64,000 nucleotides of DNA. It comes from Salinisphaera hydrothermalis C41B8 (lineage in GTDB: Bacteria; Pseudomonadota; Gammaproteobacteria; Nevskiales; Salinisphaeraceae). The notes below the pieces were generated by a model, which searched no databases, was not told the origin of the DNA, and saw only the letters and a program-made list of their open reading frames with translations. Below are positions 1 through 64,000 of the stretch, piece by piece (within the stretch, counting starts at the first letter, position 1; each line of letters begins with the position of its first letter). Location of the stretch: NCBI RefSeq assembly GCF_000732535.1, contig NZ_APNK01000006.1:62001-126000 (forward strand), given 5' to 3'. The translations under genes were made by a program, and so were the position numbers.

Positions 1-1
1 G

Positions 2-526
2 CGGCGCGGTGTGGTCGAGGGCGTGGACATCGTCGCCGGCAATGGCTGGCATCTGCTCGGCAATCATTTCGTCAATATCCGGCGCGCCGATGGCGGGCCG
101 GCGTATGCGGCCTTCGCCAAGGGCAACGCGCATAACCCAGTGTTTGCCGACAACGAGGTCGAAAACAGCTTTATCGGGCTCTCGTTCGGCGGGGGCGGGA
201 CCGATGGCGTCTACTTCCGCAACGGCGATACACGCTACGAGACGCAGGGCGGCGTGATGCGACACAACGTGATCCACGACACCGACGATGCCGGCATCTA
301 TCTCAACAAAGCCCACGATTTTTTGATCGAAGGCAACACCGTTTTGCGCAACGGCCCCGGCACGGGCGCGATCGAGTCACGCTTTACTCAAAGCACGGGC
401 ACGATCCGTGATAACCGAGTCAGCGGCCCGATCAAGATGCGCGACGGCGGAACCGCAGTGACCCGAAACAATCAGACCGTGCCGGCCGATACGCATGCCC
501 CTGATCCCAACGGCGACGCCGACTAA
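2..526 (+). CDS. Right-handed beta-helix protein, C-terminal part (cut by window edge)
   Basis: The frame is open from the first bases, so this is the 3' end of a longer gene that begins outside the window; about 174 codons are visible. The protein shows the repeating short-strand pattern of parallel beta-helix proteins of the pectate-lyase/polysaccharide-lyase fold: phrases such as GNHFVNIR, DNEVENSF, HNVIHDTDDAGIYL, EGNTVLRNG and DNRVSG recur about every 20-25 residues with the usual Asn ladders. The tail is short and polar (DPNGDAD). This fold is typical of secreted or cell-surface carbohydrate-active enzymes and epimerases, but catalytic residues cannot be judged from the tail alone. Fold confidence is good; substrate is unknown. 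Confidence 0.7.
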   Translation, partial: RRGVVEGVDIVAGNGWHLLGNHFVNIRRADGGPAYAAFAKGNAHNPVFADNEVENSFIGLSFGGGGTDGVYFRNGDTRYETQGGVMRHNVIHDTDDAGIYLNKAHDFLIEGNTVLRNGPGTGAIESRFTQSTGTIRDNRVSGPIKMRDGGTAVTRNNQTVPADTHAPDPNGDAD

Positions 527-551
527 TAGGCGCGTGTTCCAATAGGCCCGA

Positions 552-846
552 GGGTCTGTTGAGGTTTCTTGGGAGTCCGCGCCAAGCGCAGTTTTGCGGC
601 AAGACGAGGCGTAGCGAACGTGGCGTAGTGAACCTACGCGAGAGAGCTATAACGCTGGATTGCCGTCGTGTCGTTAATTCATGGGCGCTTGTCCCTTCGG
701 GTTGGGCCGCCCATAAAAAATTAACCATGGACGCCCGGCGGCGTTGCGAGTCTGGGGCGTGGCACGCCACGACGCAGCGACTCGCGCCTTGCCGGACACG
801 ATTTGCGGACGCCAACGCGGCGCTCGCACGAAACCTCAACAGACCC
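552..846. repeat. Palindromic repeat element with 17-bp perfect terminal inverted repeats
   Basis: The left end GGGTCTGTTGAGGTTTC (552-568) is the exact reverse complement of the right end (830-846). Inside the ends the two halves remain imperfectly complementary for several tens of bases (for example CGGCAAGACGAGGCG near 598 against the strand opposite to about 770-800). The unit is about 295 bp, codes for nothing convincing, and sits between two genes just past the stop of the phytochrome gene. This is the anatomy of a MITE or large REP-like element. A related core (CCGGACACGATTTGCGG...CAACGCGGC type) is seen again near 53405-53442. Confidence 0.75.
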
Positions 847-854
847 CAGGTCTG

Positions 855-2864
855 TCAGCGCGAGTCTTTGACGCCGACCGGGCGGCGGGCCGGGCCGCCC
901 GAGCCTGCGCGTGCGCTGCCCGCACGGTAGCGTTCCTTCTCGGCATATAAGCCGGCGTCGGCATATTCATGCAACGCCTTGGCGCCGCGCCCGTCGTCCG
1001 GATAGATCGCCGTGCCGATACTCGCGCCGACGCGGATACTGTGACCCTCCAGCACCATCGGCTGTTCCAGCACGCTGGTCACACGATCGGCAAGGCGCGT
1101 GGCGTCGCGACTATCCTCCACATGCCATTGCATGATCGCGAACTCGTCGCCGCCCAGCCTTGCCACCACGTCCTCGCGCCGCGCAAGCGCGCTCATGAGG
1201 ACCGCAATCTCCTTCAGCAGAGCGTCGCCGGTGCCGTGACCATAGGTGTCGTTGATCGGCTTGAAGCGATCGAGATCGATCAGATGCAGCGCAAAGCGTT
1301 CGCCGGTTCGCTCGCAGTGCTCGATCTTGTCCGTCATCGCCTGTTCAAAAGCGTGTCGGTTGGCCACGCCAGTCAGTGGATCCTGATAAGCCAACTCCTT
1401 GTGATACGCCGCCTGCAAAAATTCCGCGAGCATGCCGCGCAGCTCTTCGGCGATTCGGAGCACCGCGACATCCCAGCGCTTGGCCCGATGCCGTACGCTC
1501 TCCGACCACGCAGCAAAGGAATGCCGCGGTGACAGGGACTGGACGACCGAGCCGTCCGGGGGCTGGCCAGCCCAGGTAATCTTCTCGACCTGTTCCTTGC
1601 GCACGGCGATCACGTCACAGCGTTCGCCGAACGGTAGATACAGCACGCCGGCGGCATCCGCACACAACCCGGGCCGATCGCGTAGATCCGGCGGCAACGC
1701 ATCGAAATGCGTGCAATGCCCTTCCACGTGCTGATCGTGCAGCCAGGACTCCAGCGCGGCCAGATCGTACTCCTCGGGCAATTCGCCGCGACGATAGACA
1801 GTGCCCCCCCAGCGCAGACAGACCCCGTCGGCATCGAGCAACAGGCAGATCTGGCGCAACTGGCCGGCCAAAATCGCCCCCGTGTCCTCGAGCGCGGGGT
1901 CGAGCGCCCGATTCATGACCGACAACCGTTCGCGCAGAATCGAATGCAGCGTGGCCTCTTCCAGGCGGGCCAGATTGGCCAGATGAAGACTGGCCAGCCG
2001 CGCCATTTCCTCCAGCGCCAGCCGCTGTTCCGCGTGTAGGTGCTTAGCCTCGTGGTGATGACAAGTGACCAGCCCCCAGAGCACGCCGTCGACGATCAGG
2101 GAGACACTGAACGAACCGCGTACCCCCATATTGCGGAGATAGCGAATATGGACCGGATGCACGGAACGCAGCATCGAGTGGGTGAGATCCAGCGGCTCGG
2201 CATCCGCGTGCATCGTGCACAACGCCGCATCGGGCGTCTCGGTATCGGCAATCAATCGCTGCCAGTTCACCGTATAGAGACGACGCGCGTTCTCCGGAAT
2301 ATCCTGGGCCGGGAAGCGCAGCCCGAGAAAGCCTTCGACGCCCTCGGCACAACGTTGGTCGACAACTTCGCCGTCCCAGTTCTCCAGAAAACGATAGACC
2401 ATGACGCGGTCGTAACCGGTGAACTCGGCAATGCGATCAGTAATGACGGCGGCCACGTCGGCGGACGAATGCGCGTTCGACAGCCGTGAAATGAAATCGA
2501 TACGCGCCGACTCGTTCCAACAACCGCTTCGCGAAGTCGCCGGCGCCTCGAATTCGAGCAATAGCCGGTCATTGCGGCAATGGCCAATCGCTGTCGCCAG
2601 ACGCCCATCGGGCAGATGAATACTCACACAGCGCGGTGCATCGACCGCCAGTTCGGCAAGCGCCGGCCACTGCGCCCCAAACACCGCGGCCGCGTCGCAT
2701 CCGAGCAACACCGCCGGCCAAACGCCAAGCCAATCGGCGATATTGTCCGAACAATAGTCAATGCGACGTGTGGTCCGGTCGACGGCAACCAGTGCACCGA
2801 ACGACTGGATCGAACCAATCAGATGAAGACCGCCGTGCTTGCAGTCGTCCATGACACTGGACAT
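855..2864 (-). CDS. bphP: Bacteriophytochrome diguanylate cyclase (PAS-GAF-PHY-GGDEF)
   Basis: Red/far-red photoreceptor fused to a cyclic-di-GMP synthase, 669 aa, soluble. Seen: an N-terminal Cys at residue 8 just before the PAS motif (GSIQSFGALVAV), the position of the biliverdin-binding Cys in bacteriophytochromes; GAF signature PAQDIP at about 185-190 with its Asp, NMGVR at 245-249 and CHH at about 268-270; PHY tongue WAGQP and SPRHSFAAW; then a GGDEF domain with intact GGDEF at about 571-575 preceded by an RxxD inhibitory site (RRED). The start ATG at 2864 was chosen because it puts the Cys at the right distance and its A is the last base of the heme oxygenase stop (TGATG), implying translational coupling. 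Light-controlled c-di-GMP output is inferred from the domain order. Confidence 0.93.
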   Translation of the reverse strand: MSSVMDDCKHGGLHLIGSIQSFGALVAVDRTTRRIDYCSDNIADWLGVWPAVLLGCDAAAVFGAQWPALAELAVDAPRCVSIHLPDGRLATAIGHCRNDRLLLEFEAPATSRSGCWNESARIDFISRLSNAHSSADVAAVITDRIAEFTGYDRVMVYRFLENWDGEVVDQRCAEGVEGFLGLRFPAQDIPENARRLYTVNWQRLIADTETPDAALCTMHADAEPLDLTHSMLRSVHPVHIRYLRNMGVRGSFSVSLIVDGVLWGLVTCHHHEAKHLHAEQRLALEEMARLASLHLANLARLEEATLHSILRERLSVMNRALDPALEDTGAILAGQLRQICLLLDADGVCLRWGGTVYRRGELPEEYDLAALESWLHDQHVEGHCTHFDALPPDLRDRPGLCADAAGVLYLPFGERCDVIAVRKEQVEKITWAGQPPDGSVVQSLSPRHSFAAWSESVRHRAKRWDVAVLRIAEELRGMLAEFLQAAYHKELAYQDPLTGVANRHAFEQAMTDKIEHCERTGERFALHLIDLDRFKPINDTYGHGTGDALLKEIAVLMSALARREDVVARLGGDEFAIMQWHVEDSRDATRLADRVTSVLEQPMVLEGHSIRVGASIGTAIYPDDGRGAKALHEYADAGLYAEKERYRAGSARAGSGGPARRPVGVKDSR

Positions 2865-3499
2865 CAATGGCCTTCCTCGCTCGCCGCCTCGGCGAAACAG
2901 CTCTGAAACAGATCGAACATGTAGCGTGCGGCAATAGTGGCCGCGGCCGCCGACGATCGCGTCGGCATGTTCATCAGCCGGCGGCATAACGAGCGCCAAT
3001 CCTCGGTCGCCAGAAATCGCGTACGCCAGAACGATAACGCCGAAGCCGGCAAAGTCGCGGCGACTTCGGACGACGCCAGGGCCCGGGCGATCACGAGATG
3101 CCCGAATTGTGCGCCGTCCAGAACATAGCGACACCCCAAATAAGCCGCCGTGTTATCGATCGCTCGATCGGCGCCCGATCGCACCGGCCCCGACGAAAAA
3201 TCGCCGAGAGCCGACAAGGCGCCCCCGATCAACGGCGAGCGCGCCCGATACGGGGCCACACCGGTGGGCCGATGTGCTTCGGCTGCAACGAGGATGGCAT
3301 CGGCGCGCGCATAGGCGCGCGCGAGCGGGACCAGCGCCGCGCGGTACTCCGTGAGCGAGCAGTTAGCAAACGCCAGACGCGCCAGCGAGGATTCCCGGTC
3401 GAGCTGGCGATGCCGACGGCGCGTGCCATGACGCACGCGACTCAGCGCATCGACCTCGACGGCCCCGCCCCACTCTGCAACCAAGCAAGGAGACGACAT
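2864..3499 (-). CDS. bphO: Biliverdin-producing heme oxygenase
   Basis: Cleaves heme to biliverdin, the chromophore of the adjacent phytochrome. The 211-aa protein has the expected all-alpha heme oxygenase features: a proximal His in the first helix (TRRRHRQLD, about residue 30) and a distal-helix glycine region (YVLDGAQFGHLVIARAL). Its length fits the family. It is the first gene of a two-gene operon and shares one base with the bphP start. ATG at 3499 is preferred over a GTG three codons upstream; neither has a strong ribosome site. Pairing with bphP makes the photoreceptor role more likely than iron scavenging. Confidence 0.85.
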   Translation of the reverse strand: MSSPCLVAEWGGAVEVDALSRVRHGTRRRHRQLDRESSLARLAFANCSLTEYRAALVPLARAYARADAILVAAEAHRPTGVAPYRARSPLIGGALSALGDFSSGPVRSGADRAIDNTAAYLGCRYVLDGAQFGHLVIARALASSEVAATLPASALSFWRTRFLATEDWRSLCRRLMNMPTRSSAAAATIAARYMFDLFQSCFAEAASEEGH

Positions 3500-3829
3500 G
3501 AAGACCACGGCGAATAAATGTGGATAAACCGCCGGTCGCGACCCGATCGGCCTTGAACCGATCGACCACGCCGAAAGGCCGCAAGTCTACCCGATAACCG
3601 TACCCAAGATAGCGACCTGAGTAAGTAAAAATACCCAGTTTCAGAGCATTTAAACTACAAAAATAAATAAGACTTACGTCTTGTTTTCACCCCCATGCGC
3701 CCCACGGCTATCCTTAATTCGAGTAATCTGCGTTTCCGCATATGAATGACGCATGGCCGAGTGGATCGGCCATACAGGTAGCGGATGCGTGCTATAGCAT
3801 CCGCAAAGAACATATCGAGGTTTCGAGCC
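3500..3829. other. Intergenic promoter region between bphO and the DUF4235 gene
   Basis: The two genes diverge, so both promoters must lie here. The middle (about 3620-3690) is strikingly AT-rich for this genome and holds a small palindrome AAGAC-TTAC-GTCTT at 3669-3682 followed by GTTTTC. No protein-coding gene is supported. Confidence 0.5.
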
Positions 3830-4102
3830 ATGGACAAAGACAAGGCGATCTGGCTGGCGCTCGGCGCCGGTGCCGCGATTGGAGCCAGTCTGGCGGCGCG
3901 CCGCGGCGCGACCGTGGCATGGCGGCACGCTGTCGGCGAAGAACCGCCAGGACATGCCGCCGATCCGCGCGCAAACTGGACGACCCTGGTGGCCTGGGCC
4001 ACGCTCAGCGGCCTCTGCGTGGCGACCGCGCGGCTCATCGGTCGCGGCGCGGCCGCCGCAACTTACCAAAGGCTTCGGGGCCGGACGCCGCCTTCCTCAT
4101 AG
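3830..4102 (+). CDS. DUF4235 small membrane protein
   Basis: A 90-aa protein of the DUF4235 family: MDKDKAIW start, a first hydrophobic helix (ALGAGAAIGASLA, residues 7-20), the conserved VAWRHAVGEEPP stretch, then a second helix (TLVAWATLSGLCVATARLIG, about 53-72) and a basic tail. The family is small and of unknown function, predicted to span the membrane twice. The start was set at 3830 because it begins the conserved region and has GAGG nine bases upstream; in-frame codons exist further 5' but fall in the promoter zone. Confidence 0.8.
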   Translation: MDKDKAIWLALGAGAAIGASLAARRGATVAWRHAVGEEPPGHAADPRANWTTLVAWATLSGLCVATARLIGRGAAAATYQRLRGRTPPSS

Positions 4103-4247
4103 GGCATCGAGACAGCAACCTTCATCAGCCCATTTCAATGGATTGCTGGCTTTCGGGGCGCGGCGAGCATGAGATTGCGTGCTCGCCTCGATCGAGCCAC
4201 CAGTTCGGCCCATACAGACCGACGCGGTCACGCCTTGCCGCAGCTAC

Positions 4248-5099
4248 TCAGTCGGCATCGCCCATGACCAAACCTTCGATCGTGTGTTTCTGTACGATCG
4301 GCTCGAGTGTATCCACGATCGGGCAGCTCAAATGCTGGCGGACACGTGGTGGCAACTCGGCCCAGTAATCCCGCGTAACCGCCATGTCGTGGTGTTCGGC
4401 GTTGCCGGCGCCGGGCGCATCCATGCCCAGTACCAGTACCGGACGCGCTTTCCGGGAATGGTTTGTCGTACCACGATGGATGGTCAGGGCCGAGCGGGCC
4501 GAAATATCTCCCATCTGCGGGAATTTGCGCACGGCGAGTTTTTCGTAGCGCGGGTATTCCGAGCGCGGCGGGAACATCTCGTGCTCGAAGTCCGTCCCCG
4601 GTTCCCACTGGGTACCCGGCGCCACCTCGAAAGGCCCCATGTCGGCGTCGGTATCCACACAGGTGACATTGAACGCCAGCGACGTCAGCCGGCGCTCGCG
4701 GCGCGTGGCCAGTGGACTGGGGAAGTCGCGATGCCAGGGCTGATTGACGGCGCCAGCCAGCGGAACGTCGAACCCGATTTCGACGATCTGATAATTGGGG
4801 CCCAGCACCGCTTCGGATACCGCACGCACCCAAGGATGGTCGACCAGATCGACGAACCCCCGCAGGGCCTGGGGATGAATCTCCACATACCAGCGCTGTG
4901 GTCCGCGTCCAACGGCCCCACCGTCACGACTGCGTGCTTCGACGAACGCTGCATCGACGTCCTCGGCCAGGCGAGTCACCCAATCTCGGCCGAATGCCTG
5001 TTTCTTTCCCGCGATCCCGTCCCGGTACAGCGCATCGACGGCGTCGCTAACGTCGGGCAGCTTGGCCTCCTCGAGCCCACCCATCCCTGTATCCGCCAT
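4248..5099 (-). CDS. Phytanoyl-CoA dioxygenase (PhyH)-family Fe(II)/2-oxoglutarate enzyme
   Basis: A 283-aa non-heme iron oxygenase. The metal triad is visible as HxD in PWHRDFP (H123, D125) and a distal His in LTIHRGTTNHS (about 208-214) followed by the Arg/Lys region that binds 2-oxoglutarate. The true substrate cannot be read from sequence; the family includes phytanoyl-CoA, ectoine and various small-molecule hydroxylases. The start at 5099 has a strong ribosome site (GGAGGAG, five bases upstream). It is transcribed away from a LacI-type regulator with a perfect palindrome between them, so expression is probably repressed until a ligand, possibly a sugar-like or secondary metabolite, is present. 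Confidence 0.85.
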   Translation of the reverse strand: MADTGMGGLEEAKLPDVSDAVDALYRDGIAGKKQAFGRDWVTRLAEDVDAAFVEARSRDGGAVGRGPQRWYVEIHPQALRGFVDLVDHPWVRAVSEAVLGPNYQIVEIGFDVPLAGAVNQPWHRDFPSPLATRRERRLTSLAFNVTCVDTDADMGPFEVAPGTQWEPGTDFEHEMFPPRSEYPRYEKLAVRKFPQMGDISARSALTIHRGTTNHSRKARPVLVLGMDAPGAGNAEHHDMAVTRDYWAELPPRVRQHLSCPIVDTLEPIVQKHTIEGLVMGDAD

Positions 5100-5135
5100 T
5101 ATCTCCTCCAGCTTGGTTTGTTTTCTTTCCAGATA

Positions 5136-5149
5136 TTGCAACGTTGCAA
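5136..5149. promoter_or_regulatory. LacI-family operator palindrome
   Basis: TTGCAACGTTGCAA is a perfect 14-bp palindrome with the central CG typical of LacI/GalR operators. It lies 37 bp upstream of the dioxygenase start and 57 bp upstream of the LacI-type gene, in the divergent promoter. A half-site-like AATTGCAA follows at about 5155-5162. Confidence 0.8.
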
Positions 5150-5205
5150 AAACAAATTGCAATACCATGGCCATTTCGTATCGACCACTGGATCTGGGGG
5201 AGCTG

Positions 5206-6213
5206 ATGACCCGAGTCACGCTACGCGACGTGGCCGCGCAAGCCGAAGTTTCGGTGCGTACGGTTTCCAACGTCGTCAACGACTTCCCGCATGTGGCGCC
5301 GGCCACACGCCGTCGGGTCCAGGCTGCCATCTCTGAACTGGGCTATCGCCCCAACATCGCTGCCCGACAACTCCGGCAGGGACAGCGACTGACCATCAGC
5401 CTGGTATTGCCGGAGATCGATTCGCCCTATTTCGCCGAGATCGCAGCCCACTTCGTGCGTGCGGCGGAACAGCGCGACTGGACTGTCCATATCGAACAAA
5501 CCGACGGCGAACTGGCCCGAGAACGTGCCATGCTCAACGGCACCCATGGGCCCGGGGCCGACGGCATCGTGTTCAGCCCCTGGTCGCTGGCAGCGAACGA
5601 GATCCAACGCGGCCCGTCGGCCCCGCCGGTCGTCATGCTCGGCGAACGCCCGGGGACCGGGCTGGTCGATCGGGTCGCCGTGGATAGTGTGGCCGCAGCG
5701 CGGCAGGCCACCGCGCATTTGCTCGCGGGCGGGCGAACGCGTATCGCGGCCATCGGGCTTCAGCCGCATTTATCGAACGAAACCGGTCGCCTGCGTACTC
5801 AAGGGTATCGCGAAGCACTGGCGGCGGCCGGTCTCACGCCGGATCCGGCACTCGAAATGCCGGTGGAGCGGCTGCATCGTCCGGATGGCGCTCGCGCCAT
5901 GCGCCATCTACTCGATCGCGGGGCCGACATCGACGGCGTGTTCTGCTTCACCGACCAGCTGGCCCTGGGCGCGATGCATACCCTCGCGGCAGCCGGGCGC
6001 TCGGTGCCTGACGATGTCGCCGTGATCGGTTTCGACGACATCGAGGCCGGGCGCTACAGCGTACCGACCCTATCGACGGTTGCGCCGGACAAACCCCGCC
6101 TCGTGGAACTGGTTCTCGACTGCCTGGCCGATCGACTCGCCGACCATACGCTGCCGGCCCGCGAGCGGTGCGTGCCGCATCGCCTGGAGATTCGTCAAAG
6201 CTCTCATCCCTGA
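5206..6213 (+). CDS. LacI-family transcriptional regulator
   Basis: A 335-aa repressor: N-terminal helix-turn-helix TLRDVAAQAEVSVRTVSNVVN with the hinge-helix region YRPNIAARQLRQG, then a periplasmic-binding-protein-like ligand domain (SLVLPEIDSPYFAEI, VAVDSVAAARQAT, GVFCFTDQLALGAM, VIGFDDIEAGRY). ATG 5206 was selected because it starts directly at the HTH and has GGGGGAG just upstream. It is divergent from the PhyH-family gene and probably controls both itself and that gene through the 5136-5149 palindrome. The effector is unknown. Confidence 0.92.
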   Translation: MTRVTLRDVAAQAEVSVRTVSNVVNDFPHVAPATRRRVQAAISELGYRPNIAARQLRQGQRLTISLVLPEIDSPYFAEIAAHFVRAAEQRDWTVHIEQTDGELARERAMLNGTHGPGADGIVFSPWSLAANEIQRGPSAPPVVMLGERPGTGLVDRVAVDSVAAARQATAHLLAGGRTRIAAIGLQPHLSNETGRLRTQGYREALAAAGLTPDPALEMPVERLHRPDGARAMRHLLDRGADIDGVFCFTDQLALGAMHTLAAAGRSVPDDVAVIGFDDIEAGRYSVPTLSTVAPDKPRLVELVLDCLADRLADHTLPARERCVPHRLEIRQSSHP

Positions 6214-6276
6214 TACCGCCAGAACGCGCTTCGTCCGCCACGACTCGGCGCCGAGACACGCCGCTCCTGCGGCAGA

Positions 6277-7422
6277 TCAGGACGGACCGGATCCTTCGGC
6301 GGCCACCACGCAGTCGCGGCCGGCCCGTTTGGCCGTATAGACCGCCCGATCGGCCTCCGCGATCAGCCGGTCGAGATCGGCCGGCTGGTCGGCTCGATGG
6401 GTCGCAACGCCAACGCTGACGGTCGAGACTATATCGAGCTCATAAGCATCCGAGCGACACGCCGCGCTTTTGACCGCGTGGCGCATACGCTCGGCGACGA
6501 CCCGGGCTTCTTCGACATCAGTATCTGGCAACAGCACCACGAACTCCTCGCCACCGTAGCGCGCGATCAAATCTCGATCACCCAGCACATGCCGAAGCCG
6601 GCCGACCACATGCGTAAGCACCTGGTCCCCGAGCACATGGCCATGCATGTCGTTGATCGCCTTGAAACGATCGATGTCGATGAACAGAAGGCTCGTCGCA
6701 CGGCCCTGCTCGCTCTGCAGCCGCAGCCGGGCCGTCGCTTCGGTCAGGAAATACCGTCGGTTCGCTACCGCGGTCAGACCATCCGTACCGGCTTGGGCCT
6801 CGACCTGCCGGCGATAGCGAAATACGGTCCAGTACAGATATTCGAACAACAACAGGATCAGCATTACCGGCCCGATCACGAGGCCGATATAGGCGAAGTA
6901 GATGCGCCATTCGATCCCGACCGACCACCCGGCCAGGTGGAGCAGCGGCGGAAACACGGCGATCCCGACCAACACCACCACCGAGAACGCGAGCGGCTGC
7001 GCCAGCGTCAAAAACGGCATGAAAATGAAGAAATACAGAAACCCGCCCATGCCATAGGCCGCGCCCTGATCCAGCACACCGAGAATGTGGACGAACGTGG
7101 CCTCGACGGCCATCGGCCCCAGCACGGCGAGTACGCGCGCCATGGGCGCATGCACGTTGCGCCAGCTGGCCAACGCCCACATGAGAACCAACGCCGCCTG
7201 GAGACAACGCAACCAGATGACGCGCGGTGCATTCACCGCATCGATCGTGAAATCCCAGACGATGGTCGAGAGTACGAACACAGCCGTAACCAGCAAGGCC
7301 CCGCGCGTGAACGCCGCGAAGTCCGAGGCCTTGGCTGCCAAGTAGTCGTTCCCGTGGACCGTCTTCAGAAAAGGGCGCGCGTTTCGGATCGCCTCGATCA
7401 AACGCACGTCCTGGTCCGCCAC
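6277..7422 (-). CDS. Membrane-bound diguanylate cyclase
   Basis: Makes cyclic-di-GMP. The first ~215 residues of 381 hold about six hydrophobic helices (for example GALLVTAVFVLSTIVWDF, FLYFFIFMPFLTL, VVVLVGIAVFPPLL) and no recognisable periplasmic domain, like an MASE-type sensor. A complete GGDEF domain follows with GGEEF at 290-294 and the usual LLFIDIDRFKAIND metal/substrate motif. The allosteric RxxD inhibitory site is absent (GDRD at that place), so product feedback may be missing. Translation seems to begin at GTG 7422 with a G-rich ribosome site; no in-frame ATG lies closer. Sensor stimulus unknown. Confidence 0.9.
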   Translation of the reverse strand: MADQDVRLIEAIRNARPFLKTVHGNDYLAAKASDFAAFTRGALLVTAVFVLSTIVWDFTIDAVNAPRVIWLRCLQAALVLMWALASWRNVHAPMARVLAVLGPMAVEATFVHILGVLDQGAAYGMGGFLYFFIFMPFLTLAQPLAFSVVVLVGIAVFPPLLHLAGWSVGIEWRIYFAYIGLVIGPVMLILLLFEYLYWTVFRYRRQVEAQAGTDGLTAVANRRYFLTEATARLRLQSEQGRATSLLFIDIDRFKAINDMHGHVLGDQVLTHVVGRLRHVLGDRDLIARYGGEEFVVLLPDTDVEEARVVAERMRHAVKSAACRSDAYELDIVSTVSVGVATHRADQPADLDRLIAEADRAVYTAKRAGRDCVVAAEGSGPS

Positions 7423-7602
7423 GTCTGCCCCCGTTCATCGTCGATGCGACTCGCCCCCATTTGCGGGCACGGCCCTTTTATTCAGAGTATACGTAACCGT
7501 GATTGCCGTCGTAAGCGCGCCGTCGGCCGCGTTAACGGGCAGGACAACCGCCTCGTCTCAAGGTAGGCTTGAGCGCCTCGTTTCCCGATTGCACGTATTC
7601 CG

Positions 7603-8268
7603 ATGGCCCATTCGAGCGTCCCGCACCCCGCATTCGATGCCTTGCTGTTCGATATGGACGGCACCGTACTGACCTCGATCGCCGCCGCCGAACGGGTCTG
7701 GACGCAGTGGGCGCGCCGCCACGGCCTGGATGTCGACACCTTCCTGCCGACCATTCACGGCAAACGCGCGATCGACACGGTCCGCGACGCCGGCGTCCCC
7801 GGCATCGACGTCGAAGCCGAAGCCCAGGCTATTCTAGAAGCCGAAGTCGCCGACGTAGAGGGTATCGAGCCGATCACCGGCGCCGCCGATTTCCTGGCTA
7901 GCCTGCCGCGTGATCGCTGGGCGATCGTGACCTCGGCGCCGCGCCGTCTGGCAGAACGCCGCATCGAGGCCGCCGGCCTGCCGTTGCCGGAAAATCTGAT
8001 CGCCGGCGACGATGTCACCCGCGGTAAACCGGCCCCGGATGCCTTCCAACTTGGCGCCAAGCGTCTGGGCGTGGAGGCGGCGCGCTGCCTGATCTTCGAG
8101 GACGCCACCGCCGGCGTGCAGGCCGCCGAAGCCGTAGGCGCGTCCGTGGTCGTAGTCAGCGCGCTGCATTCCGCCGCAACCGATACGCCACATCCCAGTA
8201 TTCCGGATTATCGCGGCGTGTCCTCGGAAGTGCTCGACGATGGCCGCCTGCGGGTACATCTGCCGTAG
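7603..8268 (+). CDS. HAD-superfamily sugar-phosphatase-like hydrolase
   Basis: A 221-aa HAD subfamily IA phosphatase. Motif I is FDMDGT with the nucleophile at D17 and acid/base D19; motif II is IVTSAPR; motif III/IV read GKPAPDAFQLGAKRLG and LIFEDATAGVQAA. The helical cap inserted after motif I (about 25-85) and overall similarity in pattern fit glycerol-3-phosphatase / 2-deoxyglucose-6-phosphatase relatives. The physiological substrate is therefore likely a small phosphosugar or glycerol phosphate, the latter being relevant to osmolyte metabolism, but this is inference. Confidence 0.85.
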   Translation: MAHSSVPHPAFDALLFDMDGTVLTSIAAAERVWTQWARRHGLDVDTFLPTIHGKRAIDTVRDAGVPGIDVEAEAQAILEAEVADVEGIEPITGAADFLASLPRDRWAIVTSAPRRLAERRIEAAGLPLPENLIAGDDVTRGKPAPDAFQLGAKRLGVEAARCLIFEDATAGVQAAEAVGASVVVVSALHSAATDTPHPSIPDYRGVSSEVLDDGRLRVHLP

Positions 8269-8271
8269 GCG

Positions 8272-9768
8272 TCACCCCATAAGCTCACGCCGCAGCCAAC
8301 ACCCGGCCCGGTCAATCTCGGTTTCATCCGCGTTGGCGTAACCCAGCACCAGACCGGGCATGGCGGGCGCCTCGGCGTAGTATCCGGACAGCGGTACAAG
8401 CGCGATGCCCTGTGTCGCGGCCGCCTCGATCAGCCGGCGCTCGGCATCTTGCGAGGCCAGCCGCAGCACCACGTGCAAACCGGCGTCGCCGCCCATCAGC
8501 TCGGCCGCCGGCCCCAGCGCCTCACGCAGCCGGGCCTGTCGTTGCCGATACAGCCGGCGCATACGCGCCACGTGCTTGGCATAACTCCCCTCGTGCATGA
8601 ACGCCGCCAGCGCGGCCTGCACGATATAGTCGCCTTCACGGAACTGGCGCACATTGGCTCGACGCATGGGCGCCACCAGCGAGGGCGGTAACACGACATA
8701 GCCGAGCCGCAAGCCGGGATACAACGTCTTGCTGAAAGTGCCGACATACAACACCGGCGCGCCGCCGTCGCCGGCATCGGTCAGCCCCTGCAGGGACGAC
8801 AACGGCGCCGAGCTGTAGCGAAACTCGCTGTCGTAGTCGTCCTCGATGATCCAGGCCCCGTGTCGCCGCGCGAGGTCGAGCAGCGCCTGCCGTCGGCTCA
8901 TCGTCAGCGTGACGCCCATCGGAAACTGGTTTGATGGCGTCAGATGTATGAGCTTCGGGCGGGCCGATTCCGGTTTCGCTGCCGCCGGATCGAGCCCGTG
9001 CGCGTCCACCGTCACCGGCGCCAGTGACAGTCCGGCCGCCGTGAAGGCCGCACGCGCGCCGGCGTAGCCCGGCTCTTCCACCCAGACCGTATCCCCCGGA
9101 TCCGACAGCATCCGCGCGATCAGGTCGAACGCATGCTGGGCACCGTGGGTAATGAGGATCTGGTCGGCCCGGCATCGCACGTTGCGCGCGATGGTCACAT
9201 AATCGGCGATCGCGGCCTTGAGTGCCGGATGCCCTCCTTCAGCGCCATAATCCAGCCAGCGTCCGCGTTGTCGGGTGCGATGGCGGCGCAGCACGCGTTG
9301 CCATGCCGCCCAGGGAAACGCATCCAGTGCCGGCACGCCGGGGACGAACGCACCGCGATTGCCTTGACCGCCGCGGGAATAAGCCAGCAGCGTCTGGCCT
9401 CGTCGGGACAGGCCGACCGATCGCGACGTACGATCCGCGGCCGCGCCGGTCGGGCGCCGGAACCCGATATCCGCCACATAGAGCCCGGCCCCCGGGCGCG
9501 TGTCCACAAAGCCTTCGGCGCCGAGATGATCGAGTGCCGCCAACGCCGTATTGCGGCCGATACCCAACTCGCGCGCGATCCGTCGCGACGACGGCAACGA
9601 GCGGCCGGCCGCGAGCTCGCCGGACTGAATCCAGCCGCGCAGCGCATCGTAGAGACAACGCGCAAGCGTCGTGTCTGCCTCGCGCCGAGCCAGTGCCAGA
9701 CGCAGGCCATCCACGATCCAAGTGTCGGTGCTGGCGCCGCGACGCACTGGTTCCTTCGAATCGGGCAT
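8272..9768 (-). CDS. MocR-type (GntR HTH plus aminotransferase fold) regulator
   Basis: A 498-aa PLP-dependent regulator. Residues ~1-95 form a GntR winged helix (LPSSRRIARELGIGRNTALAALDHL). The rest is a class I aminotransferase fold with the cofactor-binding set LTPSNQFPMG, IIEDDYDSEFRY and the PLP Lys in GTFSKTLYPGLRLGY. Such proteins normally activate or repress a divergent neighbour and sense PLP or an amino compound. Here the gene is divergent from an acetyltransferase gene with only 67 bp between start codons, making that gene the probable target. The stop lies 3 bp past the convergent HAD gene. Confidence 0.9.
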   Translation of the reverse strand: MPDSKEPVRRGASTDTWIVDGLRLALARREADTTLARCLYDALRGWIQSGELAAGRSLPSSRRIARELGIGRNTALAALDHLGAEGFVDTRPGAGLYVADIGFRRPTGAAADRTSRSVGLSRRGQTLLAYSRGGQGNRGAFVPGVPALDAFPWAAWQRVLRRHRTRQRGRWLDYGAEGGHPALKAAIADYVTIARNVRCRADQILITHGAQHAFDLIARMLSDPGDTVWVEEPGYAGARAAFTAAGLSLAPVTVDAHGLDPAAAKPESARPKLIHLTPSNQFPMGVTLTMSRRQALLDLARRHGAWIIEDDYDSEFRYSSAPLSSLQGLTDAGDGGAPVLYVGTFSKTLYPGLRLGYVVLPPSLVAPMRRANVRQFREGDYIVQAALAAFMHEGSYAKHVARMRRLYRQRQARLREALGPAAELMGGDAGLHVVLRLASQDAERRLIEAAATQGIALVPLSGYYAEAPAMPGLVLGYANADETEIDRAGCWLRRELMG

Positions 9769-9835
9769 GACTGGATCTTACGCTGGAACCGGCGCGCTTG
9801 CAGACTGGCCCCCGTCACGTCCGTCCACGATTATC

Positions 9836-10564
9836 ATGTCCGCCACGACCAACGCCCACGGCCAGCCGATCGGCCCCGCTCTGCCCAACTGGCAGGCGCC
9901 GCCCCATCCCGCCCGCGAACCGATGGCCGGGCGTTTCTGTCGCCTCGAACCGCTATCGCCAACACGGCATGCCGCGGCCCTGTACGAACAGATCGCGATC
10001 GACGACGATCCGTCCGGCTGGACTTATCTCGGCTACGGCCCGTTCCAATCGGCCGCGGCGTATCGCGCCTGGGTTGCCGATGTGGCCGCCGGCGACGATC
10101 CGCTGTTCTTTGCCATCGTGGATGCTCAGGACAACCAGCCGATCGGCGTGGCCAGCTATTTGCGCATCGACCCGCCCAACGGCGCGATCGAAGTCGGCCA
10201 TCTGCATTTCACGCATCGATTGCGGCAGACGCCGGCTGCCACCGAGGCCATGGCGCTTATGATGCGGCGTGCGTTCGAACTCGGCTATCGACGCTACGAA
10301 TGGAAATGCGATGCGCTGAATGCCCCATCGAGTCGCGCCGCCGCACGACTCGGTTTTCAGTTCGAGGGGGTATTCCGCCAGGCCGTGGTTTATAACGACC
10401 GCAGTCGCGATACCGCGTGGTTCTCGATCATCGATCGCGAATGGCCGGCAATCGACGCCGCGCTCACGGCCTGGCTGGCGCCCGACAACTTCGATGCCGA
10501 CGGGCGCCAACGCCAATCACTGTCGGCATTCATGCCGAGGGGCCAGACGGAGATCGACGACTGA
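9836..10564 (+). CDS. GNAT-family N-acetyltransferase (RimJ/RimL type)
   Basis: A 242-aa acetyltransferase with the broad pattern of the RimJ-like group: GRFCRLEPL near the start, FAIVDAQDNQPIGVASYL, the helix beginning at VGHLHFTHRLRQTPAATEAMALMMR, and the typical NAPSSRAAARLGFQFEGVFRQ segment near 165-185. These enzymes transfer acetyl groups to protein N termini, amino acids or small amines; substrate is not evident. ATG 9836 was selected because upstream in-frame codons run through the MocR gene. Probably regulated by the divergent MocR protein. Confidence 0.88.
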   Translation: MSATTNAHGQPIGPALPNWQAPPHPAREPMAGRFCRLEPLSPTRHAAALYEQIAIDDDPSGWTYLGYGPFQSAAAYRAWVADVAAGDDPLFFAIVDAQDNQPIGVASYLRIDPPNGAIEVGHLHFTHRLRQTPAATEAMALMMRRAFELGYRRYEWKCDALNAPSSRAAARLGFQFEGVFRQAVVYNDRSRDTAWFSIIDREWPAIDAALTAWLAPDNFDADGRQRQSLSAFMPRGQTEIDD

Positions 10565-10646
10565 ACACGCGCGCCCACGACAGTTCATGCAGCGTGCAGA
10601 CAAGCCCGTTCAAAGTGACGGGATATCCCTCGATGCGGATTGCCTG

Positions 10647-11042
10647 ATGTACACGCGTCGTTTACTTGTAGCCACTCTCGTTGCCCTGTTCGCCCTGACC
10701 GCCGGCTGTGCCCGCGGCCCGAGCGGCGACGACCTGCGAGCAGCCATCCAGGCTAATGTTCGATCCGATCTATCGAAAGTGGATTCGCTGGCCAGCACGC
10801 TCGGCGGCGATTCGGCCGTCCATCTGCTGCGGGCGCTCGGATCACCCGATCCGAAGGACGTCCGCGTTGAACATGTGACGGTGCTCGAGCAGCAACGCCT
10901 CGACGACGGCGACTACGACATGCGCGTGCGCTACGACCTGGTCACGCCGAACGGCAGCGACACGCTCACCCGCGACTTGTTGCTCGAACACCGCGACGAC
11001 GGTCACTGGCGGGCGGTGCCCCACGAGCAATCCGACTCGTAG
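10647..11042 (+). CDS. Small predicted lipoprotein
   Basis: A 131-aa protein with a basic N terminus (MYTRRLL), a hydrophobic core and a lipobox LTAGC, so Cys about residue 21 should be lipidated. The mature part is acidic and polar; the last third (YDMRVRYDLVTPNGSDTLTRD...DGHWRAVPH) looks like a small beta-rich domain resembling NTF2-like or DUF-type folds. No family is recognised with confidence. It follows the acetyltransferase by 82 bp and may have its own promoter. Confidence 0.75.
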   Translation: MYTRRLLVATLVALFALTAGCARGPSGDDLRAAIQANVRSDLSKVDSLASTLGGDSAVHLLRALGSPDPKDVRVEHVTVLEQQRLDDGDYDMRVRYDLVTPNGSDTLTRDLLLEHRDDGHWRAVPHEQSDS

Positions 11043-11128
11043 ATCGATCGGTAGATTCCCCGGTTGTGGCGGCGCTTCCGACTTGGTCGGATAGAAGACG
11101 CTTCATTTCCACGCAAAAGGAATCCGAC

Positions 11129-11323
11129 ATGGCCTACGATCCGACCCAGGTCGCCACTTATCTCGAAGGCGCCGAGTTCCCTGCCACCGGCGGCGAACTG
11201 GCCGGCGTGGCGGCCGGCAACGACGCCCCGGAAGAACTGTTGACGCGGCTTCGCTCGTTCGAGGGTCGGCATTTCCAGGATGCGCCCGCAGTGGCCGAAG
11301 CCCTGACCCAGGGCACCGACTGA
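11129..11323 (+). CDS. DUF2795 family protein
   Basis: A 64-aa protein: YDPTQVATYLEGAEFPATGGEL, AGNDAPEELLTRL and a C-terminal segment (RHFQDAPAVAEALTQ) match the DUF2795 pattern, a small helical family common near stress-response genes and of unknown function. ATG 11129 is preceded by AAAGGA at good spacing, which decides the start. Confidence 0.85.
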   Translation: MAYDPTQVATYLEGAEFPATGGELAGVAAGNDAPEELLTRLRSFEGRHFQDAPAVAEALTQGTD

Positions 11324-11357
11324 GTCGCCCGCAATCCGTCCGGGCCGGCCGGCGCCG

Positions 11358-12062
11358 TTAGCGCGCCGCGTCGAGCGCCAGCCGGTCGGGGCGGGCGTCG
11401 AGCGCGCGCAGGCGTCCCCGTAGCAGATCGGGGAAGCGTGCGTACCAGGTCGCGTTCAACGGCGACGGATGGGGCAGCGGGTAAAGCGTAAACGTCGCGG
11501 ACGTCCCTTTTTCGGTGGCCAGCGCGACGTCGATCGACGACTCGAAGCGATCCGCGCTCTTCCAGAACGCTTCGATGCGCTGACGCTCGGCTTTCGACTG
11601 GTCGATACCGAACCAGAGAAACGCTTCACGCCCGAGCGTGATTAGGGAGCGGCCCTGCCATTGCTCGATCAGCAACGCGTTCATCAAGGGATGAAAACGC
11701 CGCTTGACCTTCATCGACCAGGCTTTGTTGCCCACCGGTTTGTAGGGCACCGTGTTGATCCAGAAAAACTCGCGGCCGAGTTCGCGCGATGTCTCGAAAT
11801 CCGGCATCGGCTCGCCGTGCAGATATTCGTAGATCGTGCGGCGCACGAGCTGGCCGCCGGCCCCGATGAACGGCTCGCCGTAGCGGACTTCATCGCGCCC
11901 GGGATCGCGCCCGAAAAAACCGATGCGCGCATTAGGCCGCCCGAGCCCGATGATGGGCTCCAGCGGGTCCTTGTCGAAACGCGCATAGACCTCGGTGTCG
12001 ATGCCTTCGGTTTCGCCGGCGAGTGCGCGAAAGGCGCGGCGCTGATGGTCGTCGAGAGGCAT
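11358..12062 (-). CDS. Uracil-DNA glycosylase superfamily protein
   Basis: A 234-aa protein with the UDG fold signatures: a GFFGRDPGRDEVRYGEPFIG loop equivalent to the family 4 water-activating GEAPG motif, here with Asp-Pro in place of Ala-Pro, a central NTVPYKPVGNKAW segment, and a C-terminal HPSPLNATWYARFP motif that inserts in the DNA minor groove in relatives. It probably removes damaged bases, but the altered first motif and absence of obvious FeS cysteines set it apart from standard family 4 enzymes. It lies downstream of a tiny gene on the same strand. Confidence 0.75.
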   Translation of the reverse strand: MPLDDHQRRAFRALAGETEGIDTEVYARFDKDPLEPIIGLGRPNARIGFFGRDPGRDEVRYGEPFIGAGGQLVRRTIYEYLHGEPMPDFETSRELGREFFWINTVPYKPVGNKAWSMKVKRRFHPLMNALLIEQWQGRSLITLGREAFLWFGIDQSKAERQRIEAFWKSADRFESSIDVALATEKGTSATFTLYPLPHPSPLNATWYARFPDLLRGRLRALDARPDRLALDAAR

Positions 12063-12123
12063 CGGCCCGTCCTTGGCTACCTATTTCCTGAGCAATCGGC
12101 GCGCAATATACCACCCCGTTCAC

Positions 12124-12282
12124 TCAACGGTCGTCGTCGTTACCGGGCTCGTCGTCGTGCGGATCGGCCGGCCCGTCACTGTGACGGTTCGTCTCGTCCT
12201 GGCTTCCGCGCCGTGGGCGCGAGGGATCGTCCTTGATGGGGTCTTCTTCCCGGCGCTGTCGGTCGTTCGGCTTGATCGCCAT
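12124..12282 (-). CDS. 52-residue hydrophilic protein of unknown function
   Basis: A short gene with a clear ribosome site (AGGAG, seven bases before ATG 12282) and stop at 12124. The product is extremely polar: it starts MAIKPNDRQRREEDPIKDD, is rich in Asp, Arg, Pro and Gly throughout and ends in a run of acidic residues (DDEPGNDDDR). It has no hydrophobic core and is probably disordered. It sits 61 bp upstream of the UDG-like gene and could be co-transcribed. No family recognised. Confidence 0.65.
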   Translation of the reverse strand: MAIKPNDRQRREEDPIKDDPSRPRRGSQDETNRHSDGPADPHDDEPGNDDDR

Positions 12283-12427
12283 GATGCACTCCTGAAGTTA
12301 TGCCGCAGGTGAATACCGGGCCAGCATCACGCCGAACCCTACCCTGGACCTACCCGTGCTCTACCGGATGGTTGCAGGGCATTCCCCGGGGCTAGCCTCG
12401 GGGCCTCATTCGCACAGACGTTTCGTC

Positions 12428-12817
12428 ATGTCTCGTTTTTCCTATCTCGCCCTGCCGACCCTGCTGATCATGGCGGCCGGTCCGGCACTCGCCGCGCCCT
12501 CCTTCGATTCGCTGGATCACAACCACGACGGGCATATCAAGAAAGAAGAGCTCTACGGTCAGATCCACGACTACGCCCGGTGGGATCGCAACGATAACGG
12601 GTTGATTGAACGCAACGAATTCGAGCGGCTGCCGTTCAAGAAACAACAATTCAGCGACTGGGACAGCAACGGCGACGGCGAGATCGACTCAAAGGAGTTT
12701 TACGACGGTTTGTTCCGCGCCTACGACCGCGATCGCAACGGCCGCTGGACGCGCCGCGAGTATCGTGAAGCCCGTGCCAACGGCCTGTTCGGCGCCGGTG
12801 GCACGAACGGTCAGTGA
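12428..12817 (+). CDS. Secreted EF-hand calcium-binding protein
   Basis: A 129-aa protein with a signal peptide (cleavage near ALAAP, about residue 23) and four EF-hand loops at roughly residues 35-46, 59-70, 80-91 and 103-114: [36 protein letters not shown] and [12 protein letters not shown]. The first three keep the calcium ligands at positions 1, 3, 5 and 12; in the fourth position 8 is Trp. Likely a periplasmic or exported calcium buffer or sensor. Its last 7 bases overlap the end of the convergent YqhA gene. Confidence 0.85.
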
Positions 12818-13326
12818 TGCCGCGTGAGCTTGTCCAGTATCCCCATGGCAAACGCCGAAACGACGAACGTGATATGAATAATCACGTACCACATGAGGTT
12901 CGACTCGGCCACGTTGGGCGTGTTCATGAAGATCTTGAGCAGATGGATGGACGAGATCGCGACGATCGAAGACGCGACCTTGTTCTTGAGACTCGTATAG
13001 TCCATCCGGCCGAGCCAGTCGAGCTTGTCCGAATCCGAGGCCAGGTCGAGCCGCGAGACGAAACTTTCGTAGCTCGACAGCATCACCATCACGATCAGGC
13101 CGCCCACGAGCGCAAGATCGATCAACGTGAGTACGAGCAGCACCAGATCGGTCTCCTTGATGGCCAGGATATGCGGCAGCACGTGGAGAATTTCCTGGAA
13201 AAACTTGATGCCCAACGCCACCAGCGCGAGGCTGAGCCCGAGGTAGATCGGAGCGAGCACCCAGCGCGACGCATAGATCAAGCGCTCGATCACGGTTTCG
13301 ATACGTTCACCCGGCGACACCGGCAT
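12811..13326 (-). CDS. YqhA/UPF0114 family membrane protein
   Basis: A 171-aa inner-membrane protein. Hydrophobic segments are visible at about 19-41 ([18 protein letters not shown]), 62-84 ([21 protein letters not shown]), 112-130 and 142-162. The conserved YESFVSRLD and [18 protein letters not shown] phrases identify the UPF0114/TIGR00645 family, whose function is unknown. Usual length. Convergent with the EF-hand gene. Confidence 0.9.
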
Positions 13327-13596
13327 TCTCCTTGTAGCGGCCTATGGGTCACTTCCATGCCCGGGGCGGCGACCGCCGGGCTTCCGGATAATGAGTCTAC
13401 ACAAGCAGGCAGGCGACCAGACCGATAACGCCCGCCGGCGACCGCGTCGCGTTCACGATCACCATTGACGATCCCGATCTCAACCTGGCCCGCATGTTGC
13501 TTGGGGCGTGCTGTATCTGTCGTGCGATGTCTATGCCGATGCGGCGACGGGGCCGGAGCGGCCACCTTTTGGCGGCGCGGGCCACGCCACGCGGCT

Positions 13597-14685
13597 TCAA
13601 CAGGCGAGGTCTTCTCCCAGCGGCACTTCGGGCGCCGCGGCCGGGGCCGGTGTCACCCGGTTGCGTCCGGCCATCTTGCTTTCGTACAGGGCTCGGTCGG
13701 CCCGTACGATGGCGGCTTCCAGCGTTTCACCGGGGGCGAGGCTGGCCACGCCGAGCGATACGGTGCAGGCCACCTCGGTTGGCGCTTTCGGTACCAGCGG
13801 ATGACGTGCCACAGCGACGCGCACGCGCCGTGCAAAGTCCAGCGCGGCTTCAATGTCGGTATTCGGCAGCAGAAACAGAAATTCCTCGCCACCCCAGCGG
13901 GCAACCGTATCGGACGCGCGACAACAAGCCTGGAACAGCCCGCTGACGTGAACAAGTACCCGGTCGCCGACATCATGCCCGAGTTCGTCGTTGATTTGCT
14001 TGAAGTGATCGATATCCACGATCACCAACGACAACGACGTGTCGTCACGCCGGGCGCGTGCCAGCTCGCCCTCGGCGATCTCCAGCAGATGGCGGCGGTT
14101 GAACAGCTGGGTCAGCGTATCCCGGGTCGCGTGTTCGCGCAGGCGCCCCTCGGTGCGCCGCACGAGCAGATAATAGAACCGCGCGGTATAGCTCGCCATC
14201 GCGAAGAATATCGACACGTTGAAGACGTTGAGTAACGCGAGCGCGGTGTCATCGATCGGCACGAGCGGGCCGAGTTGATTCGACACTGCATGCAGTCCGA
14301 GGTAGATCGCGAACAACATCGCCAGCGGCGCCGCCACCCGTGGCCAGTCGCCGCTGACCATGATCGCGGGAATAAACATTAACAGGTAGTAGTTGAACCC
14401 GGCGTCCCAACCGACGCAGAGGCTACCGATGACGGCATGGCCGATTACTTCGAGCCAGATCAGCAACAACGCGCTGCGATTCCATCGCCATACGAGCAGT
14501 CGGTTGGCCGCCCCATAGAGCCCGACGCTCAGCACATTCAACCACGCCAGCAAGGGCGAACCGGCCCATAGAAAAAAGACGAAGAACACGATATCGACGC
14601 TCGCCGCCAGAATCGTGACCCGGCGCGTCATCATCCAGAACGCTGCATGCGCCGTGGTGCGACGCGCATCCGCTGCCAGGCTCAT
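13597..14685 (-). CDS. Membrane-bound diguanylate cyclase
   Basis: A 362-aa c-di-GMP synthase: six hydrophobic helices in residues ~25-195 (for example ILAASVDIVFFVFFLWAG and FNYYLLMFIPAIMVSG), then a GGDEF domain with IVDIDHFKQIND and GGEEF at about 265-269, preceded by an RxxD inhibitory site (RASD). ATG 14685 was preferred over the ATG nine codons upstream because it has a strong GAGGGGG site at correct spacing. No periplasmic sensor domain is recognisable. A 270-bp gap follows it in which I see no gene. Confidence 0.9.
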   Translation of the reverse strand: MSLAADARRTTAHAAFWMMTRRVTILAASVDIVFFVFFLWAGSPLLAWLNVLSVGLYGAANRLLVWRWNRSALLLIWLEVIGHAVIGSLCVGWDAGFNYYLLMFIPAIMVSGDWPRVAAPLAMLFAIYLGLHAVSNQLGPLVPIDDTALALLNVFNVSIFFAMASYTARFYYLLVRRTEGRLREHATRDTLTQLFNRRHLLEIAEGELARARRDDTSLSLVIVDIDHFKQINDELGHDVGDRVLVHVSGLFQACCRASDTVARWGGEEFLFLLPNTDIEAALDFARRVRVAVARHPLVPKAPTEVACTVSLGVASLAPGETLEAAIVRADRALYESKMAGRNRVTPAPAAAPEVPLGEDLAC

Positions 14686-14808
14686 CACGATCCCCCTCGT
14701 CAGCCTGTTCACCTGATTTTTACGCCGGGCCCCGCGGGGGCGTTATCGAAGGCGTCGTCCGTCCAGTTTACAACAGCATTCCGCGCACTCCACGTCGACG
14801 CGGCGACA

Positions 14809-15087
14809 TCAAGCCGAGCGGGATTCCACCACGAAACATCGGTCCAACGGCCGTTGCACTGAGCGCACGACATGAAGCTTTTCCAGCTGCGCACGCAGCG
14901 TCTCGGCCGAGCGCGCACCGGAGACCGTGAGGTCCACATGCAGCTGATCCGCCTCATGGGCCGCGTGCACGCGCTCGATCACGAATCCGCGACGGCGCAC
15001 GACCTGAAACAGTCGTTCCAGACCGGCCGGTTCGAAATCGAGTCGGCAGATCAAGCGATGTATTGCGGCGGTCTTCGGCTCGGACAT
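14809..15087 (-). CDS. ilvM: Acetolactate synthase small (regulatory) subunit, ACT domain
   Basis: A 92-aa ACT-domain protein (HRLICRLDFEPAGLERLFQVVRRRGF...HVDLTVSGARSAETLRAQLEKL). Its short length matches the IlvM type rather than the ~160-aa IlvH type. It starts 3 bp after the large-subunit stop, so the two are translated from one message and form the AHAS holoenzyme that makes acetolactate and acetohydroxybutyrate for Val, Leu and Ile. It should tune activity and feedback of the large subunit. Confidence 0.88.
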   Translation of the reverse strand: MSEPKTAAIHRLICRLDFEPAGLERLFQVVRRRGFVIERVHAAHEADQLHVDLTVSGARSAETLRAQLEKLHVVRSVQRPLDRCFVVESRSA

Positions 15088-15090
15088 GAC

Positions 15091-16806
15091 TCAGGCCTCG
15101 GCAGTGGCCGCCGGCATGGCGGCGGGAACGGCGTGCAGCATGTCGCGATTGGCCCGGCCGGGCGCGACGGTCGGCCAGACGTTGTCGGCGCGATCGATCG
15201 CCACGTGCAGCAGGGCCGCCCCGGGCGCCTCGAACAACGCCCGCAAGCCGGCATCGATCTCCCCGATGCGCGTCACGCAATGTGTCGGAATATCAAAAGC
15301 CGAGGCGAGCACGGCGAAATCGGGATTGTCGTCCAGATCGATCTGGCTTTCGCGGTTGTCGTAGAACAGCTCCTGTTGCTGGCGCACCATGCCCAGACAG
15401 GCGTTGTCGGCCACCACGATCTTCACCGGCAGGCGGTGGCGACGGATCGTGGCCAGTTCCTGCACATTCATCATGAACGAGCCATCGCCGGCGATATTGA
15501 TGACGGTCCGCGCCGGATGCGCGAACTGGGCGCCGATCGCCGCCGGCAGGCCGTAGCCCATCGTACCGAGACCGCCGCTGCTCAGATGATGGCGCGGCGC
15601 ATCGAAGGCGAAATGCTGGGCCACCCACATCTGGTGCTGGCCGACGTCGCAGGCCACGATCGCATCGGCGGGCGCCGCATCCGACAGCGCCCGCACGAAA
15701 GCCGGGCCGCCGATCGGCGCCCGCGGGTCGGCCGGCCGGGTCGCGGCAAACCCGTCGCGGGCGCGCCAGTCCCGGCAGCGGCGTCGCCAGGCCGCGATCG
15801 CCAGCGGTCGGTCGGCGAGCGTCTGCGTCAGCGCCGTCAACATCGGCGCCAAGTCGCCGCGTAGCCCCAATTCGGCGCGGCGTCGCTTGTTCAGCTCGGC
15901 AGCATCGATATCAAGATGGATCAGACGCGCGTTCGGCGCGAATCCGTCGAGCTGCCCGGTCGCACGATCGTCGAGCCGGGCCCCGACCACCAACAACAGA
16001 TCGCAGGCATCGACGGCCTGATTGGCCGCCTTGGAGCCATGCATGCCAAGCATGCCCAGATCCTCCGCATGCGCCCGCCCGGCATTGCCGATGCCGTTGA
16101 GGCTGTGCACATGCGGCAGCCCCGAGGTTTCGGCAAACGCACGGAACGCCGCTTCGGCGCCGGCACGGCTCACGCCACCGCCGCTGTACAACAACGGCCG
16201 GCGCGCCCGGCGCAGCATATCGACGATGGCCGCCACGTCGGTAAGAGCAGCGCCACCACCGGGCGCGCGCCCGGGCTCGGTGGGCTCGGCCCATGCCATC
16301 GCCGCGACCTCGCCCTGCAGCACATCCTTCGGGATATCGATCCACACCGGACCAGGCCGGCCGCTGGCAGCCAGGCGCAAGGCCTCGTCGATGGCCGGCC
16401 CGACCTCCTCGGCCCGGGTGACGAGCGCACTATGCTTGACGATGTCCAGCGTCATGCCGAGCACGTCGACTTCCTGGAACGCGTCCGTGCCGATCAGCGC
16501 CGACGGGGCCTGCCCCGTGATCACCACCATCGGCACCGAGTCGCGATGAGCGTTGGCCACACCGGTAATCAGGTTCGTCGCGCCCGGCCCGGAAGTGGCA
16601 ATGGCCACGCCGACCCGGCCGCTGGATCGCGCATAGCCGTCGGCCGCCAGCGCACAGCCCTGTTCGTGCCGACACAACACGTGCGTAACCCCGGCGCTAT
16701 CCACCAGCGCATCGTAGAGGGGCATGATGCATCCGCCGGGGTAGCCGAACACGGTATCGATGCCGTGGGCCTCGAAAATCTCCAGGATCTGCTGTGCTGC
16801 GTTCAT
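15091..16806 (-). CDS. ilvG: Acetolactate synthase large (catalytic) subunit
   Basis: A 571-aa ThDP enzyme, full family length. Seen: the catalytic Glu region CRHEQGCALAADGYAR at about 46-60, SGPGATNLITGVANAH, the FAD/central-domain stretch, and the ThDP/Mg motif GDGSFMMNVQEL with the following Asn region (VADNACLGMVRQQQE). It converts pyruvate to acetolactate, first step of branched-chain amino-acid synthesis. A leader peptide and hairpin terminator lie upstream, so expression is expected to fall when charged branched-chain tRNAs are plentiful. Paired with ilvM downstream. Confidence 0.95.
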   Translation of the reverse strand: MNAAQQILEIFEAHGIDTVFGYPGGCIMPLYDALVDSAGVTHVLCRHEQGCALAADGYARSSGRVGVAIATSGPGATNLITGVANAHRDSVPMVVITGQAPSALIGTDAFQEVDVLGMTLDIVKHSALVTRAEEVGPAIDEALRLAASGRPGPVWIDIPKDVLQGEVAAMAWAEPTEPGRAPGGGAALTDVAAIVDMLRRARRPLLYSGGGVSRAGAEAAFRAFAETSGLPHVHSLNGIGNAGRAHAEDLGMLGMHGSKAANQAVDACDLLLVVGARLDDRATGQLDGFAPNARLIHLDIDAAELNKRRRAELGLRGDLAPMLTALTQTLADRPLAIAAWRRRCRDWRARDGFAATRPADPRAPIGGPAFVRALSDAAPADAIVACDVGQHQMWVAQHFAFDAPRHHLSSGGLGTMGYGLPAAIGAQFAHPARTVINIAGDGSFMMNVQELATIRRHRLPVKIVVADNACLGMVRQQQELFYDNRESQIDLDDNPDFAVLASAFDIPTHCVTRIGEIDAGLRALFEAPGAALLHVAIDRADNVWPTVAPGRANRDMLHAVPAAMPAATAEA

Positions 16807-16843
16807 TGCTTGTCGTCCACGAGTCGTCCGTTTGTCGAGCGGC

Positions 16844-16882
16844 CAAAAAAAAGCCCCCGGAACCTTGCGGTGCCGGGGGCTT
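16844..16882 (-). terminator. Transcription attenuator hairpin of ilvGM
   Basis: Read on the minus strand, AAGCCCCCGG pairs with CCGGGGGCTT (16873-16882 against 16851-16860) around a 12-base loop and is followed by a run of seven to eight U. It lies between the leader peptide stop (16910) and the ilvG start (16806), exactly where an attenuator terminator should be. Confidence 0.88.
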
Positions 16883-16909
16883 CGGAGTGCCTGATTGTCG
16901 GATGTCGGT

Positions 16910-17002
16910 TTATCTCATCCTTTCACGCACGCCAAAACCCCCGGCGGGTACGAGTACCACCAGGGCGCCTACGACGCGTACGTTGACGAGATTGAACAGC
17001 AT
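16910..17002 (-). CDS. ilvL: ilv operon leader peptide
   Basis: A 30-codon frame upstream of the ilvGM attenuator. The product starts MLFNLVNVRVVGALVVLVP and continues AGGFGVRERMR; 9 of its 30 residues are Val and 3 are Leu, with the block GALVVLVPAGG closely resembling the Val/Ile/Leu run plus Pro-Gly turn of enterobacterial IlvL. Ribosome stalling on these codons would prevent the terminator. An in-frame ATG seven codons upstream (17023) could also be the start. The gene is too small for routine gene finding. Confidence 0.82.
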   Translation of the reverse strand: MLFNLVNVRVVGALVVLVPAGGFGVRERMR

Positions 17003-17132
17003 GGCGTGCGGCTTTGCCTGCATCCGATTACAACTGGCCCAGAAATTACGGTGCGCTCGCGCGGCTGTCAATACCACGAGGCCCGGCCCGGCGGGTTCGC
17101 ACGCGCGGCCGTGACGTTCTGGCAGACAGCCA

Positions 17133-18563
17133 TCAGCGCAGCGTCGTCTGCGTGACCTGGCCCGGCCGATAGGCCGCGGCCTCCGCCTCGATCGGATCGG
17201 ACTCGATCACCTGGGCTCGTTTCCAACCGCCACGCGCGAACCAGATCCCCGCGATCGCCGCCGTGATGGTGTTCTGTACCGGATAGGCAATCCAGATACC
17301 GGTCGCCCCGAGCCCGGCGTGGGTGGACAACAGCCAGGCCAGCGGGAATTGCAGCATCCACAGCGAAACGAGCGCGATCATCATCGCCACGACGGTATTG
17401 CCCGAACCGCGAAATGCGCCCGTGATGACTTGCTGGGCGCCGATCAGCCCATAGCTGAAAGCGGTGATCTGCACGAACAGGCTGCCCTGGGCGATCACGG
17501 CCGGCGATTGCGGCACGAACGCCCGTACGATCGGCACGGCGAAGAAGAACGCCAGCACGCCGATTGCCGTAAGCACGACCACCGCAATCAACGCCGAAAG
17601 CCAGGCCGTGCGCTCGGCCCGGTCGACACGCCCGGCGCCGATGTTCTGCCCCACCAGCGCCGAGGTCGCCTGCGACAGACCCAACGCGGGGATGATCACA
17701 AAGCTGAGCATTCGCGTGCCGATGCCGTAGGCCGCCAGCGTATGCGTGCCGAACCCGGCCACCAGAATCGTCATCAGCATCAACCCGAGCGCGCGGGTGG
17801 ATTGCTCGACCCCCGACGGCGCACCGAGCTTGAACAAGCGCCAGAGCGTGGCGATGTCGGGCACCAGATGCCGCGCTCGCAACGCAATGCCGTAGCGGCC
17901 CGAAAACAGCATCCACAGACCGACGACCGCCGCCAGCCCCTGGGTGATAACGGTGGCGAGCGCCGCCCCGGCCACCCCCATCGCCGGCACCGGCCCAAAT
18001 CCGAGGATGAACAATGGGTCGAGAATGAAATTGAGCACCACCGTGCCGGAGACGATGTACAACGGCGTGCGCGCGTCGCCCACGCCGCGCATCAGCGACT
18101 GGAAAATCACGTACGCAAACAGAAACGGCATGCCGACGAACGACACCCGCATGTAGATCGTCGCCAGCGGCAGCACCTCGGCGCGGGCGCCGAGAAACAG
18201 CACCACCCAGTGCGCGGTGATTGCGCCGACAACGGCCACGATCAACGAAATAGCGAGCACGCCCACCAGCGCCTGCGCGGCCACGTGGTTCACCTGCGCC
18301 CGGTCGCCGCGGCCGGTGTATTGCGACACCAGGATCGTGCCGGCGATCGCCAGCCCCAGGCCGAGCGAAATCAGGAAGAAGATCACCGGAAAACTGAGCG
18401 ACACGGCGGCCACGGCCGCCGCGCCGAGGCGACCCACCCAGAACGTGTCGATCAGCTGATAAGCCGTCTGCAGCAGGTTGGAGAACACGATCGGCACTGC
18501 CAGCGCGAGCAGCGCCCGGACGATGGAACCCTGGGTCAGATCACGAGTCGAGGATGAAGCCAC
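17133..18563 (-). CDS. MATE-family multidrug efflux transporter
   Basis: A 476-aa inner-membrane antiporter with about 12 helices in two halves. Family features include the early PIVFSNLLQTAYQLIDTFWVGRLG segment, GQNIGAG in the middle, and GAFRGSGNT near 390. MATE proteins (NorM/DinF type) use Na+ or H+ gradients to expel cationic drugs and metabolites. Substrate cannot be predicted. It stands alone, upstream of the ilv leader on the same strand with a gap of about 130 bp. Confidence 0.9.
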   Translation of the reverse strand: MASSSTRDLTQGSIVRALLALAVPIVFSNLLQTAYQLIDTFWVGRLGAAAVAAVSLSFPVIFFLISLGLGLAIAGTILVSQYTGRGDRAQVNHVAAQALVGVLAISLIVAVVGAITAHWVVLFLGARAEVLPLATIYMRVSFVGMPFLFAYVIFQSLMRGVGDARTPLYIVSGTVVLNFILDPLFILGFGPVPAMGVAGAALATVITQGLAAVVGLWMLFSGRYGIALRARHLVPDIATLWRLFKLGAPSGVEQSTRALGLMLMTILVAGFGTHTLAAYGIGTRMLSFVIIPALGLSQATSALVGQNIGAGRVDRAERTAWLSALIAVVVLTAIGVLAFFFAVPIVRAFVPQSPAVIAQGSLFVQITAFSYGLIGAQQVITGAFRGSGNTVVAMMIALVSLWMLQFPLAWLLSTHAGLGATGIWIAYPVQNTITAAIAGIWFARGGWKRAQVIESDPIEAEAAAYRPGQVTQTTLR

Positions 18564-18635
18564 GATGCCGCCGGCTAGCGAATACAGAGCCTCATGCTAC
18601 ATCGCAGGCCGTGCCGGCTCGGCACCGCGTCGGCA

Positions 18636-19064
18636 TCAGTGCAGCACGACGGCGTGAATATCGTCCGGCAGCGACTCGCCGATCTTGTTCATCAGGCCTG
18701 CGTCGAGTTCGCGATCGAGCACACGAAACACGGCGCGCGACGCGATGCCGGCCTGCTCGGCGCCGATATGGGTACCGGCACGGGCGATCGCCTGTCGCCA
18801 CTCGTCGGCACGGCGGTATTTCTTCGGCACGTCGGCGGGCACGAAGCCTTCGTAATAGAGCCCGCGGATCAACAGCGGGAGCTGGGCCCCGAAGCGGGCA
18901 CACTGATCGAGCGGCAATCGATCGCGCAGCGTGGTCAGCACGGCGCGTAACGTCTGGAAGGCATATTGCTTGTCGTGGGTGCCCAGCTCCGACATGAGGG
19001 CATCGAGCCAGCGATTGGTTTCCTGCACCGACGTATCGATCGTGGCCAGTCCGAGTTCGGGCAT
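18636..19064 (-). CDS. DUF2267 family protein
   Basis: A 142-aa helical protein with the DUF2267 pattern: ETNRWLDALMSELG, QYAFQTLRAVLTTLRDRLP, AQLPLLIRGLYYEGF, and a C-terminal repeat-like helix block (AVFRVLDRELDAGLMNKIGESLPDDI). Such proteins occur near general-stress genes; the molecular role is unknown. ATG 19064 begins the conserved part; the frame continues upstream into sequence without homology. Confidence 0.85.
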   Translation of the reverse strand: MPELGLATIDTSVQETNRWLDALMSELGTHDKQYAFQTLRAVLTTLRDRLPLDQCARFGAQLPLLIRGLYYEGFVPADVPKKYRRADEWRQAIARAGTHIGAEQAGIASRAVFRVLDRELDAGLMNKIGESLPDDIHAVVLH

Positions 19065-19302
19065 GGTTCGTATTCCCGTGGGAGGCGCAGCCGTCCGATG
19101 CGAACAGCCGCACGCGGTGAATGGTGGCCCCACCTTGTAGCGCCCCCGCTGGACGATCAATGCGAAACTCTCCGGATGCGCGTGGCGAGCGTACGCCAGC
19201 GGCGTCCTGACCTGCCGTTGCCGACGCTTCGAGACAGGCTATTTGCCCCCGCACGCCGCGGCAGTGGGATAATGCAGTGATGCTCACCGCCCGAAACACG
19301 GC

Positions 19303-20604
19303 ATGATGGCGCTACGGCACAATGCTCTGACTGGCGTCGAGTCCGCCTTGCGTCGTGTTTCCGTGGGACGGCGTACGATCGCCGTGCTCGTTCTGTTGTT
19401 GTTGCCGCTCGGCGTACTCAGCATCGTGAGCGTCGCCGTACTCGATGCACAACAGAGCGCCTTCCGGGAAAGCGTGCAGGAATCGATCGATACGCTCATG
19501 CCGTTGACAACGCTCGAGTATTACCTGCAAAGCGCGCGCATCGACGGGTTGGAGGCCGAAACCGGCCAGCCCGAGTCGAATACCCAAACCCTGGCCGCCC
19601 GCATCGATACCACGTTCGCACGAATGGGCCGGGCCGAGGCGAATCCGGATCTATCTGCGCATCTCGTGGAATCCGCACGCACGGCATGGGACAAAGCGCG
19701 GCCGGCCGTGGAGCATCTCGTGACCCAGCCCCATACCCTGAGCGGCGAGACGCCGCGTCTTGCGCCGTCCGAGCAGGAACTGGCCCGATCGATCGACGAT
19801 ATTCAGCAGGCGCGCGCACAACTCACGCAGGCCATCAAGTCGCGCTACGAGCGGGCCGAACACGAGCGTCATGCCCAGATCGTGCGGCTGATCTGGGCCT
19901 GGGCGGCCACCCTGTTGTTCGCGATCGTGTTGATCGGCGTATTCGTGTATTCGCTGCTACGCCCGGTACGCGCGCTCAATCGCGTTGCCGAACGTCTGGA
20001 GTCCGGCGAATTCGGCGCTCGGGCGCCGACGGTCGGCAATGATGAACTCACGCGGCTCTCGCAGCGCTTCAACGCCATGGTGGAAAGCTGGGAACACACG
20101 CAGCGGGATTTGCTGACCCAGGCCGAATACGACGCCCTTACGCATGTTCTCAATCGACGCGGTATCCGTAGCGTTCTGGATATCGAGCTCGCCAACCATC
20201 GCCAGCGGGGTCATCCGCTCAGCGTGCTGGTGCTGGATCTGGATCGCTTCAAGCCCATCAACGATACCTATGGCCACGGCGCCGGCGACCGTGCCCTCGT
20301 CTGGATCGCCGAACAGATCACCCAGACGTTGCGCAAAACCGATCATCTCGGTCGTTACGGGGGCGACGAGTTTCTCGCCGTGTTGCCCAATACCTGCAAG
20401 ACCGAAGCAATTCGGCTGGCCGAACGACTGACCCAGGCCATCGACCGGGCCGCACGCGGCCGGCCGACATTGCCGGCTCTGAGCGTCGGTACCGCCAGCC
20501 TGTCCGAAGACGGGGCGACCGCCGACGAACTCGTGGAAGCCGCGGACGCCGTCCTGTATCGCCACAAGCAGTGGCGCCGGGAACAACGCGGCGCCAGGGC
20601 CTGA
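19303..20604 (+). CDS. Membrane diguanylate cyclase with periplasmic sensor and HAMP
   Basis: A 433-aa c-di-GMP synthase. A first helix (TIAVLVLLLLPLGVLSIVSVAVL, about 25-47) and a second (AWAATLLFAIVLIGVFVYSLL, about 196-217) bracket a ~150-residue helical periplasmic sensor. A HAMP linker follows (RPVRALNRVAERLESGEFGAR...LSQRFNAM), then GGDEF with LDLDRFKPINDTYGHG and an intact GGDEF at about 353-357 and RxxD (RKTD) inhibitory site. The tandem ATG start at 19303 is used. Architecture implies an external signal drives c-di-GMP; the ligand is unknown. Confidence 0.92.
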   Translation: MMALRHNALTGVESALRRVSVGRRTIAVLVLLLLPLGVLSIVSVAVLDAQQSAFRESVQESIDTLMPLTTLEYYLQSARIDGLEAETGQPESNTQTLAARIDTTFARMGRAEANPDLSAHLVESARTAWDKARPAVEHLVTQPHTLSGETPRLAPSEQELARSIDDIQQARAQLTQAIKSRYERAEHERHAQIVRLIWAWAATLLFAIVLIGVFVYSLLRPVRALNRVAERLESGEFGARAPTVGNDELTRLSQRFNAMVESWEHTQRDLLTQAEYDALTHVLNRRGIRSVLDIELANHRQRGHPLSVLVLDLDRFKPINDTYGHGAGDRALVWIAEQITQTLRKTDHLGRYGGDEFLAVLPNTCKTEAIRLAERLTQAIDRAARGRPTLPALSVGTASLSEDGATADELVEAADAVLYRHKQWRREQRGARA

Positions 20605-20688
20605 TCACGGCATCGTGATGCCCGCATCAACCGGGTAGGCACGCCGTTCAGCCGATCGCCTCGAACGGCCTTTGCCGAGTCGCGCCGA

Positions 20689-21471
20689 TCAACGGCGGCG
20701 CCATGGCGCGAACCAGCCGAGACCGGATTCGGTGTCGTCGCGCGGGATATATTCACAGCCGACCCAGCCGTTATAACCAGCCGCATCGAGCCGCTCGAAC
20801 AGCCACGGGTAGTTGAGTTCCCCGTCGTCCGGTTCGTTGCGCTCCGGCACGCCGGCGATCTGGATATGGCCGATATTGTCGCGCCCGGCCCGGAACGTGG
20901 TCCAGATATCGCCGTCCATGATCTGGGCATGATAGAAATCCATCTGCACCGCGATATTATCGGCGCCGACCTCGGCCACGATCTCGTGCGCCGCCGCCTG
21001 ACGTGTCAGGAAATAATGCGGCATGTCACGGCTGTTGATCGGCTCGATCAACGCCGTGATGCCGTATGCAGCGAATCGATCCGCTGCATGGGCCAGGTTG
21101 TCGAGATAGGTGGCGTGCATGGCCTCGGCGGCAGCCAGATCGGCCACGTTGCCGGCCATGACGTGTACCCGCCGGCAGTCGAGCCGCTCGGCGTAGCGTA
21201 GTACGTCGTCCAGGCCGGCACGAAACTCGGCCTCGCGCCCTGGCAACGCCGCCAGCCCGCGCTCGCCGCCATCCCAGTCGCCGGGCGGCGCATTGAACAA
21301 CACCTGGGTCAGCCGGTGGGCCTCGAGCGCCCCGGCGATGTCGTCGGCCGCCCAGGCATAAGGAAACAGAAACTCGACGCCGGCAAAGCCGGCATGCGCG
21401 GCACGTTCGAAGCGCGCCATGAATTCGACTTCATTGAACATCAGGCTGAGATTGGCGGCAAAACGCGGCAT
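20689..21471 (-). CDS. hyi: Hydroxypyruvate isomerase-family protein
   Basis: A 260-aa TIM-barrel isomerase of the xylose isomerase-like family: FAANLSLMFNEVEFMARFERAA at the start, GVEFLFPY, VHVMAGN, ALIEPINSRDMPHYFL, VQMDFYHAQIMDG and GCEYIPRD near the end provide the expected Glu/Asp/His metal ligands. It interconverts hydroxypyruvate and tartronate semialdehyde, or related 2-oxo-tetronate compounds in OtnI relatives. ATG 21471 has a strong GGAGGAG site. No glyoxylate-pathway partner genes are adjacent, so the exact substrate remains open. Confidence 0.88.
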   Translation of the reverse strand: MPRFAANLSLMFNEVEFMARFERAAHAGFAGVEFLFPYAWAADDIAGALEAHRLTQVLFNAPPGDWDGGERGLAALPGREAEFRAGLDDVLRYAERLDCRRVHVMAGNVADLAAAEAMHATYLDNLAHAADRFAAYGITALIEPINSRDMPHYFLTRQAAAHEIVAEVGADNIAVQMDFYHAQIMDGDIWTTFRAGRDNIGHIQIAGVPERNEPDDGELNYPWLFERLDAAGYNGWVGCEYIPRDDTESGLGWFAPWRRR

Positions 21472-21584
21472 GGCGAACTCCTCCGGCACTGCGGCCCGGT
21501 TCGACGGCGGGCGCCGGCCGGGCATCGTCTGTATTGATCCACGTCCGATCCCAGGCGGCAAGCACGGCCGAGCACGAGCGTCTG

Positions 21585-22976
21585 TTATCGCGCGGCGATC
21601 TGCTCGCCAAGCCGACGTCCGTTTTCAAGACAGTCGCCGACCGCAATGCCGTCGCGCCAGTTGCCGGCCAGCGACAACCCGGGATGATGCGTCAATGCCG
21701 CATCGATCGCCGCCACCCGATCCAGATGACCGATCTCGTACTGCGGGATCGCCCTCGGCCAGCGTACGACGCGCTGCCACACCGGCGCGCCCCGGATATG
21801 CAACAGATCACTCAGATCGGCGATCGCCTGGCCGATCTGGGTTGCATCGTCTTCTTCGGTGATCTGCGGTGAACGTCGCCCGCCCAGGAATACGTTGAGC
21901 AGGTGATGGCCCTCGGGCGCACGATGCGCAAACAACGACGACGGAAACAGCACGCCCAGCGTCTGGCGCTGCTCGACACGCGGAATCAGCAGACCGAACC
22001 CGTCGAGCGGATGCCCGATGTCGGCTTGACGAAAACCGAGCGACACCACGTTCACCGGCGGATACACGATCTCGGCCAGCGGCTCGGCCAACGCTACGTC
22101 GACCGGCGCCAGTAGACGCGCCGCGACATGCGCCGGCACAGCAAGCAACAGCTCGCGCGCGCGCCAGCGGCGACCGGCATCGTCCTCGGCCAGCCAGTGG
22201 TCGTCTTCCCGCGCGATGCGCTCGATCCGGCAATTGCAGGCCAGCGTGGCATTCGGGCGTGCCGTAATCACTTCGCCCAGCCGCTCGGCCAGGCGCTGCA
22301 GCCCGGATGGAAAACTCAACAGCCGACCGCGCCATTCGCGCGGCACCGCCGGGCCCTGTCGTGCGCCGCGGAACAACCGGGCCAACCCGCCGCAAATCAA
22401 CGAGCCATGCGCCTGTTCGAGCGCCACCAGCCGCGGCATCGCCGCCTTGGCCGACAAGCGTTGCGGATCACCGGCATAGACCCCGGAGACGAACGGATCG
22501 ACCAGGCGATCCATGATGCGCGGGCCCAGGCGCCGCGTTACGAAGTCGGCCAGGCTTTCCTCGTCGGACGGCCCGCGGCCGACGAACGGCTCGCGCAACA
22601 GCCCCGCCCAGCCTTGCCAGCCCAGCAATGGATTGCCCGGTGCGTTCCATAACCGGGTCGGCAGCGGGACCGGATGACCATTGAGCGCGATGAAACGCTT
22701 GCGGCTGGCGTCGTCGGCCGGCCGGGCTTCGTCGAGCAGCGACAGCTCTTGCAGCAGCGCATAGAACGGCGGCTTCATGATCACCGTATTCGGGCCGTGC
22801 TCGATCTGCCATTCGCCCGCGCGCTCGCTGTGCAGATTGCCGCCGATCCGAGGCGACGCCTCCAGCAGCGCCACCCGCCGGCCGTTTCGGGCCAGCGACC
22901 AGGCCGCCGCCAGCCCGGTCGCGCCGGCACCGACCACGAGCGCATCCCGCACTTCTGGATCACCGGCTTCCGGCAT
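21585..22976 (-). CDS. hemY: Protoporphyrinogen oxidase (HemY type)
   Basis: A 463-aa FAD enzyme that oxidises protoporphyrinogen to protoporphyrin in heme synthesis. The dinucleotide-binding motif VVGAGATGLAAAWSLARNGR is at about 14-33, followed by the family pattern GGNLHSER, EHGPNTV, PFVSGVYAGDPQRLSAKAAMP and the C-terminal IPQYEIGHLDR...LSLAGNWRDGIAVGDCLENG, which is diagnostic of oxygen-dependent PPO. Length is normal. It stands apart from other heme genes here; its product feeds the heme used by the oxygenase, P450 and other heme proteins of the cell. Confidence 0.92.
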   Translation of the reverse strand: MPEAGDPEVRDALVVGAGATGLAAAWSLARNGRRVALLEASPRIGGNLHSERAGEWQIEHGPNTVIMKPPFYALLQELSLLDEARPADDASRKRFIALNGHPVPLPTRLWNAPGNPLLGWQGWAGLLREPFVGRGPSDEESLADFVTRRLGPRIMDRLVDPFVSGVYAGDPQRLSAKAAMPRLVALEQAHGSLICGGLARLFRGARQGPAVPREWRGRLLSFPSGLQRLAERLGEVITARPNATLACNCRIERIAREDDHWLAEDDAGRRWRARELLLAVPAHVAARLLAPVDVALAEPLAEIVYPPVNVVSLGFRQADIGHPLDGFGLLIPRVEQRQTLGVLFPSSLFAHRAPEGHHLLNVFLGGRRSPQITEEDDATQIGQAIADLSDLLHIRGAPVWQRVVRWPRAIPQYEIGHLDRVAAIDAALTHHPGLSLAGNWRDGIAVGDCLENGRRLGEQIAAR

Positions 22977-23174
22977 GACGCCTCACCTTCCGCAAATCAC
23001 GTCCCAGTATAAGCATCCGCTCCCGGTTGTCCGACGCCCCTCAGGCTCGCTGCAGGTCGGCGAACGGCCCTCATCACACATTACCGGGCCCGATCGAAAC
23101 GCAGTTGATCCGCATCAATCGACCGCGCCGCCCCGGGCGCGAAACTGAAAACATCAAGGCCCGGAGAATTCATC

Positions 23175-23654
23175 ATGTCGCAAACCCTGCTCGTGCCGCT
23201 GGACCTGAATCAGGAATCCGCTTTCGAAAGCATATTCGCAGCGGTGAAACGCATCGCCGACTCAAAAAACACGCGCGTCATTCTGCTGACTGTCATTCCC
23301 GAGATATCGGTGGGCGTGCTGCCGTTCATCGGTCTCGACGAAATGAACAATCTGGGGCGCGTCGCGCGCGTCCAGCTCGAACGGCTGGCCGAACAAGAGC
23401 TCGGCGATGCCGTGGCCTGGGAGATCGAAGTCCGGATCGGACCGGTGCCGCGCACGATTGTCAGCCGGGGCGAGCATTACAATGTCGACATGATCATCAT
23501 GGCGTCGCACAACCCGGTCTACTGGGATGTGCTGCTCGGCAGTACCGCGGCACAGGTGGTCCGCCACAGCCGCCGCTCGATCCTGATCGTCCGCCAGCCG
23601 GGCGACAAGCCGGCCCATATCAACGACGTGAGCCGCGACGCGCTCATGCTCTGA
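23175..23654 (+). CDS. Universal stress protein (UspA family)
   Basis: A 159-aa Usp fold: TLLVPLDLNQESAFESIFAAVKRI, RVILLTVIP, and the late nucleotide-binding style stretch DMIIMASHNPVYWDVLLGSTAAQVVRHSRRSILIVR with GSxxxxVxRxSxxxxLxV. Such proteins accumulate under starvation or stress. ATG 23175 follows a plausible site (CCGGAGAATTCATC). Partner unknown. Confidence 0.9.
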   Translation: MSQTLLVPLDLNQESAFESIFAAVKRIADSKNTRVILLTVIPEISVGVLPFIGLDEMNNLGRVARVQLERLAEQELGDAVAWEIEVRIGPVPRTIVSRGEHYNVDMIIMASHNPVYWDVLLGSTAAQVVRHSRRSILIVRQPGDKPAHINDVSRDALML

Positions 23655-23732
23655 CCCCGGCGGCGCGCATCGCTCGACATCATCGTGCGGCAACACGCCC
23701 TGACCGATCTAGCGGTTTTAGTACCGCCCGAC

Positions 23733-24901
23733 TCACCAGGTCAGCTGGCCCCGTAACCCGACCACCGTGGCATTGCCGGTCGAACGATCCACGCCCGGAT
23801 GGACGATGTACTGCATATCGGGCTGGAGCGTCACGTATTGATTGACCGGCAGCTGATATGTGAGCTCGATCGCGGTCTCGGCGCGGTTGGTATCGGGCGT
23901 GGCATCGCGATACACCGAGGCCGCATGCGCCCGGGCGACCGCCAGCCCGAGCACATCGTCCGGACGCTCGGGCACCAGGCCGGTCACATCGACACCGGCC
24001 CCCAGATAACGATTCAACGGATTGCGGTCGCTCTGCGTCCCGCTGATCTGGGCGAATACATCCACCTTAGGCGTGGCCGGGCCGCCGATCAGCCGATCCT
24101 GCCCGATGATATAAAAACCGCTGTCGTGATCGCGCAAACGGCCCGCCGGGTCGTGGTAGTCAGCGGTTTGATACCACCCGCCGACGGCCAGCTTGTACGG
24201 CTTGTCGCCGCCGCCGGTCATGCCCGTTTCGGCCGATGTGAAGACCCCGTCGTGCGCATGAAACGCGATATGCGTTCCGGCCGGATGACCCGGCAGACCC
24301 GGCGTGCCGTCGAACACGCTGGCCATGGCGTAAGCGCCACTATCGCCTTGCCAGCGCGCCACCGCCCCGACGGCGGTGGTCGGATACTGAGACACGTTCG
24401 ATACGGCCGTGGTCGCATCCAGCCCGAACGAGCTGTTGATGAACACCCCGGCCGCATCGAGCGTATCGAACAGCGCGTTCCAGTCCTGCTTGCCGATTCG
24501 CAGCATCACGCCGGACTGACCGAAATCGTGCTGATACCAGGCCGAGTACAGCTTGCTCGTATCGTAGGCCTCGATGTTATCCAGGCCCTGAAGATCGCCT
24601 ACATCATTCGAGATCGAACTGCCCAGCGTGCCCAGATAATCGAAATACAACCGGTTATCGTCCGATCCGCCCCAGATCCGCCCCAGATCCGGCCGTCGAT
24701 GCCGGCGCTGAGATTGACGGCGCCCGGCGCCGCCGTGCCCCGTCGTATACCGCCACTTACGTTGCTGAAGACGTCCTGGGTGTAAGTCGCCCCGAGAGTC
24801 AGTCCCGGGGTCAACGTGGCCGCCATGGCGCCCGGCATCACAACGGCGCTGGCGACGCCCAACGAGCCCCACAGCAATACAAGATATTTTTTCAATAACA
24901 T
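23733..24901 (-). pseudogene. OprB-type carbohydrate porin, frameshifted by an 11-bp tandem duplication
   Basis: The first ~75 codons (from ATG 24901) encode a signal peptide (MLLKKYLVLLWGSLG...) and the OprB start TPGLTLGATYTQDVFSNVSGG; the remaining ~310 residues (NRLYFDYLGTLGSSIS, LRIGKQDWNALFDTLDAAGVF, FINSSFG, VGGWYQTADY, IELTYQLPVNQYVTLQPDMQYIVHPG) lie in another frame. The break is at 24664-24691, where an 11-bp unit is repeated. Removing one copy joins IWGGS directly to DDNRLYF and restores a 385-aa porin. As written, translation would end about 30 residues past the shift. The intact protein would be an outer-membrane beta-barrel for sugars. Confidence 0.88.
24664..24691. repeat. 11-bp tandem repeat causing the porin frameshift
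   Basis: GATCCGCCCCA occurs twice in full (24664-24674 and 24675-24685) followed by the first six bases of a third copy. One unit changes the reading frame of the porin gene, since 11 is not divisible by 3. Confidence 0.95.
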
Positions 24902-25128
24902 CGGCACGGATATCGGAAGGATTGAGGCGGCGGGTAACACATCGTGATCGTGCAAGACGGTCGCGTACCGGGGCGATATCGCTCGTCGGCACGTGGACGG
25001 GCACAGGGGCTCTGGGTCACAGGTCAAAACGTAGCAGGCAATTGTCGGCTTGCGACGGCCATAGCCTACGTATTTAGAGCCTCAAGGGTTTCGGTCGAGA
25101 TCTTACAAGCCCAACCGGCGCCGCGCGA

Positions 25129-25686
25129 TCATCGCCGCTGCTCGTTCTTCGATGGCAACCGTCGCATGGCTGCCTGCCATGGCGGTCGCGTCCATTGGGG
25201 ATGGCGGGCCCATTCTGTTTTTAGCGCACGTCGCCAACGCCGCCAGGCGGCTGGCGACGGCAACAGCGGCGTATGACTCAGTTCGAAATGGATGCCGCTG
25301 ATCGGGTCGTCGAAAAATACAGCGTAATACCCGGGTGTATAGACCGGATACTCGGCCGGTGGCTCGGTGACCTCGACCTGCTGTTCGAGCAGAAACTCGT
25401 TGTGGAAAGCATCGACCTCGCGGCGATTTTTCGCCCAGAGCGCAATATGGTGAATGCCGGGCGCATGATTTCTCGCGTGCAGGCGAGTCCCGCCGGACGC
25501 CGGCTGAATCCCGATGTAGCTGTGGAACAGCGGGAAACGCGCCATGTAATAGGTCGAGCGATAACCGATATCCAGCGTCCAAAAGCTCTTGTAGCCCAGC
25601 CAACCGAACATGCGATCGAAAAAAGCGATCGATTCGTCATAGTCGAGCACCGAGAACTCGACGTGGTGGACGCCTTTCCATCTCAT
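25129..25686 (-). CDS. VOC-superfamily (glyoxalase/dioxygenase-like) protein
   Basis: A 185-aa protein with one VOC module: KGVHHVEFSVLDYDESIAFFDRMFGWLG at the start, FHSYIGIQPAS, HAPGIHHIALWAKNRREVDAFH and the closing Glu region DDPISGIHFELSHTPLLP. The His/Glu metal ligands of the fold are therefore present (H8, H86-87, E about 142). Members include glyoxalases, fosfomycin-resistance and catechol dioxygenases; no specific one is indicated. ATG 25686 starts at the conserved strand. The C-terminal 40 residues are Trp/Arg-rich and extra to the fold. Confidence 0.82.
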   Translation of the reverse strand: MRWKGVHHVEFSVLDYDESIAFFDRMFGWLGYKSFWTLDIGYRSTYYMARFPLFHSYIGIQPASGGTRLHARNHAPGIHHIALWAKNRREVDAFHNEFLLEQQVEVTEPPAEYPVYTPGYYAVFFDDPISGIHFELSHTPLLPSPAAWRRWRRALKTEWARHPQWTRPPWQAAMRRLPSKNEQRR

Positions 25687-25783
25687 GGCGACTCCGTCTC
25701 GAACATGGCGCAGTGTCCTCCGGGGCCCCGCCATGCAAACCGGGGCCGGCTGTGTCCCGCCGGCCCCGCAGGATTACAACCGA

Positions 25784-25894
25784 TCACTCCGAAGCTTTCT
25801 GCGCGGCTTTTTCAGCCTTGGCCGCACGTTTCTCCTTCAAAGTACGGGTCGGTTTTTTCTTGGCCATTTTCTTTCGATCCATTCCCTTACTCAT
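25784..25894 (-). CDS. 36-residue lysine-rich small protein
   Basis: A tiny gene with a good ribosome site (AGGAG, eight bases before ATG 25894) and TGA stop at 25784. The product begins MSKGMDRKKMAKKKPTRTL and continues with a KEKRAAKAEKAAQ helix; about a third of residues are Lys or Arg. Similar MSKG-type Lys-rich short proteins are common in gammaproteobacteria but have no assigned role; binding to nucleic acid would fit the charge. It lies 97 bp upstream of the VOC gene on the same strand. Confidence 0.75.
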   Translation of the reverse strand: MSKGMDRKKMAKKKPTRTLKEKRAAKAEKAAQKASE

Positions 25895-26202
25895 GACACA
25901 GACTCCTGGCTGTTCATTCAGCAGCAAATGGTGACTCATCCTCGCTGGCGGCTCGCCCGCCGGTCCGCGGTGGACAACTCAGCCGTCACACGGGCGCGGC
26001 GGCTACTTTCGAGCCCAGCGTTCGTCGAGTGTATGCCAATTTGATGCGATGCGGGGCGGATTTTTGGGGCGACAGGCCACTGGATTATCGCAATAAAAAT
26101 CAGCATTTTGCGGCATTAATCAATAACCTTTACATTGAGCAATGATTGATTTGGCGTCTCGCCCGGTGTAGCGTCAAACCACGCGCGCTCCGGAGCTGCC
26201 TG
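25895..26202. other. Intergenic region upstream of the P450 gene
   Basis: Divergent promoter zone between the Lys-rich small gene and the P450 gene. The part from 26070 to 26150 is AT-rich (CAATAAAAATCAGCATTTTG and CATTGAGCAATGATTGATTT types) and is the likely promoter area. No gene is supported. Confidence 0.4.
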
Positions 26203-27555
26203 ATGCATGGAGATACGGCCCACAACGCCAGCGACCCGGTCCATAGACTGCCGGACGGGCCTCGGGCCCCGTTTCTGCTGCGCATGCTCATGGCCTCGTT
26301 CGATCGCAGCAAATCGATGTCGCTCGACGAACGCCGCGCCCAATACGGGCCGGATTTCACGCTCAAACTCCCCCTGTTCGGCAAATGCCTGGTGATCAGC
26401 GAGCCGGACGAGGTGCGCCAGATCTTCAAGGCCGATCCGACCGATCTCGGCAATATGGAACCCAATCTCGGGCGCGTCATGGGCTCGGGGTCGCTGTTCG
26501 CCCGCTCCGGCGAGTCGCACCGCTCGCAGCGCAAACTGCTCACGCCCGCGTTTCACGGCAATCGCCTGGCCGAATACCGTACCCTGATGGCCGCCGAAGC
26601 CCGCGCCGGCATGGCGAACTGGCCCGTCGGCAAGGCCGTGGCCAGTCTGCCGGCGATGAACGCCATCACGCTCAACATCATCCTGCGCACGGTATTCGGC
26701 GCCGAGGGCGAGGATCTGGATGCGCTTCGCCGCCTGCTGCCGCGCATGGTCAAACTCGGCTCGATCCTGGCCGCCACGCCGATCCCCGAGTGGGATCTGT
26801 TCGGCTATGCGCCGTGGGGCCGCTTCAACCGCATGCGCGCCGAATACGATGCCATCGTCGGCCGGCTGATCGAGCGGGCGCGAGCCGATCCAAACATCGC
26901 GGCACGCAGCGATATTCTCGCCATGCTTATCGGCGCTCACTACGACGACGGCGCGCCGATGACCGACGACGAGATCGCCGACGAACTCATTACCCTGCTC
27001 ACCGCCGGCCACGAAACCACCGCCACCACCCTGGCCTGGGCGATCGAGCGCCTGCGCCGCCATCCCGAATTCATGGCCAAACTGGTGGCCGCGCTGGATG
27101 CCGGCGACGACGCCCTGCTCGGCGCGTTCATCAACGAAGTGCAGCGCACGCGCCCGGTGATCGCGATGACCTTCCGCCAGGTTCTCACCGACGGTTATGC
27201 CATCGGCCGCTGGCGGGTGCCGCGCGGCATGCACCTGATGATCGCGATCTCGCTGGTGCAGACCGATCCGCGGCTGTTCGACGAGCCCAAGCAATTCCGG
27301 CCCGAACGCTTTATCGAGAAACGCCCCGATCCCTACGAACTCATTCCGTTCGGCGGCGGCGTTCGTCGTTGTATCGGCGCCGCTTTCGCGCAGATGGAAT
27401 TACAGGTCGTCCTGCGCACGCTGCTGACCGAACATGTGATCGAGCCGACGAACCAACGCGGCGAAGCCTGGCTGTCGCGCGGCGTGGCCTTTGCCCCGGC
27501 CAAAGGCGGCCAGATCGTTCGCTACCCGCGCGAGGCGATGCAGCACGTCGCTTAA
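26203..27555 (+). CDS. Cytochrome P450
   Basis: A 450-aa soluble P450 monooxygenase. The I-helix oxygen-activation motif is LLTAGHETTATTLAW, the K-helix ExxR is EVQR, the PERF region reads FRPERFIEKRP, and the heme loop is PFGGGVRRCIGAAFAQME with the cysteine ligand. The pattern resembles the CYP110/CYP4-like group acting on fatty acids or terpenes, but substrate is not evident and no ferredoxin or reductase gene is adjacent. ATG 26203 has GGAG upstream and matches the family start; the frame continues 19 codons further upstream without homology. It ends 1 bp before a palindromic repeat element. Confidence 0.93.
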   Translation: MHGDTAHNASDPVHRLPDGPRAPFLLRMLMASFDRSKSMSLDERRAQYGPDFTLKLPLFGKCLVISEPDEVRQIFKADPTDLGNMEPNLGRVMGSGSLFARSGESHRSQRKLLTPAFHGNRLAEYRTLMAAEARAGMANWPVGKAVASLPAMNAITLNIILRTVFGAEGEDLDALRRLLPRMVKLGSILAATPIPEWDLFGYAPWGRFNRMRAEYDAIVGRLIERARADPNIAARSDILAMLIGAHYDDGAPMTDDEIADELITLLTAGHETTATTLAWAIERLRRHPEFMAKLVAALDAGDDALLGAFINEVQRTRPVIAMTFRQVLTDGYAIGRWRVPRGMHLMIAISLVQTDPRLFDEPKQFRPERFIEKRPDPYELIPFGGGVRRCIGAAFAQMELQVVLRTLLTEHVIEPTNQRGEAWLSRGVAFAPAKGGQIVRYPREAMQHVA

Positions 27556-27818
27556 GAGCCTATTCCAATAGGACGTCGGGGGCTGCGCTGGTCTGAGCGT
27601 GTGCCCGGCTAGGCGCGGCCGACGCCGCGTGGTCATTTCACGTCAGGAGGCCGCAACACCGCCGGGTGCGCGCTCAGACCCGCCCTCCGGGGCGCCCGCT
27701 CGGGCCCCAGGGCGGTGTCAGGGGCGCCTTGTGTGGCGCCACCACACCGCGTCGCCCCTTCCTACCCCTGCGGCCCGAGCGGGCGCCGCAGCCTACGCCG
27801 TCCTATTGGAATAGGCTC
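27556..27818. repeat. Palindromic repeat element with 19-bp perfect terminal inverted repeats
   Basis: GAGCCTATTCCAATAGGAC at 27556-27574 is exactly complementary to 27800-27818, and complementarity continues imperfectly for another ~15-20 bp (GGGGCTGCG against CGCAGCCTAC). The 263-bp unit is very GC-rich inside and has no convincing gene. The TTCCAATAGG core also occurs at about 537-546 next to the first palindromic element, suggesting related mobile repeats. Confidence 0.72.
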
Positions 27819-27845
27819 TAAGTCGCCGGCGTCGCCCCGATCACG

Positions 27846-28517
27846 TCAGACCATATATTGCCGGAACCAATCCCGGGCCAGATCGCTGACGGTTTCCAGG
27901 GCACCCGGCTCTTCGAACAAATGGGTGGCACCGGGCACGATTTCGATCTTCACGAGGCCGGGCATGTGTCGGGCTGCCGTCTGGTTGAGTTCGAGAACCT
28001 CCGGATCCTGCGCGCCGACGATGAGCAGCGTCGGCGCATGGACCGCGGCCAGATGGCCGTGCGCCAGATCCGGACGCCCGCCGCGCGACACCACCGCCGA
28101 GATCCGCTCGCCCTGCCGGGCAGCGGCGATCAACGCCGCAGCGGCGCCGGTACTGGCGCCGAAATAGCCGACGGGCAATTCGCCGATGCCGTGCTGCTTG
28201 CGCAACCAGTTGGTGGCCCATTCCAGGCGCTCGGCCAGCAACGGGATATCGAACCGGAATTCTCGCGTGCGCTGGTCGACTCGATCCTCGGTCGGGGTCA
28301 GCAGATCGAGCAGGACCGTGGCGAACCCGGCGTCGACGAGGCGCGCGGCGACCCAGCGGTTGCGCGGGCTCAATCGACTGCTCCCGCTGCCGTGCGCGAA
28401 CAGAATGGTACCGCGAAGGCCGACGGCCGGCCGGATGACGTCGGCCGATAGCGAAATGCCTTGGCGCGTGATGCGAACGGCGGTCTCGGCGCTGCGAACG
28501 GCAGGGGTTGATGTCAT
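27846..28517 (-). CDS. Dienelactone-hydrolase-like alpha/beta hydrolase
   Basis: A 223-aa hydrolase: oxyanion strand GTILFAHGSGSSRLSPRN, nucleophile elbow GYFGASTGAAAAL with the Ser, acid in LLIVGAQDPEV and His in VPGATHLFEEPGALE. This set matches the DLH-like proteins often found fused to, or beside, phosphoribosyltransferases; here it is a lone domain. Substrate unknown. The gene is isolated between a repeat element and a LysR gene. Confidence 0.85.
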   Translation of the reverse strand: MTSTPAVRSAETAVRITRQGISLSADVIRPAVGLRGTILFAHGSGSSRLSPRNRWVAARLVDAGFATVLLDLLTPTEDRVDQRTREFRFDIPLLAERLEWATNWLRKQHGIGELPVGYFGASTGAAAALIAAARQGERISAVVSRGGRPDLAHGHLAAVHAPTLLIVGAQDPEVLELNQTAARHMPGLVKIEIVPGATHLFEEPGALETVSDLARDWFRQYMV

Positions 28518-28682
28518 TGAAGGACTCGGTGAACGAACTGCGCGCGGCGGACAGCACGCCGCACGGCAGGTCTTGCCGGCTCACGCGGTGCGGCGCCCGT
28601 CGCCCGGTCCATATTGCGGAGCCGGTGCCGACGCGACGTTGACCTGAGTCAACGCAGCACGCCAACAGGCGCGCGGCCGGGC

Positions 28683-29573
28683 TCAATCGCGGATCAGTTC
28701 GTCCGAGCTTCGGGCCAGCAGTTTCTCGATCAGCGGGTTCTGAAAATAACGCTTCACGCCGATGGCATAGAAGTTCTCGTGGACGTTGGGCAACCGCCCG
28801 TATTCCACCAGCGTGCCGTCGGCGATCTCGTCGCGAACGACCACGGGCGGCATGATCGAGACGGCGTTCGAATCGCGCGCCATGAGACGCAGCATCGCCA
28901 TATCGTCGACTTCGGCGAGAATATGTAGACGCAGGCCCCAATGTTCGCAATACATATCCACCGCGGTCCGGATTTCGCTGTGCTCGCCGGGCAACAGAAC
29001 CCGAGCATCGGCCAGATCGTCGGGCAGCCGGAACGGTTGCGCGCGCGGCCGCCCGAGCACGCTCACCGCCTGACGCGCGATACGTCGGCTACGCCACGGT
29101 GTTTCGGCGGTACTGCGCAGATCGGTGTTGGACAACACCAGATCGAGCCGATGCGTGCTCAACTGGCCCAGCAGGTCGTCGAGCCGGCCGGACTGCAGAA
29201 CCAGCGAAATATCGTTTCGGTCCATCAACGGCGCGATGAAACCTTCCTGGAAATTACGCGACAGCGTCGCCATGGCGCCGATGCGCACCACCTGTCGAGC
29301 CGCAGCGCGGCCCTCGCGCAGGGTGGCGAGCAACTCATCGCCCCGGGTGAAGATCGGTTCGGCGTAATCCAGGGCGACACGACCGGCCTCGGTGAGTTCC
29401 AACTGGCGCCCGACACGTTCGAACAGGGGTTGCCCCAGCGAGGCTTCGAGTTTCTTGATCTGCGTGGACAACGCCGACTGCGACAAATGCAGGCGCGCCG
29501 CGGTTTCCGTAAGGTTGCCTTGCTTGGCAACCCGCCAGAAGTAATACAGATGATGATAGTTCAATCGCGGCAT
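28683..29573 (-). CDS. LysR-family regulator (NhaR-like) divergent from dab genes
   Basis: A 296-aa regulator with the N-terminal HTH LNYHHLYYFWRVAKQGNLTETAARLHLSQSALSTQIKKLE and a LysR substrate domain (RQVVRIGAMATLSRNFQEGFI, LSNTDLR, LLPGEHSEIRTAVD). The YYFWRVAKQG start and overall pattern resemble NhaR-type proteins. It diverges from dabB with 96 bp between starts, the usual arrangement for a LysR protein and its target, so it probably senses CO2/bicarbonate or a linked metabolite and controls dabBA. Confidence 0.9.
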   Translation of the reverse strand: MPRLNYHHLYYFWRVAKQGNLTETAARLHLSQSALSTQIKKLEASLGQPLFERVGRQLELTEAGRVALDYAEPIFTRGDELLATLREGRAAARQVVRIGAMATLSRNFQEGFIAPLMDRNDISLVLQSGRLDDLLGQLSTHRLDLVLSNTDLRSTAETPWRSRRIARQAVSVLGRPRAQPFRLPDDLADARVLLPGEHSEIRTAVDMYCEHWGLRLHILAEVDDMAMLRLMARDSNAVSIMPPVVVRDEIADGTLVEYGRLPNVHENFYAIGVKRYFQNPLIEKLLARSSDELIRD

Positions 29574-29576
29574 CGT

Positions 29577-29625
29577 TCTATAATACAGAATGGAACGTGC
29601 ATAAATAAGTATTTTTATTGAACGA
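29577..29625. promoter_or_regulatory. Candidate LysR operator and divergent promoter for dabBA
   Basis: The LysR/dabB gap is very AT-rich and includes the near-palindrome ATAAATA-AG-TATTTTTAT at about 29601-29619 plus TTCTATAATACAGAATGGAA at about 29577-29595. LysR sites are usually T-N11-A palindromes of this kind. Assignment is by position and pattern only. Confidence 0.5.
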
Positions 29626-29669
29626 AGGCCCGCTCTACTCTATGCGAGTTTTCTATCGGATCGGCCAAT

Positions 29670-31289
29670 ATGCACGTTAGCGAAAACTCAGCGACCGCTT
29701 TTTTTGCCATCAGCGTGCCCACCCTTTATCTGTGGGCCGCCCTGACGTCCGGGCATCGGCGAACCTGGGCCCGGTGGCCGGCCACACTGGTCTGTGCCCG
29801 CGCTGCGATCGGTTTCACGCTGGCGCTCGTGCTGATTCATGTCTTTACCACTCAAGCTTCGACACAAGTCGCCCGAATCCCCTGGCCCCTGCCGGCGAGC
29901 TTCGCTCCCAGCGTACGTGTCGACCCGGTGACGCTGGCCATGCTGGGGCTGATCAGCTTCATCGGCCTGGTCATCCTGACGTTTTCGCGTCGCTATCTGG
30001 CCGGGGACCCGACGGCGAATGATCCGGATCAGCATATTTACCGGCGTTGGTTCTGCGCGACGCTGGCGAGTATTTCCAGCCTGGTGATCGCCAATCAGCT
30101 GTTATGGCTCGGCGCGGCCTGGGTGGCGACCAGTCTTTGTCTGCATCAGCTGCTCACGTACTACCAGCAACGCCCGCAGGCGCTGCTGGCCGCGCACAAG
30201 AAATTCCTCATCAGCCGAATGGCGGACGCCTTCATTCTCGTGGGTCTGGTCGTGGTGGGCGTTCACTACGGCAGCTTTCAAATGGACCGCGTGTTCGCGC
30301 GGGTCGATCCGGCCGCGTTCACGCCGGGCCTGACGATCGCGACCGCCTTGATCGCGTGCGCGGCGATCCTGAAGTGTGCGCAGTTACCGTTCCATGGCTG
30401 GTTGATTCAGGTCATGGAGGCACCGACCCCGGTATCCGCCCTGCTGCACGCCGGCATCGTCAATATGGGCGGGTTCCTGATGATCCGCTTCGCACCGTTG
30501 ATGGTGCACGCCGGTCTGGCTCAGGCATTGTTGGTGATCGCCGGCACCACCACGGCCGTGATCGCCGCGTTGATCATGACCACCCGCGTGAGCATCAAGG
30601 TGATGCTGGCTTGGTCGACCTGTGCCCAGATGGGTTTCATGCTCATGGAGTGCGGGCTTGGCCTGTATAACCTGGCGCTTCTGCATCTGCTCGCCCATTC
30701 GTTCTATAAGGCCTATTCCTTTCTCAGCGCGGGCGAAATGGTAGCCACCTCGGCCCAGCGCGAGCACACGCCGCGCGGTACCGAGCCCTCGCCGGCCCGC
30801 TGGTTCGTCATTGCCGGCCTGGCAGGCCTTGCGATCCTGGCGCTGTTCACGATCCCGGGGCTGGGGCGTGGCCATCCGGCGGTGTTCTCGGTCCTCATAC
30901 TGGCGCTGGCGTCCCTGATCGGCGAGGCCAGCGGGTCGCGCGATCTGCTGCTGCGGGCCGGTGCCGGCGCGCTGGCGATCGCCGGCCTTTATCTGCTGTG
31001 GGCTTTTCTGTCCACGTTCTGGGTGCCGGCCGCGCGGGTCGCGCCGTCGACGATCAGCGAAGCCGGAATCACACTCGCCTTCGGCCTGTTGTTCGTCGTT
31101 CGCGCCATGCTGAGCACCAGCGGCGGCGCACGCCGCCTGGCCTGGTTGCACCCGCATGTGTACGGCGGTTTTTATCTGGACCAATTATTCACGCGGCTCA
31201 CGCTCGTGATCTGGCCGCCCCGGCTCCCCACGCGCGCTCCCCTGGCTACGGCCCCCGCATCCCCAACTCGGAGTACGGCGCATGAATGA
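29670..31289 (+). CDS. dabB: DabB: proton/cation-channel-like subunit of the Dab inorganic-carbon pump
   Basis: A 539-aa membrane protein of the NuoL/MrpA antiporter-like family, with about 13-14 helices. Characteristic TM phrases include LKCAQLPFHGWLIQVMEAPTPVSALLHAGIVNMGG (about 231-265), the LPFHxW and MEAPTPVSALLH motifs shared with complex I subunit L, and HLLAHSFYKAYSFL near 340. In the Dab system it couples cation flow to DabA for energy-driven CO2 hydration/bicarbonate accumulation. It overlaps dabA by 8 bp. The absence of other nuo genes nearby and the partner DUF2309 gene separate it from respiratory complex I. Confidence 0.93.
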   Translation: MHVSENSATAFFAISVPTLYLWAALTSGHRRTWARWPATLVCARAAIGFTLALVLIHVFTTQASTQVARIPWPLPASFAPSVRVDPVTLAMLGLISFIGLVILTFSRRYLAGDPTANDPDQHIYRRWFCATLASISSLVIANQLLWLGAAWVATSLCLHQLLTYYQQRPQALLAAHKKFLISRMADAFILVGLVVVGVHYGSFQMDRVFARVDPAAFTPGLTIATALIACAAILKCAQLPFHGWLIQVMEAPTPVSALLHAGIVNMGGFLMIRFAPLMVHAGLAQALLVIAGTTTAVIAALIMTTRVSIKVMLAWSTCAQMGFMLMECGLGLYNLALLHLLAHSFYKAYSFLSAGEMVATSAQREHTPRGTEPSPARWFVIAGLAGLAILALFTIPGLGRGHPAVFSVLILALASLIGEASGSRDLLLRAGAGALAIAGLYLLWAFLSTFWVPAARVAPSTISEAGITLAFGLLFVVRAMLSTSGGARRLAWLHPHVYGGFYLDQLFTRLTLVIWPPRLPTRAPLATAPASPTRSTAHE

Positions 31290-33801
31290 CGTGACGACCC
31301 CTGACACGACCGCAACGCGCCGCCCGACGGCCGCGCCTTCGGCCGAGGCCATCGATCGGGCCATCGCAGGCGCCTGCGCTCAGATTGCGCCGGCCTGGCC
31401 GCTCGACCAATCGGTGGCGGTCAATCCCTGGTGGCCCTTGCGCGGGCTGCCGATCCAGCAGGCTGCGGCCCGGGTGGCGGCCCGCGGCGGCGCCCGAGCA
31501 CTCCCCGACCGCACCTACCTGCGCAAGCAGTGGATGAACGGCCGCATCACGCGTGCCGATCTACAGGCCGCCTGTCGCGAAGCCGATTCGACGCTCGCGG
31601 TGGATACGCTGGTCGCCCATCTCGACCGGCCCTCCTGTACCGCGCGTCTGCCGTTGGTGGCCGATCAGCTCGATCAAATCCGCGATCTGGCCCACCGCAC
31701 GGCCTGGACAGAGGAAATCGTCCACGAGATCAGCCAGCTGTGTGCTTCGGAATTCGATCGCGGCCAGGGCGACTGGCCCGGCACGCGGGCCGACGAACTG
31801 TATTCGGCCTGGCATCACAATGTCGTACGCGATCGCGGCATTGCGATCCTCATGGGCGAGCCCGGCCTGCAAAAACGCTTCAAGGATCTGCCGGACAACC
31901 CGGACGCGCTCATTCGGACGGCGCTTGCCGCCATGTCGGTGCCCGCCGGCGCGATCGAGGCTTATCTGCACGCGCTGCTGATGAGCGTGAACGGCTGGGC
32001 ATCCTGGTGTGCCTATCTTGCCTGGCAGGCCGAACTCGCCGGACAGGAGAACACCGCCTTGCGGGATCTGCTCGCAATCCGTCTCGCCTGGGACTGGGTG
32101 TTGTATCGGTGGCTGGCCGACGAGGGGCTGCGCGATGGCTGGCGGCACGCGCTCACACGGGCCGAGGCGATCGAAGCCGATCACGCGCATGACCAGCGTC
32201 TCGACTGGATCTGGCTGCGCGCTCTCGAACTGGGATACCAGCGTCCGCTCATCGACGACCTGACGCACGCCGAGGCGGCGCCGACCGCATCGAGGCCCGC
32301 GGTGCAGGCGGCCTTTTGCATTGACGTCCGCTCGGAAGTCTTTCGTCGCGCCCTGGAAGCCGCGAACCCGGATATCCATACGCTGGGATTCGCCGGCTTT
32401 TTCGGTGCGCCAATCGCTTATCAGCCGCTCGGCAGTGCGGTATCACAGGCGCAGGTGCCCGGCTTGCTCGCCCCGAGTCTGCGGGTCATTCAGCAGAGCC
32501 GGCACGGCGACGACGACACCCATCGGCGGGGTGCATCGGCCATCCGTGGCCTGCACGTCGGCGATATCAGCCGGCGTTTTCGCTGGGGCAGCACGTCGAC
32601 GTTTTCCTACGTCGAGTCCACCGGGCTGTTCTATGCATTCAAGCTCTTGAAAAACGGCCTGCTGCATCAATCCGGTAGCCACTCGAGCGCGGCGACCACC
32701 GTCAGCGAGCCCGATCCGCTCACGCTGGTACTTACGGACGACGACGGGCCGCTATCCACCGAACGCAAAACCGAGCTGGCCGCCGGCATCCTGCGCGGCA
32801 TGTCGTTGACGCAGAATTTCGCCCCGATCGTGATGCTCGCCGGGCACGCCAGCCAGACCCGTAACAATCCCCAGCAATCGGCGCTCGATTGCGGTGCCTG
32901 CGGCGGCCATTCGGGAGAAATCAACGCCCGCGTGGTCACCGGGCTGTTGAACGAGCCGGCCGTGCGCGAGAGCCTGCGCGAATATGGCATCGAGGTGCCG
33001 TCCGATACCCGCTTCGTCGCCGCATTGCACAACACGACCACCGACCACATCACCCTGTTCGATCTCGACGAACCGGGCCCGCGGCATGCCGAGCTTATCG
33101 ACCGGCTCGAAGGCTGGCTGGCCGAGGCGCGCGAACGTGCGAACGATGAGCGCCGAGCCCAGCTGGAACCGGAGACGGACGCCGATGGCATGGGCTATGC
33201 CGACTTCCAGCAACGTGCCGAAGACTGGTCGCAGGTCCGCCCGGAGTGGGGGCTGGCGCGCAACGCCAGCCTGATCGTGGCCCCGCGCCGACGCACCCGC
33301 GGGCTGAATCTTGCGGGCCGCGCCTTTTTGCATGAATACGAGGCGACGCAAGACCCGCAGCACGAGATTCTCGAGTCGATCATGACCGCGCCGATGATCG
33401 TGGCGCACTGGATCAATTTCCAGTACTACGCCTCGACCGTCGACAACCGGATCTACGGCAGCGGCAATAAAACGCTGCACAACGTGGCCGGCGGCCACAT
33501 CGGGCTATTCGAGGGCAATGGCGGCGATCTGCGCATCGGCTTGTCGCTGCAGTCGCTGAGCGACGGTAAACGCTGGGTTCACGAACCGCTGCGCCTGAGC
33601 GTATTCATCGAAGCGCCGGCCGAGGCCATCGCCGATATCGTCCAGGCCCACGAGCCGATCGAGCAACTGGTCCATCATGAATGGCTGTTTCTATATCGCG
33701 TCGGCCCTACCGGCGAGCCCGTTCAGCGCTACGGCCGGCAAGGCTGGACGACCGTGAGCACGACCGACTCCGTATTGCCGGTCCGAAAATCGAAAGCGTA
33801 A
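31282..33801 (+). CDS. dabA: DabA (DUF2309): carbonic-anhydrase-like subunit of the Dab pump
   Basis: An 839-aa cytoplasmic protein. The zinc/active-site set known from DabA is present: C346 and D348 in AFCIDVRSE, H522 in AGHAS, and C537 in DCGACGGHSGE, with the same spacing as in the studied proteins. N-terminal VNPWWPLRGLP is also conserved. Together with DabB it hydrates CO2 in one direction and traps bicarbonate, feeding carbon fixation or anaplerosis. The gene starts inside the last codons of dabB, so translation is coupled. A strong hairpin follows the stop. Confidence 0.95.
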   Translation: MNDVTTPDTTATRRPTAAPSAEAIDRAIAGACAQIAPAWPLDQSVAVNPWWPLRGLPIQQAAARVAARGGARALPDRTYLRKQWMNGRITRADLQAACREADSTLAVDTLVAHLDRPSCTARLPLVADQLDQIRDLAHRTAWTEEIVHEISQLCASEFDRGQGDWPGTRADELYSAWHHNVVRDRGIAILMGEPGLQKRFKDLPDNPDALIRTALAAMSVPAGAIEAYLHALLMSVNGWASWCAYLAWQAELAGQENTALRDLLAIRLAWDWVLYRWLADEGLRDGWRHALTRAEAIEADHAHDQRLDWIWLRALELGYQRPLIDDLTHAEAAPTASRPAVQAAFCIDVRSEVFRRALEAANPDIHTLGFAGFFGAPIAYQPLGSAVSQAQVPGLLAPSLRVIQQSRHGDDDTHRRGASAIRGLHVGDISRRFRWGSTSTFSYVESTGLFYAFKLLKNGLLHQSGSHSSAATTVSEPDPLTLVLTDDDGPLSTERKTELAAGILRGMSLTQNFAPIVMLAGHASQTRNNPQQSALDCGACGGHSGEINARVVTGLLNEPAVRESLREYGIEVPSDTRFVAALHNTTTDHITLFDLDEPGPRHAELIDRLEGWLAEARERANDERRAQLEPETDADGMGYADFQQRAEDWSQVRPEWGLARNASLIVAPRRRTRGLNLAGRAFLHEYEATQDPQHEILESIMTAPMIVAHWINFQYYASTVDNRIYGSGNKTLHNVAGGHIGLFEGNGGDLRIGLSLQSLSDGKRWVHEPLRLSVFIEAPAEAIADIVQAHEPIEQLVHHEWLFLYRVGPTGEPVQRYGRQGWTTVSTTDSVLPVRKSKA

Positions 33802-34141
33802 TGCGCATCGGCGTTCCGGCACGGTGCGCGGGCCGGAACGCCGGCCGCGCCGCGGTTGGCCGCTCCGATGTTAGTCAAATCAGCCTTCAGTGAGCCTGCA
33901 TCCGTTTGCAGGACGTGACGTAATTGGGCAACAGTTTTCGGTATAACAGATGCCCGGCTCGCCCCGGGTCGCGACATCGCTCAACTTGCCCGCTTATCGG
34001 CGATTCGTTAACTCCGGCACGGGTAATAATTGCTGCCTCGACTATCGCCTGGCGCACCGGTTCCTGCGGGAACCCCCACCGATCTGGCGCCTTAACCCCG
34101 TCGATTGTCAGCGCCCGCATTCCGTTTTTAGGAGACGCTCA
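33802..34141. other. Intergenic region between dabA and pyp
   Basis: A 340-bp gap. It begins with the hairpin listed separately. A GTATAACAGA stretch at 33941-33950 could be a -10 element of a pyp promoter, but no well-spaced -35 is visible. A long untranslated leader of about 190 bp would follow. No gene is supported here. Confidence 0.4.
33809..33843 (+). terminator. Hairpin after dabA
   Basis: CGGCGTTCCGGC (33809-33820) pairs perfectly with GCCGGAACGCCG (33832-33843) around an 11-base loop, 8 bp past the dabA stop. No U-run follows, so it may act as an mRNA-end stabiliser or weak terminator. Confidence 0.55.
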
Positions 34142-34510
34142 ATGTCCGACACCCAGCCCACATTCGAGACGATTCAATTATCGGACCTCGAAAACATGGC
34201 ACCCGAAGATCGCGACGCGCTTGAGTTTGGCGTGATCGGTCTGCGCCCGGACACGCGGGCCGATGTCTATAACGCCACCGAGGCGAACATGGCCGGCGTC
34301 GATCCCGCACAAGTGCTGGGGGCGCCGTTTTTTTCCACCATCGGCCAATGCATGAACAATTTCATGGTCGCCCAGCGATTCGAGGACGAACCTGACCTCG
34401 ACGACATCGTGCCGTTCGTGCTGACGCTGCGCATGCGCCCCACGCGCGTGCGGTTGCGGCTGTTACAGGCGCGCGACACCGAACGCCGCTATATTCTCGT
34501 CGAACGCTGA
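34142..34510 (+). CDS. pyp: Photoactive yellow protein
   Basis: A 122-aa blue-light photoreceptor with the PYP fold. Aligned by eye to the Halorhodospira protein, it keeps the LEFGVIGL strand, the YNATEANMAG stretch with Tyr43 and Glu47 (equivalents of Tyr42 and Glu46 that hold the chromophore phenolate), FFSTIGQC with Cys70 (equivalent of Cys69, thioester to p-coumaric acid), and the MRPTRVRLRLLQ strand (PTKVKVHMKK type). Thr50 is replaced by Ala51 and Arg52 by Val53, which should change absorption and photocycle rate. TAGGAGA precedes the ATG by six bases. First gene of a three-gene unit with a PAS-GGDEF gene and p-coumarate ligase. Confidence 0.95.
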   Translation: MSDTQPTFETIQLSDLENMAPEDRDALEFGVIGLRPDTRADVYNATEANMAGVDPAQVLGAPFFSTIGQCMNNFMVAQRFEDEPDLDDIVPFVLTLRMRPTRVRLRLLQARDTERRYILVER

Positions 34511-34525
34511 TCGGAGATCGTTGGC

Positions 34526-35803
34526 ATGTCGGAAGAGGACGATCTTCTCAGTTTCATGTACGCGTGCCCATTCGGCCTGATGGAGCTCGATGCCCAAGGC
34601 AATATCGGGCTCATCAACCCGCACGCCATGAAGCACCTGCTCCCGCTCGCCGGTGCGTACGGCGTCGAGAACTTCTTCAGCGCTACCGAGAAATACGCGC
34701 CGGAGCTCCGGAATTTCGCCGACAGCTTTGTCGACTCCCACGGCACCATCTGCGATGGACACCGAATCGTGGTGGACCTGGGCTATAACAACCGCAGCAG
34801 GCAGCCCAAAGTACTGGCCTGCTCGCTGGTCAAACGGGGACCGGATCAGCTGATCGCCACCCTGAGCGATATCAGCGCCCAGGTCGCTCAAGAGCAACGG
34901 ATGCGCCAGGCCGATACGTGGTTTTCGGCGTTGATCGACCAGATCAACGATCATGCCCTATTGACGATCGCCGGAGACGGCACGGTGCTGTTCGCCAACA
35001 CCTCGTTCGAACGCCAGACCGGTTATACCGCCGAACAAGTCATTGGCCACCCCTTGGATAGCGTCCTGTCCGAAGCGGACAGCGCCGATCAGATGACGTT
35101 TTCGATCGCCGACCAGCTGGCCCTGGCGACTCGCGACGGCTGGCATCTGTTCGAGGGCTGGGAACAACGCGTCAACGGCGAGCGCTATTGGTGTCAGCGT
35201 CTGCTCGTCGCGCGTGCTGAACAGGGCGACAGCGACAACCCCACGTTCTCGATGGTATTGCGGGACGTGCCCGAACCCACCGAGAAAACCAACGACCTGA
35301 TCGAACTGCTGACGCGGGACTATCTCACCGGCGCGACCAACCGTATGCAGTTTCACAAGGTACTGAAACTCGAACACACGCGCTGCACGACACGTCGACA
35401 ACCGTTGGCCCTGATCATTCTGGATCTGGACGACTTCAAGTCGCTCAACGACGAACACGGGCATCCGGCCGGAGACACCGTGCTCAAAGAGGTGACCCGA
35501 ATCGGCGCCGACTGCACACCGGCCCGGGCCATCTTCGCGCGGCTGGGCGGCGAAGAGTTCGCTCTGCTGTTGCCGGAAAAATCGTTGCACGAGGCCGTGG
35601 ACCTCGCCCAGACGCTGCGCCGCCGGATCGCCGAATTGAAAATCGAGGTGCCCGGCGGACACATCGACGTCACCGCCAGCCTCGGCTGCGCGGAATTGAG
35701 CGAAACCGACGGATCGAGCGACGACCTCATTCGCGTCGCCGATCGCCGGCTTTACGACGCCAAATCCGAAGGGCGCGATCGCGTCGCGCCCGCCGCCGCA
35801 TGA
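34526..35803 (+). CDS. PAS-PAS-GGDEF diguanylate cyclase in the pyp operon
   Basis: A 425-aa soluble enzyme. First PAS-like region about residues 5-120 (LLSFMYACPFGLMELDAQGNIGLIN), second about 130-255 (LIDQINDHALLTIAGDGTVLFANTSFERQTGYTAEQVIG), then GGDEF with ILDLDDFKSLNDEHGHPAGD and GGEEF at about 341-345. The RxxD inhibitory site is absent. There are no membrane segments. It starts 15 bp after pyp and overlaps the ligase gene by 4 bp (ATGA). The arrangement strongly suggests that PYP controls this cyclase by protein contact, giving blue-light control of c-di-GMP; that contact is inferred. Confidence 0.92.
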   Translation: MSEEDDLLSFMYACPFGLMELDAQGNIGLINPHAMKHLLPLAGAYGVENFFSATEKYAPELRNFADSFVDSHGTICDGHRIVVDLGYNNRSRQPKVLACSLVKRGPDQLIATLSDISAQVAQEQRMRQADTWFSALIDQINDHALLTIAGDGTVLFANTSFERQTGYTAEQVIGHPLDSVLSEADSADQMTFSIADQLALATRDGWHLFEGWEQRVNGERYWCQRLLVARAEQGDSDNPTFSMVLRDVPEPTEKTNDLIELLTRDYLTGATNRMQFHKVLKLEHTRCTTRRQPLALIILDLDDFKSLNDEHGHPAGDTVLKEVTRIGADCTPARAIFARLGGEEFALLLPEKSLHEAVDLAQTLRRRIAELKIEVPGGHIDVTASLGCAELSETDGSSDDLIRVADRRLYDAKSEGRDRVAPAAA

Positions 35804-36954
35804 CCGGCGACCCGGCGCTGCCGCCGGCTGCCATCCGCCGGATCACGACCGCCGTCATCGCACGCGAGCTGCGCCGTCTGCGCGACGAGGACATCGGCCA
35901 GCCCAAAGCCACCGGAACACTCGGCGACGAAACAACCGATCCTCTGGGCCTGGATTCGCTCGAGACCATGGGCGTAGCGACCGCGCTCGGGGCGGTTTTC
36001 CAGCAGGACGATCTATCGTTCGCGCCGGATACGCCGGCCACGAGTGCCGACTGGGCGGCACGCATCGCGACACGCCCGATCGAACGACTGACGGTTTACA
36101 CATCCGGCGCTACCGGCCAGCCCCAACCGCATGCACACACAACCGTCGATCTGCTCGCGGAGGCCCGCGAACTCGCCCGGCAGTTCGCCCGGACGCGACG
36201 GGTCGTGGCTCTCGTGCCGGCCGATCATCTGTATGGCCTGATCTGGACCGCCATCTTGCCGGCGATCCTAGACGTCCCCGTGATCGCCGGCACGGTGCTG
36301 ACCCTGCCGGCGCCGGCGGCGGGCGATCTGATCGTGGGTGTGCCCGAACACTGGGCCGCGTTGGCACGCCTGGGCAAACCCTGGCCCGCTGATGTCACCG
36401 GCATCAGTTCGGGTGGCGCGTTGCCGGAGGCACTCGGGGAAGATCTGATCGCGGCCGGGCTGACGCGCCTGGTCGATGTTTATGGCAGCTCGGAAACCGG
36501 CGCGATCGGCCTGCGCGAGGTGCCTGCCAGCGGCTACACGCTCCTGTCACGATGGCAACTGACATCCGCCGCCGACACGGCTACGCTCGTCGACCGCGAG
36601 GGCCAGCCGGTGTCGCTGCCCGACGATATTCGGCCCATCGACGAACGCCGCATCGAACTCTTGGGGCGTCGCGACCACGCGGTACAAGTCGGCGGCATCA
36701 ACGTCTATCCCGACCGGATCGCGGCGGTGCTCGGCGAATGTGCGGGCGTGGCGAGCGCGGTCGTGCGGCTGGGCGATAACGGCCGGCTCAAGGCGTTCAT
36801 CGTACCGGCCGGCGAGCCAGACGAAGCCGCGCTGGAACAACAACTGCGTCAATTCGTCGCCGCGCGGTTGGCGCCCGCCGAACGCCCGACGAGTTTTCGC
36901 TTCGGCGCCGAGCTGCCGCGGAACCCCATGGGCAAACCCGCCGACTGGCGTTAA
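35800..36954 (+). CDS. pcl: PYP-type p-coumarate:CoA ligase (chromophore activation)
   Basis: A 384-aa AMP-forming ligase of the short PYP-activation family (usual 4-coumarate ligases exceed 500). Seen: P-loop YTSGATGQPQPHAHT at about 100-114, YGSSETGAIGL, the GRRDHAVQVGGINVYP hinge region and the catalytic-Lys tail LPRNPMGKPADWR. It should activate p-coumarate for transfer to Cys70 of PYP. The first ~95 residues replace the usual N-domain and include DPLGLDSLETM (Ser53), which looks like the phosphopantetheine site of a carrier protein. No tyrosine ammonia-lyase gene that would supply p-coumarate is visible in the window. Confidence 0.92.
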   Translation: MTGDPALPPAAIRRITTAVIARELRRLRDEDIGQPKATGTLGDETTDPLGLDSLETMGVATALGAVFQQDDLSFAPDTPATSADWAARIATRPIERLTVYTSGATGQPQPHAHTTVDLLAEARELARQFARTRRVVALVPADHLYGLIWTAILPAILDVPVIAGTVLTLPAPAAGDLIVGVPEHWAALARLGKPWPADVTGISSGGALPEALGEDLIAAGLTRLVDVYGSSETGAIGLREVPASGYTLLSRWQLTSAADTATLVDREGQPVSLPDDIRPIDERRIELLGRRDHAVQVGGINVYPDRIAAVLGECAGVASAVVRLGDNGRLKAFIVPAGEPDEAALEQQLRQFVAARLAPAERPTSFRFGAELPRNPMGKPADWR

Positions 36955-37009
36955 CCGTACCGAGATCGCGTACGAGCCAGTTCCGGCGCCGCCGGGCGCC
37001 CGTCGGCGT

Positions 37010-38380
37010 CTAACCGACGATCGGCAAACGCAGAGACACGATCAACCCCGGCGCGTTATCGTCCAGCGTCAGCGTCGCCTCGTGCAGATCGGCCACCGCC
37101 GCCACCATACTCAGACCCAGGCCATTGCCGGGCCGGGTCCGGCTCGCTTCGAGCCGATAAAACCGCTGGGTTACTTTGGTCCGGGCGTCGGCAGGAATGC
37201 CCGGGCCGTTGTCGGCGACACTCACAACGGCCGCCCCGTCGCGAGTGCGCAGGGTCATCTCGATCCGCGTGCCGGGCGGCGTATGCGTGAGCGCATTTTC
37301 GATCAGATTGGCCAGCGCCTGGGTCACCAGTTCGCGATCACCGCGAACCGCCACGCCGGGCTGAATATCGCCAGAAAACACATGCGCGGTTTCCTCGGCC
37401 ACCACGGCATACGTTTCGGCGAGCGTTTCCACCAGCGCCGACAGCTCGACCCGGGCAAAACGCGCGCGGCGGCTGCCGGATTCGATCTGGGCAATACGCA
37501 GCAACGCGGAGAATGTCTCCAGAATCTGGTCGGTCTGGGCGATCGCGCGATCCACCGCCGGTCGATAATCGCCCGGCGATTGAGCCTGCTCGCGCGCCGT
37601 ATCCAGCCCCTGGCGCAGGCGGCCGAGCGGGGTGCGCAGGTCGTGGGCGATGTCGCTGCTGACCTGGCGCATGCTGTCCATCAGGCGTTCGATCTGGTCC
37701 AGCATGCGGTTGAGATGCCGCGCCAGATGATCGAATTCGTCACCGCGCCCGCTATCGGGCACGCGTTGTGACAGGTCACCGTCGATGATTCGGCCGGCCA
37801 CCCGGTTGATTCGCTCCACACGTCGCAGAGCGGCCCGCCCCATGAGCGCGCCGCCGGCCGCCCCCAGCAGTAACACGACGACCAGCCCCCAGAGCACGGC
37901 ATCGACCAAACGGGCGCGCAGTGCGGCGAGCTGCTGCGCGTCGCGGGCCACGACCAGAACGGCGCCGTCGGGCAGTGTCGTGCCCCGCAGAACGAGCGGA
38001 ATGCGCCCGTCGTCGGGCCGATCGGCCATCGTGTCGCCCGGCTGAACCGAGCGATAGGCCCGCGACCAGCCAACCACCGCCGCTCGGGCGGGCAGATCCC
38101 CCGCGAGCCGTCGATCATGCACGGCCAGCAGATAGTGGTTGTCGTTGTTCCCGGACTCCAGACGATCGCCGATCGCTTTTTTCAGGCCGGCCAGCCCGCC
38201 CTCGTGATACGCGCCGACCAGGGTCTGCGTCTCGTGATCGATTACGCCATGCAACTGATTCTGCATGTAACCCGCGGTTTGCCAGTAAACGACAGCAAAC
38301 AGAATGACGGCGCTGACGGTGAACAGGCCCGCATAGGCCAGCCCGCTTTTAAACGCTCGGCTGCGGAATACGTCAGGCAT
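37010..38380 (-). CDS. Two-component sensor histidine kinase
   Basis: A 456-aa membrane sensor kinase. TM1 at about 12-34, a periplasmic loop of ~120 residues, TM2 at 159-180, HAMP (LRRVERINRVAGRIIDGDLSQRV) to 235, H-box SSDIAHDLRTPLGRLRQGLD with H246, and an ATPase domain (ANLIENALTHTPPGT, VSVADNGPGIPAD, GNGLGLSMVAAVADLH). Type is PhoQ/QseC/CusS-like. The start at 38380 overlaps the response regulator stop by 8 bp. It is the last gene of a PepSY-regulator-kinase operon. Signal unknown; PepSY and Spy-like neighbours point to envelope stress or metal. Confidence 0.93.
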   Translation of the reverse strand: MPDVFRSRAFKSGLAYAGLFTVSAVILFAVVYWQTAGYMQNQLHGVIDHETQTLVGAYHEGGLAGLKKAIGDRLESGNNDNHYLLAVHDRRLAGDLPARAAVVGWSRAYRSVQPGDTMADRPDDGRIPLVLRGTTLPDGAVLVVARDAQQLAALRARLVDAVLWGLVVVLLLGAAGGALMGRAALRRVERINRVAGRIIDGDLSQRVPDSGRGDEFDHLARHLNRMLDQIERLMDSMRQVSSDIAHDLRTPLGRLRQGLDTAREQAQSPGDYRPAVDRAIAQTDQILETFSALLRIAQIESGSRRARFARVELSALVETLAETYAVVAEETAHVFSGDIQPGVAVRGDRELVTQALANLIENALTHTPPGTRIEMTLRTRDGAAVVSVADNGPGIPADARTKVTQRFYRLEASRTRPGNGLGLSMVAAVADLHEATLTLDDNAPGLIVSLRLPIVG

Positions 38381-39065
38381 CGGCGTACAACGAATAACCG
38401 GCGCCACGAACGGTATGAATCAGCGGCGTGTCGAAACCGCGATCGATCTTGGTGCGCAGCCGGCTGATATGGGTTTCCACCACGCTGGTCTTGGGCTCGA
38501 AATGAAAATCCCAGACCTGTTCGAGCAGCATCGTGCGGGTCACGACTTCGTCGGCATGCCGCATGAGATATTCCAGCAGTCGAAACTCCCGCGGCTGCAG
38601 GTCGATGGCTCGATCGGCCCGCCAGACGCGTCGTTTGACCAGATCCATGGTCAGGTCCGCCACCCGCAGTACGGTCGCTTCCGACTGCAACGGCGGCCGC
38701 CGCGCCAGCGCCTGCACGCGTGCGACCAATTCGGCGAAGGCGAACGGCTTGGTCAGGTAATCGTCGCCACCGGCCTCCAGCCCCTCGACCCGATCATCGA
38801 TACCGCCCAGCGTGGTCAGAAACAACACCGGCGTATTCAAACCGGTATCGCGCAGGGTTTTCACGATGGCGAGCCCGTCCAGCCGCGGCAGCATGCGATC
38901 GACGATCAGCAGCTGATAGCCACTTTCCTCCGTCGCCAGAAACAGCCCCTCGGCACCATCGCCGGCTACATCGACCGTATGCCCCAGCTCACGCAAACCG
39001 TGGGCGACGTAATCGGCCGTCTCCCGATCGTCTTCGATCAACAGAATCTTGCAAGCACTCGTCAT
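38373..39065 (-). CDS. OmpR-family response regulator
   Basis: A 230-aa regulator: receiver domain with KILLIEDDRETADYV, phospho-acceptor D56 in LLIVDRMLPRLDG, and the K of YLTKPFAFAEL; then a winged helix (LTMDLVKRRVWRADRAIDLQPREFRLLEYLMRH...VETHISRLRTKID). It partners the overlapping kinase gene and probably regulates this operon and the divergent Spy-like gene, whose shared upstream region contains inverted TACGAAACGG copies. Confidence 0.94.
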   Translation of the reverse strand: MTSACKILLIEDDRETADYVAHGLRELGHTVDVAGDGAEGLFLATEESGYQLLIVDRMLPRLDGLAIVKTLRDTGLNTPVLFLTTLGGIDDRVEGLEAGGDDYLTKPFAFAELVARVQALARRPPLQSEATVLRVADLTMDLVKRRVWRADRAIDLQPREFRLLEYLMRHADEVVTRTMLLEQVWDFHFEPKTSVVETHISRLRTKIDRGFDTPLIHTVRGAGYSLYADA

Positions 39066-39113
39066 GGCGGTTCCAGGCCGGCAAGCGGGGACACCCCGCT
39101 TGCCGGCGGCTCG

Positions 39114-39518
39114 TCAGTCTTCCGCACCGTTGCGGTCGTGATCATTGTCCTCGGTCTCACCGTTGTTCGAGCCCGAAGTCTGCTCGTGCTCGCTGCGCGC
39201 TTCCTGAGCTTCGCTGCCGGCGCTTTCATGGCTGTTTTCCAGCACCTTGCCGGACACCGCGTCGATGCCGACTTCCCGCAGGCCGTGCGACGTCTGGATA
39301 TCAAAGGAATAACGCAGCCCCGATCCGCCGGCCTCTTTTTCCAGCTCGGCGCTCTTGATCTTGCCGTGGACCTGATTAAGTGCCTCGGCACGGGCCTGCG
39401 GCATCGTCAATCGGGCTCCGGACGGCGCGCCGGTGTCGGTCGCGGCATACGCGGCCGTCGAAATCCCGCTGATTGCGGCCAGAGTGATCATCGCAAACTT
39501 GAAACCTTTCAAACGCAT
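39114..39518 (-). CDS. PepSY-domain secreted protein
   Basis: A 134-aa protein with a signal peptide (cleaved near AYAATD, about residue 25), one PepSY domain (LTMPQARAEALNQVHGKIKSAELEKE...RYSFDIQTSHGLREVGIDAVSGKVLE) and a disordered acidic tail rich in Glu, Ser, Asn and Asp. Small PepSY proteins like this commonly lead two-component operons in gammaproteobacteria and may modulate the sensor or inhibit a protease. It is 48 bp upstream of the response regulator gene. Confidence 0.87.
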   Translation of the reverse strand: MRLKGFKFAMITLAAISGISTAAYAATDTGAPSGARLTMPQARAEALNQVHGKIKSAELEKEAGGSGLRYSFDIQTSHGLREVGIDAVSGKVLENSHESAGSEAQEARSEHEQTSGSNNGETEDNDHDRNGAED

Positions 39519-39927
39519 CGTCTTCTCCTAAAAGGAATGAGATCAATCGAGCCGCTCCCCGGCTCGAATCCGCCTAGCGGATGCGTCCAAGAATGGCGTT
39601 CAGCGCCTTGCGACGCGTTTGCCGGAACTTTACGAAACGGTAAGTGTGCCGGGCGTCACGAAACGCCTTATTTGGGCCTGTTGCCGTTTCGTACGCGCGC
39701 CCATCGATGGCGAGGAGCCGTCAAAGCCTGCCACCACGATCAGCCGCGTCGGCGGCATCACCGGCGAGCCCGTTATTCGGGCGCGCTGGCCCGGTGCCAC
39801 TCGGGATTGATCTCGGTCAAGCCTGTCGCCGCGCGCGCGCACCAAACTATTCGTCATGGCGTCATTCCGCATGGCAATAACGGCGGCATGTCGCGTTTCG
39901 ACAACGTAGAAGCACGAGGACCTCATC
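39519..39927. other. Divergent promoter region between PepSY operon and Spy-like gene
   Basis: A 409-bp gap with no convincing gene. It holds a hairpin (TCGAGCCG 39547-39554 with CGGCTCGA 39560-39567) near the PepSY start, and repeated TACGAAACGG-type sites listed separately. An AGCACGAGGAC ribosome site precedes the Spy-like ATG. Confidence 0.5.
39631..39693. promoter_or_regulatory. Inverted TACGAAACGG sites, candidate response-regulator binding region
   Basis: TACGAAACGG at 39631-39640 is repeated in perfect inverse orientation at 39684-39693 (CCGTTTCGTA), with a related CACGAAACGC at about 39657-39666. All lie between the divergent PepSY operon and Spy-like gene, where the operon's own OmpR-type regulator would bind. 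Confidence 0.45.
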
Positions 39928-40623
39928 ATGGCACTTCGCAAGACTCTTAAGACCACCACCTGGCTCGGCGTTTTGGCGCTGACCACGGCCTTGTCGTCTC
40001 CGGCTTTCGCCCAAAACGGCATGATGGGCGGCACCGGGCAATCGAGCGCCCCGCCTGCCCAGCAGACCCCGACCAACCCACAAACGCCGCCCTATGGCTA
40101 CGGCCCGGGCATGATGTACGGCTACGGCCCCGGCGCCATGATGTATGGCTACGGTCCCATGATGGGCAATGGTTACGGGCCCGGCGGCATGCCGGGCTAT
40201 GGGCCCGGCTACGGCGCACATATGGGGCCGGGTTATGGCTACGGATACGGCATGCATGGCTATGGCCCCGGCATGATGTACGGATACGGCCAGGGCGTGG
40301 GACCGGGCTTGAACCTCAATCCCAAACAGCGTGAGGCGTTGCGCCAGCAATGGCAGAAGCAAGCCGGCCAACAGCAACAGCTACGCTCACAGCTGTATCA
40401 GGACATGAACCAGATGCAGAGCCTGATGGCCCAGCAGAATCCTGACCCGCAGGCCGTGGGCAAAATCTACGACCGCATCGCGAAAACCCGGCGGCAAATG
40501 CTGATCAACGGGGTCGAGATGCGCAATAAATTCGAGCATACGCTCACGCCGGAGCAACGCACGCGCTGGCACCGCAACGGGCCATGGTGTCCGGGCAACG
40601 CGTATCCCGACAACGACGACTGA
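39928..40623 (+). CDS. Spy/CpxP-like periplasmic protein with Tyr-Gly-Met-rich repeats
   Basis: A 231-aa exported protein. Signal peptide to about AFAQN (residue 29); residues ~50-125 are a low-complexity array of YGYGPGMM-type units (at least seven) rich in Tyr, Gly, Met, Pro and His; the C-terminal third is a helical Spy/CpxP-like segment with LNPKQREALRQQWQKQ and the LTPEQRTRW motif typical of the family. Met/His-rich repeats are common in periplasmic copper-handling proteins. Role is probably envelope protection, under control of the divergent two-component system; metal binding is inference. Confidence 0.8.
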   Translation: MALRKTLKTTTWLGVLALTTALSSPAFAQNGMMGGTGQSSAPPAQQTPTNPQTPPYGYGPGMMYGYGPGAMMYGYGPMMGNGYGPGGMPGYGPGYGAHMGPGYGYGYGMHGYGPGMMYGYGQGVGPGLNLNPKQREALRQQWQKQAGQQQQLRSQLYQDMNQMQSLMAQQNPDPQAVGKIYDRIAKTRRQMLINGVEMRNKFEHTLTPEQRTRWHRNGPWCPGNAYPDNDD

Positions 40624-40771
40624 GCCTGTAGTGCGTCGACGGGCACAGCGGGCGACGTTTCGCCCGCGGCTCGTCTCGCAGGCCTCGTTGACCACATCTG
40701 CCGGCGGGCGGCCGTGCCCCATGGCTAGGCCGCCCATCTGAACTCGGCGTTGCACGCCGGGGAGTCACGTC

Positions 40772-41506
40772 ATGTCCGCGTTTTTGTATGCCCGCGCCCG
40801 GCGGGCCTGCCTGGCCGGCCTGATCGTCGCCAGTGCGCTCGTGTTTTCGATGCCGGTCTGGGCCGCCAGTTATGCCGTGGTATCGGCCTCGGTCGATCTG
40901 CGCGCCGGCCCGCGCGTCGGGTATCCGGTTCTCTATGTCCTGCGGCCCGGGGTTCGCGTGCTGATTCACGGCTGCCTGGACGACTATTCCTGGTGCGACG
41001 TATCGGCACTCGATTATCGCGGCTGGGTCTATGCCGATTATCTGGATTATGAGTACGACAACCGCCGCGTCACGATCGCCGGCTACGGGCCGCAGATCGG
41101 CATCGCAATCGTCGTCTTCAGCCTCGGCGACTATTGGTCGCACCACTATCGGCAGCGGCCCTGGTATCGCGAGCGCCACAGCTATGAAATCCGTTACGGG
41201 CCGCATGGCGATCGAGGGCGGCCCGTCCATCCTGGCAGCGGCGCGCCGGATCGCCGGCCACCGTCCCGCATCGAGCACCGCAGCCCATCGCGCCCGGCCT
41301 CTCCGCAACACGAACGCAACCCTCAATATCGTCCGGATCGACAGCCACGGCCGACGCATTCGCCGTCCTCTCCACACGCACAGCCACCGCGTCATACTCG
41401 ACCGCCGCAACGGCCATCGCAGGCGCCGCGCCAGCACAACGGCCCGTCCGGCCATGGGTCGGGCGCGCGCCAGAGCCGACCGGGCCAGCACGGCAACAAT
41501 GATTAG
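40772..41506 (+). CDS. Exported SH3-domain protein with Pro/Arg-rich tail
   Basis: A 244-aa protein: signal peptide (VFSMPVWAAS, cleavage about residue 31), a bacterial SH3 domain from about 33 to 92 (YAVVSASVDLRAGPRVGYPVLYVLRPGVRVLIHGCLDDYSWCDV...GWVYADYLD), then a hydrophobic strand and a long tail from about 130 dominated by Pro, Arg, Ser, His and Gln. SH3b domains bind peptidoglycan or wall proteins. The tail is likely disordered. It follows the Spy-like gene by 148 bp on the same strand. Confidence 0.82.
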   Translation: MSAFLYARARRACLAGLIVASALVFSMPVWAASYAVVSASVDLRAGPRVGYPVLYVLRPGVRVLIHGCLDDYSWCDVSALDYRGWVYADYLDYEYDNRRVTIAGYGPQIGIAIVVFSLGDYWSHHYRQRPWYRERHSYEIRYGPHGDRGRPVHPGSGAPDRRPPSRIEHRSPSRPASPQHERNPQYRPDRQPRPTHSPSSPHAQPPRHTRPPQRPSQAPRQHNGPSGHGSGARQSRPGQHGNND

Positions 41507-41667
41507 CGACGCGAACGCCGGCGCCGACGTTCCATTCACGAGGTCCACGCATGGGTATCGCCATCCCCCGATTCGGCGCTGAGAACCCCCATCCACCGGC
41601 TGAGCGCGCCAAAGCCGGCGATGTGGTATGCCTGCCACAGGCCTTGCGTCGAAAGCGGCGCGACACA

Positions 41668-42318
41668 ATGCAACGGTGGCTTCTGATGACAACACTCGTG
41701 GGCAGTCTGTTCTCGGCCGGTTGCTCGGTATTCGGTTACCGCGGCGATACGGAAACGCCGCATTACGACGTCGTCGACCGGATCGGCGACGTGACCATCC
41801 GACGCTATGCAGCCCGGCTCGCCGCGGATACCGTCGTGGACACGCCCGACGTGATCGACGCTCGCCAGCAGGGCTTCAAGCGCCTGGCCGGCTATATCTT
41901 CGGCGGCAACACGACCAAGACCGAGATCGCCATGACCGCTCCGGTGGCACAATCCACCCAGAAGATCGAGATGACCGCGCCTGTTTCGCAGACACGCACG
42001 GGCGCCGGTTGGCGGATACGATTCTTCCTGCCCAGCCGCTTCAACCGGGCCAATGCCCCGCAGCCGAACGACGACCGCGTCGTGTTGCAGGAATTGCCGC
42101 CCGAAACCTTCGCCGTGCTGCGATTTTCCAACAGCCGCAGCGAAGCCGCGGTACGCGAGCACACCGCCGCGCTCGAACAGGCGCTGGCCGGCAGTCGCTG
42201 GCAACCCAGCGGCGCCCCGGTCGCCTGGTTCTATGATCCGCCGTGGACGCTACCTTTCCTGCGCCGCAACGAAGTCGCCATCCCCGTGCACCAGACATCC
42301 GAGACGCCGCAGCCCTGA
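41668..42318 (+). CDS. SOUL heme-binding family lipoprotein
   Basis: A 216-aa protein of the SOUL/HBP family. It has a short lipoprotein signal (SLFSAGC, lipid-modified Cys about residue 19) and the family phrases YDVVDRIGDVTIRRYAA, GFKRLAGYIFGGN, IAMTAPVAQS, IEMTAPVSQ and RFFLPSRF, ending near a PPWTLPFLRRNEVAIPV motif. Members bind heme or tetrapyrrole loosely; function in bacteria is uncertain. The start at 41668 gives the lipobox; an earlier in-frame ATG at 41551 would bury it. Confidence 0.87.
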   Translation: MQRWLLMTTLVGSLFSAGCSVFGYRGDTETPHYDVVDRIGDVTIRRYAARLAADTVVDTPDVIDARQQGFKRLAGYIFGGNTTKTEIAMTAPVAQSTQKIEMTAPVSQTRTGAGWRIRFFLPSRFNRANAPQPNDDRVVLQELPPETFAVLRFSNSRSEAAVREHTAALEQALAGSRWQPSGAPVAWFYDPPWTLPFLRRNEVAIPVHQTSETPQP

Positions 42319-42411
42319 TCGCACCGGGGTGTGGCGCGTCGGTTGCGAGCCGGCGGCGGGCCTGCCTACGCTGGGATTCAGACCGCTCATGCCGACCGCC
42401 GGAGACGTACC

Positions 42412-43572
42412 ATGGCCCCAACCGATGGCACGACATTCGTTCTTGTCGATACCCCGGATCGTGACGTCGTCTGGTCCCTGGATCACAGGATGCTCGGCCT
42501 CGGCGACGCGTACGCGTTTTCGATACGCCAGTACGTCCTGCACGGTGGCAAGCAGGAAGGTGTGTCGTTGATCGAGATCGATAACGGGCATCTGGTTTTT
42601 ACCGTTATCCCGACGCGGGGCATGGGCATTCTTGAGGCCCGCGCCGGCGACATCGCCCTGGGCTGGGATTCGCCGGTGCGGGAGGTCGTGAACCCTGCTT
42701 TCATCGACCTGGAGGCCCGCGGCGGGCTGGGCTGGCTGGACGGTTTCAATGAAATGCTGGTGCGCGGCGGTTTCGCGTGGTCCGGCCATCCCGGCCTGGA
42801 CGGCGAGCATCGGCTCACCCTGCATGGTCGCGCGGGCAACACGCCAGCCTCGCGCGTCGAGATTACGGTGGACCCCGAACCGCCGCACCGCATCCGCGTT
42901 CGCGGCGTGGTCCGCGAGGCCACGTTCAAGTTCGCCGATTTCGAGATGGCCACCGAGATCTCCACGCTGCCGGGCGAAGCCGCCTTCCGAATCTCGGATC
43001 GCCTTACCAATCGCAGCGACTACGAGCGCGAGTTCCAGATCCTCTACCACGGCAATTTCGGCCCGCCGCTGCTCGAAGAGAACGCGGCGTTCGTCGGCGC
43101 CATTCGCGACGTAGCACCGTTCAACACCTACGCCGCCCGTGATCTCGACAGCTGGCCCCGCTACCGCGGGCCCACCGGGCACTTCGACGAACAGGCCTAT
43201 ACGCTCTGGCCCTATGCCAACGACGACAACCGGACCACGGCCATGCTGCATAACGCGGCCGCCGATCGTGGCGTCGCGATTCGTTATCGCGTCGATCAAT
43301 TGCCCGGCCTGACGCTCTGGAAGAACACCGATACCCGGCAACAGGGCTACGTCACCGGCATCGAGCCGGGCAGCGGTTTTCCCTACAACCGGGCCATAGA
43401 ACGCGAGGCCGGACGCGTGCCGACACTCGCCCCCGGCGCTTCAAGAGAATTCGAGCTGGATTATGCGATTCTCGCCACCCGCGACCAGGTTACCGCGGTC
43501 GACGATGAAATCGCCGGGATCCGTGCCGGCCGCGAGACGCACATACATACCGAGCCGCCCGTGAAGCGATAG
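42412..43572 (+). CDS. DUF4432 (aldose-1-epimerase-like) protein
   Basis: A 386-aa protein with a beta-sandwich fold of the galactose mutarotase type, DUF4432 branch. Typical phrases are GVSLIEIDNGHLVFTVIPTRGMGILEA near the start, HGRAGNTPAS, EFQILYHGNFGPPLLEE and a YVTGIEPGSGFPYNR stretch with the catalytic-type Glu. It may epimerise or bind sugars. GGAGACG before ATG 42412 sets the start. It is not clearly linked to its neighbours. Confidence 0.85.
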   Translation: MAPTDGTTFVLVDTPDRDVVWSLDHRMLGLGDAYAFSIRQYVLHGGKQEGVSLIEIDNGHLVFTVIPTRGMGILEARAGDIALGWDSPVREVVNPAFIDLEARGGLGWLDGFNEMLVRGGFAWSGHPGLDGEHRLTLHGRAGNTPASRVEITVDPEPPHRIRVRGVVREATFKFADFEMATEISTLPGEAAFRISDRLTNRSDYEREFQILYHGNFGPPLLEENAAFVGAIRDVAPFNTYAARDLDSWPRYRGPTGHFDEQAYTLWPYANDDNRTTAMLHNAAADRGVAIRYRVDQLPGLTLWKNTDTRQQGYVTGIEPGSGFPYNRAIEREAGRVPTLAPGASREFELDYAILATRDQVTAVDDEIAGIRAGRETHIHTEPPVKR

Positions 43573-43700
43573 TCCGCGCGTGCTGCCGTCAGTAGTGCCA
43601 GCCGTCGTCGGCATGCGCAATAATCGGGAATCGGCCGTTAACGTCGTGCCGGCGTGCCGTCGTTGAGACCCGAACGGCCCGGTCGATCGAAGGTGGGTGC

Positions 43701-44978
43701 ATGAGTGTTACGGCGGACTTCCTGGCGACGAACCGAACCACGCTGAACCTGGCGGTTGCCCTGTTGCTGGGCGCGATCATCGGACTCGAGCGGGGCTGGG
43801 AAGCCCGCGAGCAACAGGCCGGGCAACGCATCGCCGGCATCCGGACCTTCGCCCTGATCGGTCTTCTTGGCGGTGTATCGGCCTTGCTGACCACCGAGGT
43901 CTCGCCCTGGGCTTTTCCCGTGCTGCTGGTCAGCGTCGTCGCGATTGCTCTGGTCGCGTTCAGCCAGCGCCTGGCGCATATCCAGAATTTCAGCATCACC
44001 AGCGTCATCGGCATTCTGTTGACGTTCTGCTACGGCGCCATGGCGGTGGCGATCGACCCGGCCGTGGCCGCGGCAGCCGCTGTGGTCACCGCCATCGTGC
44101 TGGACAACAAGGCCGAGATTCACGGGCTGGTCGAACGCCTGAAATCGTACGAGCTGGACGCCGCGCTCAAGCTGTTGCTGATCTCGGTGGTGATGCTGCC
44201 GTTGCTGCCCGATATCGGTATGGGTCCACGCGGGGTGCTCAACCCGTACCAGATCTGGTGGATGGTGGTGCTGATCGCCTCGATCTCCTTCGTCGGCTAT
44301 TTCGCGATCCGGGTCGCCGGGGTTCGCAAAGGCATTCTGTTCACCAGTCTGTTCGCCGGGCTGAGTTCATCCACGGCGTTGACCCTGCATTTCGCGCGTC
44401 AGTCGGCGCGCGCGCCCGAGCTGAGCCCGCAGTTCGCCACCGGCATCCTGATCGCCTGCGGCACGATGTTCCCGCGCATCTTCATCTATTGCGTGCTGAT
44501 CAACCGCCAGTTGCTGCCGTGGCTGGTCTGGCCGATCGCGGTGATGACGTTGCTCTTCTATATTCCGGCCGCCATCCTCTGGGCGCGCCAGACCGCGGAG
44601 CCAACCGTCAGCCAGCCGACGCTCAGCCAGAACCCGCTCGATCTCAATTCCGCGCTGCTGTTCGGCTTGTTGCTCACCGGCATTCTGGTGGTCGGTGAGT
44701 TCGCCCGCGAATGGCTGGGCAATACCGGGCTTTATGCGCTGGCGGCGGCCTCCGGCATCGCCGATGTGGATGCGATCACCCTGTCCCTCACCCGCATGTC
44801 GCAGCAATCGATCACCGTACAGACCGCGGTGATCGGCATCGTGATCGCCGCGGCGACCAACAACGTCGTCAAGCTCGGCATCGCGGCCGCTATCGGTCGA
44901 AAAAAACTCGCGCTCCGGGTCGCCGGCCCCATGCTCTTGTCGCTGCTCGCCGGGCTTGCCGTGGCCTGGCTGCAGTGA
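43701..44978 (+). CDS. MgtC/DUF4010 family membrane protein
   Basis: A 425-aa integral membrane protein. Residues 1-140 are MgtC/SapB-like (LLLGAIIGLERGWEAREQQAGQRIAGIRTFALIGLLGG), the rest is DUF4010 with repeated helices and the SGIADVDAITLSL...ATNNVVKLG signature near the C terminus. About 12 helices in total. Function is unknown; MgtC domains affect Mg2+ or cation homeostasis in other proteins. Confidence 0.9.
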   Translation: MSVTADFLATNRTTLNLAVALLLGAIIGLERGWEAREQQAGQRIAGIRTFALIGLLGGVSALLTTEVSPWAFPVLLVSVVAIALVAFSQRLAHIQNFSITSVIGILLTFCYGAMAVAIDPAVAAAAAVVTAIVLDNKAEIHGLVERLKSYELDAALKLLLISVVMLPLLPDIGMGPRGVLNPYQIWWMVVLIASISFVGYFAIRVAGVRKGILFTSLFAGLSSSTALTLHFARQSARAPELSPQFATGILIACGTMFPRIFIYCVLINRQLLPWLVWPIAVMTLLFYIPAAILWARQTAEPTVSQPTLSQNPLDLNSALLFGLLLTGILVVGEFAREWLGNTGLYALAAASGIADVDAITLSLTRMSQQSITVQTAVIGIVIAAATNNVVKLGIAAAIGRKKLALRVAGPMLLSLLAGLAVAWLQ

Positions 44979-45151
44979 ACCGGACACCCGCCGACACTTG
45001 GCCTCACCGTCGCCGCACAACGGGACTCGAATATAGGCACGATACATTCAGGAATTGGCGTATTGCCCAAACGGCGACACCGCCGGCCATCTAATCATCC
45101 AGCCGAAGCCATTATCCGACCGCCTCGGTCCCGCACATACGCGAAGAGCCT

Positions 45152-45182
45152 AAAAAAAAGCCCCGACCGTCGGGCCGGGGCT
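45152..45182 (-). terminator. Rho-independent terminator of the oxidoreductase gene
   Basis: On the minus strand AGCCCCGGCCCGACGGTCGGGGCT forms a hairpin (45159-45182) followed by eight U (45152-45159), 31 bp past the oxidoreductase stop. Confidence 0.9.
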
Positions 45183-45213
45183 GTCGCCGCTATCGACGCC
45201 GTGATCGACCTAT

Positions 45214-46227
45214 TCAGATATCGAGACAGATCTTGCCGAAGTGCTGGTTGGTTTCCTGGTAGCGGAACGCATCCGCCAGCTCGCTCAGCGGGAAGTGCTT
45301 GTCGATGACCGGATGAATATCGTTGGCTTCGACCGCGCGGACCATGTCCTGCTGCTGGCGCCGGTTGCCGACCAGCACGCCCTGCAGACGAATCTGCTTG
45401 GCCAGCATCGGCATCAGCGACATCTCGCCCGCCACGCCGGTCAGCACGCCGATCACGGCGATATGGCCGCCCACGCACACGGCGGTCATGGATTGTTCGA
45501 GCGTATGCGGCCCACCAACCTCGATCACGTGATCGACGCCGCGGCCACCGGTGAGATCGCGCGCGGTCTGGCCCCAGTTGGCGTCTTGCTTGTAGTTGAT
45601 CAGGTGGTCGGCGCCCAGCGCGCGCAAGCGCTCGAGCTTGTCATCGCGCGAGGAGGTGGCGATCACGGTGGCACCACAGCTCTTGGCGAACTGCAGGGCA
45701 AACACCGACACACCGCCGGTGCCCTGGACGAGTACGGTCTCGCCGGGCTGCAGCGCGCCGTCTTCCATCAACGCCCGCCAGGCGGTCAGGCCGGCGGTGG
45801 TCAGCGTCGCGGCCTCGGCCGGCGTGTAGTTGGCCGGTGCACGCGTAAAGGCCTGCGCTGACCGGGTCACGCGTTCGCGGGCATAGCCGTCGATGCCGTC
45901 GCCGGGCACGGTGTCGAAGCCTTCCACCTCGGCCTCGCCGTCGAGCCAGGTCGGGAAGAACGTGCTCACAACATGATCGCCCACGGCGAACTCGGTCACG
46001 CCCTCGCCGACCGCCTCGACATGGCCGGCGCCGTCGGCCATCGGGATACGGTCTTCGGTCACACCGCCCCAGAGCCCGGTAACCACGGCATAATCGTGGA
46101 AATTCAGTGAATTCGCCTTGAGCCGTACCGTGATTTCACCCGGCCCGGGCGCAGGCGCTTCGCGCTGTTCGCTACGCACGTTGTCATAGCCACTGCCAAC
46201 ACCGACCACAATCGCTTGATTCGACAT
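45214..46227 (-). CDS. Zinc-free MDR/quinone-oxidoreductase-like NADPH enzyme
   Basis: A 337-aa member of the medium-chain dehydrogenase family: GEITVRLKANSLNFHDYAVVTG, DGAGHVEAVGEGVTEFAVGDHV, LTTAGLTAWRAL, nucleotide-binding VLVQGTGGVSVFALQFAKSCGATVIATSS, and VIEVGGPHTLEQS. The structural Cys4 and catalytic zinc ligands of alcohol dehydrogenases are missing, so a quinone/enone reductase is likely. ATG 46227 has AAAGGAG upstream. The ArsR gene lies upstream on the same strand and a palindrome separates them. Confidence 0.88.
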   Translation of the reverse strand: MSNQAIVVGVGSGYDNVRSEQREAPAPGPGEITVRLKANSLNFHDYAVVTGLWGGVTEDRIPMADGAGHVEAVGEGVTEFAVGDHVVSTFFPTWLDGEAEVEGFDTVPGDGIDGYARERVTRSAQAFTRAPANYTPAEAATLTTAGLTAWRALMEDGALQPGETVLVQGTGGVSVFALQFAKSCGATVIATSSRDDKLERLRALGADHLINYKQDANWGQTARDLTGGRGVDHVIEVGGPHTLEQSMTAVCVGGHIAVIGVLTGVAGEMSLMPMLAKQIRLQGVLVGNRRQQQDMVRAVEANDIHPVIDKHFPLSELADAFRYQETNQHFGKICLDI

Positions 46228-46249
46228 ATCTGGCTCCTTTCGATTCGTT

Positions 46250-46269
46250 ATTTCGTTAACTGACGAAAT
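46250..46269. promoter_or_regulatory. ArsR-type operator palindrome
   Basis: ATTTCGT-TAACTG-ACGAAAT is a 20-bp inverted repeat with 7-bp arms, placed 22 bp upstream of the oxidoreductase start and downstream of the ArsR stop. Its spacing is typical of ArsR-family sites. Confidence 0.65.
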
Positions 46270-46285
46270 GTTTGGGCCTACGGTA

Positions 46286-46585
46286 TCAAACCATGCGGCG
46301 GATGTCGTCCAGCAAGGCCTCGATCGCCGGTTCATTGCGGCGGTAATACGTCCATTTGCCGATCCGCGTGGCACAAACCAGCTCCGCGCGCTGGAGAATC
46401 GCCAGATGCGTCGAGGCCGTGGACGGCGACAACCCGGCCTTGTGCTGGATATGACTGACGCAGACGCCGATGCCCACCGGATCACCATGCGCCTGCGGCG
46501 GAAACTGTGTGTCCGGCTCGCGCAGCCAGGTCATGATCTGCAGGCGCGTATCGCTGGCCAGAGCCTTGAGTTGATCCACCATCAT
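46286..46585 (-). CDS. ArsR-family transcriptional regulator
   Basis: A 99-aa winged-helix protein: MMVDQLKALASDTRLQIMTWL, recognition helix GLSPSTASTHLAILQRAELV, and wing ATRIGKWTYYRRNEPAIEALLDDI. No CxC metal motif is seen (the single Cys in GVCVSH is isolated), so it may sense something other than arsenic, for example a redox or quinone signal. It is upstream of, and probably represses, the oxidoreductase gene through the 46250-46269 palindrome. Start at the MM pair is by homology; the frame continues 50 codons upstream without homology. Confidence 0.85.
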   Translation of the reverse strand: MMVDQLKALASDTRLQIMTWLREPDTQFPPQAHGDPVGIGVCVSHIQHKAGLSPSTASTHLAILQRAELVCATRIGKWTYYRRNEPAIEALLDDIRRMV

Positions 46586-46807
46586 TCGGCCTACGATAAA
46601 GGCTTCGCCGCGGCCTGTCTTCGAGGGCTCATCCCCGCCGACGCCGCCATCGGCCAATCCATTGTGCGCCAAGGAATTCTCGCCCAAAACGGGGCGGTTG
46701 TTCGGCCCGTCGGGCCCCGGTAAGGTCCGAAACAAACGATGCGCCGGCCCAGCCAGGCCCAGGGCTGGTCATCACCGGCAGGTCCACAGCCAAGAGAACA
46801 ACAATCG

Positions 46808-48397
46808 ATGACACCGCCGGGGGTTTTACATTACCACCACGACCGCTGCGATCTGCGCGGGGCTGCCGTACTGGCCTTCCTGGGCGGTCTGGTCTTGCTG
46901 GGCATCGTCCTGCCCGTCGTACACGGCGCGATCTCGAACGACGTGGCGTTGACGGCCATGGCGGCTGCGGTCGTGCTGTGGCTCGGCGTCTGGGGCGCCT
47001 ACGGCTGGCGCGCCCGGGCAGCGCGTGGGCGCGAGGAAACGGTGCACTTCGACGACACCGGCTTCGAATCCCGTTTGTTCGGCCGTGTTGCCTTTGCCGA
47101 CGTGCAGCGGCATGCCACCGGGCGCGATATGGGCCTGTGGCGCTGGGAGGTCTCGGCGCCGTCGCTCACGCTCAAGCTCGCCAACCGGCCACGGCTACAT
47201 TTCCATCTCGACAAACGTCATTATTGCGACGACCTGCTCGACTATGTCGCGTTCATCGAGGCAACACTCGCGGGGATCGAGAGCAAGCGTCACAACGCCA
47301 CCCTGCCGGGACGCGCCCTGCTGTTCGACGGGCCCGACACGGCACGCGATCCCGCCATGGCCACCGCCCGAACCGCTCGCGAGCCGGCGACCGAGGCGAC
47401 CACGCGCGATGTCGAGGCCGCTGACACCCGCCGACGCCGAGCCCGCACCGCAAGAAAGAACAACGCGCCGGCCGACCGGGCATCGGCCCGCCAGAGCAGC
47501 TCCGCCGCCGATCTGAGCCGCGCCAACACGGCGGCCCGTCGGCGCCTGCGCGAACAGCTCAAGAAAAACAGCAAGTGGATCGCGCTGGCCGGCATCCTGT
47601 TGCCGCTGAGCTATAGCATTCGCGCCTGCGACCCGGGCTGGATCAAGTCGATCGTCGACCCGAGCCCGTTCCAGGGCATGGCCGAACGCGCGCCGGTGGT
47701 GCTTAAACAAACCACCAACCGGCTGCAACGAGCCGTGGCCAAAAAAGGGCCGGTCTATGCCTGGACCCATGCCGACAACGCCGACCTCAAGCCCGTGCTG
47801 GCGCCCAACATCAACGCCCGGCATATCGGCAGCAAGATGCTGGATATGATGAGCACCGCGAACAGCATCACGGAATTCCTGATCAACGGCGAAGCCGAGG
47901 GCTATCGCATGGGCGTGCAGCACGACGGCACGCTCACGCTCGCCCCGTATTCGGCGATTTCCCTGCAACCGATGCCGGGTGAGCACACGCTGTCGTTCTT
48001 TCTGCTGGCGCCCAAAGGCGTTACCACGAAAGACCTGGGCGGCCGCACGCCACCGCAACTGAGCTGGCGCGTGCGTTATCGCGACGCCGCCGATATACCG
48101 GACCAGCTGCGTCAACTCACCGGCCAGCTACCCATGCCGATCATCGCGCGCTGGCTGAAAATGACGCCCGCGCCGCGCCTGGTCGTCGCCGCCTCGCGTT
48201 ATCAGGGCATGACGGACAAAGATTTCCAGGCCGCCATCGACGTCGTGACGCAGGATTTGAAACGCCGGGGTATCGATACCGACAGCTTCGAGATCCATCG
48301 CTTTGCCGATGGCACGGTCGACCCGCCCCGGGCCGCCGATGTCACGCGCCCGACCCGCCCATCAAACCGGAGCGTCGCCCCCGATGTCGTCGAATAA
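46808..48397 (+). CDS. Uncharacterised membrane protein, first gene of a three-gene operon
   Basis: A 529-aa protein I do not recognise. Two N-terminal helices (about 18-40 and 45-66), then a compact domain with a PH-like or bPH2-like look (ETVHFDDTGFESRLFGRVAFADVQRHATGRD...LHFHLDKRHYCDDLLDYVAFIE), an Arg/Ala/Ser-rich linker at about 185-255, a third helix (WIALAGILLPLSYSI, about 257-272) and a ~250-residue C-terminal region with KTTNRLQRAV and LMPMPIIARW-like parts but no known motif. The next gene starts inside its last 14 bp. Membrane location is clear; function is not. Confidence 0.75.
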   Translation: MTPPGVLHYHHDRCDLRGAAVLAFLGGLVLLGIVLPVVHGAISNDVALTAMAAAVVLWLGVWGAYGWRARAARGREETVHFDDTGFESRLFGRVAFADVQRHATGRDMGLWRWEVSAPSLTLKLANRPRLHFHLDKRHYCDDLLDYVAFIEATLAGIESKRHNATLPGRALLFDGPDTARDPAMATARTAREPATEATTRDVEAADTRRRRARTARKNNAPADRASARQSSSAADLSRANTAARRRLREQLKKNSKWIALAGILLPLSYSIRACDPGWIKSIVDPSPFQGMAERAPVVLKQTTNRLQRAVAKKGPVYAWTHADNADLKPVLAPNINARHIGSKMLDMMSTANSITEFLINGEAEGYRMGVQHDGTLTLAPYSAISLQPMPGEHTLSFFLLAPKGVTTKDLGGRTPPQLSWRVRYRDAADIPDQLRQLTGQLPMPIIARWLKMTPAPRLVVAASRYQGMTDKDFQAAIDVVTQDLKRRGIDTDSFEIHRFADGTVDPPRAADVTRPTRPSNRSVAPDVVE

Positions 48398-49619
48398 GTC
48401 CGCCCCGCCCTATCCGGAACGCACCGGCGCCGTATTCTGCGTCCGGGCGACCTGTCGCGATCTGCAGCAGATGCCGGTCGAAGACGGCATCTCGCTCGGC
48501 CGCCTGCGCACCGACGGCGGCGTTTTCTTCTTCAATCGTGCTCAATTCGACGAGGCCGCGTTAGCCCAGGGCCTGAAGCACGACGAATCGGTCGTCATCG
48601 GCGCCCACCGGCTGCATGACGGCAGCGCCTGGCTGCACTGGCTGGTGCGCGACAACGGCAAGGCCTGGGCGCCTCAATCGGGACAACGCCGTTGGTTGGC
48701 CCCGCTGGTGCTGTTGTTGTGCCCGGTACCGATCGTGGCCGCTTTGATGCTGCCGTTCGGCGTCAATCTATTCGTGGTGTTGTTTCAGATCGTGCTGTTC
48801 TCGGTTGGCGGTTTTGCCGGCGCCTGGGCGATCTATCGACTGGCGCTGATGGCCCATCCCGGGCGCCGGCGTTTGGCGCGCCTGTTCCACGCCGCGCGCG
48901 CCGGCGAGCCGATCGCGACCCATCAGCCACCGGCCCATCGCACGCCGCAGCGGCTGCAACTCGACGACGGCCTGCATCGCGACTTCGGACTGCTGCAGGG
49001 TCGGCTCGATCATGTCTCGGTCAAGCAAGAAACGTATGGCAGCGGTCGCTACAGCTATCAGATGCTCGAATATCACTTATCCTGCGGTGGCGCGCCGTTT
49101 TCGATCCACTCCCGTACCGGCGCCGGCGAGTGGCGTACCCTGCTCGACCCGGTGCTGATCCGCCGGGCGCCGCTGTTTCTGGCGGCCGGCGATCATGTTT
49201 CGCTGCTCACGCTGGCGGCAGATGGCGAAATCCACGGCTTGCTGAATGAAAGCGACGGCATCGCGCATGTCACCTACAAGGGCACACTGCATACGCCGTT
49301 GGCGCGGCGCGCCATCCAGCTCTTTGTCCTGTTTATCCTGGTATTCATGACCGGTGTCGGGTTCACGCTGTCCGCCATCGACTGGATATCCCGTGGCGTC
49401 GGCCCCGACTACTGGGACTGGATGGAGCTCATGCACCTGAGCCTCGCCATGTTGCTGATCATGACGCTGCTGTTCTGCGGCTTGGGGTTGATCGGCGAGC
49501 GCATCCATCACTTCTACTTCCGGCGCAAACAAGCCCGGCCGATCGAGAAGATCCTCGGCATCGCCTTCGGCTGGCGGCTGCGGGCCGGGCGCAGCGCCAC
49601 GCTCAACGAGTATTCCTGA
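48384..49619 (+). CDS. Uncharacterised membrane protein, second gene of the operon
   Basis: A 411-aa protein without a recognised family. It begins with a soluble segment (VFCVRATCRDLQQMPVEDGISLGRLRTDGGVFFFNRAQFDEAAL), has a pair of helices at about 95-140 (LAPLVLLLCPVPIVAALMLPFG and LFQIVLFSVGGFAGAWAIY), a middle beta-rich region with YSYQMLEYHLSCGGAPFSIHS, and two more helices at about 315-340 and 360-385. Overlap with gene one (14 bp) and a 2-bp gap to gene three indicate one message and joint function. Confidence 0.72.
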   Translation: MSSNKSAPPYPERTGAVFCVRATCRDLQQMPVEDGISLGRLRTDGGVFFFNRAQFDEAALAQGLKHDESVVIGAHRLHDGSAWLHWLVRDNGKAWAPQSGQRRWLAPLVLLLCPVPIVAALMLPFGVNLFVVLFQIVLFSVGGFAGAWAIYRLALMAHPGRRRLARLFHAARAGEPIATHQPPAHRTPQRLQLDDGLHRDFGLLQGRLDHVSVKQETYGSGRYSYQMLEYHLSCGGAPFSIHSRTGAGEWRTLLDPVLIRRAPLFLAAGDHVSLLTLAADGEIHGLLNESDGIAHVTYKGTLHTPLARRAIQLFVLFILVFMTGVGFTLSAIDWISRGVGPDYWDWMELMHLSLAMLLIMTLLFCGLGLIGERIHHFYFRRKQARPIEKILGIAFGWRLRAGRSATLNEYS

Positions 49620-49621
49620 TC

Positions 49622-50899
49622 ATGGTGCCGACCTGGATACGACCCTGGCTGCTCGCGGCCTTGTTCAGCTACGGCGTGTTCGCCATGTACTGGTATTTCA
49701 TGGCCGGATTCGCACACGGCTGGCAATACGGCGACCGCCGCATGCTCGACACCCGGCTCGCCGAGCCGGTGGACTGGGACAGCCTCGAGGCCGCGGCCGC
49801 CGGCGACGACAGCTTGCTCACGGTGAACTCGCATGGCCGCGACCCGGAAGCCGAATCCTGCATGCAGGCCGGAGACTGCCAGACCCAGTGTCAGGCCGCC
49901 GGGCAAGTCACCGCCGGACCGGATCAGCCCGTGCTCAATTGTCTGGTCAGGCCGCCAAAAATCGACCCGAACGACCGTCAACAGCAGATCGAACGGCTCA
50001 TACGTCGCAGCCACCCCAAGGGGCTGACCTATGTACTGCGCCGCCACGATCGGCAATTGGCCGTGGTGGCCCGCCTGCAAGGCGAGGCCGAAGCGCTGGC
50101 CTGTGGTGCGAGCGGGCGCTGCTATCTGGTCGCCGAGCTGCCCAATTTATCCGATAACACCGTATTCGTATCGGACGATTTCGGGCAACACTGGCGGCTG
50201 GCCGCCCAGCAGACGCTGAAAAAAGCCTACACGCCGAAAATTGTCGCGATCGACGGCGAACGGGTATGGCTGAAGGGCTTCAAGCGTTTGTATCGGTCGT
50301 CCGACGGCGGGCGTCACTGGCAGGTCCTGATCGACACGGATCGCGTGATGGCCTATCACCCCGAACTGCTGACGTCGTCGCTGTACAACGACAACATGAC
50401 CGATCATTTCGACTGGTACATGGATGACAGCGGCCGGCTTTATGCGGTCACCGGCGGCCAATACCGGCGCGCGCCGAATACCGTGATGTACCAGATCGAT
50501 GCCGACAGCGGCGAGCTGTTGGCCGCCACGAAATACGACGGCGCCTTCATCGACATCGAACGCAGCCCCACAGGAGCGCTGTTCGGCATCTTCCGCTCGA
50601 ACACACCCGAGCGCTACACCCTCTATCGCCTGCGCGCCGGCGAACTGCAGCCGCTGGTGGAAACCGGCAACGAACGCATGAGTTCGCTGCGCGCCGGCGG
50701 CCGACTGCTGATGTTCAATCGCGGCCAGAACGACGGCGAATTTATCGCCCTGAGCCGCGATGGCGGGCGCCACTGGCGGCCCATGAATACGTTCTACTTC
50801 GACCAGCGCATGCTGTTCGACCCGACCGGCGGCGGCTTTCTGCACATCGGCTACAAGAACCGCGGCACGCAATATCCCTACCACTGGCAACAGCCCTAG
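49622..50899 (+). CDS. Membrane-anchored BNR/Asp-box beta-propeller protein, third gene of the operon
   Basis: A 425-aa protein with one N-terminal helix (about 7-27) and a large domain carrying Asp-box repeats: SDDFGQHWRL, SSDGGRHWQVL and SRDGGRHWRPM, the S-x-D-x-G-x-x-W signature of sialidase-type beta-propellers. Catalytic sialidase residues are not apparent, so a binding or sensing role is as likely as hydrolysis. A Cys-rich stretch (ESCMQAGDCQTQCQAAG, about 78-96) follows the anchor. Probably works with the two preceding proteins at the cell envelope. Confidence 0.75.
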   Translation: MVPTWIRPWLLAALFSYGVFAMYWYFMAGFAHGWQYGDRRMLDTRLAEPVDWDSLEAAAAGDDSLLTVNSHGRDPEAESCMQAGDCQTQCQAAGQVTAGPDQPVLNCLVRPPKIDPNDRQQQIERLIRRSHPKGLTYVLRRHDRQLAVVARLQGEAEALACGASGRCYLVAELPNLSDNTVFVSDDFGQHWRLAAQQTLKKAYTPKIVAIDGERVWLKGFKRLYRSSDGGRHWQVLIDTDRVMAYHPELLTSSLYNDNMTDHFDWYMDDSGRLYAVTGGQYRRAPNTVMYQIDADSGELLAATKYDGAFIDIERSPTGALFGIFRSNTPERYTLYRLRAGELQPLVETGNERMSSLRAGGRLLMFNRGQNDGEFIALSRDGGRHWRPMNTFYFDQRMLFDPTGGGFLHIGYKNRGTQYPYHWQQP

Positions 50900-51021
50900 C
50901 GCTCGCCTATGGCGGGAGGCTCGTCTCACGCGGCCGCCTCCGCCTGCTGCATCGAATCGCCGCCGGGCGGCTCGCGCCTGCGGAACAAGCACCCGCTCTG
51001 TCGATCATGCGATCATGATGG

Positions 51022-52413
51022 ATGACTGATTTCGCTTCCCTCGCGCTCCGCCGCGAATTGATCGATAGCGCCGCGGCCCGCGGCTTCGAGCGCATGACGC
51101 CGGTGCAGGCCCAGACGCTGCCGGCGATTCTGGCCGGTGCCGATGTCCTGGGCCAGGCCGAGACCGGCAGCGGCAAGACCGCGGCCTTCGGTTTCGGCCT
51201 GCTCAACAAACTGACCGTCGATCCGGACCGAACCCAGGCGCTGGTGCTATGCCCGACCCGCGAACTCGCCGATCAGGTGGGTCAGGCGCTGCGCCAGTTC
51301 GCCGCGCCGATCGCCAACGTCAAGCTGGTGATTCTCTGCGGCGGCGCGCCGATGCGCGCCCAGGCCCAGTCGCTCAACCAGGCGCCGCATATCGTGGTGG
51401 GCACACCGGGCCGTATTCTGGCTCATCTGCGACGCGGCCATCTGCAGGTCGATGCGCTGCAGACGCTGGTGCTCGACGAAGCCGATCGCATGCTGGATAT
51501 GGGCTTTATCGACGATATCCAGGCCATCGTCGGCCACCTGCCGGCCGCTCGACAGACGCTGCTGTTCTCGGCCACCTGGCCCGAGAGCATCCGTGATATC
51601 TCGGCCCGCTTTCAGCGCGATCCGAAGCAGATCACCGCAACTCGCGGCGACGGCCCGGCCCAGCGGATCACGCAAATATTTCATCGGGTGACCGAAGCCG
51701 AAAAGCTGGCCGTGCTGGAACGGGTACTGGCCGATAGCCAGCGCCGCCAGCGGGGATTTGCCCAGGCGTTATTGTTCTGCAACCGGCGCGACGACGTGGA
51801 TCGCGTCTGTCGTCATCTGAATAACCGCGGCGTTTCGGCCCTCGCCCTGCATGGCGATCGGGAACAACGCGAGCGTGACGAAGTGCTGCTGCGCTTTGCC
51901 AACCAGAGCTGTGCCGTATTGGTCGCAACCGACGTCGCCGCCCGCGGTCTGGATATTCCGTCGCTGCCGCTGGTGGTGAGCGTCGATCTGGCCCGCGATA
52001 TCGAAACCCATACCCATCGTATCGGCCGAACCGGACGCGCTGGCGAATCGGGCCGCGCGGTCTCGCTATGCACCCCGGGCGAACGCGACCGGGCCGAGCG
52101 CATCGCCGCCGCGGCCGGCCTCCGCCTGAACTGGGCGGCCTGGCCGGACAACGACGGCGCGGCCCGTGCCCAGCCGCCCATGGCCACGCTGGTCATTCAA
52201 GGCGGCCGGCGCGACAAACTCCGCCCGGGCGATATCCTCGGCGCGCTCACCGGCGAGGGCGGGCTCGACGGCCACGACGTCGGCAAGATCGAAATCACCA
52301 CAGTGCGCGCCTATGTCGCGGTCGCACGCTCCAAAGCCAAGGCCGTGCGCGATCGGCTGCGCCAGTCAGGCATCAAGAAACGGCGTTTCCGCGTGAGCAT
52401 CCTGGGCGATTGA
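51022..52413 (+). CDS. dbpA: ATP-dependent RNA helicase DbpA
   Basis: A 463-aa DEAD-box helicase. Q motif region ERMTPVQAQTLPAIL, Walker A AETGSGKT, PTREL, LDEADRML, SATWP, VATDVAARGLD and HRIGRTGRAG are all intact. The C-terminal DbpA RNA-binding domain (ATLVIQGGRRDKLRPGDILGALTG...GIKKRRFRVSILGD) binds hairpin 92 of 23S rRNA in relatives and directs ribosome assembly. It stands alone, with a 164-bp gap to the following lipoprotein gene. Confidence 0.93.
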   Translation: MTDFASLALRRELIDSAAARGFERMTPVQAQTLPAILAGADVLGQAETGSGKTAAFGFGLLNKLTVDPDRTQALVLCPTRELADQVGQALRQFAAPIANVKLVILCGGAPMRAQAQSLNQAPHIVVGTPGRILAHLRRGHLQVDALQTLVLDEADRMLDMGFIDDIQAIVGHLPAARQTLLFSATWPESIRDISARFQRDPKQITATRGDGPAQRITQIFHRVTEAEKLAVLERVLADSQRRQRGFAQALLFCNRRDDVDRVCRHLNNRGVSALALHGDREQRERDEVLLRFANQSCAVLVATDVAARGLDIPSLPLVVSVDLARDIETHTHRIGRTGRAGESGRAVSLCTPGERDRAERIAAAAGLRLNWAAWPDNDGAARAQPPMATLVIQGGRRDKLRPGDILGALTGEGGLDGHDVGKIEITTVRAYVAVARSKAKAVRDRLRQSGIKKRRFRVSILGD

Positions 52414-52576
52414 TCGATCGCGAACCGGGCTCGCCATTAGCCGGATCGATAGGTCGGTCATCGCCGGATGGCATGCCAAAATCGCTCCGATGGGCGAGCC
52501 GTTGCACTGCGTCGCGAGCGCGGCTGAATCCGCTATGGTAGGCAGCGATTCATTTGAAATCTCGATAGCCTGGGCT

Positions 52577-53098
52577 ATGACATTCGAAATCAGTGCAACT
52601 CGATGGCTCGTCGTTGGCGCCCTCGTCGCCGGTCTCATGGCCGGGTGTTCATCGCCCCAGCACGGCTCATCGACCGCCCGCTCGACGAACAGCGCCTCGA
52701 GCACAGAAACGACCGATCATCCGACACCAGCGGCATCGTCGACCCAGAGCGCTGCGGATGTGCTGGCCCAATATTTCAAGGCGATAGACGCCGGGCAATT
52801 CGATCAGGCGTACGCGCTGTGGCGCACGCAAAGCCACCAGGCGCCGGCCTCGGCGGCCGCTCTGAAATCACAGTACCCGGGCGTCTCATCGATCCGGATG
52901 AAAGTCACCGGCAATACCCGCACCGAAGGCGCGGCCGGCACGATTTACGCCACGGTGCCGATCACTGTCACCGAGCACACGCGCGACGGAACCGACAAGT
53001 CGCGAACCGGACAATGCGTGCTGGCACGCTCGAACAACGTGCCGGGCAGTTCCGACAAGGCGCAGCACTGGCACCTGCACTCCTGCGATCTGTCGTAG
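52577..53098 (+). CDS. Predicted lipoprotein with NTF2-like domain
   Basis: A 173-aa protein: lipoprotein signal with lipobox LMAGC (Cys about residue 24), a Ser/Thr-rich linker of ~40 residues, then a small domain (AADVLAQYFKAIDAGQFDQAYALWRTQ...YATVPITVTEHTRDG) with the look of the NTF2/DUF4440 fold. Two Cys near the end (GQCVLARS, LHSCDLS) might form a disulfide. No specific function. Start at 52577 sets the signal peptide. Confidence 0.75.
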   Translation: MTFEISATRWLVVGALVAGLMAGCSSPQHGSSTARSTNSASSTETTDHPTPAASSTQSAADVLAQYFKAIDAGQFDQAYALWRTQSHQAPASAAALKSQYPGVSSIRMKVTGNTRTEGAAGTIYATVPITVTEHTRDGTDKSRTGQCVLARSNNVPGSSDKAQHWHLHSCDLS

Positions 53099-53819
53099 CC
53101 TACGAATCCGGCGCACACGGATGATGTCTCGGGCTCATCACGCGAGTACGCCATCGAATGTGCACCGGAAGCCGCAAAGGCCATGGACAACATCGGATGC
53201 AGCCGGCTGTTTTGGTACCGGATTGATTAGCCGGCGACGCCGCTGCCTCCGGTTCGTCTTCGACCCGTCCACTCAAGCGGTATCAACAGCCGCGTATTCT
53301 GTCGCCGCGCGGCGACGGCGCCCGTATCTGTTTGATTCGAGGCCTTCTCTTACGAAGCTTATACGCGGTATCCGGCTAATCTAGGGCGTGTTCACACGAT
53401 TGGCGCGCGCCGCGTCTTACCCGACACGATTTTGGGTAGCAACGCGGCCATGGCGGTCGGGGAAACACGCTGCAAAGGATCATGACCGTCACGATTCCGT
53501 GATTCGCCGCTAAGCGAGTCGCGCCTGGCGATGCCGGCCTGCGCCGACAAGGGCCGCCCATGCCGGCGAACGGCGAACGGCGAACGGCGAACGGCGAACG
53601 GAACAACCGAAACCGAATGCACGACACCAGACCCAACCCATTGGCTCGCGACGACGGGTATCGGCCGCGGCAGCACAACGCCGACCGGGTGCATGCATGG
53701 CGCGATCGAGCAAATCGCGCACGGTTTGACGGGCCCAACGATCTCTGCCGTGGCCATCACCTCGCGGCGACAAACCGCCACAGCCTCGGCACCGCCCGCA
53801 TCGCGCCTCGTTCGGCTGC
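53099..53819. other. 721-bp non-coding, repeat-rich stretch upstream of the RND gene
   Basis: No gene is supported. Around 53405-53442 is a degenerate copy of the palindromic repeat core seen at 780-825 (CTTACCCGACACGATTTT then CAACGCGGC), and a heptamer array lies at 53565-53599. The long open frames crossing the repeats are periodic translations of the repeat and not genes. Confidence 0.6.
53565..53599. repeat. Five-copy heptamer tandem repeat
   Basis: GGCGAAC is repeated five times without interruption, 221 bp upstream of the RND pump start. Copy number in such arrays is prone to change by replication slippage. Confidence 0.95.
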
Positions 53820-56800
53820 ATGAATTTCGCGGCCTGGGTTCAGAACCATCGCCGCTCGGTTCTGTTTCTGCTGGCGCTGCTGACGCTCGGCGGCGCCGCC
53901 AGCCTGCTGCAATTGCCCTCGGCGCTGTTCCCGGAAGTCTCGTTCCCGCGGGTCCGGGTGAGTCTCGATGCCGGCGCGCGTCCGGCCAAGGAGATGATGC
54001 TGCAGGTGACGCGCCCGGTGGAACGGGCCGTACGCGCGGTGCCCGGCGTGCGGTCGGTGAGTTCGACCACCAGCCGCGGTTCGACCGATATCTCGGTCAA
54101 CTTCGATTGGGGCCACGACATGGTCAACGCCCTGTTGCAGCTGGAATCGGCGATCAATCAGATCAAGCCCGATCTGCCGCCGGGCACGCGGTTTACCGCC
54201 AAACGCATGTATCCGGCCAACTACACCGGCGTAATCGCTTACAGCCTCACTTCGGATACGGTGAGCCAGGTCAAGCTGCGCGATCTAGCCGAACACCAGA
54301 TGGTGCCCTATTTATCCAGCGTGACAGGTGTGGCCAAGGTCACCGTCCAGGGTGGCGATCGGGCCGAGTACCGGGTGAGCGTGAACCCGGCGCGGCTGAA
54401 TGCGCTGGGCCTGTCGATCGACGATGTCGCCAAGGCCGTGTCGGCCGCCAATGTCCTCACCGCGGTCGGCCGTGTCCAGGATCATTACAAGCTGTATCTG
54501 ACCGTTTCCGATACCCGCTTCAAGAACCTGTCGCAGATCCGCCATACCGTGCTGCGCAGCGGCTCGGACGGGCTGGTGCAACTCCAGGATGTAGCCACGG
54601 TCCGGCTGGCGACCGCACCGAAATACACACGCTTTACCGCCGACGGCAAACAGGCCGTGCTGCTCAACGTCTACCAGCAGCCCGGCGCCAACGTGATCAA
54701 ACTCTCACACGATCTCAAGGCGCGCCTGGCCCAGTTCCAGCCCCACATGCCCAAAGGCGTGACGCTGCATCAATGGTACGACCAGAGCGTGCTGGTCAGT
54801 GTCTCCCGAACCAGCGTGGTCGAAGCCATCGTGATTGGGATCCTGCTCGCGGGCGTGGTGCTGTTCGTGTTCCTGCGCAGCCTCAAGATCACGCTGGTCG
54901 CCATTATCGCGGTGCCGGCCGTGCTCGCGGCGACGATGTTGCTGCTCTACGTGTTCGGCATGACGCTCAATATCATGACGCTCGGCGGCATGGCCGCGGC
55001 GGTGGGGCTGATCATCGACGACGTGATCGTGATGGTCGAGCAGGTGGTGCGCCGGGTGCAGGAGACGGGCGAACACGACACGCAACGCGTTCTGGCGGCA
55101 GCCCGGGAATTCACCCAGCCCCAGATCGGCTCGTCGGCCTCGACCATCATCATCTTCCTGCCGTTGGCGTTTCTGAGCGGCGTCACCGGGGCATTCTTCA
55201 AGGCGCTGTCGCTGACCATGGCGATCAGCCTGTTCCTGTCGTTTCTGGTGGCCTGGCTGGTGGTGCCGCTGCTGGCGGATTTCATGCTCGGGCCCAAGGA
55301 TACCGAGCGCGAAAAAAGCGGCCGCTTCGGGCAGTGGTTCAATCGTCGCTATACCCGCCTTCTGATCCGGCTGATGCGCCGGCCCGCCTGGTTGCTGGTC
55401 GGCCTGATTCCCCTGCTGGCCGGTGCGTATCTGGCGTTCGGTCACGTCGGCACGGGCTTCATTCCCACGCTCGACGAAGGCGGCTTCACCATGGATTACC
55501 GCACGCCGCCGGGCACATCTCTGGCCGAAACCAACCGTCTGATGATGCAGGTCGCGGCCATTCTCAAGAAGAACCCCTATATCCAGACCTGGTCGCGCCG
55601 TCAGGGCGCCCAGCTCGGCGGCGGCATCACCGAGCCGAATACCGGCGACCTGTTTGCACGCCTGGTCCCGCCGCCCCGGCCTTCCACCGAGGCGGTCATG
55701 GCCCAGGTCCGCAAGGCCGTCGAGCAACAGGTGCCGGGGTTGGATATCGAGCTCTATCAGCTGATCGAGGATGAGATCGGCGATCTCACCTCAAATCCGC
55801 AACCGATCGCCATCCGCCTGTTCGGCAACGATACTGGCCAGCTTCGCCAGGTCGCGCATCGGGTCGCACACGCGATCGAGGGTGTGAAAGGCGTGGTCGG
55901 GGTCCAAAGCGGTGTCACCATCGCCGGCGATGCGCTGGAAATTCACGTCAACCGCGTCAAGGCCGCCATCGAAGGGCTCTCGCCCCAGGCCATCACCCAT
56001 CAGCTCCAGGCTTATCTCGGCGGCATCGTGACCACCCGGGTTCGCCAGGGCGTGAACTTCATCGGCGTCCGCGTATGGATTCCCGAGTCGCTGCGTGCCC
56101 AGACGGACCAGATCGGCCAGCTCCGTCTGCGCGCCCCGGACGGGCATCTGGTACCGGTCAAACGGGTGGCCGACGTCAAAATCGTATCCGGGCAACCGCA
56201 ACTGACGCGCTATAACCTGAAAACCGACGTCACGGTAACCGGACGCATCAGCGGGCGCTCGCTCGGCCAAACCGTGAGCGACGTCAAGAAAATCCTGGGC
56301 AAGCCGGGGCTGATTCCGAACGACGTGTATTATCAGCTCGGCGGCCTGTATCAGCAGCAACAACAGGCCTTTCGCGGCCTGATGGAAGTTTTTGTCGCGG
56401 CGGTCGCGCTGATATTCCTGCTGTTGTTGTTCTTGTACGAACGCTTCCGCGTGGCGCTGGCCATCCTCGTTCAGCCACTGCTGGCAGCCAGCGCGGTTTT
56501 CATCGGCCTGTGGCTGACGGGTACCGAGCTCAACATTACGGCGATGATGGGCATGACGATGGTCATCGGCATCGTCACCGAAATCGCGATTTTCTATTTT
56601 TCAGAATTACGGCTGATGGACAACCATCGGCCGCTGGCCTGGAACCTCATTCGAGCCGGCCGCAATCGTATGCGCCCGATCGTCATGAGCGCCCTCGCCT
56701 TCGCGCTCGCGCTGTTGCCTTTAGCGCTGGGGCTCGGCCAGGGCTCCGGCATGCAGCAACCGCTGGCGATCGCGATCATTTCCGGTTTGTTAGTGCAGAT

Positions 56801-56900
56801 CCCGTTGGTCCTCGTGCTTCTGCCCGTACTGTATAAACTGCTGACCGGCCGGGCGCCGCGGCATCCGAGCCACGGCGCACCGCCCCACGCGCCCAGCTGA
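53820..56900 (+). CDS. RND-family (AcrB-type) efflux pump, no partner genes
   Basis: A 1026-aa inner-membrane transporter of normal RND length. Two halves each with one helix, a large periplasmic domain and five to six helices; TM4 has GGMAAAVGLIIDDVIVMVEQ with the proton-relay acidic pair at about 403-404, and TM10-11 carry MMGMTMVIGIVTEIAIFYFSE. The protein has LPSALFPEVSFPRVRVSLDAG and the 'SSTTSRGSTDISVNF' pattern of porter loops. Normal pumps need an adaptor and outer-membrane channel; neither is adjacent, so they must be encoded elsewhere. Substrate (drug, metal, lipid) is not predictable. Confidence 0.9.
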   Translation: MNFAAWVQNHRRSVLFLLALLTLGGAASLLQLPSALFPEVSFPRVRVSLDAGARPAKEMMLQVTRPVERAVRAVPGVRSVSSTTSRGSTDISVNFDWGHDMVNALLQLESAINQIKPDLPPGTRFTAKRMYPANYTGVIAYSLTSDTVSQVKLRDLAEHQMVPYLSSVTGVAKVTVQGGDRAEYRVSVNPARLNALGLSIDDVAKAVSAANVLTAVGRVQDHYKLYLTVSDTRFKNLSQIRHTVLRSGSDGLVQLQDVATVRLATAPKYTRFTADGKQAVLLNVYQQPGANVIKLSHDLKARLAQFQPHMPKGVTLHQWYDQSVLVSVSRTSVVEAIVIGILLAGVVLFVFLRSLKITLVAIIAVPAVLAATMLLLYVFGMTLNIMTLGGMAAAVGLIIDDVIVMVEQVVRRVQETGEHDTQRVLAAAREFTQPQIGSSASTIIIFLPLAFLSGVTGAFFKALSLTMAISLFLSFLVAWLVVPLLADFMLGPKDTEREKSGRFGQWFNRRYTRLLIRLMRRPAWLLVGLIPLLAGAYLAFGHVGTGFIPTLDEGGFTMDYRTPPGTSLAETNRLMMQVAAILKKNPYIQTWSRRQGAQLGGGITEPNTGDLFARLVPPPRPSTEAVMAQVRKAVEQQVPGLDIELYQLIEDEIGDLTSNPQPIAIRLFGNDTGQLRQVAHRVAHAIEGVKGVVGVQSGVTIAGDALEIHVNRVKAAIEGLSPQAITHQLQAYLGGIVTTRVRQGVNFIGVRVWIPESLRAQTDQIGQLRLRAPDGHLVPVKRVADVKIVSGQPQLTRYNLKTDVTVTGRISGRSLGQTVSDVKKILGKPGLIPNDVYYQLGGLYQQQQQAFRGLMEVFVAAVALIFLLLLFLYERFRVALAILVQPLLAASAVFIGLWLTGTELNITAMMGMTMVIGIVTEIAIFYFSELRLMDNHRPLAWNLIRAGRNRMRPIVMSALAFALALLPLALGLGQGSGMQQPLAIAIISGLLVQIPLVLVLLPVLYKLLTGRAPRHPSHGAPPHAPS

Positions 56901-57090
56901 CCGCTCTGCCTCGGGAGCCTTCGGGCCTCATGGCCGATAGCCAGCCCGCCTATCGAGTGGGCAACGCTATTCGGTATCGGTACGCCTAATAATAATCAAC
57001 CAAGCCACGCCCGCCATCGCGACGGTTACGGCACAGAGACCGCCGAAGACTACCCGTATGAGCCCGCCACGTTCGCGGCGCGCGCGTTGA

Positions 57091-57723
57091 TCATCCGATC
57101 GGAGGCGCGGGCGGCGGCATCAACGCCTCGTCCTTCGCCGTAGCCCGCTGGTAAGCCTCGCGTTCCGTTAAACGGGCGGCATACAGCTTGAAGGCATCGC
57201 GCTCGGGCAACGAGCCGAATTGCAGCCCCCAAATAACGTGGGCGCCGACATAAACATCCGCCGCGCTAAAACCGCTGTCGCTGACATAGGGGTTGGCGCT
57301 CAGCATCTGGTCCAGCACATCAACCACGAGTTCGTAGCGGCCATAGCCTGCCATACGCGCCTGCTGCTCGGTCGGCGTAACACCGAGATATCGGTTGATC
57401 TCCGCCTGCTCAAGCGGGCCGGCGGCAAAGAACAGCCAGCGGTAATATGCTGCCCGCGCCGTCACCGGCGGCGCCAGGCCGGCGTCCGGAAACACATCCG
57501 CCAAATAGGCACAGATGGCCGCGCACTCGGTCACCACCTGACCGCTATGCACAATCGCCGGCACCTTGCCCATCGGGTTGATAGCAAGATAGGCCGGCGC
57601 TTTCATGCTCGTGGCATAGTCGAGGATTTCGGTATCGTACGTCGCACCCGTTTCCTCGAGCATCCAGCGCACGATGCGGCCACGCGACATGGGGTTGGTA
57701 TAGAAGATCAGATCGGCATTCAT
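57091..57723 (-). CDS. Glutathione S-transferase
   Basis: A 210-aa GST: thioredoxin-like N domain with FYTNPMSRGRIVRWMLEETG (Ser in place of the usual Tyr/Ser1 position), NPMGKVPAIVHSG with the cis-Pro, TECAAICAYLAD, then an all-helical C domain including YLGVTPTEQQARMAGYGRYELVVDVLDQML and the GFSAADVYVGAHVIW motif. Likely detoxification of electrophiles. It stands alone. Confidence 0.9.
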   Translation of the reverse strand: MNADLIFYTNPMSRGRIVRWMLEETGATYDTEILDYATSMKAPAYLAINPMGKVPAIVHSGQVVTECAAICAYLADVFPDAGLAPPVTARAAYYRWLFFAAGPLEQAEINRYLGVTPTEQQARMAGYGRYELVVDVLDQMLSANPYVSDSGFSAADVYVGAHVIWGLQFGSLPERDAFKLYAARLTEREAYQRATAKDEALMPPPAPPIG

Positions 57724-57886
57724 CGCGGGCCTCCCGCATGATCAGGCTCATTTATGACTAAAGAGCCCCGTTTCCCCATTCGCGTCAATATGACGATAGC
57801 CAATAACAGGCACTAATCAGGCACGCGCCGCAGCAAGAGTGCAAACCAATCCGGCCGGTCACGTCAGGCCGGCGAAGCGCGCCGAA

Positions 57887-58840
57887 TCAAGCGTTGGCCG
57901 CCCCGGCAAAACGTTTACCTTTGCACGCCGGATAACGCGAACAGCCTCGGAAGGCTCGCCCAGACTGACGCCCGGTTCGCGCCACCATCGTGGCCCCGCA
58001 TAACGGACACAGATCGCGCCGGTTGGCGGCGATTTCGTGCTGAGCGGGCATTGCCGCCGGATCGACGAACGACAGCACGCTGTCGGCATCGATGCAATAA
58101 ATCGAATTCTCGTCACAGAACCGACGCGCCTCGGGCGTGAGCCGGCCGGAGGTCGCCAATATCGCCTTGCGCGCGCTTTTGGCGTGCATAACACCGAACA
58201 ACTCGCGCGCGATGTTCACGCCCACCGACTGACCTGCCCAGTGCTTGCATTGAACCAGCAACACGTTATTGCGCTCGCGCAGGACGATATCGATGCCTTC
58301 GTCGGCCCCCTCGGCCGTCAGTTCCGCCGAGAAACCCTTGCGGCGAAAACCGGCCGCAATCAGTTGCTCGAACTGAAACCAGCTCAGATTGGCGATGTTC
58401 TCCTGCGTCACCGGCGCCGGTTCATTCGAAGGGTTGGACGTCGCGGCACGGGGCGTTTGCGGCGGCTCGTTCGCCGCGACCCACGGTGCCTCACGCCTGC
58501 CAGCCGATGGCGATGCTTTCCTGGCACGTCGCGGACTGCGGCTGGCGGCGGGTTTCTTGCTCGTTGCCGACCGCAGTGAAAAGCGCTGTCGAACGAACGA
58601 CATCAGCGAGCCAAAACAACAAACGCCAAGAAACAACCACGCCAGCCCGGCAAGCGCGCCGCCGCGAAGCGGCTCGGCCATAGATGCCAGGAAGGGATTA
58701 CTCGTGCCCGACAATGCCCAGCCCAATCCATATCGGATGGCCACAAACCCCACAACGCCCAGGATGATGCCAGCCGGCCAGGGCGCCGCCACGATCAAAT
58801 CCAGGCCGCTTGCCTGCTTTCGTCTTCTTCGCCGGGACAT
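57887..58840 (-). CDS. Membrane-anchored Mrr-like nuclease with topoisomerase-type zinc finger
   Basis: A 317-aa protein: two hydrophobic helices (about 22-44 and 60-82), a basic linker, an Mrr_cat/RE-like nuclease domain at about 150-260 with SWFQFEQLIAAGFRRKGF, GADEGIDIVL (D184) and VLLVQCKHW (Q197-x-K199), the classic catalytic D..QxK of Mrr enzymes, and a C-terminal C4 finger with C278, C281, C300 and C306 like topoisomerase I fingers. Known relatives cut modified or foreign DNA. Next to an EVE-HNH gene it suggests defence. ATG 58840 begins the polybasic tail. Confidence 0.85.
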   Translation of the reverse strand: MSRRRRRKQASGLDLIVAAPWPAGIILGVVGFVAIRYGLGWALSGTSNPFLASMAEPLRGGALAGLAWLFLGVCCFGSLMSFVRQRFSLRSATSKKPAASRSPRRARKASPSAGRREAPWVAANEPPQTPRAATSNPSNEPAPVTQENIANLSWFQFEQLIAAGFRRKGFSAELTAEGADEGIDIVLRERNNVLLVQCKHWAGQSVGVNIARELFGVMHAKSARKAILATSGRLTPEARRFCDENSIYCIDADSVLSFVDPAAMPAQHEIAANRRDLCPLCGATMVARTGRQSGRAFRGCSRYPACKGKRFAGAANA

Positions 58841-58990
58841 TCGGTGTAGGTCTTTATTCCCCCCCCGTAGAGCAATATAACCGAAGCAGCCTATCTCGTA
58901 GCGGCCGAGCAATACCGGTTGCTCGGCAACTTGACCCTATCGGCACTCATAAACAGACTCATGCTCAACCCGGGGATCATCTGAACCACT

Positions 58991-59965
58991 TTGCGATATT
59001 GGTGGGTCAACCAGAATCAGACGTATCGGCAGGAGATAGCCGGCGGCTACCTATGGTCGCCACAGCGACGCAGTAACCAGTCGCGCAACCCTTTCTACGA
59101 GAGCATGCGCGAAGTCTCCCCCGGCGATATCGTGTTCTCTTTCGTCGCAACGCGCATGCATGCCATCGGCATCGCACAGTCATTTTGTTATGAGTGCCCG
59201 CGGCCAGACGAATTTGGCGCTATCGGCCAGCAATGGGACGAGATCGGCTGGCGCGTGGACGTCCGCTTCAAAACAGAAAGACACCCGATGCGGCCGAAAG
59301 ACCATATGGCGACCTTGGCGCCTCGCCTGCCAGACCGCTATTCCCCACTCCAGCAGAATGGCAATGGTCTGCAACAGGTTTACTTAACGGAATTGCCGTT
59401 CGAGCTGGCTGAAGAACTCGCGCGACTCATGGGCCGGCCAATTCTAGACCTGGTGCGAGGGCATCGCGTCGCCGAAACGCTACCCGAAACGGGGAGCCCA
59501 AACGCTATCGCTATTTGGGAAGCTGAGCTAACCCGTCGCATCGAAACCGATCCAAGTCTCGATAACACGGTTAGGCAGACTTTAATCAATGCCCGACGCG
59601 GCCAGGGGCTCTTCCGCGAGCGCGTAATGGCGAGAGAGAAGTATTGCCGCGTCACTAAAGTTGACCGGCCGACCCACTTACGAGCCAGCCATTGCAAACC
59701 GTGGCGGGACTGCGTAACCAACGAAGAAAGGCTAGACGGCGAAAACGGGCTATTTCTGACCCCATCGATCGATCATTTATTCGATCGCGGCTTCATCTCC
59801 TTTCAAGACGATGGCGAGTTAGTTGTGTCTCCCGTCGCGCATGCGCAGTCGCTAAACAAAATGGGAGTGCCTACCGACCAACGATTGAACGTTGGACGAT
59901 TTACGGATAGGCAGAGGTATTTCTTGAACTTCCACCGTGAACACGTATTGCTTCAAAGAAGTTAA
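58991..59965 (+). CDS. EVE/PUA-like plus HNH endonuclease, predicted modification-dependent restriction enzyme
   Basis: A 324-aa protein starting with TTG (the frame closes upstream at 58982). N-terminal EVE/PUA-like domain (YWWVNQNQTYRQEIAGGYLWSPQ...NPFYESMREVSPGDIVFSFV, about 1-140) of the kind that reads modified bases, then an HNH domain with HLRASHCKPWRD, NEERLDGENGLFLTPSIDHLFDRGFISF holding the His-Asn-His residues. Such fusions include enzymes that cut DNA containing modified cytosine. The stretch is less GC-rich than its surroundings, hinting at recent acquisition. No methyltransferase is adjacent, as expected for this type. Confidence 0.85.
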   Translation: MRYWWVNQNQTYRQEIAGGYLWSPQRRSNQSRNPFYESMREVSPGDIVFSFVATRMHAIGIAQSFCYECPRPDEFGAIGQQWDEIGWRVDVRFKTERHPMRPKDHMATLAPRLPDRYSPLQQNGNGLQQVYLTELPFELAEELARLMGRPILDLVRGHRVAETLPETGSPNAIAIWEAELTRRIETDPSLDNTVRQTLINARRGQGLFRERVMAREKYCRVTKVDRPTHLRASHCKPWRDCVTNEERLDGENGLFLTPSIDHLFDRGFISFQDDGELVVSPVAHAQSLNKMGVPTDQRLNVGRFTDRQRYFLNFHREHVLLQRS

Positions 59966-60181
59966 AGCCGTTTTGTCTTAAATCTACCCGTGACGGTAAC
60001 AGACATGGATCAGCCGGTTCGTTCACCCACTGGGTGCATAGAAGCCTGAGTACAAACCCGGCTTATACAACACACCCGCGAACCGCCGCGATTGTCCTAA
60101 ACTCGGGAGGCTCGGTCATGCATACCTACACCAAGCGATCACGCCGGGCGCCGCGATTCACAAAACTCAGGAAGCCCTCGC

Positions 60182-61453
60182 ATGAAACCCGAAACCATCG
60201 CCCTGCACGGCGGGTACACGCCGGACGAACAGCACGCCGTGGCTGTGCCGCTGCATCAGACCACGTCCTATGCATTCGACGATGCGCAGCACGCCGCCGA
60301 TCTGTTCGATCTGAAAGTATCCGGCAACATCTACAGCCGCATCATGAATCCCACCTGCGCCGTACTCGAACAGCGCATCACCGCGCTGGAAGGGGGCGTC
60401 GGCGCGCTGGCCATGGCCTCCGGGATGGCGGCGATCACGGCGACGATCCAGACGATTGCCGAAGCCGGCGACAATATCGTCTCGATCAGCGAACTCTACG
60501 GCGGCACCTACAATCTGTTCGCGCATACGCTGCCGCGCCAGGGCATGAGCGTGCGCTTTGCCGACAAGGACGACCTGGAGGCCATGGCCGCGCTCATCGA
60601 TGACCACACCAAGGCCATCTACTGCGAGTCGATCGGCAACCCCTCCGGCAATATCGCCGATATCGCTCGGCTGGCCGAAATCGCCCACGCACACGGCGTG
60701 CCGCTGATTGTCGATAACACGGTCGCGACCCCCACGCTGCTGCGCCCGATCGAACACGGCGCCGATATCGTCGTCCATTCCGCAACCAAGTATATCGGCG
60801 GCCACGGGACCACCATCGGCGGGCTCATCGTCGATTCCGGACGCTTCCCCTGGCTGGAACACGCCGAGCGCTTCCCGCTGCTGACCACGCCGGACCCGTC
60901 CTATCACGGCATCAACTACGCCAGGGATGTCGGCGAGGCTGCCTTCATCACCCGGGCTCGTGTCGTGCCGCTGCGCAACATGGGCGGCGCAATGAGCCCG
61001 TTCAACGCCTGGATGTTCCTGCAAGGGCTGGAAACGCTGGCCCTGCGCATGGAGCGGGTCTGCGAGAACACCCAGCGCATCGCCGAATACCTGGAAGCCC
61101 ACGATCGCGTCACCTGGGTCAACTATGCCGGGTTGCCCAGCCACCGCGACCACTCGCTCGCACAGCGCTATATGAACGGCAGGGCCTCGGGCATTCTGTC
61201 CTTCGGCATCGAGGGCGGTCTGGACGCCGGCGTGAAGTTCTACAACGCGCTGAAGCTGTTTATCCGGCTGGTGAACATCGGCGACGCCAAGAGCTGTGCC
61301 GCCATGCCCGCGGCCACTACCCACAGCCAGCTCAACGAGGCCGAACTAGCAAGCGCCGGCGTCACCCCCGACATGGTGCGGCTGTCGGTTGGCATTGAAC
61401 ATATCGACGACCTGCTCGCCGACCTGGAGCAGGCGTTGGCGGTTACCGGCTGA
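60182..61453 (+). CDS. metY: O-acetylhomoserine sulfhydrylase / aminocarboxypropyltransferase
   Basis: A 423-aa Cys/Met-metabolism PLP enzyme. It has PLHQTTSYAFDD, SGNIYSRIMNPTCAVLEQR, GMAAITATIQ, NPSGNIADIARLAEIAH, PLP Lys203 in HSATKYIGGHGTTIGG and the C-terminal LFIRLVNIGDAKSC...THSQLNE motif of MetY. It makes homocysteine (and with methanethiol, methionine) from O-acetylhomoserine. AGGAAG lies ten bases before the ATG. A 228-bp gap separates it from the sulfurtransferase-associated hairpin and gene downstream. Confidence 0.93.
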   Translation: MKPETIALHGGYTPDEQHAVAVPLHQTTSYAFDDAQHAADLFDLKVSGNIYSRIMNPTCAVLEQRITALEGGVGALAMASGMAAITATIQTIAEAGDNIVSISELYGGTYNLFAHTLPRQGMSVRFADKDDLEAMAALIDDHTKAIYCESIGNPSGNIADIARLAEIAHAHGVPLIVDNTVATPTLLRPIEHGADIVVHSATKYIGGHGTTIGGLIVDSGRFPWLEHAERFPLLTTPDPSYHGINYARDVGEAAFITRARVVPLRNMGGAMSPFNAWMFLQGLETLALRMERVCENTQRIAEYLEAHDRVTWVNYAGLPSHRDHSLAQRYMNGRASGILSFGIEGGLDAGVKFYNALKLFIRLVNIGDAKSCAAMPAATTHSQLNEAELASAGVTPDMVRLSVGIEHIDDLLADLEQALAVTG

Positions 61454-61483
61454 GCCCCGAATCGCTGCCGAAAATCGCCTGGA

Positions 61484-61510
61484 CCGGGCCCGCCATGGCG
61501 GCGGGCCCGG
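61484..61510 (+). terminator. Hairpin after metY
   Basis: CCGGGCCCGCC (61484-61494) pairs with GGCGGGCCCGG (61500-61510), a perfect 11-bp stem with a 5-base loop, 30 bp past the metY stop. No U-run follows, so its strength as a terminator is uncertain. Confidence 0.55.
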
Positions 61511-61736
61511 CCGCCTCTCCGGCTCCGGGACTCGTCTTGTCTTGACCTACTCAAGATACGAGAAGCCGTGTCGTGCGCGTGCCACAAGTCAGGCCCGAAG
61601 CCTATCTCGAGCTAACCGGCGCCTCGCTGTTCTCACGACGGGACCGCTCGGCGGCCGGCCACGCGCCTACTGGTGCGCCACGCGATCGACTGGCACGCTT
61701 TGGCCATAACCACTTCGAGCGCAGCCGGAACGAACC

Positions 61737-62558
61737 ATGAAAGACGTATTGATCGATGCCGAGACGTTGGGCGACTGGCTGGCCAAAGGCCGCGATGTCG
61801 TCGTGCTCGATGCACGGGCGCGGCTGCAAGATGCCGACGCCGGACGATCGCTCTGGCGCGAGAGCCACGTGCCGGGCGCACGTCATGCCGACATGGATCG
61901 GGAGCTATCGGCCACCCCATCCGCGGAAGGCGGCCGCCATCCGCTGCCGAGCCACGAACAGTTCGGCGCCCAACTACGCGCCTGGGGCATCACGCCGCAG
62001 TGCGATGTCGTGGTCTACGACGACATGGGCGGCGCGCTCGCCGCGGCCCGTGCCTGGTGGATGCTGGTGTGGGCCGGGCACCCGTCGGTGCATGTGCTCG
62101 ATGGCGGCTGGCAAGCCTGGCGCAACGGCGACTATCCCATCGAAAGCGTATCGCCCGACCCGAGCCCCAGCGATTGGCAGCCGACGTTCAACGATGACCT
62201 GATCGCCACCATCGAAGACGTTGCACGCGGCGACGCGGTGCTGATGGACGCCCGGCCCGGCGAACGCTTCCGCGGCGAGAACGAACCGATCGACCCCGCC
62301 GCCGGCCATATCCCCGGCGCGCGGAGCATACCGGCCGCATCACTGGTGGACAGCCGGGCGCGTTTCCTCTCTCCGGCGGAACTGGCCAAGGCGCTGCCGC
62401 AAGATGACAACGCCATCAGCTACTGCGGCTCGGGCATCAGTGCTTGCCAGCTCATTCTGGCCTGCGCGGTCCTGGGTCGGCCGTTGCCGCGTCTATTCCC
62501 GGGCTCGTGGAGCGCCTGGAGTAGCGATTCGTCGCGGCCGGTGGCCACCGGCGCCTAA
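61737..62558 (+). CDS. sseA: Mercaptopyruvate-type sulfurtransferase (two rhodanese domains)
   Basis: A 273-aa protein with tandem rhodanese domains. The first (about 5-130) lacks a Cys in its active loop (YDDMGGALAA), the second carries the active Cys230 in YCGSGISACQ, the CGSG(V/I)(S/T)A loop typical of 3-mercaptopyruvate sulfurtransferase. It moves sulfur from mercaptopyruvate to thiols or cyanide. Lies 283 bp past metY, a fitting sulfur-metabolism neighbour. Confidence 0.9.
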   Translation: MKDVLIDAETLGDWLAKGRDVVVLDARARLQDADAGRSLWRESHVPGARHADMDRELSATPSAEGGRHPLPSHEQFGAQLRAWGITPQCDVVVYDDMGGALAAARAWWMLVWAGHPSVHVLDGGWQAWRNGDYPIESVSPDPSPSDWQPTFNDDLIATIEDVARGDAVLMDARPGERFRGENEPIDPAAGHIPGARSIPAASLVDSRARFLSPAELAKALPQDDNAISYCGSGISACQLILACAVLGRPLPRLFPGSWSAWSSDSSRPVATGA

Positions 62559-62609
62559 ACAAGCCGGCTGGCACATCACGCCCAACTATCGGCCCGATGT
62601 TTATGACCC

Positions 62610-62639
62610 GGTCTTGCGATCGATGCATATCGCAAGACC
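62610..62639. promoter_or_regulatory. Perfect 11-bp inverted repeat between the sulfurtransferase and MetE-like remnant
   Basis: GGTCTTGCGAT (62610-62620) and its complement ATCGCAAGACC (62629-62639) flank CGATGCAT. It lies 52 bp past the sulfurtransferase stop and 95 bp before the remnant gene, and could be a terminator stem or operator. Confidence 0.5.
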
Positions 62640-62733
62640 TCTACCCCTTCTGATGCCGTCTTGAAGAACCGCATCGCGGCCGAGCCCTGAGTCCGCCCGG
62701 TGCCGCGCCTGCCCGTCATTAAAGGAACAAGTA

Positions 62734-62946
62734 ATGAAGCAAAGCACCGACCGTATTCTGACAACGCACACCGGTAGCTTGCCGCGCCCGCAAAGCCTGT
62801 CTCAATTACTGGTTCGTCGAGAAAAACGCGCCCCGTTCGATGCCGCCGCTCTGGAACGGGAGATCGCAGCCGGCGTAGTCTGGGCCAAACTGGGGGCACT
62901 CGCCGAAGGCGCAGCGATTGCCTCGAAGCGGCTATGGGGCCACTGA
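62734..62946 (+). pseudogene. Internally deleted MetE-like (cobalamin-independent) methyltransferase remnant
   Basis: A 70-codon open frame with a normal ribosome site (AAAGGA). Its first ~47 residues match the N terminus of MetE-like methyltransferases (STDRILTTHTGSLPRPQSLSQLL), and the last ~22 (VVWAKLGALAEGAAIASKRLW) match their C terminus. About 300 residues of barrel between them are missing while the frame stays open. The product cannot be catalytic as the zinc ligands lie in the deleted part. Confidence 0.7.
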
Positions 62947-63028
62947 ACCGCGGTGCCGGGCTCGCCCCCGGCCCGATTGGAAGTGCCCAAGGAATCGGTC
63001 AAGCCCGTGGATCACCACGGTCGCCGTA

Positions 63029-63484
63029 TCACTTCTGGACTTTCTCGAGCGAAACATCGAAGACCAGCGCGGCGTTCGGCGGAATGACGCCGCCGGCGCC
63101 CCGCGCGCCATAAGCCATGTCGGCCGGAATGATGAGCGTACGCTCGCCACCCACGCGCATCCCTTTCACGCCCTGATCCCAACCTTTGATCACCTGACCA
63201 GCGCCCAGCACAAAACTGAACGGCTGGCCGTGGTCCTTCGAACTGTCGAATTCCTTTCCGCGATGCTGCTTGGCATCTGGCGCGTAAAGCCAACCCGTGT
63301 AATCCACGGTCACACGCGCCCCCGGTACGGCCACGGCGCCGTGCCCCGTCTTGGTATTGATGATCTTGAGATGGGTGACCGCATTATCGCCGGCATAGGC
63401 CATGGTGGTCGCCAGGCTCAACATGCAGAAAGCCGCCATAGCCGCCATAGCCGCCAGATTGAATTTCGCCAAAAGTCTGTACAT
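63029..63484 (-). CDS. Periplasmic FKBP-type peptidyl-prolyl isomerase
   Basis: A 151-aa protein with a signal peptide (cleavage near MAYAGD, about residue 31) and one FKBP domain: VTVDYTGWLYAPD, FDSSKDHGQPFSFVLGAGQVIKGWDQGVKGMRVGGERTLIIPADMAYGARGAGGVIPPNAALVFDVSLEKV. All residues of the active pocket motif are present. It assists folding of exported proteins. The nearest upstream element on this strand is a decayed regulator fragment. Confidence 0.92.
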   Translation of the reverse strand: MYRLLAKFNLAAMAAMAAFCMLSLATTMAYAGDNAVTHLKIINTKTGHGAVAVPGARVTVDYTGWLYAPDAKQHRGKEFDSSKDHGQPFSFVLGAGQVIKGWDQGVKGMRVGGERTLIIPADMAYGARGAGGVIPPNAALVFDVSLEKVQK

Positions 63485-63515
63485 ATCAGAAACGCCCGGT
63501 CATCCGTTAGGGTAA

Positions 63516-63890
63516 AGCTGAACCATTCGATTCGCGCAGTATACGGCTGCGCTTACCGGCTGCCCGCACGATACCGCCCCGGCGCAATCGTTCGCTCGCA
63601 ACACCGCGTTCAAGCGCCGCGCGGAACTGGGCTCGCTGGCCCTGGAATTCTCCACCTTTGCCGTTGAAGGCCTCCCGGATCTGAGCATGATCGTCTACAA
63701 CCCGGTCTCGCCGACCGATGCCGAACGAATTCGCGCGTGGGTGGAGACTCGCGCCCGCCATGCGTGGCCGGGCACCGGCGATAAACGGTCCGCAGCCCGA
63801 GCAGCCCAACCGCCCAGCTGTACCCAGGAGAATCCGCAACGGCCGATAAAACCGACCAGCCTTCACGCCCCGTGCCGGTTACCGCGATAA
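63516..63890 (+). pseudogene. C-terminal fragment of a MmyB-like HTH regulator
   Basis: The frame is open from 63516 to the stop at 63890 but has no plausible start codon before the conserved part. Residues read TAFKRRAELGSLALEFSTF and VEGLPDLSMIVYNPVSPTDA, the closing part of the MmyB-like ligand domain that normally follows an N-terminal helix-turn-helix. The HTH and most of the ligand domain are absent. Downstream sequence (Pro/Arg-rich) is not homologous. Best read as a gene remnant. Confidence 0.55.
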
Positions 63891-64000
63891 ATCAACGCGA
63901 TGCCCCGCGCCATGGGCGCGGAACGGCGGGATCATTGTCGCGGCTCGGCCAATCGATCTGATCAGTCCGACCGGTCTTTGGGCCGGCCACCCGGCACAAG

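What the first reader, a model, noticed from the sequence alone, without database searches (positions are those of the whole stretch)
34142..36954. Blue-light to cyclic-di-GMP operon: PYP, PAS-PAS-GGDEF, PYP-type p-coumarate ligase
Seen: a PYP with the chromophore Cys and its Tyr/Glu partners, a soluble PAS-PAS-GGDEF enzyme 15 bp downstream, and a short chromophore-activating ligase overlapping it by 4 bp. Known: PYP is a ligand-binding blue-light sensor, and PYP has been linked to light-dependent biofilm behaviour in some marine bacteria. Inference: in this operon PYP directly controls the neighbouring cyclase, whose lack of an RxxD site would make light the main brake. A clean three-gene module that pairs sensor, output and chromophore supply looks little studied.
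Basis: partly seen in the sequence, partly recalled or inferred. Interest (0 to 1): 0.87.

Follow-up and report, generated by a model that had tools for sequence, protein, structure and literature searches.

The report
Blue-light module with carrier-fused chromophore ligase
A marine-type bacterium carries a three-gene set in which a blue-light sensor protein sits next to an enzyme making the biofilm messenger c-di-GMP, and the third gene, which charges the sensor's light-absorbing pigment, turns out to contain an overlooked built-in carrier arm that may hand the pigment over directly.

Summary
In detail: PYP (34142-34510), a soluble GGDEF cyclase 15 bp later, and a 384-aa PYP-type ligase overlapping it by 4 bp. 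The genus is Salinisphaera. The order PYP-DGC-pCL occurs in all 4 of 14 genus genomes that have this PYP, with largely unrelated flanks. In a 19-locus sample (alpha-, beta-, gammaproteobacteria) the cyclase directly follows this PYP type in 18, and pCL follows the cyclase in 11. PYP-GGDEF neighbourhoods are already published (PMC9664959, PMC12826048). RxxD loss is lineage-specific (absent in 7, present in 11 of 18 cyclases read), so 'light is the main brake' is not supported. The first PAS is unconfirmed.

Beyond the finding: PYP-type 'CoA ligases' begin with an acyl-carrier domain. D-S-(L/I) is present in 24 of 24 collected; a profile of the domain retrieves acyl carrier proteins from the PDB (best E 3.5e-5). 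In my sample their adenylation domain groups with aryl-polyene-type ligases; one such enzyme, ApeH, loads an ACP without a CoA intermediate (PMC8253772). The chromophore may therefore travel on a phosphopantetheine arm rather than free CoA. None of 14 genus genomes has an aromatic ammonia-lyase match, so p-coumarate is probably imported.

The parts
34142..34510 (+). Divergent photoactive yellow protein (122 aa); Tyr43, Glu47, Cys70
34349..34351 (+). Chromophore-binding Cys70 codon (Cys69 of H. halophila PYP)
   Evidence: Cys in 28 of 28 aligned PYPs
34526..35803 (+). Soluble sensor diguanylate cyclase (425 aa): N-terminal domain, PAS, GGDEF
34526..34885 (+). Conserved N-terminal domain (residues 1-120), PAS-like at best; candidate docking domain for PYP (inference)
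   Evidence: (low confidence)
34922..35275 (+). PAS domain (residues about 133-250)
35297..35785 (+). GGDEF domain with GGEEF and no RxxD inhibition site
35800..36954 (+). PYP-type p-coumarate ligase (384 aa): carrier domain plus adenylation domain
35800..36075 (+). N-terminal acyl-carrier-protein-like domain (residues 1-92)
35956..35958 (+). Ser53 codon, predicted 4'-phosphopantetheine attachment site (L-D-S-L-E)
36076..36951 (+). Shortened ANL adenylation domain; A3-type motif TSGATG at residues 101-106 (motif name recalled)

Best explanation
A self-contained blue-light to c-di-GMP module. Step 1 (carrier homology shown, function inferred): p-coumarate, probably imported because no ammonia lyase was found, is adenylated by pCL and loaded on the phosphopantetheine arm of pCL's own N-terminal carrier domain. 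Step 2 (inferred): the carrier-bound p-coumaroyl thioester is exchanged onto Cys70 of PYP. Step 3 (established for other PYPs, inferred here): blue light isomerises the chromophore, Glu47 donates a proton and PYP changes conformation. Step 4 (inferred from synteny and signature): PYP binds the adjacent soluble cyclase, most likely through its conserved N-terminal domain, and sets its GGDEF output. The sign of the light effect is open; reduced activity in light would fit Idiomarina loihiensis, where PYP mediates a blue-light reduction of biofilm (as cited in PMC12826048, passage).
For: Same order in 4 of 4 PYP-positive genomes of 14 in the genus, with this PYP and pCL in exactly the same 4. Across the 19-locus sample: cyclase next in 18, then pCL in 11. 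These PYPs share C(M/L)NN(F/Y)(M/L)VA(Q/E)RF and TLRMRP: 19 of 19, against 0 of 9 canonical PYPs. Carrier domain: DS(L/I) 49-79 residues before the A3-type motif in 24 of 24 pCLs; Asp52, Ser53 and Trp85 the only invariant residues among 20 aligned domains; profile against PDB gives ACPs, best E 3.5e-5; profile-profile with ACPs of aryl-polyene-type clusters P = 4.3e-5 (probability 69%) with Ser on Ser, 30 column shuffles at most 2.7%; helix starting at Ser53 in the model. The adenylation domain groups with 12 aryl-polyene-type ligases against 8 other TIGR02372-matching proteins of the same genome, support 1.0, and 11 of those 12 ligases have a stand-alone ACP motif within 6 kb. PMC8253772 (passages): ApeH loads an ACP without forming a CoA thioester.
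Against: No binding, photochemistry or activity was tested. FlxY, the ligase of the flexirubin (aryl-polyene) pathway, makes 4-coumaroyl-CoA in vitro (PMC3992019 passages), and pCL is described as a CoA ligase in PMC12826048. Pfam PP-binding does not find the window's own carrier domain and finds 6 of 20 members at E up to 1. The PDB search by fold returned adenylating enzymes only. The loop at residues 31-47 of the model is below pLDDT 50. Three of 19 loci have the PYP without a pCL in the stretch read, so an adjacent pCL is not obligatory. The cyclase N-terminal domain is unassigned and the cyclase model is poor, pLDDT 60.
Confidence: 0.55

Rival explanations
1. pCL is an ordinary p-coumarate:CoA ligase; its N-terminal carrier-like domain is a structural relic and PYP reacts with free p-coumaroyl-CoA, as currently described.
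For: pCL is described as making p-coumaroyl-CoA (PMC12826048, section 8); FlxY makes 4-coumaroyl-CoA in vitro; the best Foldseek matches of the model are benzoate-CoA ligases.
Against: A relic should not keep its attachment serine: Asp-Ser are 2 of the only 3 invariant residues in a domain with 31% mean column identity, and the motif is present in 24 of 24. The closest sampled adenylation domains mostly sit beside stand-alone ACPs.
Confidence: 0.4
2. PYP does not act on the neighbouring cyclase; the genes are only co-expressed and the cyclase answers to another signal through its PAS domain.
For: The PAS domain (9.9e-9) could bind its own ligand; no interaction data exist; synteny alone does not prove contact. 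One of 19 loci has this PYP, signature included, without an adjacent cyclase.
Against: Adjacency in 18 of 19 loci across three proteobacterial classes, on plasmids and in differing surroundings; type-specific PYP signature; PYP is also found fused to GGDEF/EAL proteins in other species (PMC12826048, passages).
Confidence: 0.2
3. The module is a two-input gate: with no ammonia lyase in the genome, PYP becomes photoactive only when hydroxycinnamate is taken up, so it reports the coincidence of plant- or alga-derived p-coumarate and blue light.
For: Aromatic ammonia lyase (PF00221) found in 0 of 14 genus genomes, while 5 of 14 control genomes rang; PMC12826048 (section 8) suggests uptake for some bacteria and finds TAL in only 7 of the pyp operons it analysed.
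Against: Uptake genes were not searched. An aryl-polyene-like cluster, whose first elongated carrier-bound intermediate should be p-coumaroyl (my inference), is present in this genome, but its ligase is in only 2 of the 4 PYP-positive genus genomes, so the source is not settled.
Confidence: 0.35

Closest known systems
PYP next to GGDEF/EAL genes (clade C of PMC9664959; 29 of 113 pyp operons in PMC12826048; I. loihiensis)
   Same: Single-domain PYP directly upstream of a cyclase gene; proposed control of c-di-GMP
   Different: The ligase is the third gene of the same operon; no EAL gene within the operon or the next gene; the cyclase lacks RxxD. Clade membership by tree was not tested.
Halorhodospira halophila pyp-pCL-TAL operon
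   Same: PYP and PYP-type ligase in one operon; same ligase family. The ligase beside the most H. halophila-like PYP that I checked (L059; E 3.7e-65 to its structures) also carries the carrier motif; the H. halophila ligase itself was not read.
   Different: A cyclase lies between PYP and ligase; no ammonia lyase; the window PYP is 30% identical to a canonical PYP
ApeH acyl-ACP synthetase of aryl-polyene clusters
   Same: Aryl-polyene-type ligases are the nearest adenylation-domain relatives in my sample; aromatic 4-hydroxy acid substrate; works with an ACP (PMC8253772, passages)
   Different: The carrier is a separate protein in aryl-polyene clusters and fused N-terminally in pCL; the final acceptor here would be a protein cysteine
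Ppd (PYP-phytochrome-GGDEF/EAL fusion of Thermochromatium tepidum; as described in PMC9664959 and PMC12826048 passages)
   Same: PYP coupled to c-di-GMP enzymes
   Different: One fused protein with a phytochrome; here separate proteins and no phytochrome in the operon

Membership tests
Photoactive yellow protein | Chromophore Cys with Tyr/Glu pocket partners | tested here: met
   Cys70, Tyr43, Glu47 in the window; Cys and Glu in 28 of 28 aligned PYPs, Tyr in 26 and Phe in 2
Photoactive yellow protein | TIGR02373 equivalog cut-off (143 bits) | tested here: not met
   55.4 bits; filed as a divergent PYP by homology and pocket residues, not as the canonical equivalog
Photoactive yellow protein | Bound p-coumarate and blue-light photocycle | not testable with these tools
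   needs protein
Diguanylate cyclase | GGDEF domain with intact GG(D/E)EF | tested here: met
   PF00990 5.8e-38, GGEEF
PAS-PAS-GGDEF | Two PAS domains | tested here: inconclusive
   second met; first: no Pfam match in the window protein, sub-threshold PAS_4/PAS_8 in 2 of 7 proteins scanned, hhalign local and weak only
PYP-type 4-coumarate ligase (TIGR02372) | Curated cut-off 334.7 bits | tested here: not met
   270 bits; no match over the cut-off in any of 146 relatives or 398 phylum genomes, including the pCL next to the canonical PYP in G007; plasmid pCLs were not scored with this model
PYP-type 4-coumarate ligase (TIGR02372) | Near full-length match and linkage to pyp | tested here: met
   profile positions 6-384 of 386; same operon
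Acyl carrier domain | Homology to carrier proteins | tested here: met
   family profile; not detectable by Pfam in the window sequence alone
Acyl carrier domain | Conserved Asp-Ser attachment site at a helix start | tested here: met
   24 of 24; helix 53-66
Acyl carrier domain | Phosphopantetheine actually attached | not testable with these tools
   one PPTase-family hit (PF01648) exists in the genome

The most novel reading that the evidence does not exclude
The enzyme family long called p-coumarate:CoA ligase in PYP biology is a self-loading carrier-adenylation didomain, related to aryl-polyene ACP ligases, that hands the chromophore from its own phosphopantetheine arm to the PYP cysteine. 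PYP would then be a photoreceptor whose chromophore is installed by carrier-protein chemistry rather than from free CoA.
Probability: 0.4. Interest if true: 0.75.

Novelty: new variant of a known kind. Interest (0 to 1): 0.6.

Why it matters
What PYP acts on is described as an open gap (PMC12826048 abstract), and how its chromophore is delivered has been taken to be free CoA. The carrier domain, if used, changes the accepted route of chromophore loading for a model photoreceptor and for tags derived from it, and a single S53A mutant tests it. The compact PYP-cyclase-ligase set gives a small, portable system in which the missing PYP signalling partner can be tested directly.

Tried and rejected
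Light as main brake because RxxD is missing: rejected as a general mechanism. Of 18 orthologous cyclases read, 7 lack RxxD and 11 have it (10, G724); the 11 include near-identical strains (3 Rhizobium, 2 Caballeronia SBC, 2 Polymorphobacter). Two further rows (L076, L077) are not orthologues.

Aryl-polyene pathway as the general chromophore source: the own genome has such a cluster, but its ligase is in only 2 of 14 genus genomes against PYP in 4 of 14, so it is not required. The ApeP profile PF22817 rang nowhere in the genus or the controls, so it was uninformative.

First cyclase domain as PAS: not confirmed. Cyclase/PYP coevolution: identity correlations of 0.85 and 0.89 for two cyclase domains show shared inheritance only; the GGDEF value could not be computed because L066 ends before that domain. 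Near-duplicate strains L078 and L079, and L076, were left out.

Foldseek (50 of 1557 matches shown) returned adenylating enzymes and said nothing about the carrier part. The promoter scan found none. PAS domains are common in the genome (21 hits), so PAS presence by itself is unremarkable. The species-genome scan used only two peptide patterns and is not a census. Viral, phage, E. coli and metagenome collections were not searched.

Literature: searches. Those bearing on a carrier or ACP link of the PYP ligase (25, 26, 63, 94, 109) gave no paper whose listing or read passages state it; most papers listed by 26 and 63 were not opened, only open-licence papers are held, and the original pCL paper and the 2012 family review were not available.
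Full report
Observation. Left of them lies a DabA gene (31282-33801, PF10070 at 3.2e-260) preceded by a NuoL-like gene; right of them an oppositely oriented histidine kinase and response regulator. So the set stands alone as a probable operon.

PYP. It is divergent (TIGR02373 55 bits against a cut-off of 143; 30% identity to the canonical PYP of a sister genome) but keeps Tyr43, Glu47 and Cys70. Where the 9 canonical PYPs have Thr50, Arg52 and Pro68 it has Ala, Val and Gln. PYPs of this type share C(M/L)NN(F/Y)(M/L)VA(Q/E)RF and TLRMRP, in 19 of 19 against 0 of 9 canonical ones (17 and 8 unique sequences). I propose these stretches as the cyclase-facing surface; that is inference, and the one PYP of the type without an adjacent cyclase (L076) has them too.

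Cyclase. GGDEF and one PAS are clear, GGEEF is intact, and no hydrophobic segment is seen. The N-terminal 120 residues are well conserved but not demonstrably PAS; the model of the protein is poor (pLDDT 60). RxxD is missing in the window and in 6 further cyclases (three Salinisphaera, two MAGs labelled Rhodobacteraceae, Sphingomonas insulae) and present in 11 others, near-identical strains included. In G007 the motif reads SGEEF.

Distribution. Of 14 genus genomes, 4 have this PYP (at least 49 bits; apart from one canonical PYP in G007, the other hits are PAS-like matches of 25 bits or less) and the same 4 have pCL at 265 bits or more. All 4 have the order PYP-DGC-pCL. Their surroundings differ: outside the module the compared flanks (6 to 24 kb per locus, E up to 1e-10) share one stretch between the window and G007 and otherwise only matches to other GGDEF genes. 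A scan of species genomes with two peptide patterns gave 4 loci: two of these Salinisphaera and two MAGs named Rhodobacteraceae, whose assignment I did not check. Plasmids gave 13 records, one of them (Niveispirillum) a canonical PYP. My sample of this PYP type is 19 loci: 4 Salinisphaera, 2 MAGs, G724 and 12 plasmid loci; it is not random and contains close strains. The cyclase is the next gene on the same strand in 18 (not in Comamonadaceae; for G724 the GGDEF part was read). pCL follows it in 11: 4 Salinisphaera, 2 MAGs, Sphingomonas, 3 Rhizobium, Methylobacterium. In Caballeronia, Indioceanicola and G724 pCL lies upstream or on the other strand, and no pCL is seen in the two Polymorphobacter stretches and in Comamonadaceae. 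In G007, Caballeronia SBC1 and SBC2, and Indioceanicola a canonical PYP coexists with this type.

Prior art for the pair. PMC12826048 (abstract, sections 5 and 8, passages) lists GGDEF/EAL genes in 29 and pCL in 42 of 113 predicted pyp operons; PMC9664959 (passages) reports clade C PYPs next to GGDEF genes and a model in which PYP modulates the adjacent protein. I did not build the tree that would place the window PYP in clade C.

The ligase. All 24 pCL sequences that I collected (21 after removal of identical ones) carry DS(L/I) 49-79 residues before the adenylation A3-type motif. In an alignment of 20 of these N-terminal domains Asp52, Ser53 and Trp85 are the only invariant residues. A profile of it against all PDB sequences gave 106 matches at E up to 10; the 60 shown are carrier proteins or carrier-bearing proteins by name (NDUFAB1, SDAP and PigH counted as such from recall), best E 3.5e-5. 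Profile-profile comparison with ACPs of aryl-polyene-type clusters gave P 4.3e-5 (probability 69%) with serine aligned on serine; 30 column shuffles gave at most 2.7% and the reversed profile 0.1%. Single-sequence Pfam search is weak: PP-binding in 6 of 20, best 1.3e-4, and not in the window protein. The model (5 sequences, pLDDT 79.7) has helices 9-30, 53-66 and 82-90, Ser53 opening the second, with a disordered loop at 31-47. So homology to acyl carrier proteins is well supported; use of the serine is not shown. The pCL next to the most H. halophila-like PYP that I checked (L059; E 3.7e-65 to its structures) has the motif too, so this may well hold for the classical system, whose ligase I could not read.

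Where the ligase comes from. With a profile of pCL adenylation domains, 12 aryl-polyene-type ligases score 103-145 bits and 8 other TIGR02372-matching proteins of the same genome 42-72 bits; a midpoint-rooted tree of 41 sequences separates pCL plus aryl-polyene-type ligases from the others with support 1.0, and pCL as one group with 0.90. Eleven of the 12 were picked by their similarity to TIGR02372 and the twelfth and the 8 others come, so this comparison favours the aryl-polyene set and the outgroup comes from one genome only. 'Aryl-polyene-type' rests on Pfam for two clusters (L081: ACP, ketosynthases, ketoreductase, ApeP-like dehydratase; L091: ACP, ketosynthase, thioesterase) and on a stand-alone ACP motif within 6 kb in 11 of 12 (within 1.3 kb for 10; none for L082), a pattern with 0 hits in 244 kb of other loci. 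PMC8253772 (passages) states that ApeH of Xenorhabdus adenylates 4-hydroxybenzoate and loads the ACP with no intermediate CoA thioester; PMC8358021 (passages) calls the loading part AasS-like. Against this, FlxY makes 4-coumaroyl-CoA (PMC3992019 passages).

Chromophore source. Aromatic ammonia lyase (PF00221) has no match in any of 14 genus genomes while 5 of 14 control genomes rang. The own genome has an aryl-polyene-like cluster with a PPTase hit beside it, but its ligase occurs only in G000 and G007. Uptake is the simplest source; transport genes were not searched.

Mechanism and verdict. Shown: gene order, conservation, pocket residues, GGDEF motif, carrier homology. Inferred: loading of the carrier arm, transfer to PYP, binding to and control of the cyclase, and the sign of the light effect. 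The operon is a new member of a published association; the carrier-adenylation architecture of the ligase is the part that I did not find in print (open-licence library only, most listed papers not opened).

Noticed in passing
L091:1-12727 (own genome C2, about 60-73 kb): Aryl-polyene-like cluster (ACP, short AMP ligase, ketosynthase, 4HBT thioesterase by Pfam; exporter-like and reductase-like ORFs by eye) with a PPTase-family hit beside it; its ligase is present in 2 of 14 genus genomes, both PYP-positive.
   Followed up: partly
L040:6774-8394 and L039:4567-7374: One Salinisphaera genome (G007) has two PYPs: canonical with pCL, divergent with cyclase and pCL.
   Followed up: partly
L075:1483-6628: Indioceanicola profundi plasmid: canonical pyp, pcl, ammonia lyase, divergent pyp and GGDEF gene in one run, so one ligase may serve both PYPs.
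   Followed up: no
L067, L073, L074, L076, L079: Divergent PYPs are annotated 'phosphonate transporter' in these plasmid records.
   Followed up: no
L076:4956-10321: Comamonadaceae plasmid: divergent PYP without an adjacent cyclase, but near a BLUF gene, a large PAS protein and a cut cyclase gene.
   Followed up: no
window 29670-33801: NuoL-like gene and DabA (inorganic carbon transporter subunit) next to a LysR-type regulator, directly left of the module.
   Followed up: no
window 45217-46530 (-): Gene 90% identical to one about 3.4 kb upstream of the module in G007; the only non-GGDEF flank region shared by the compared loci.
   Followed up: no
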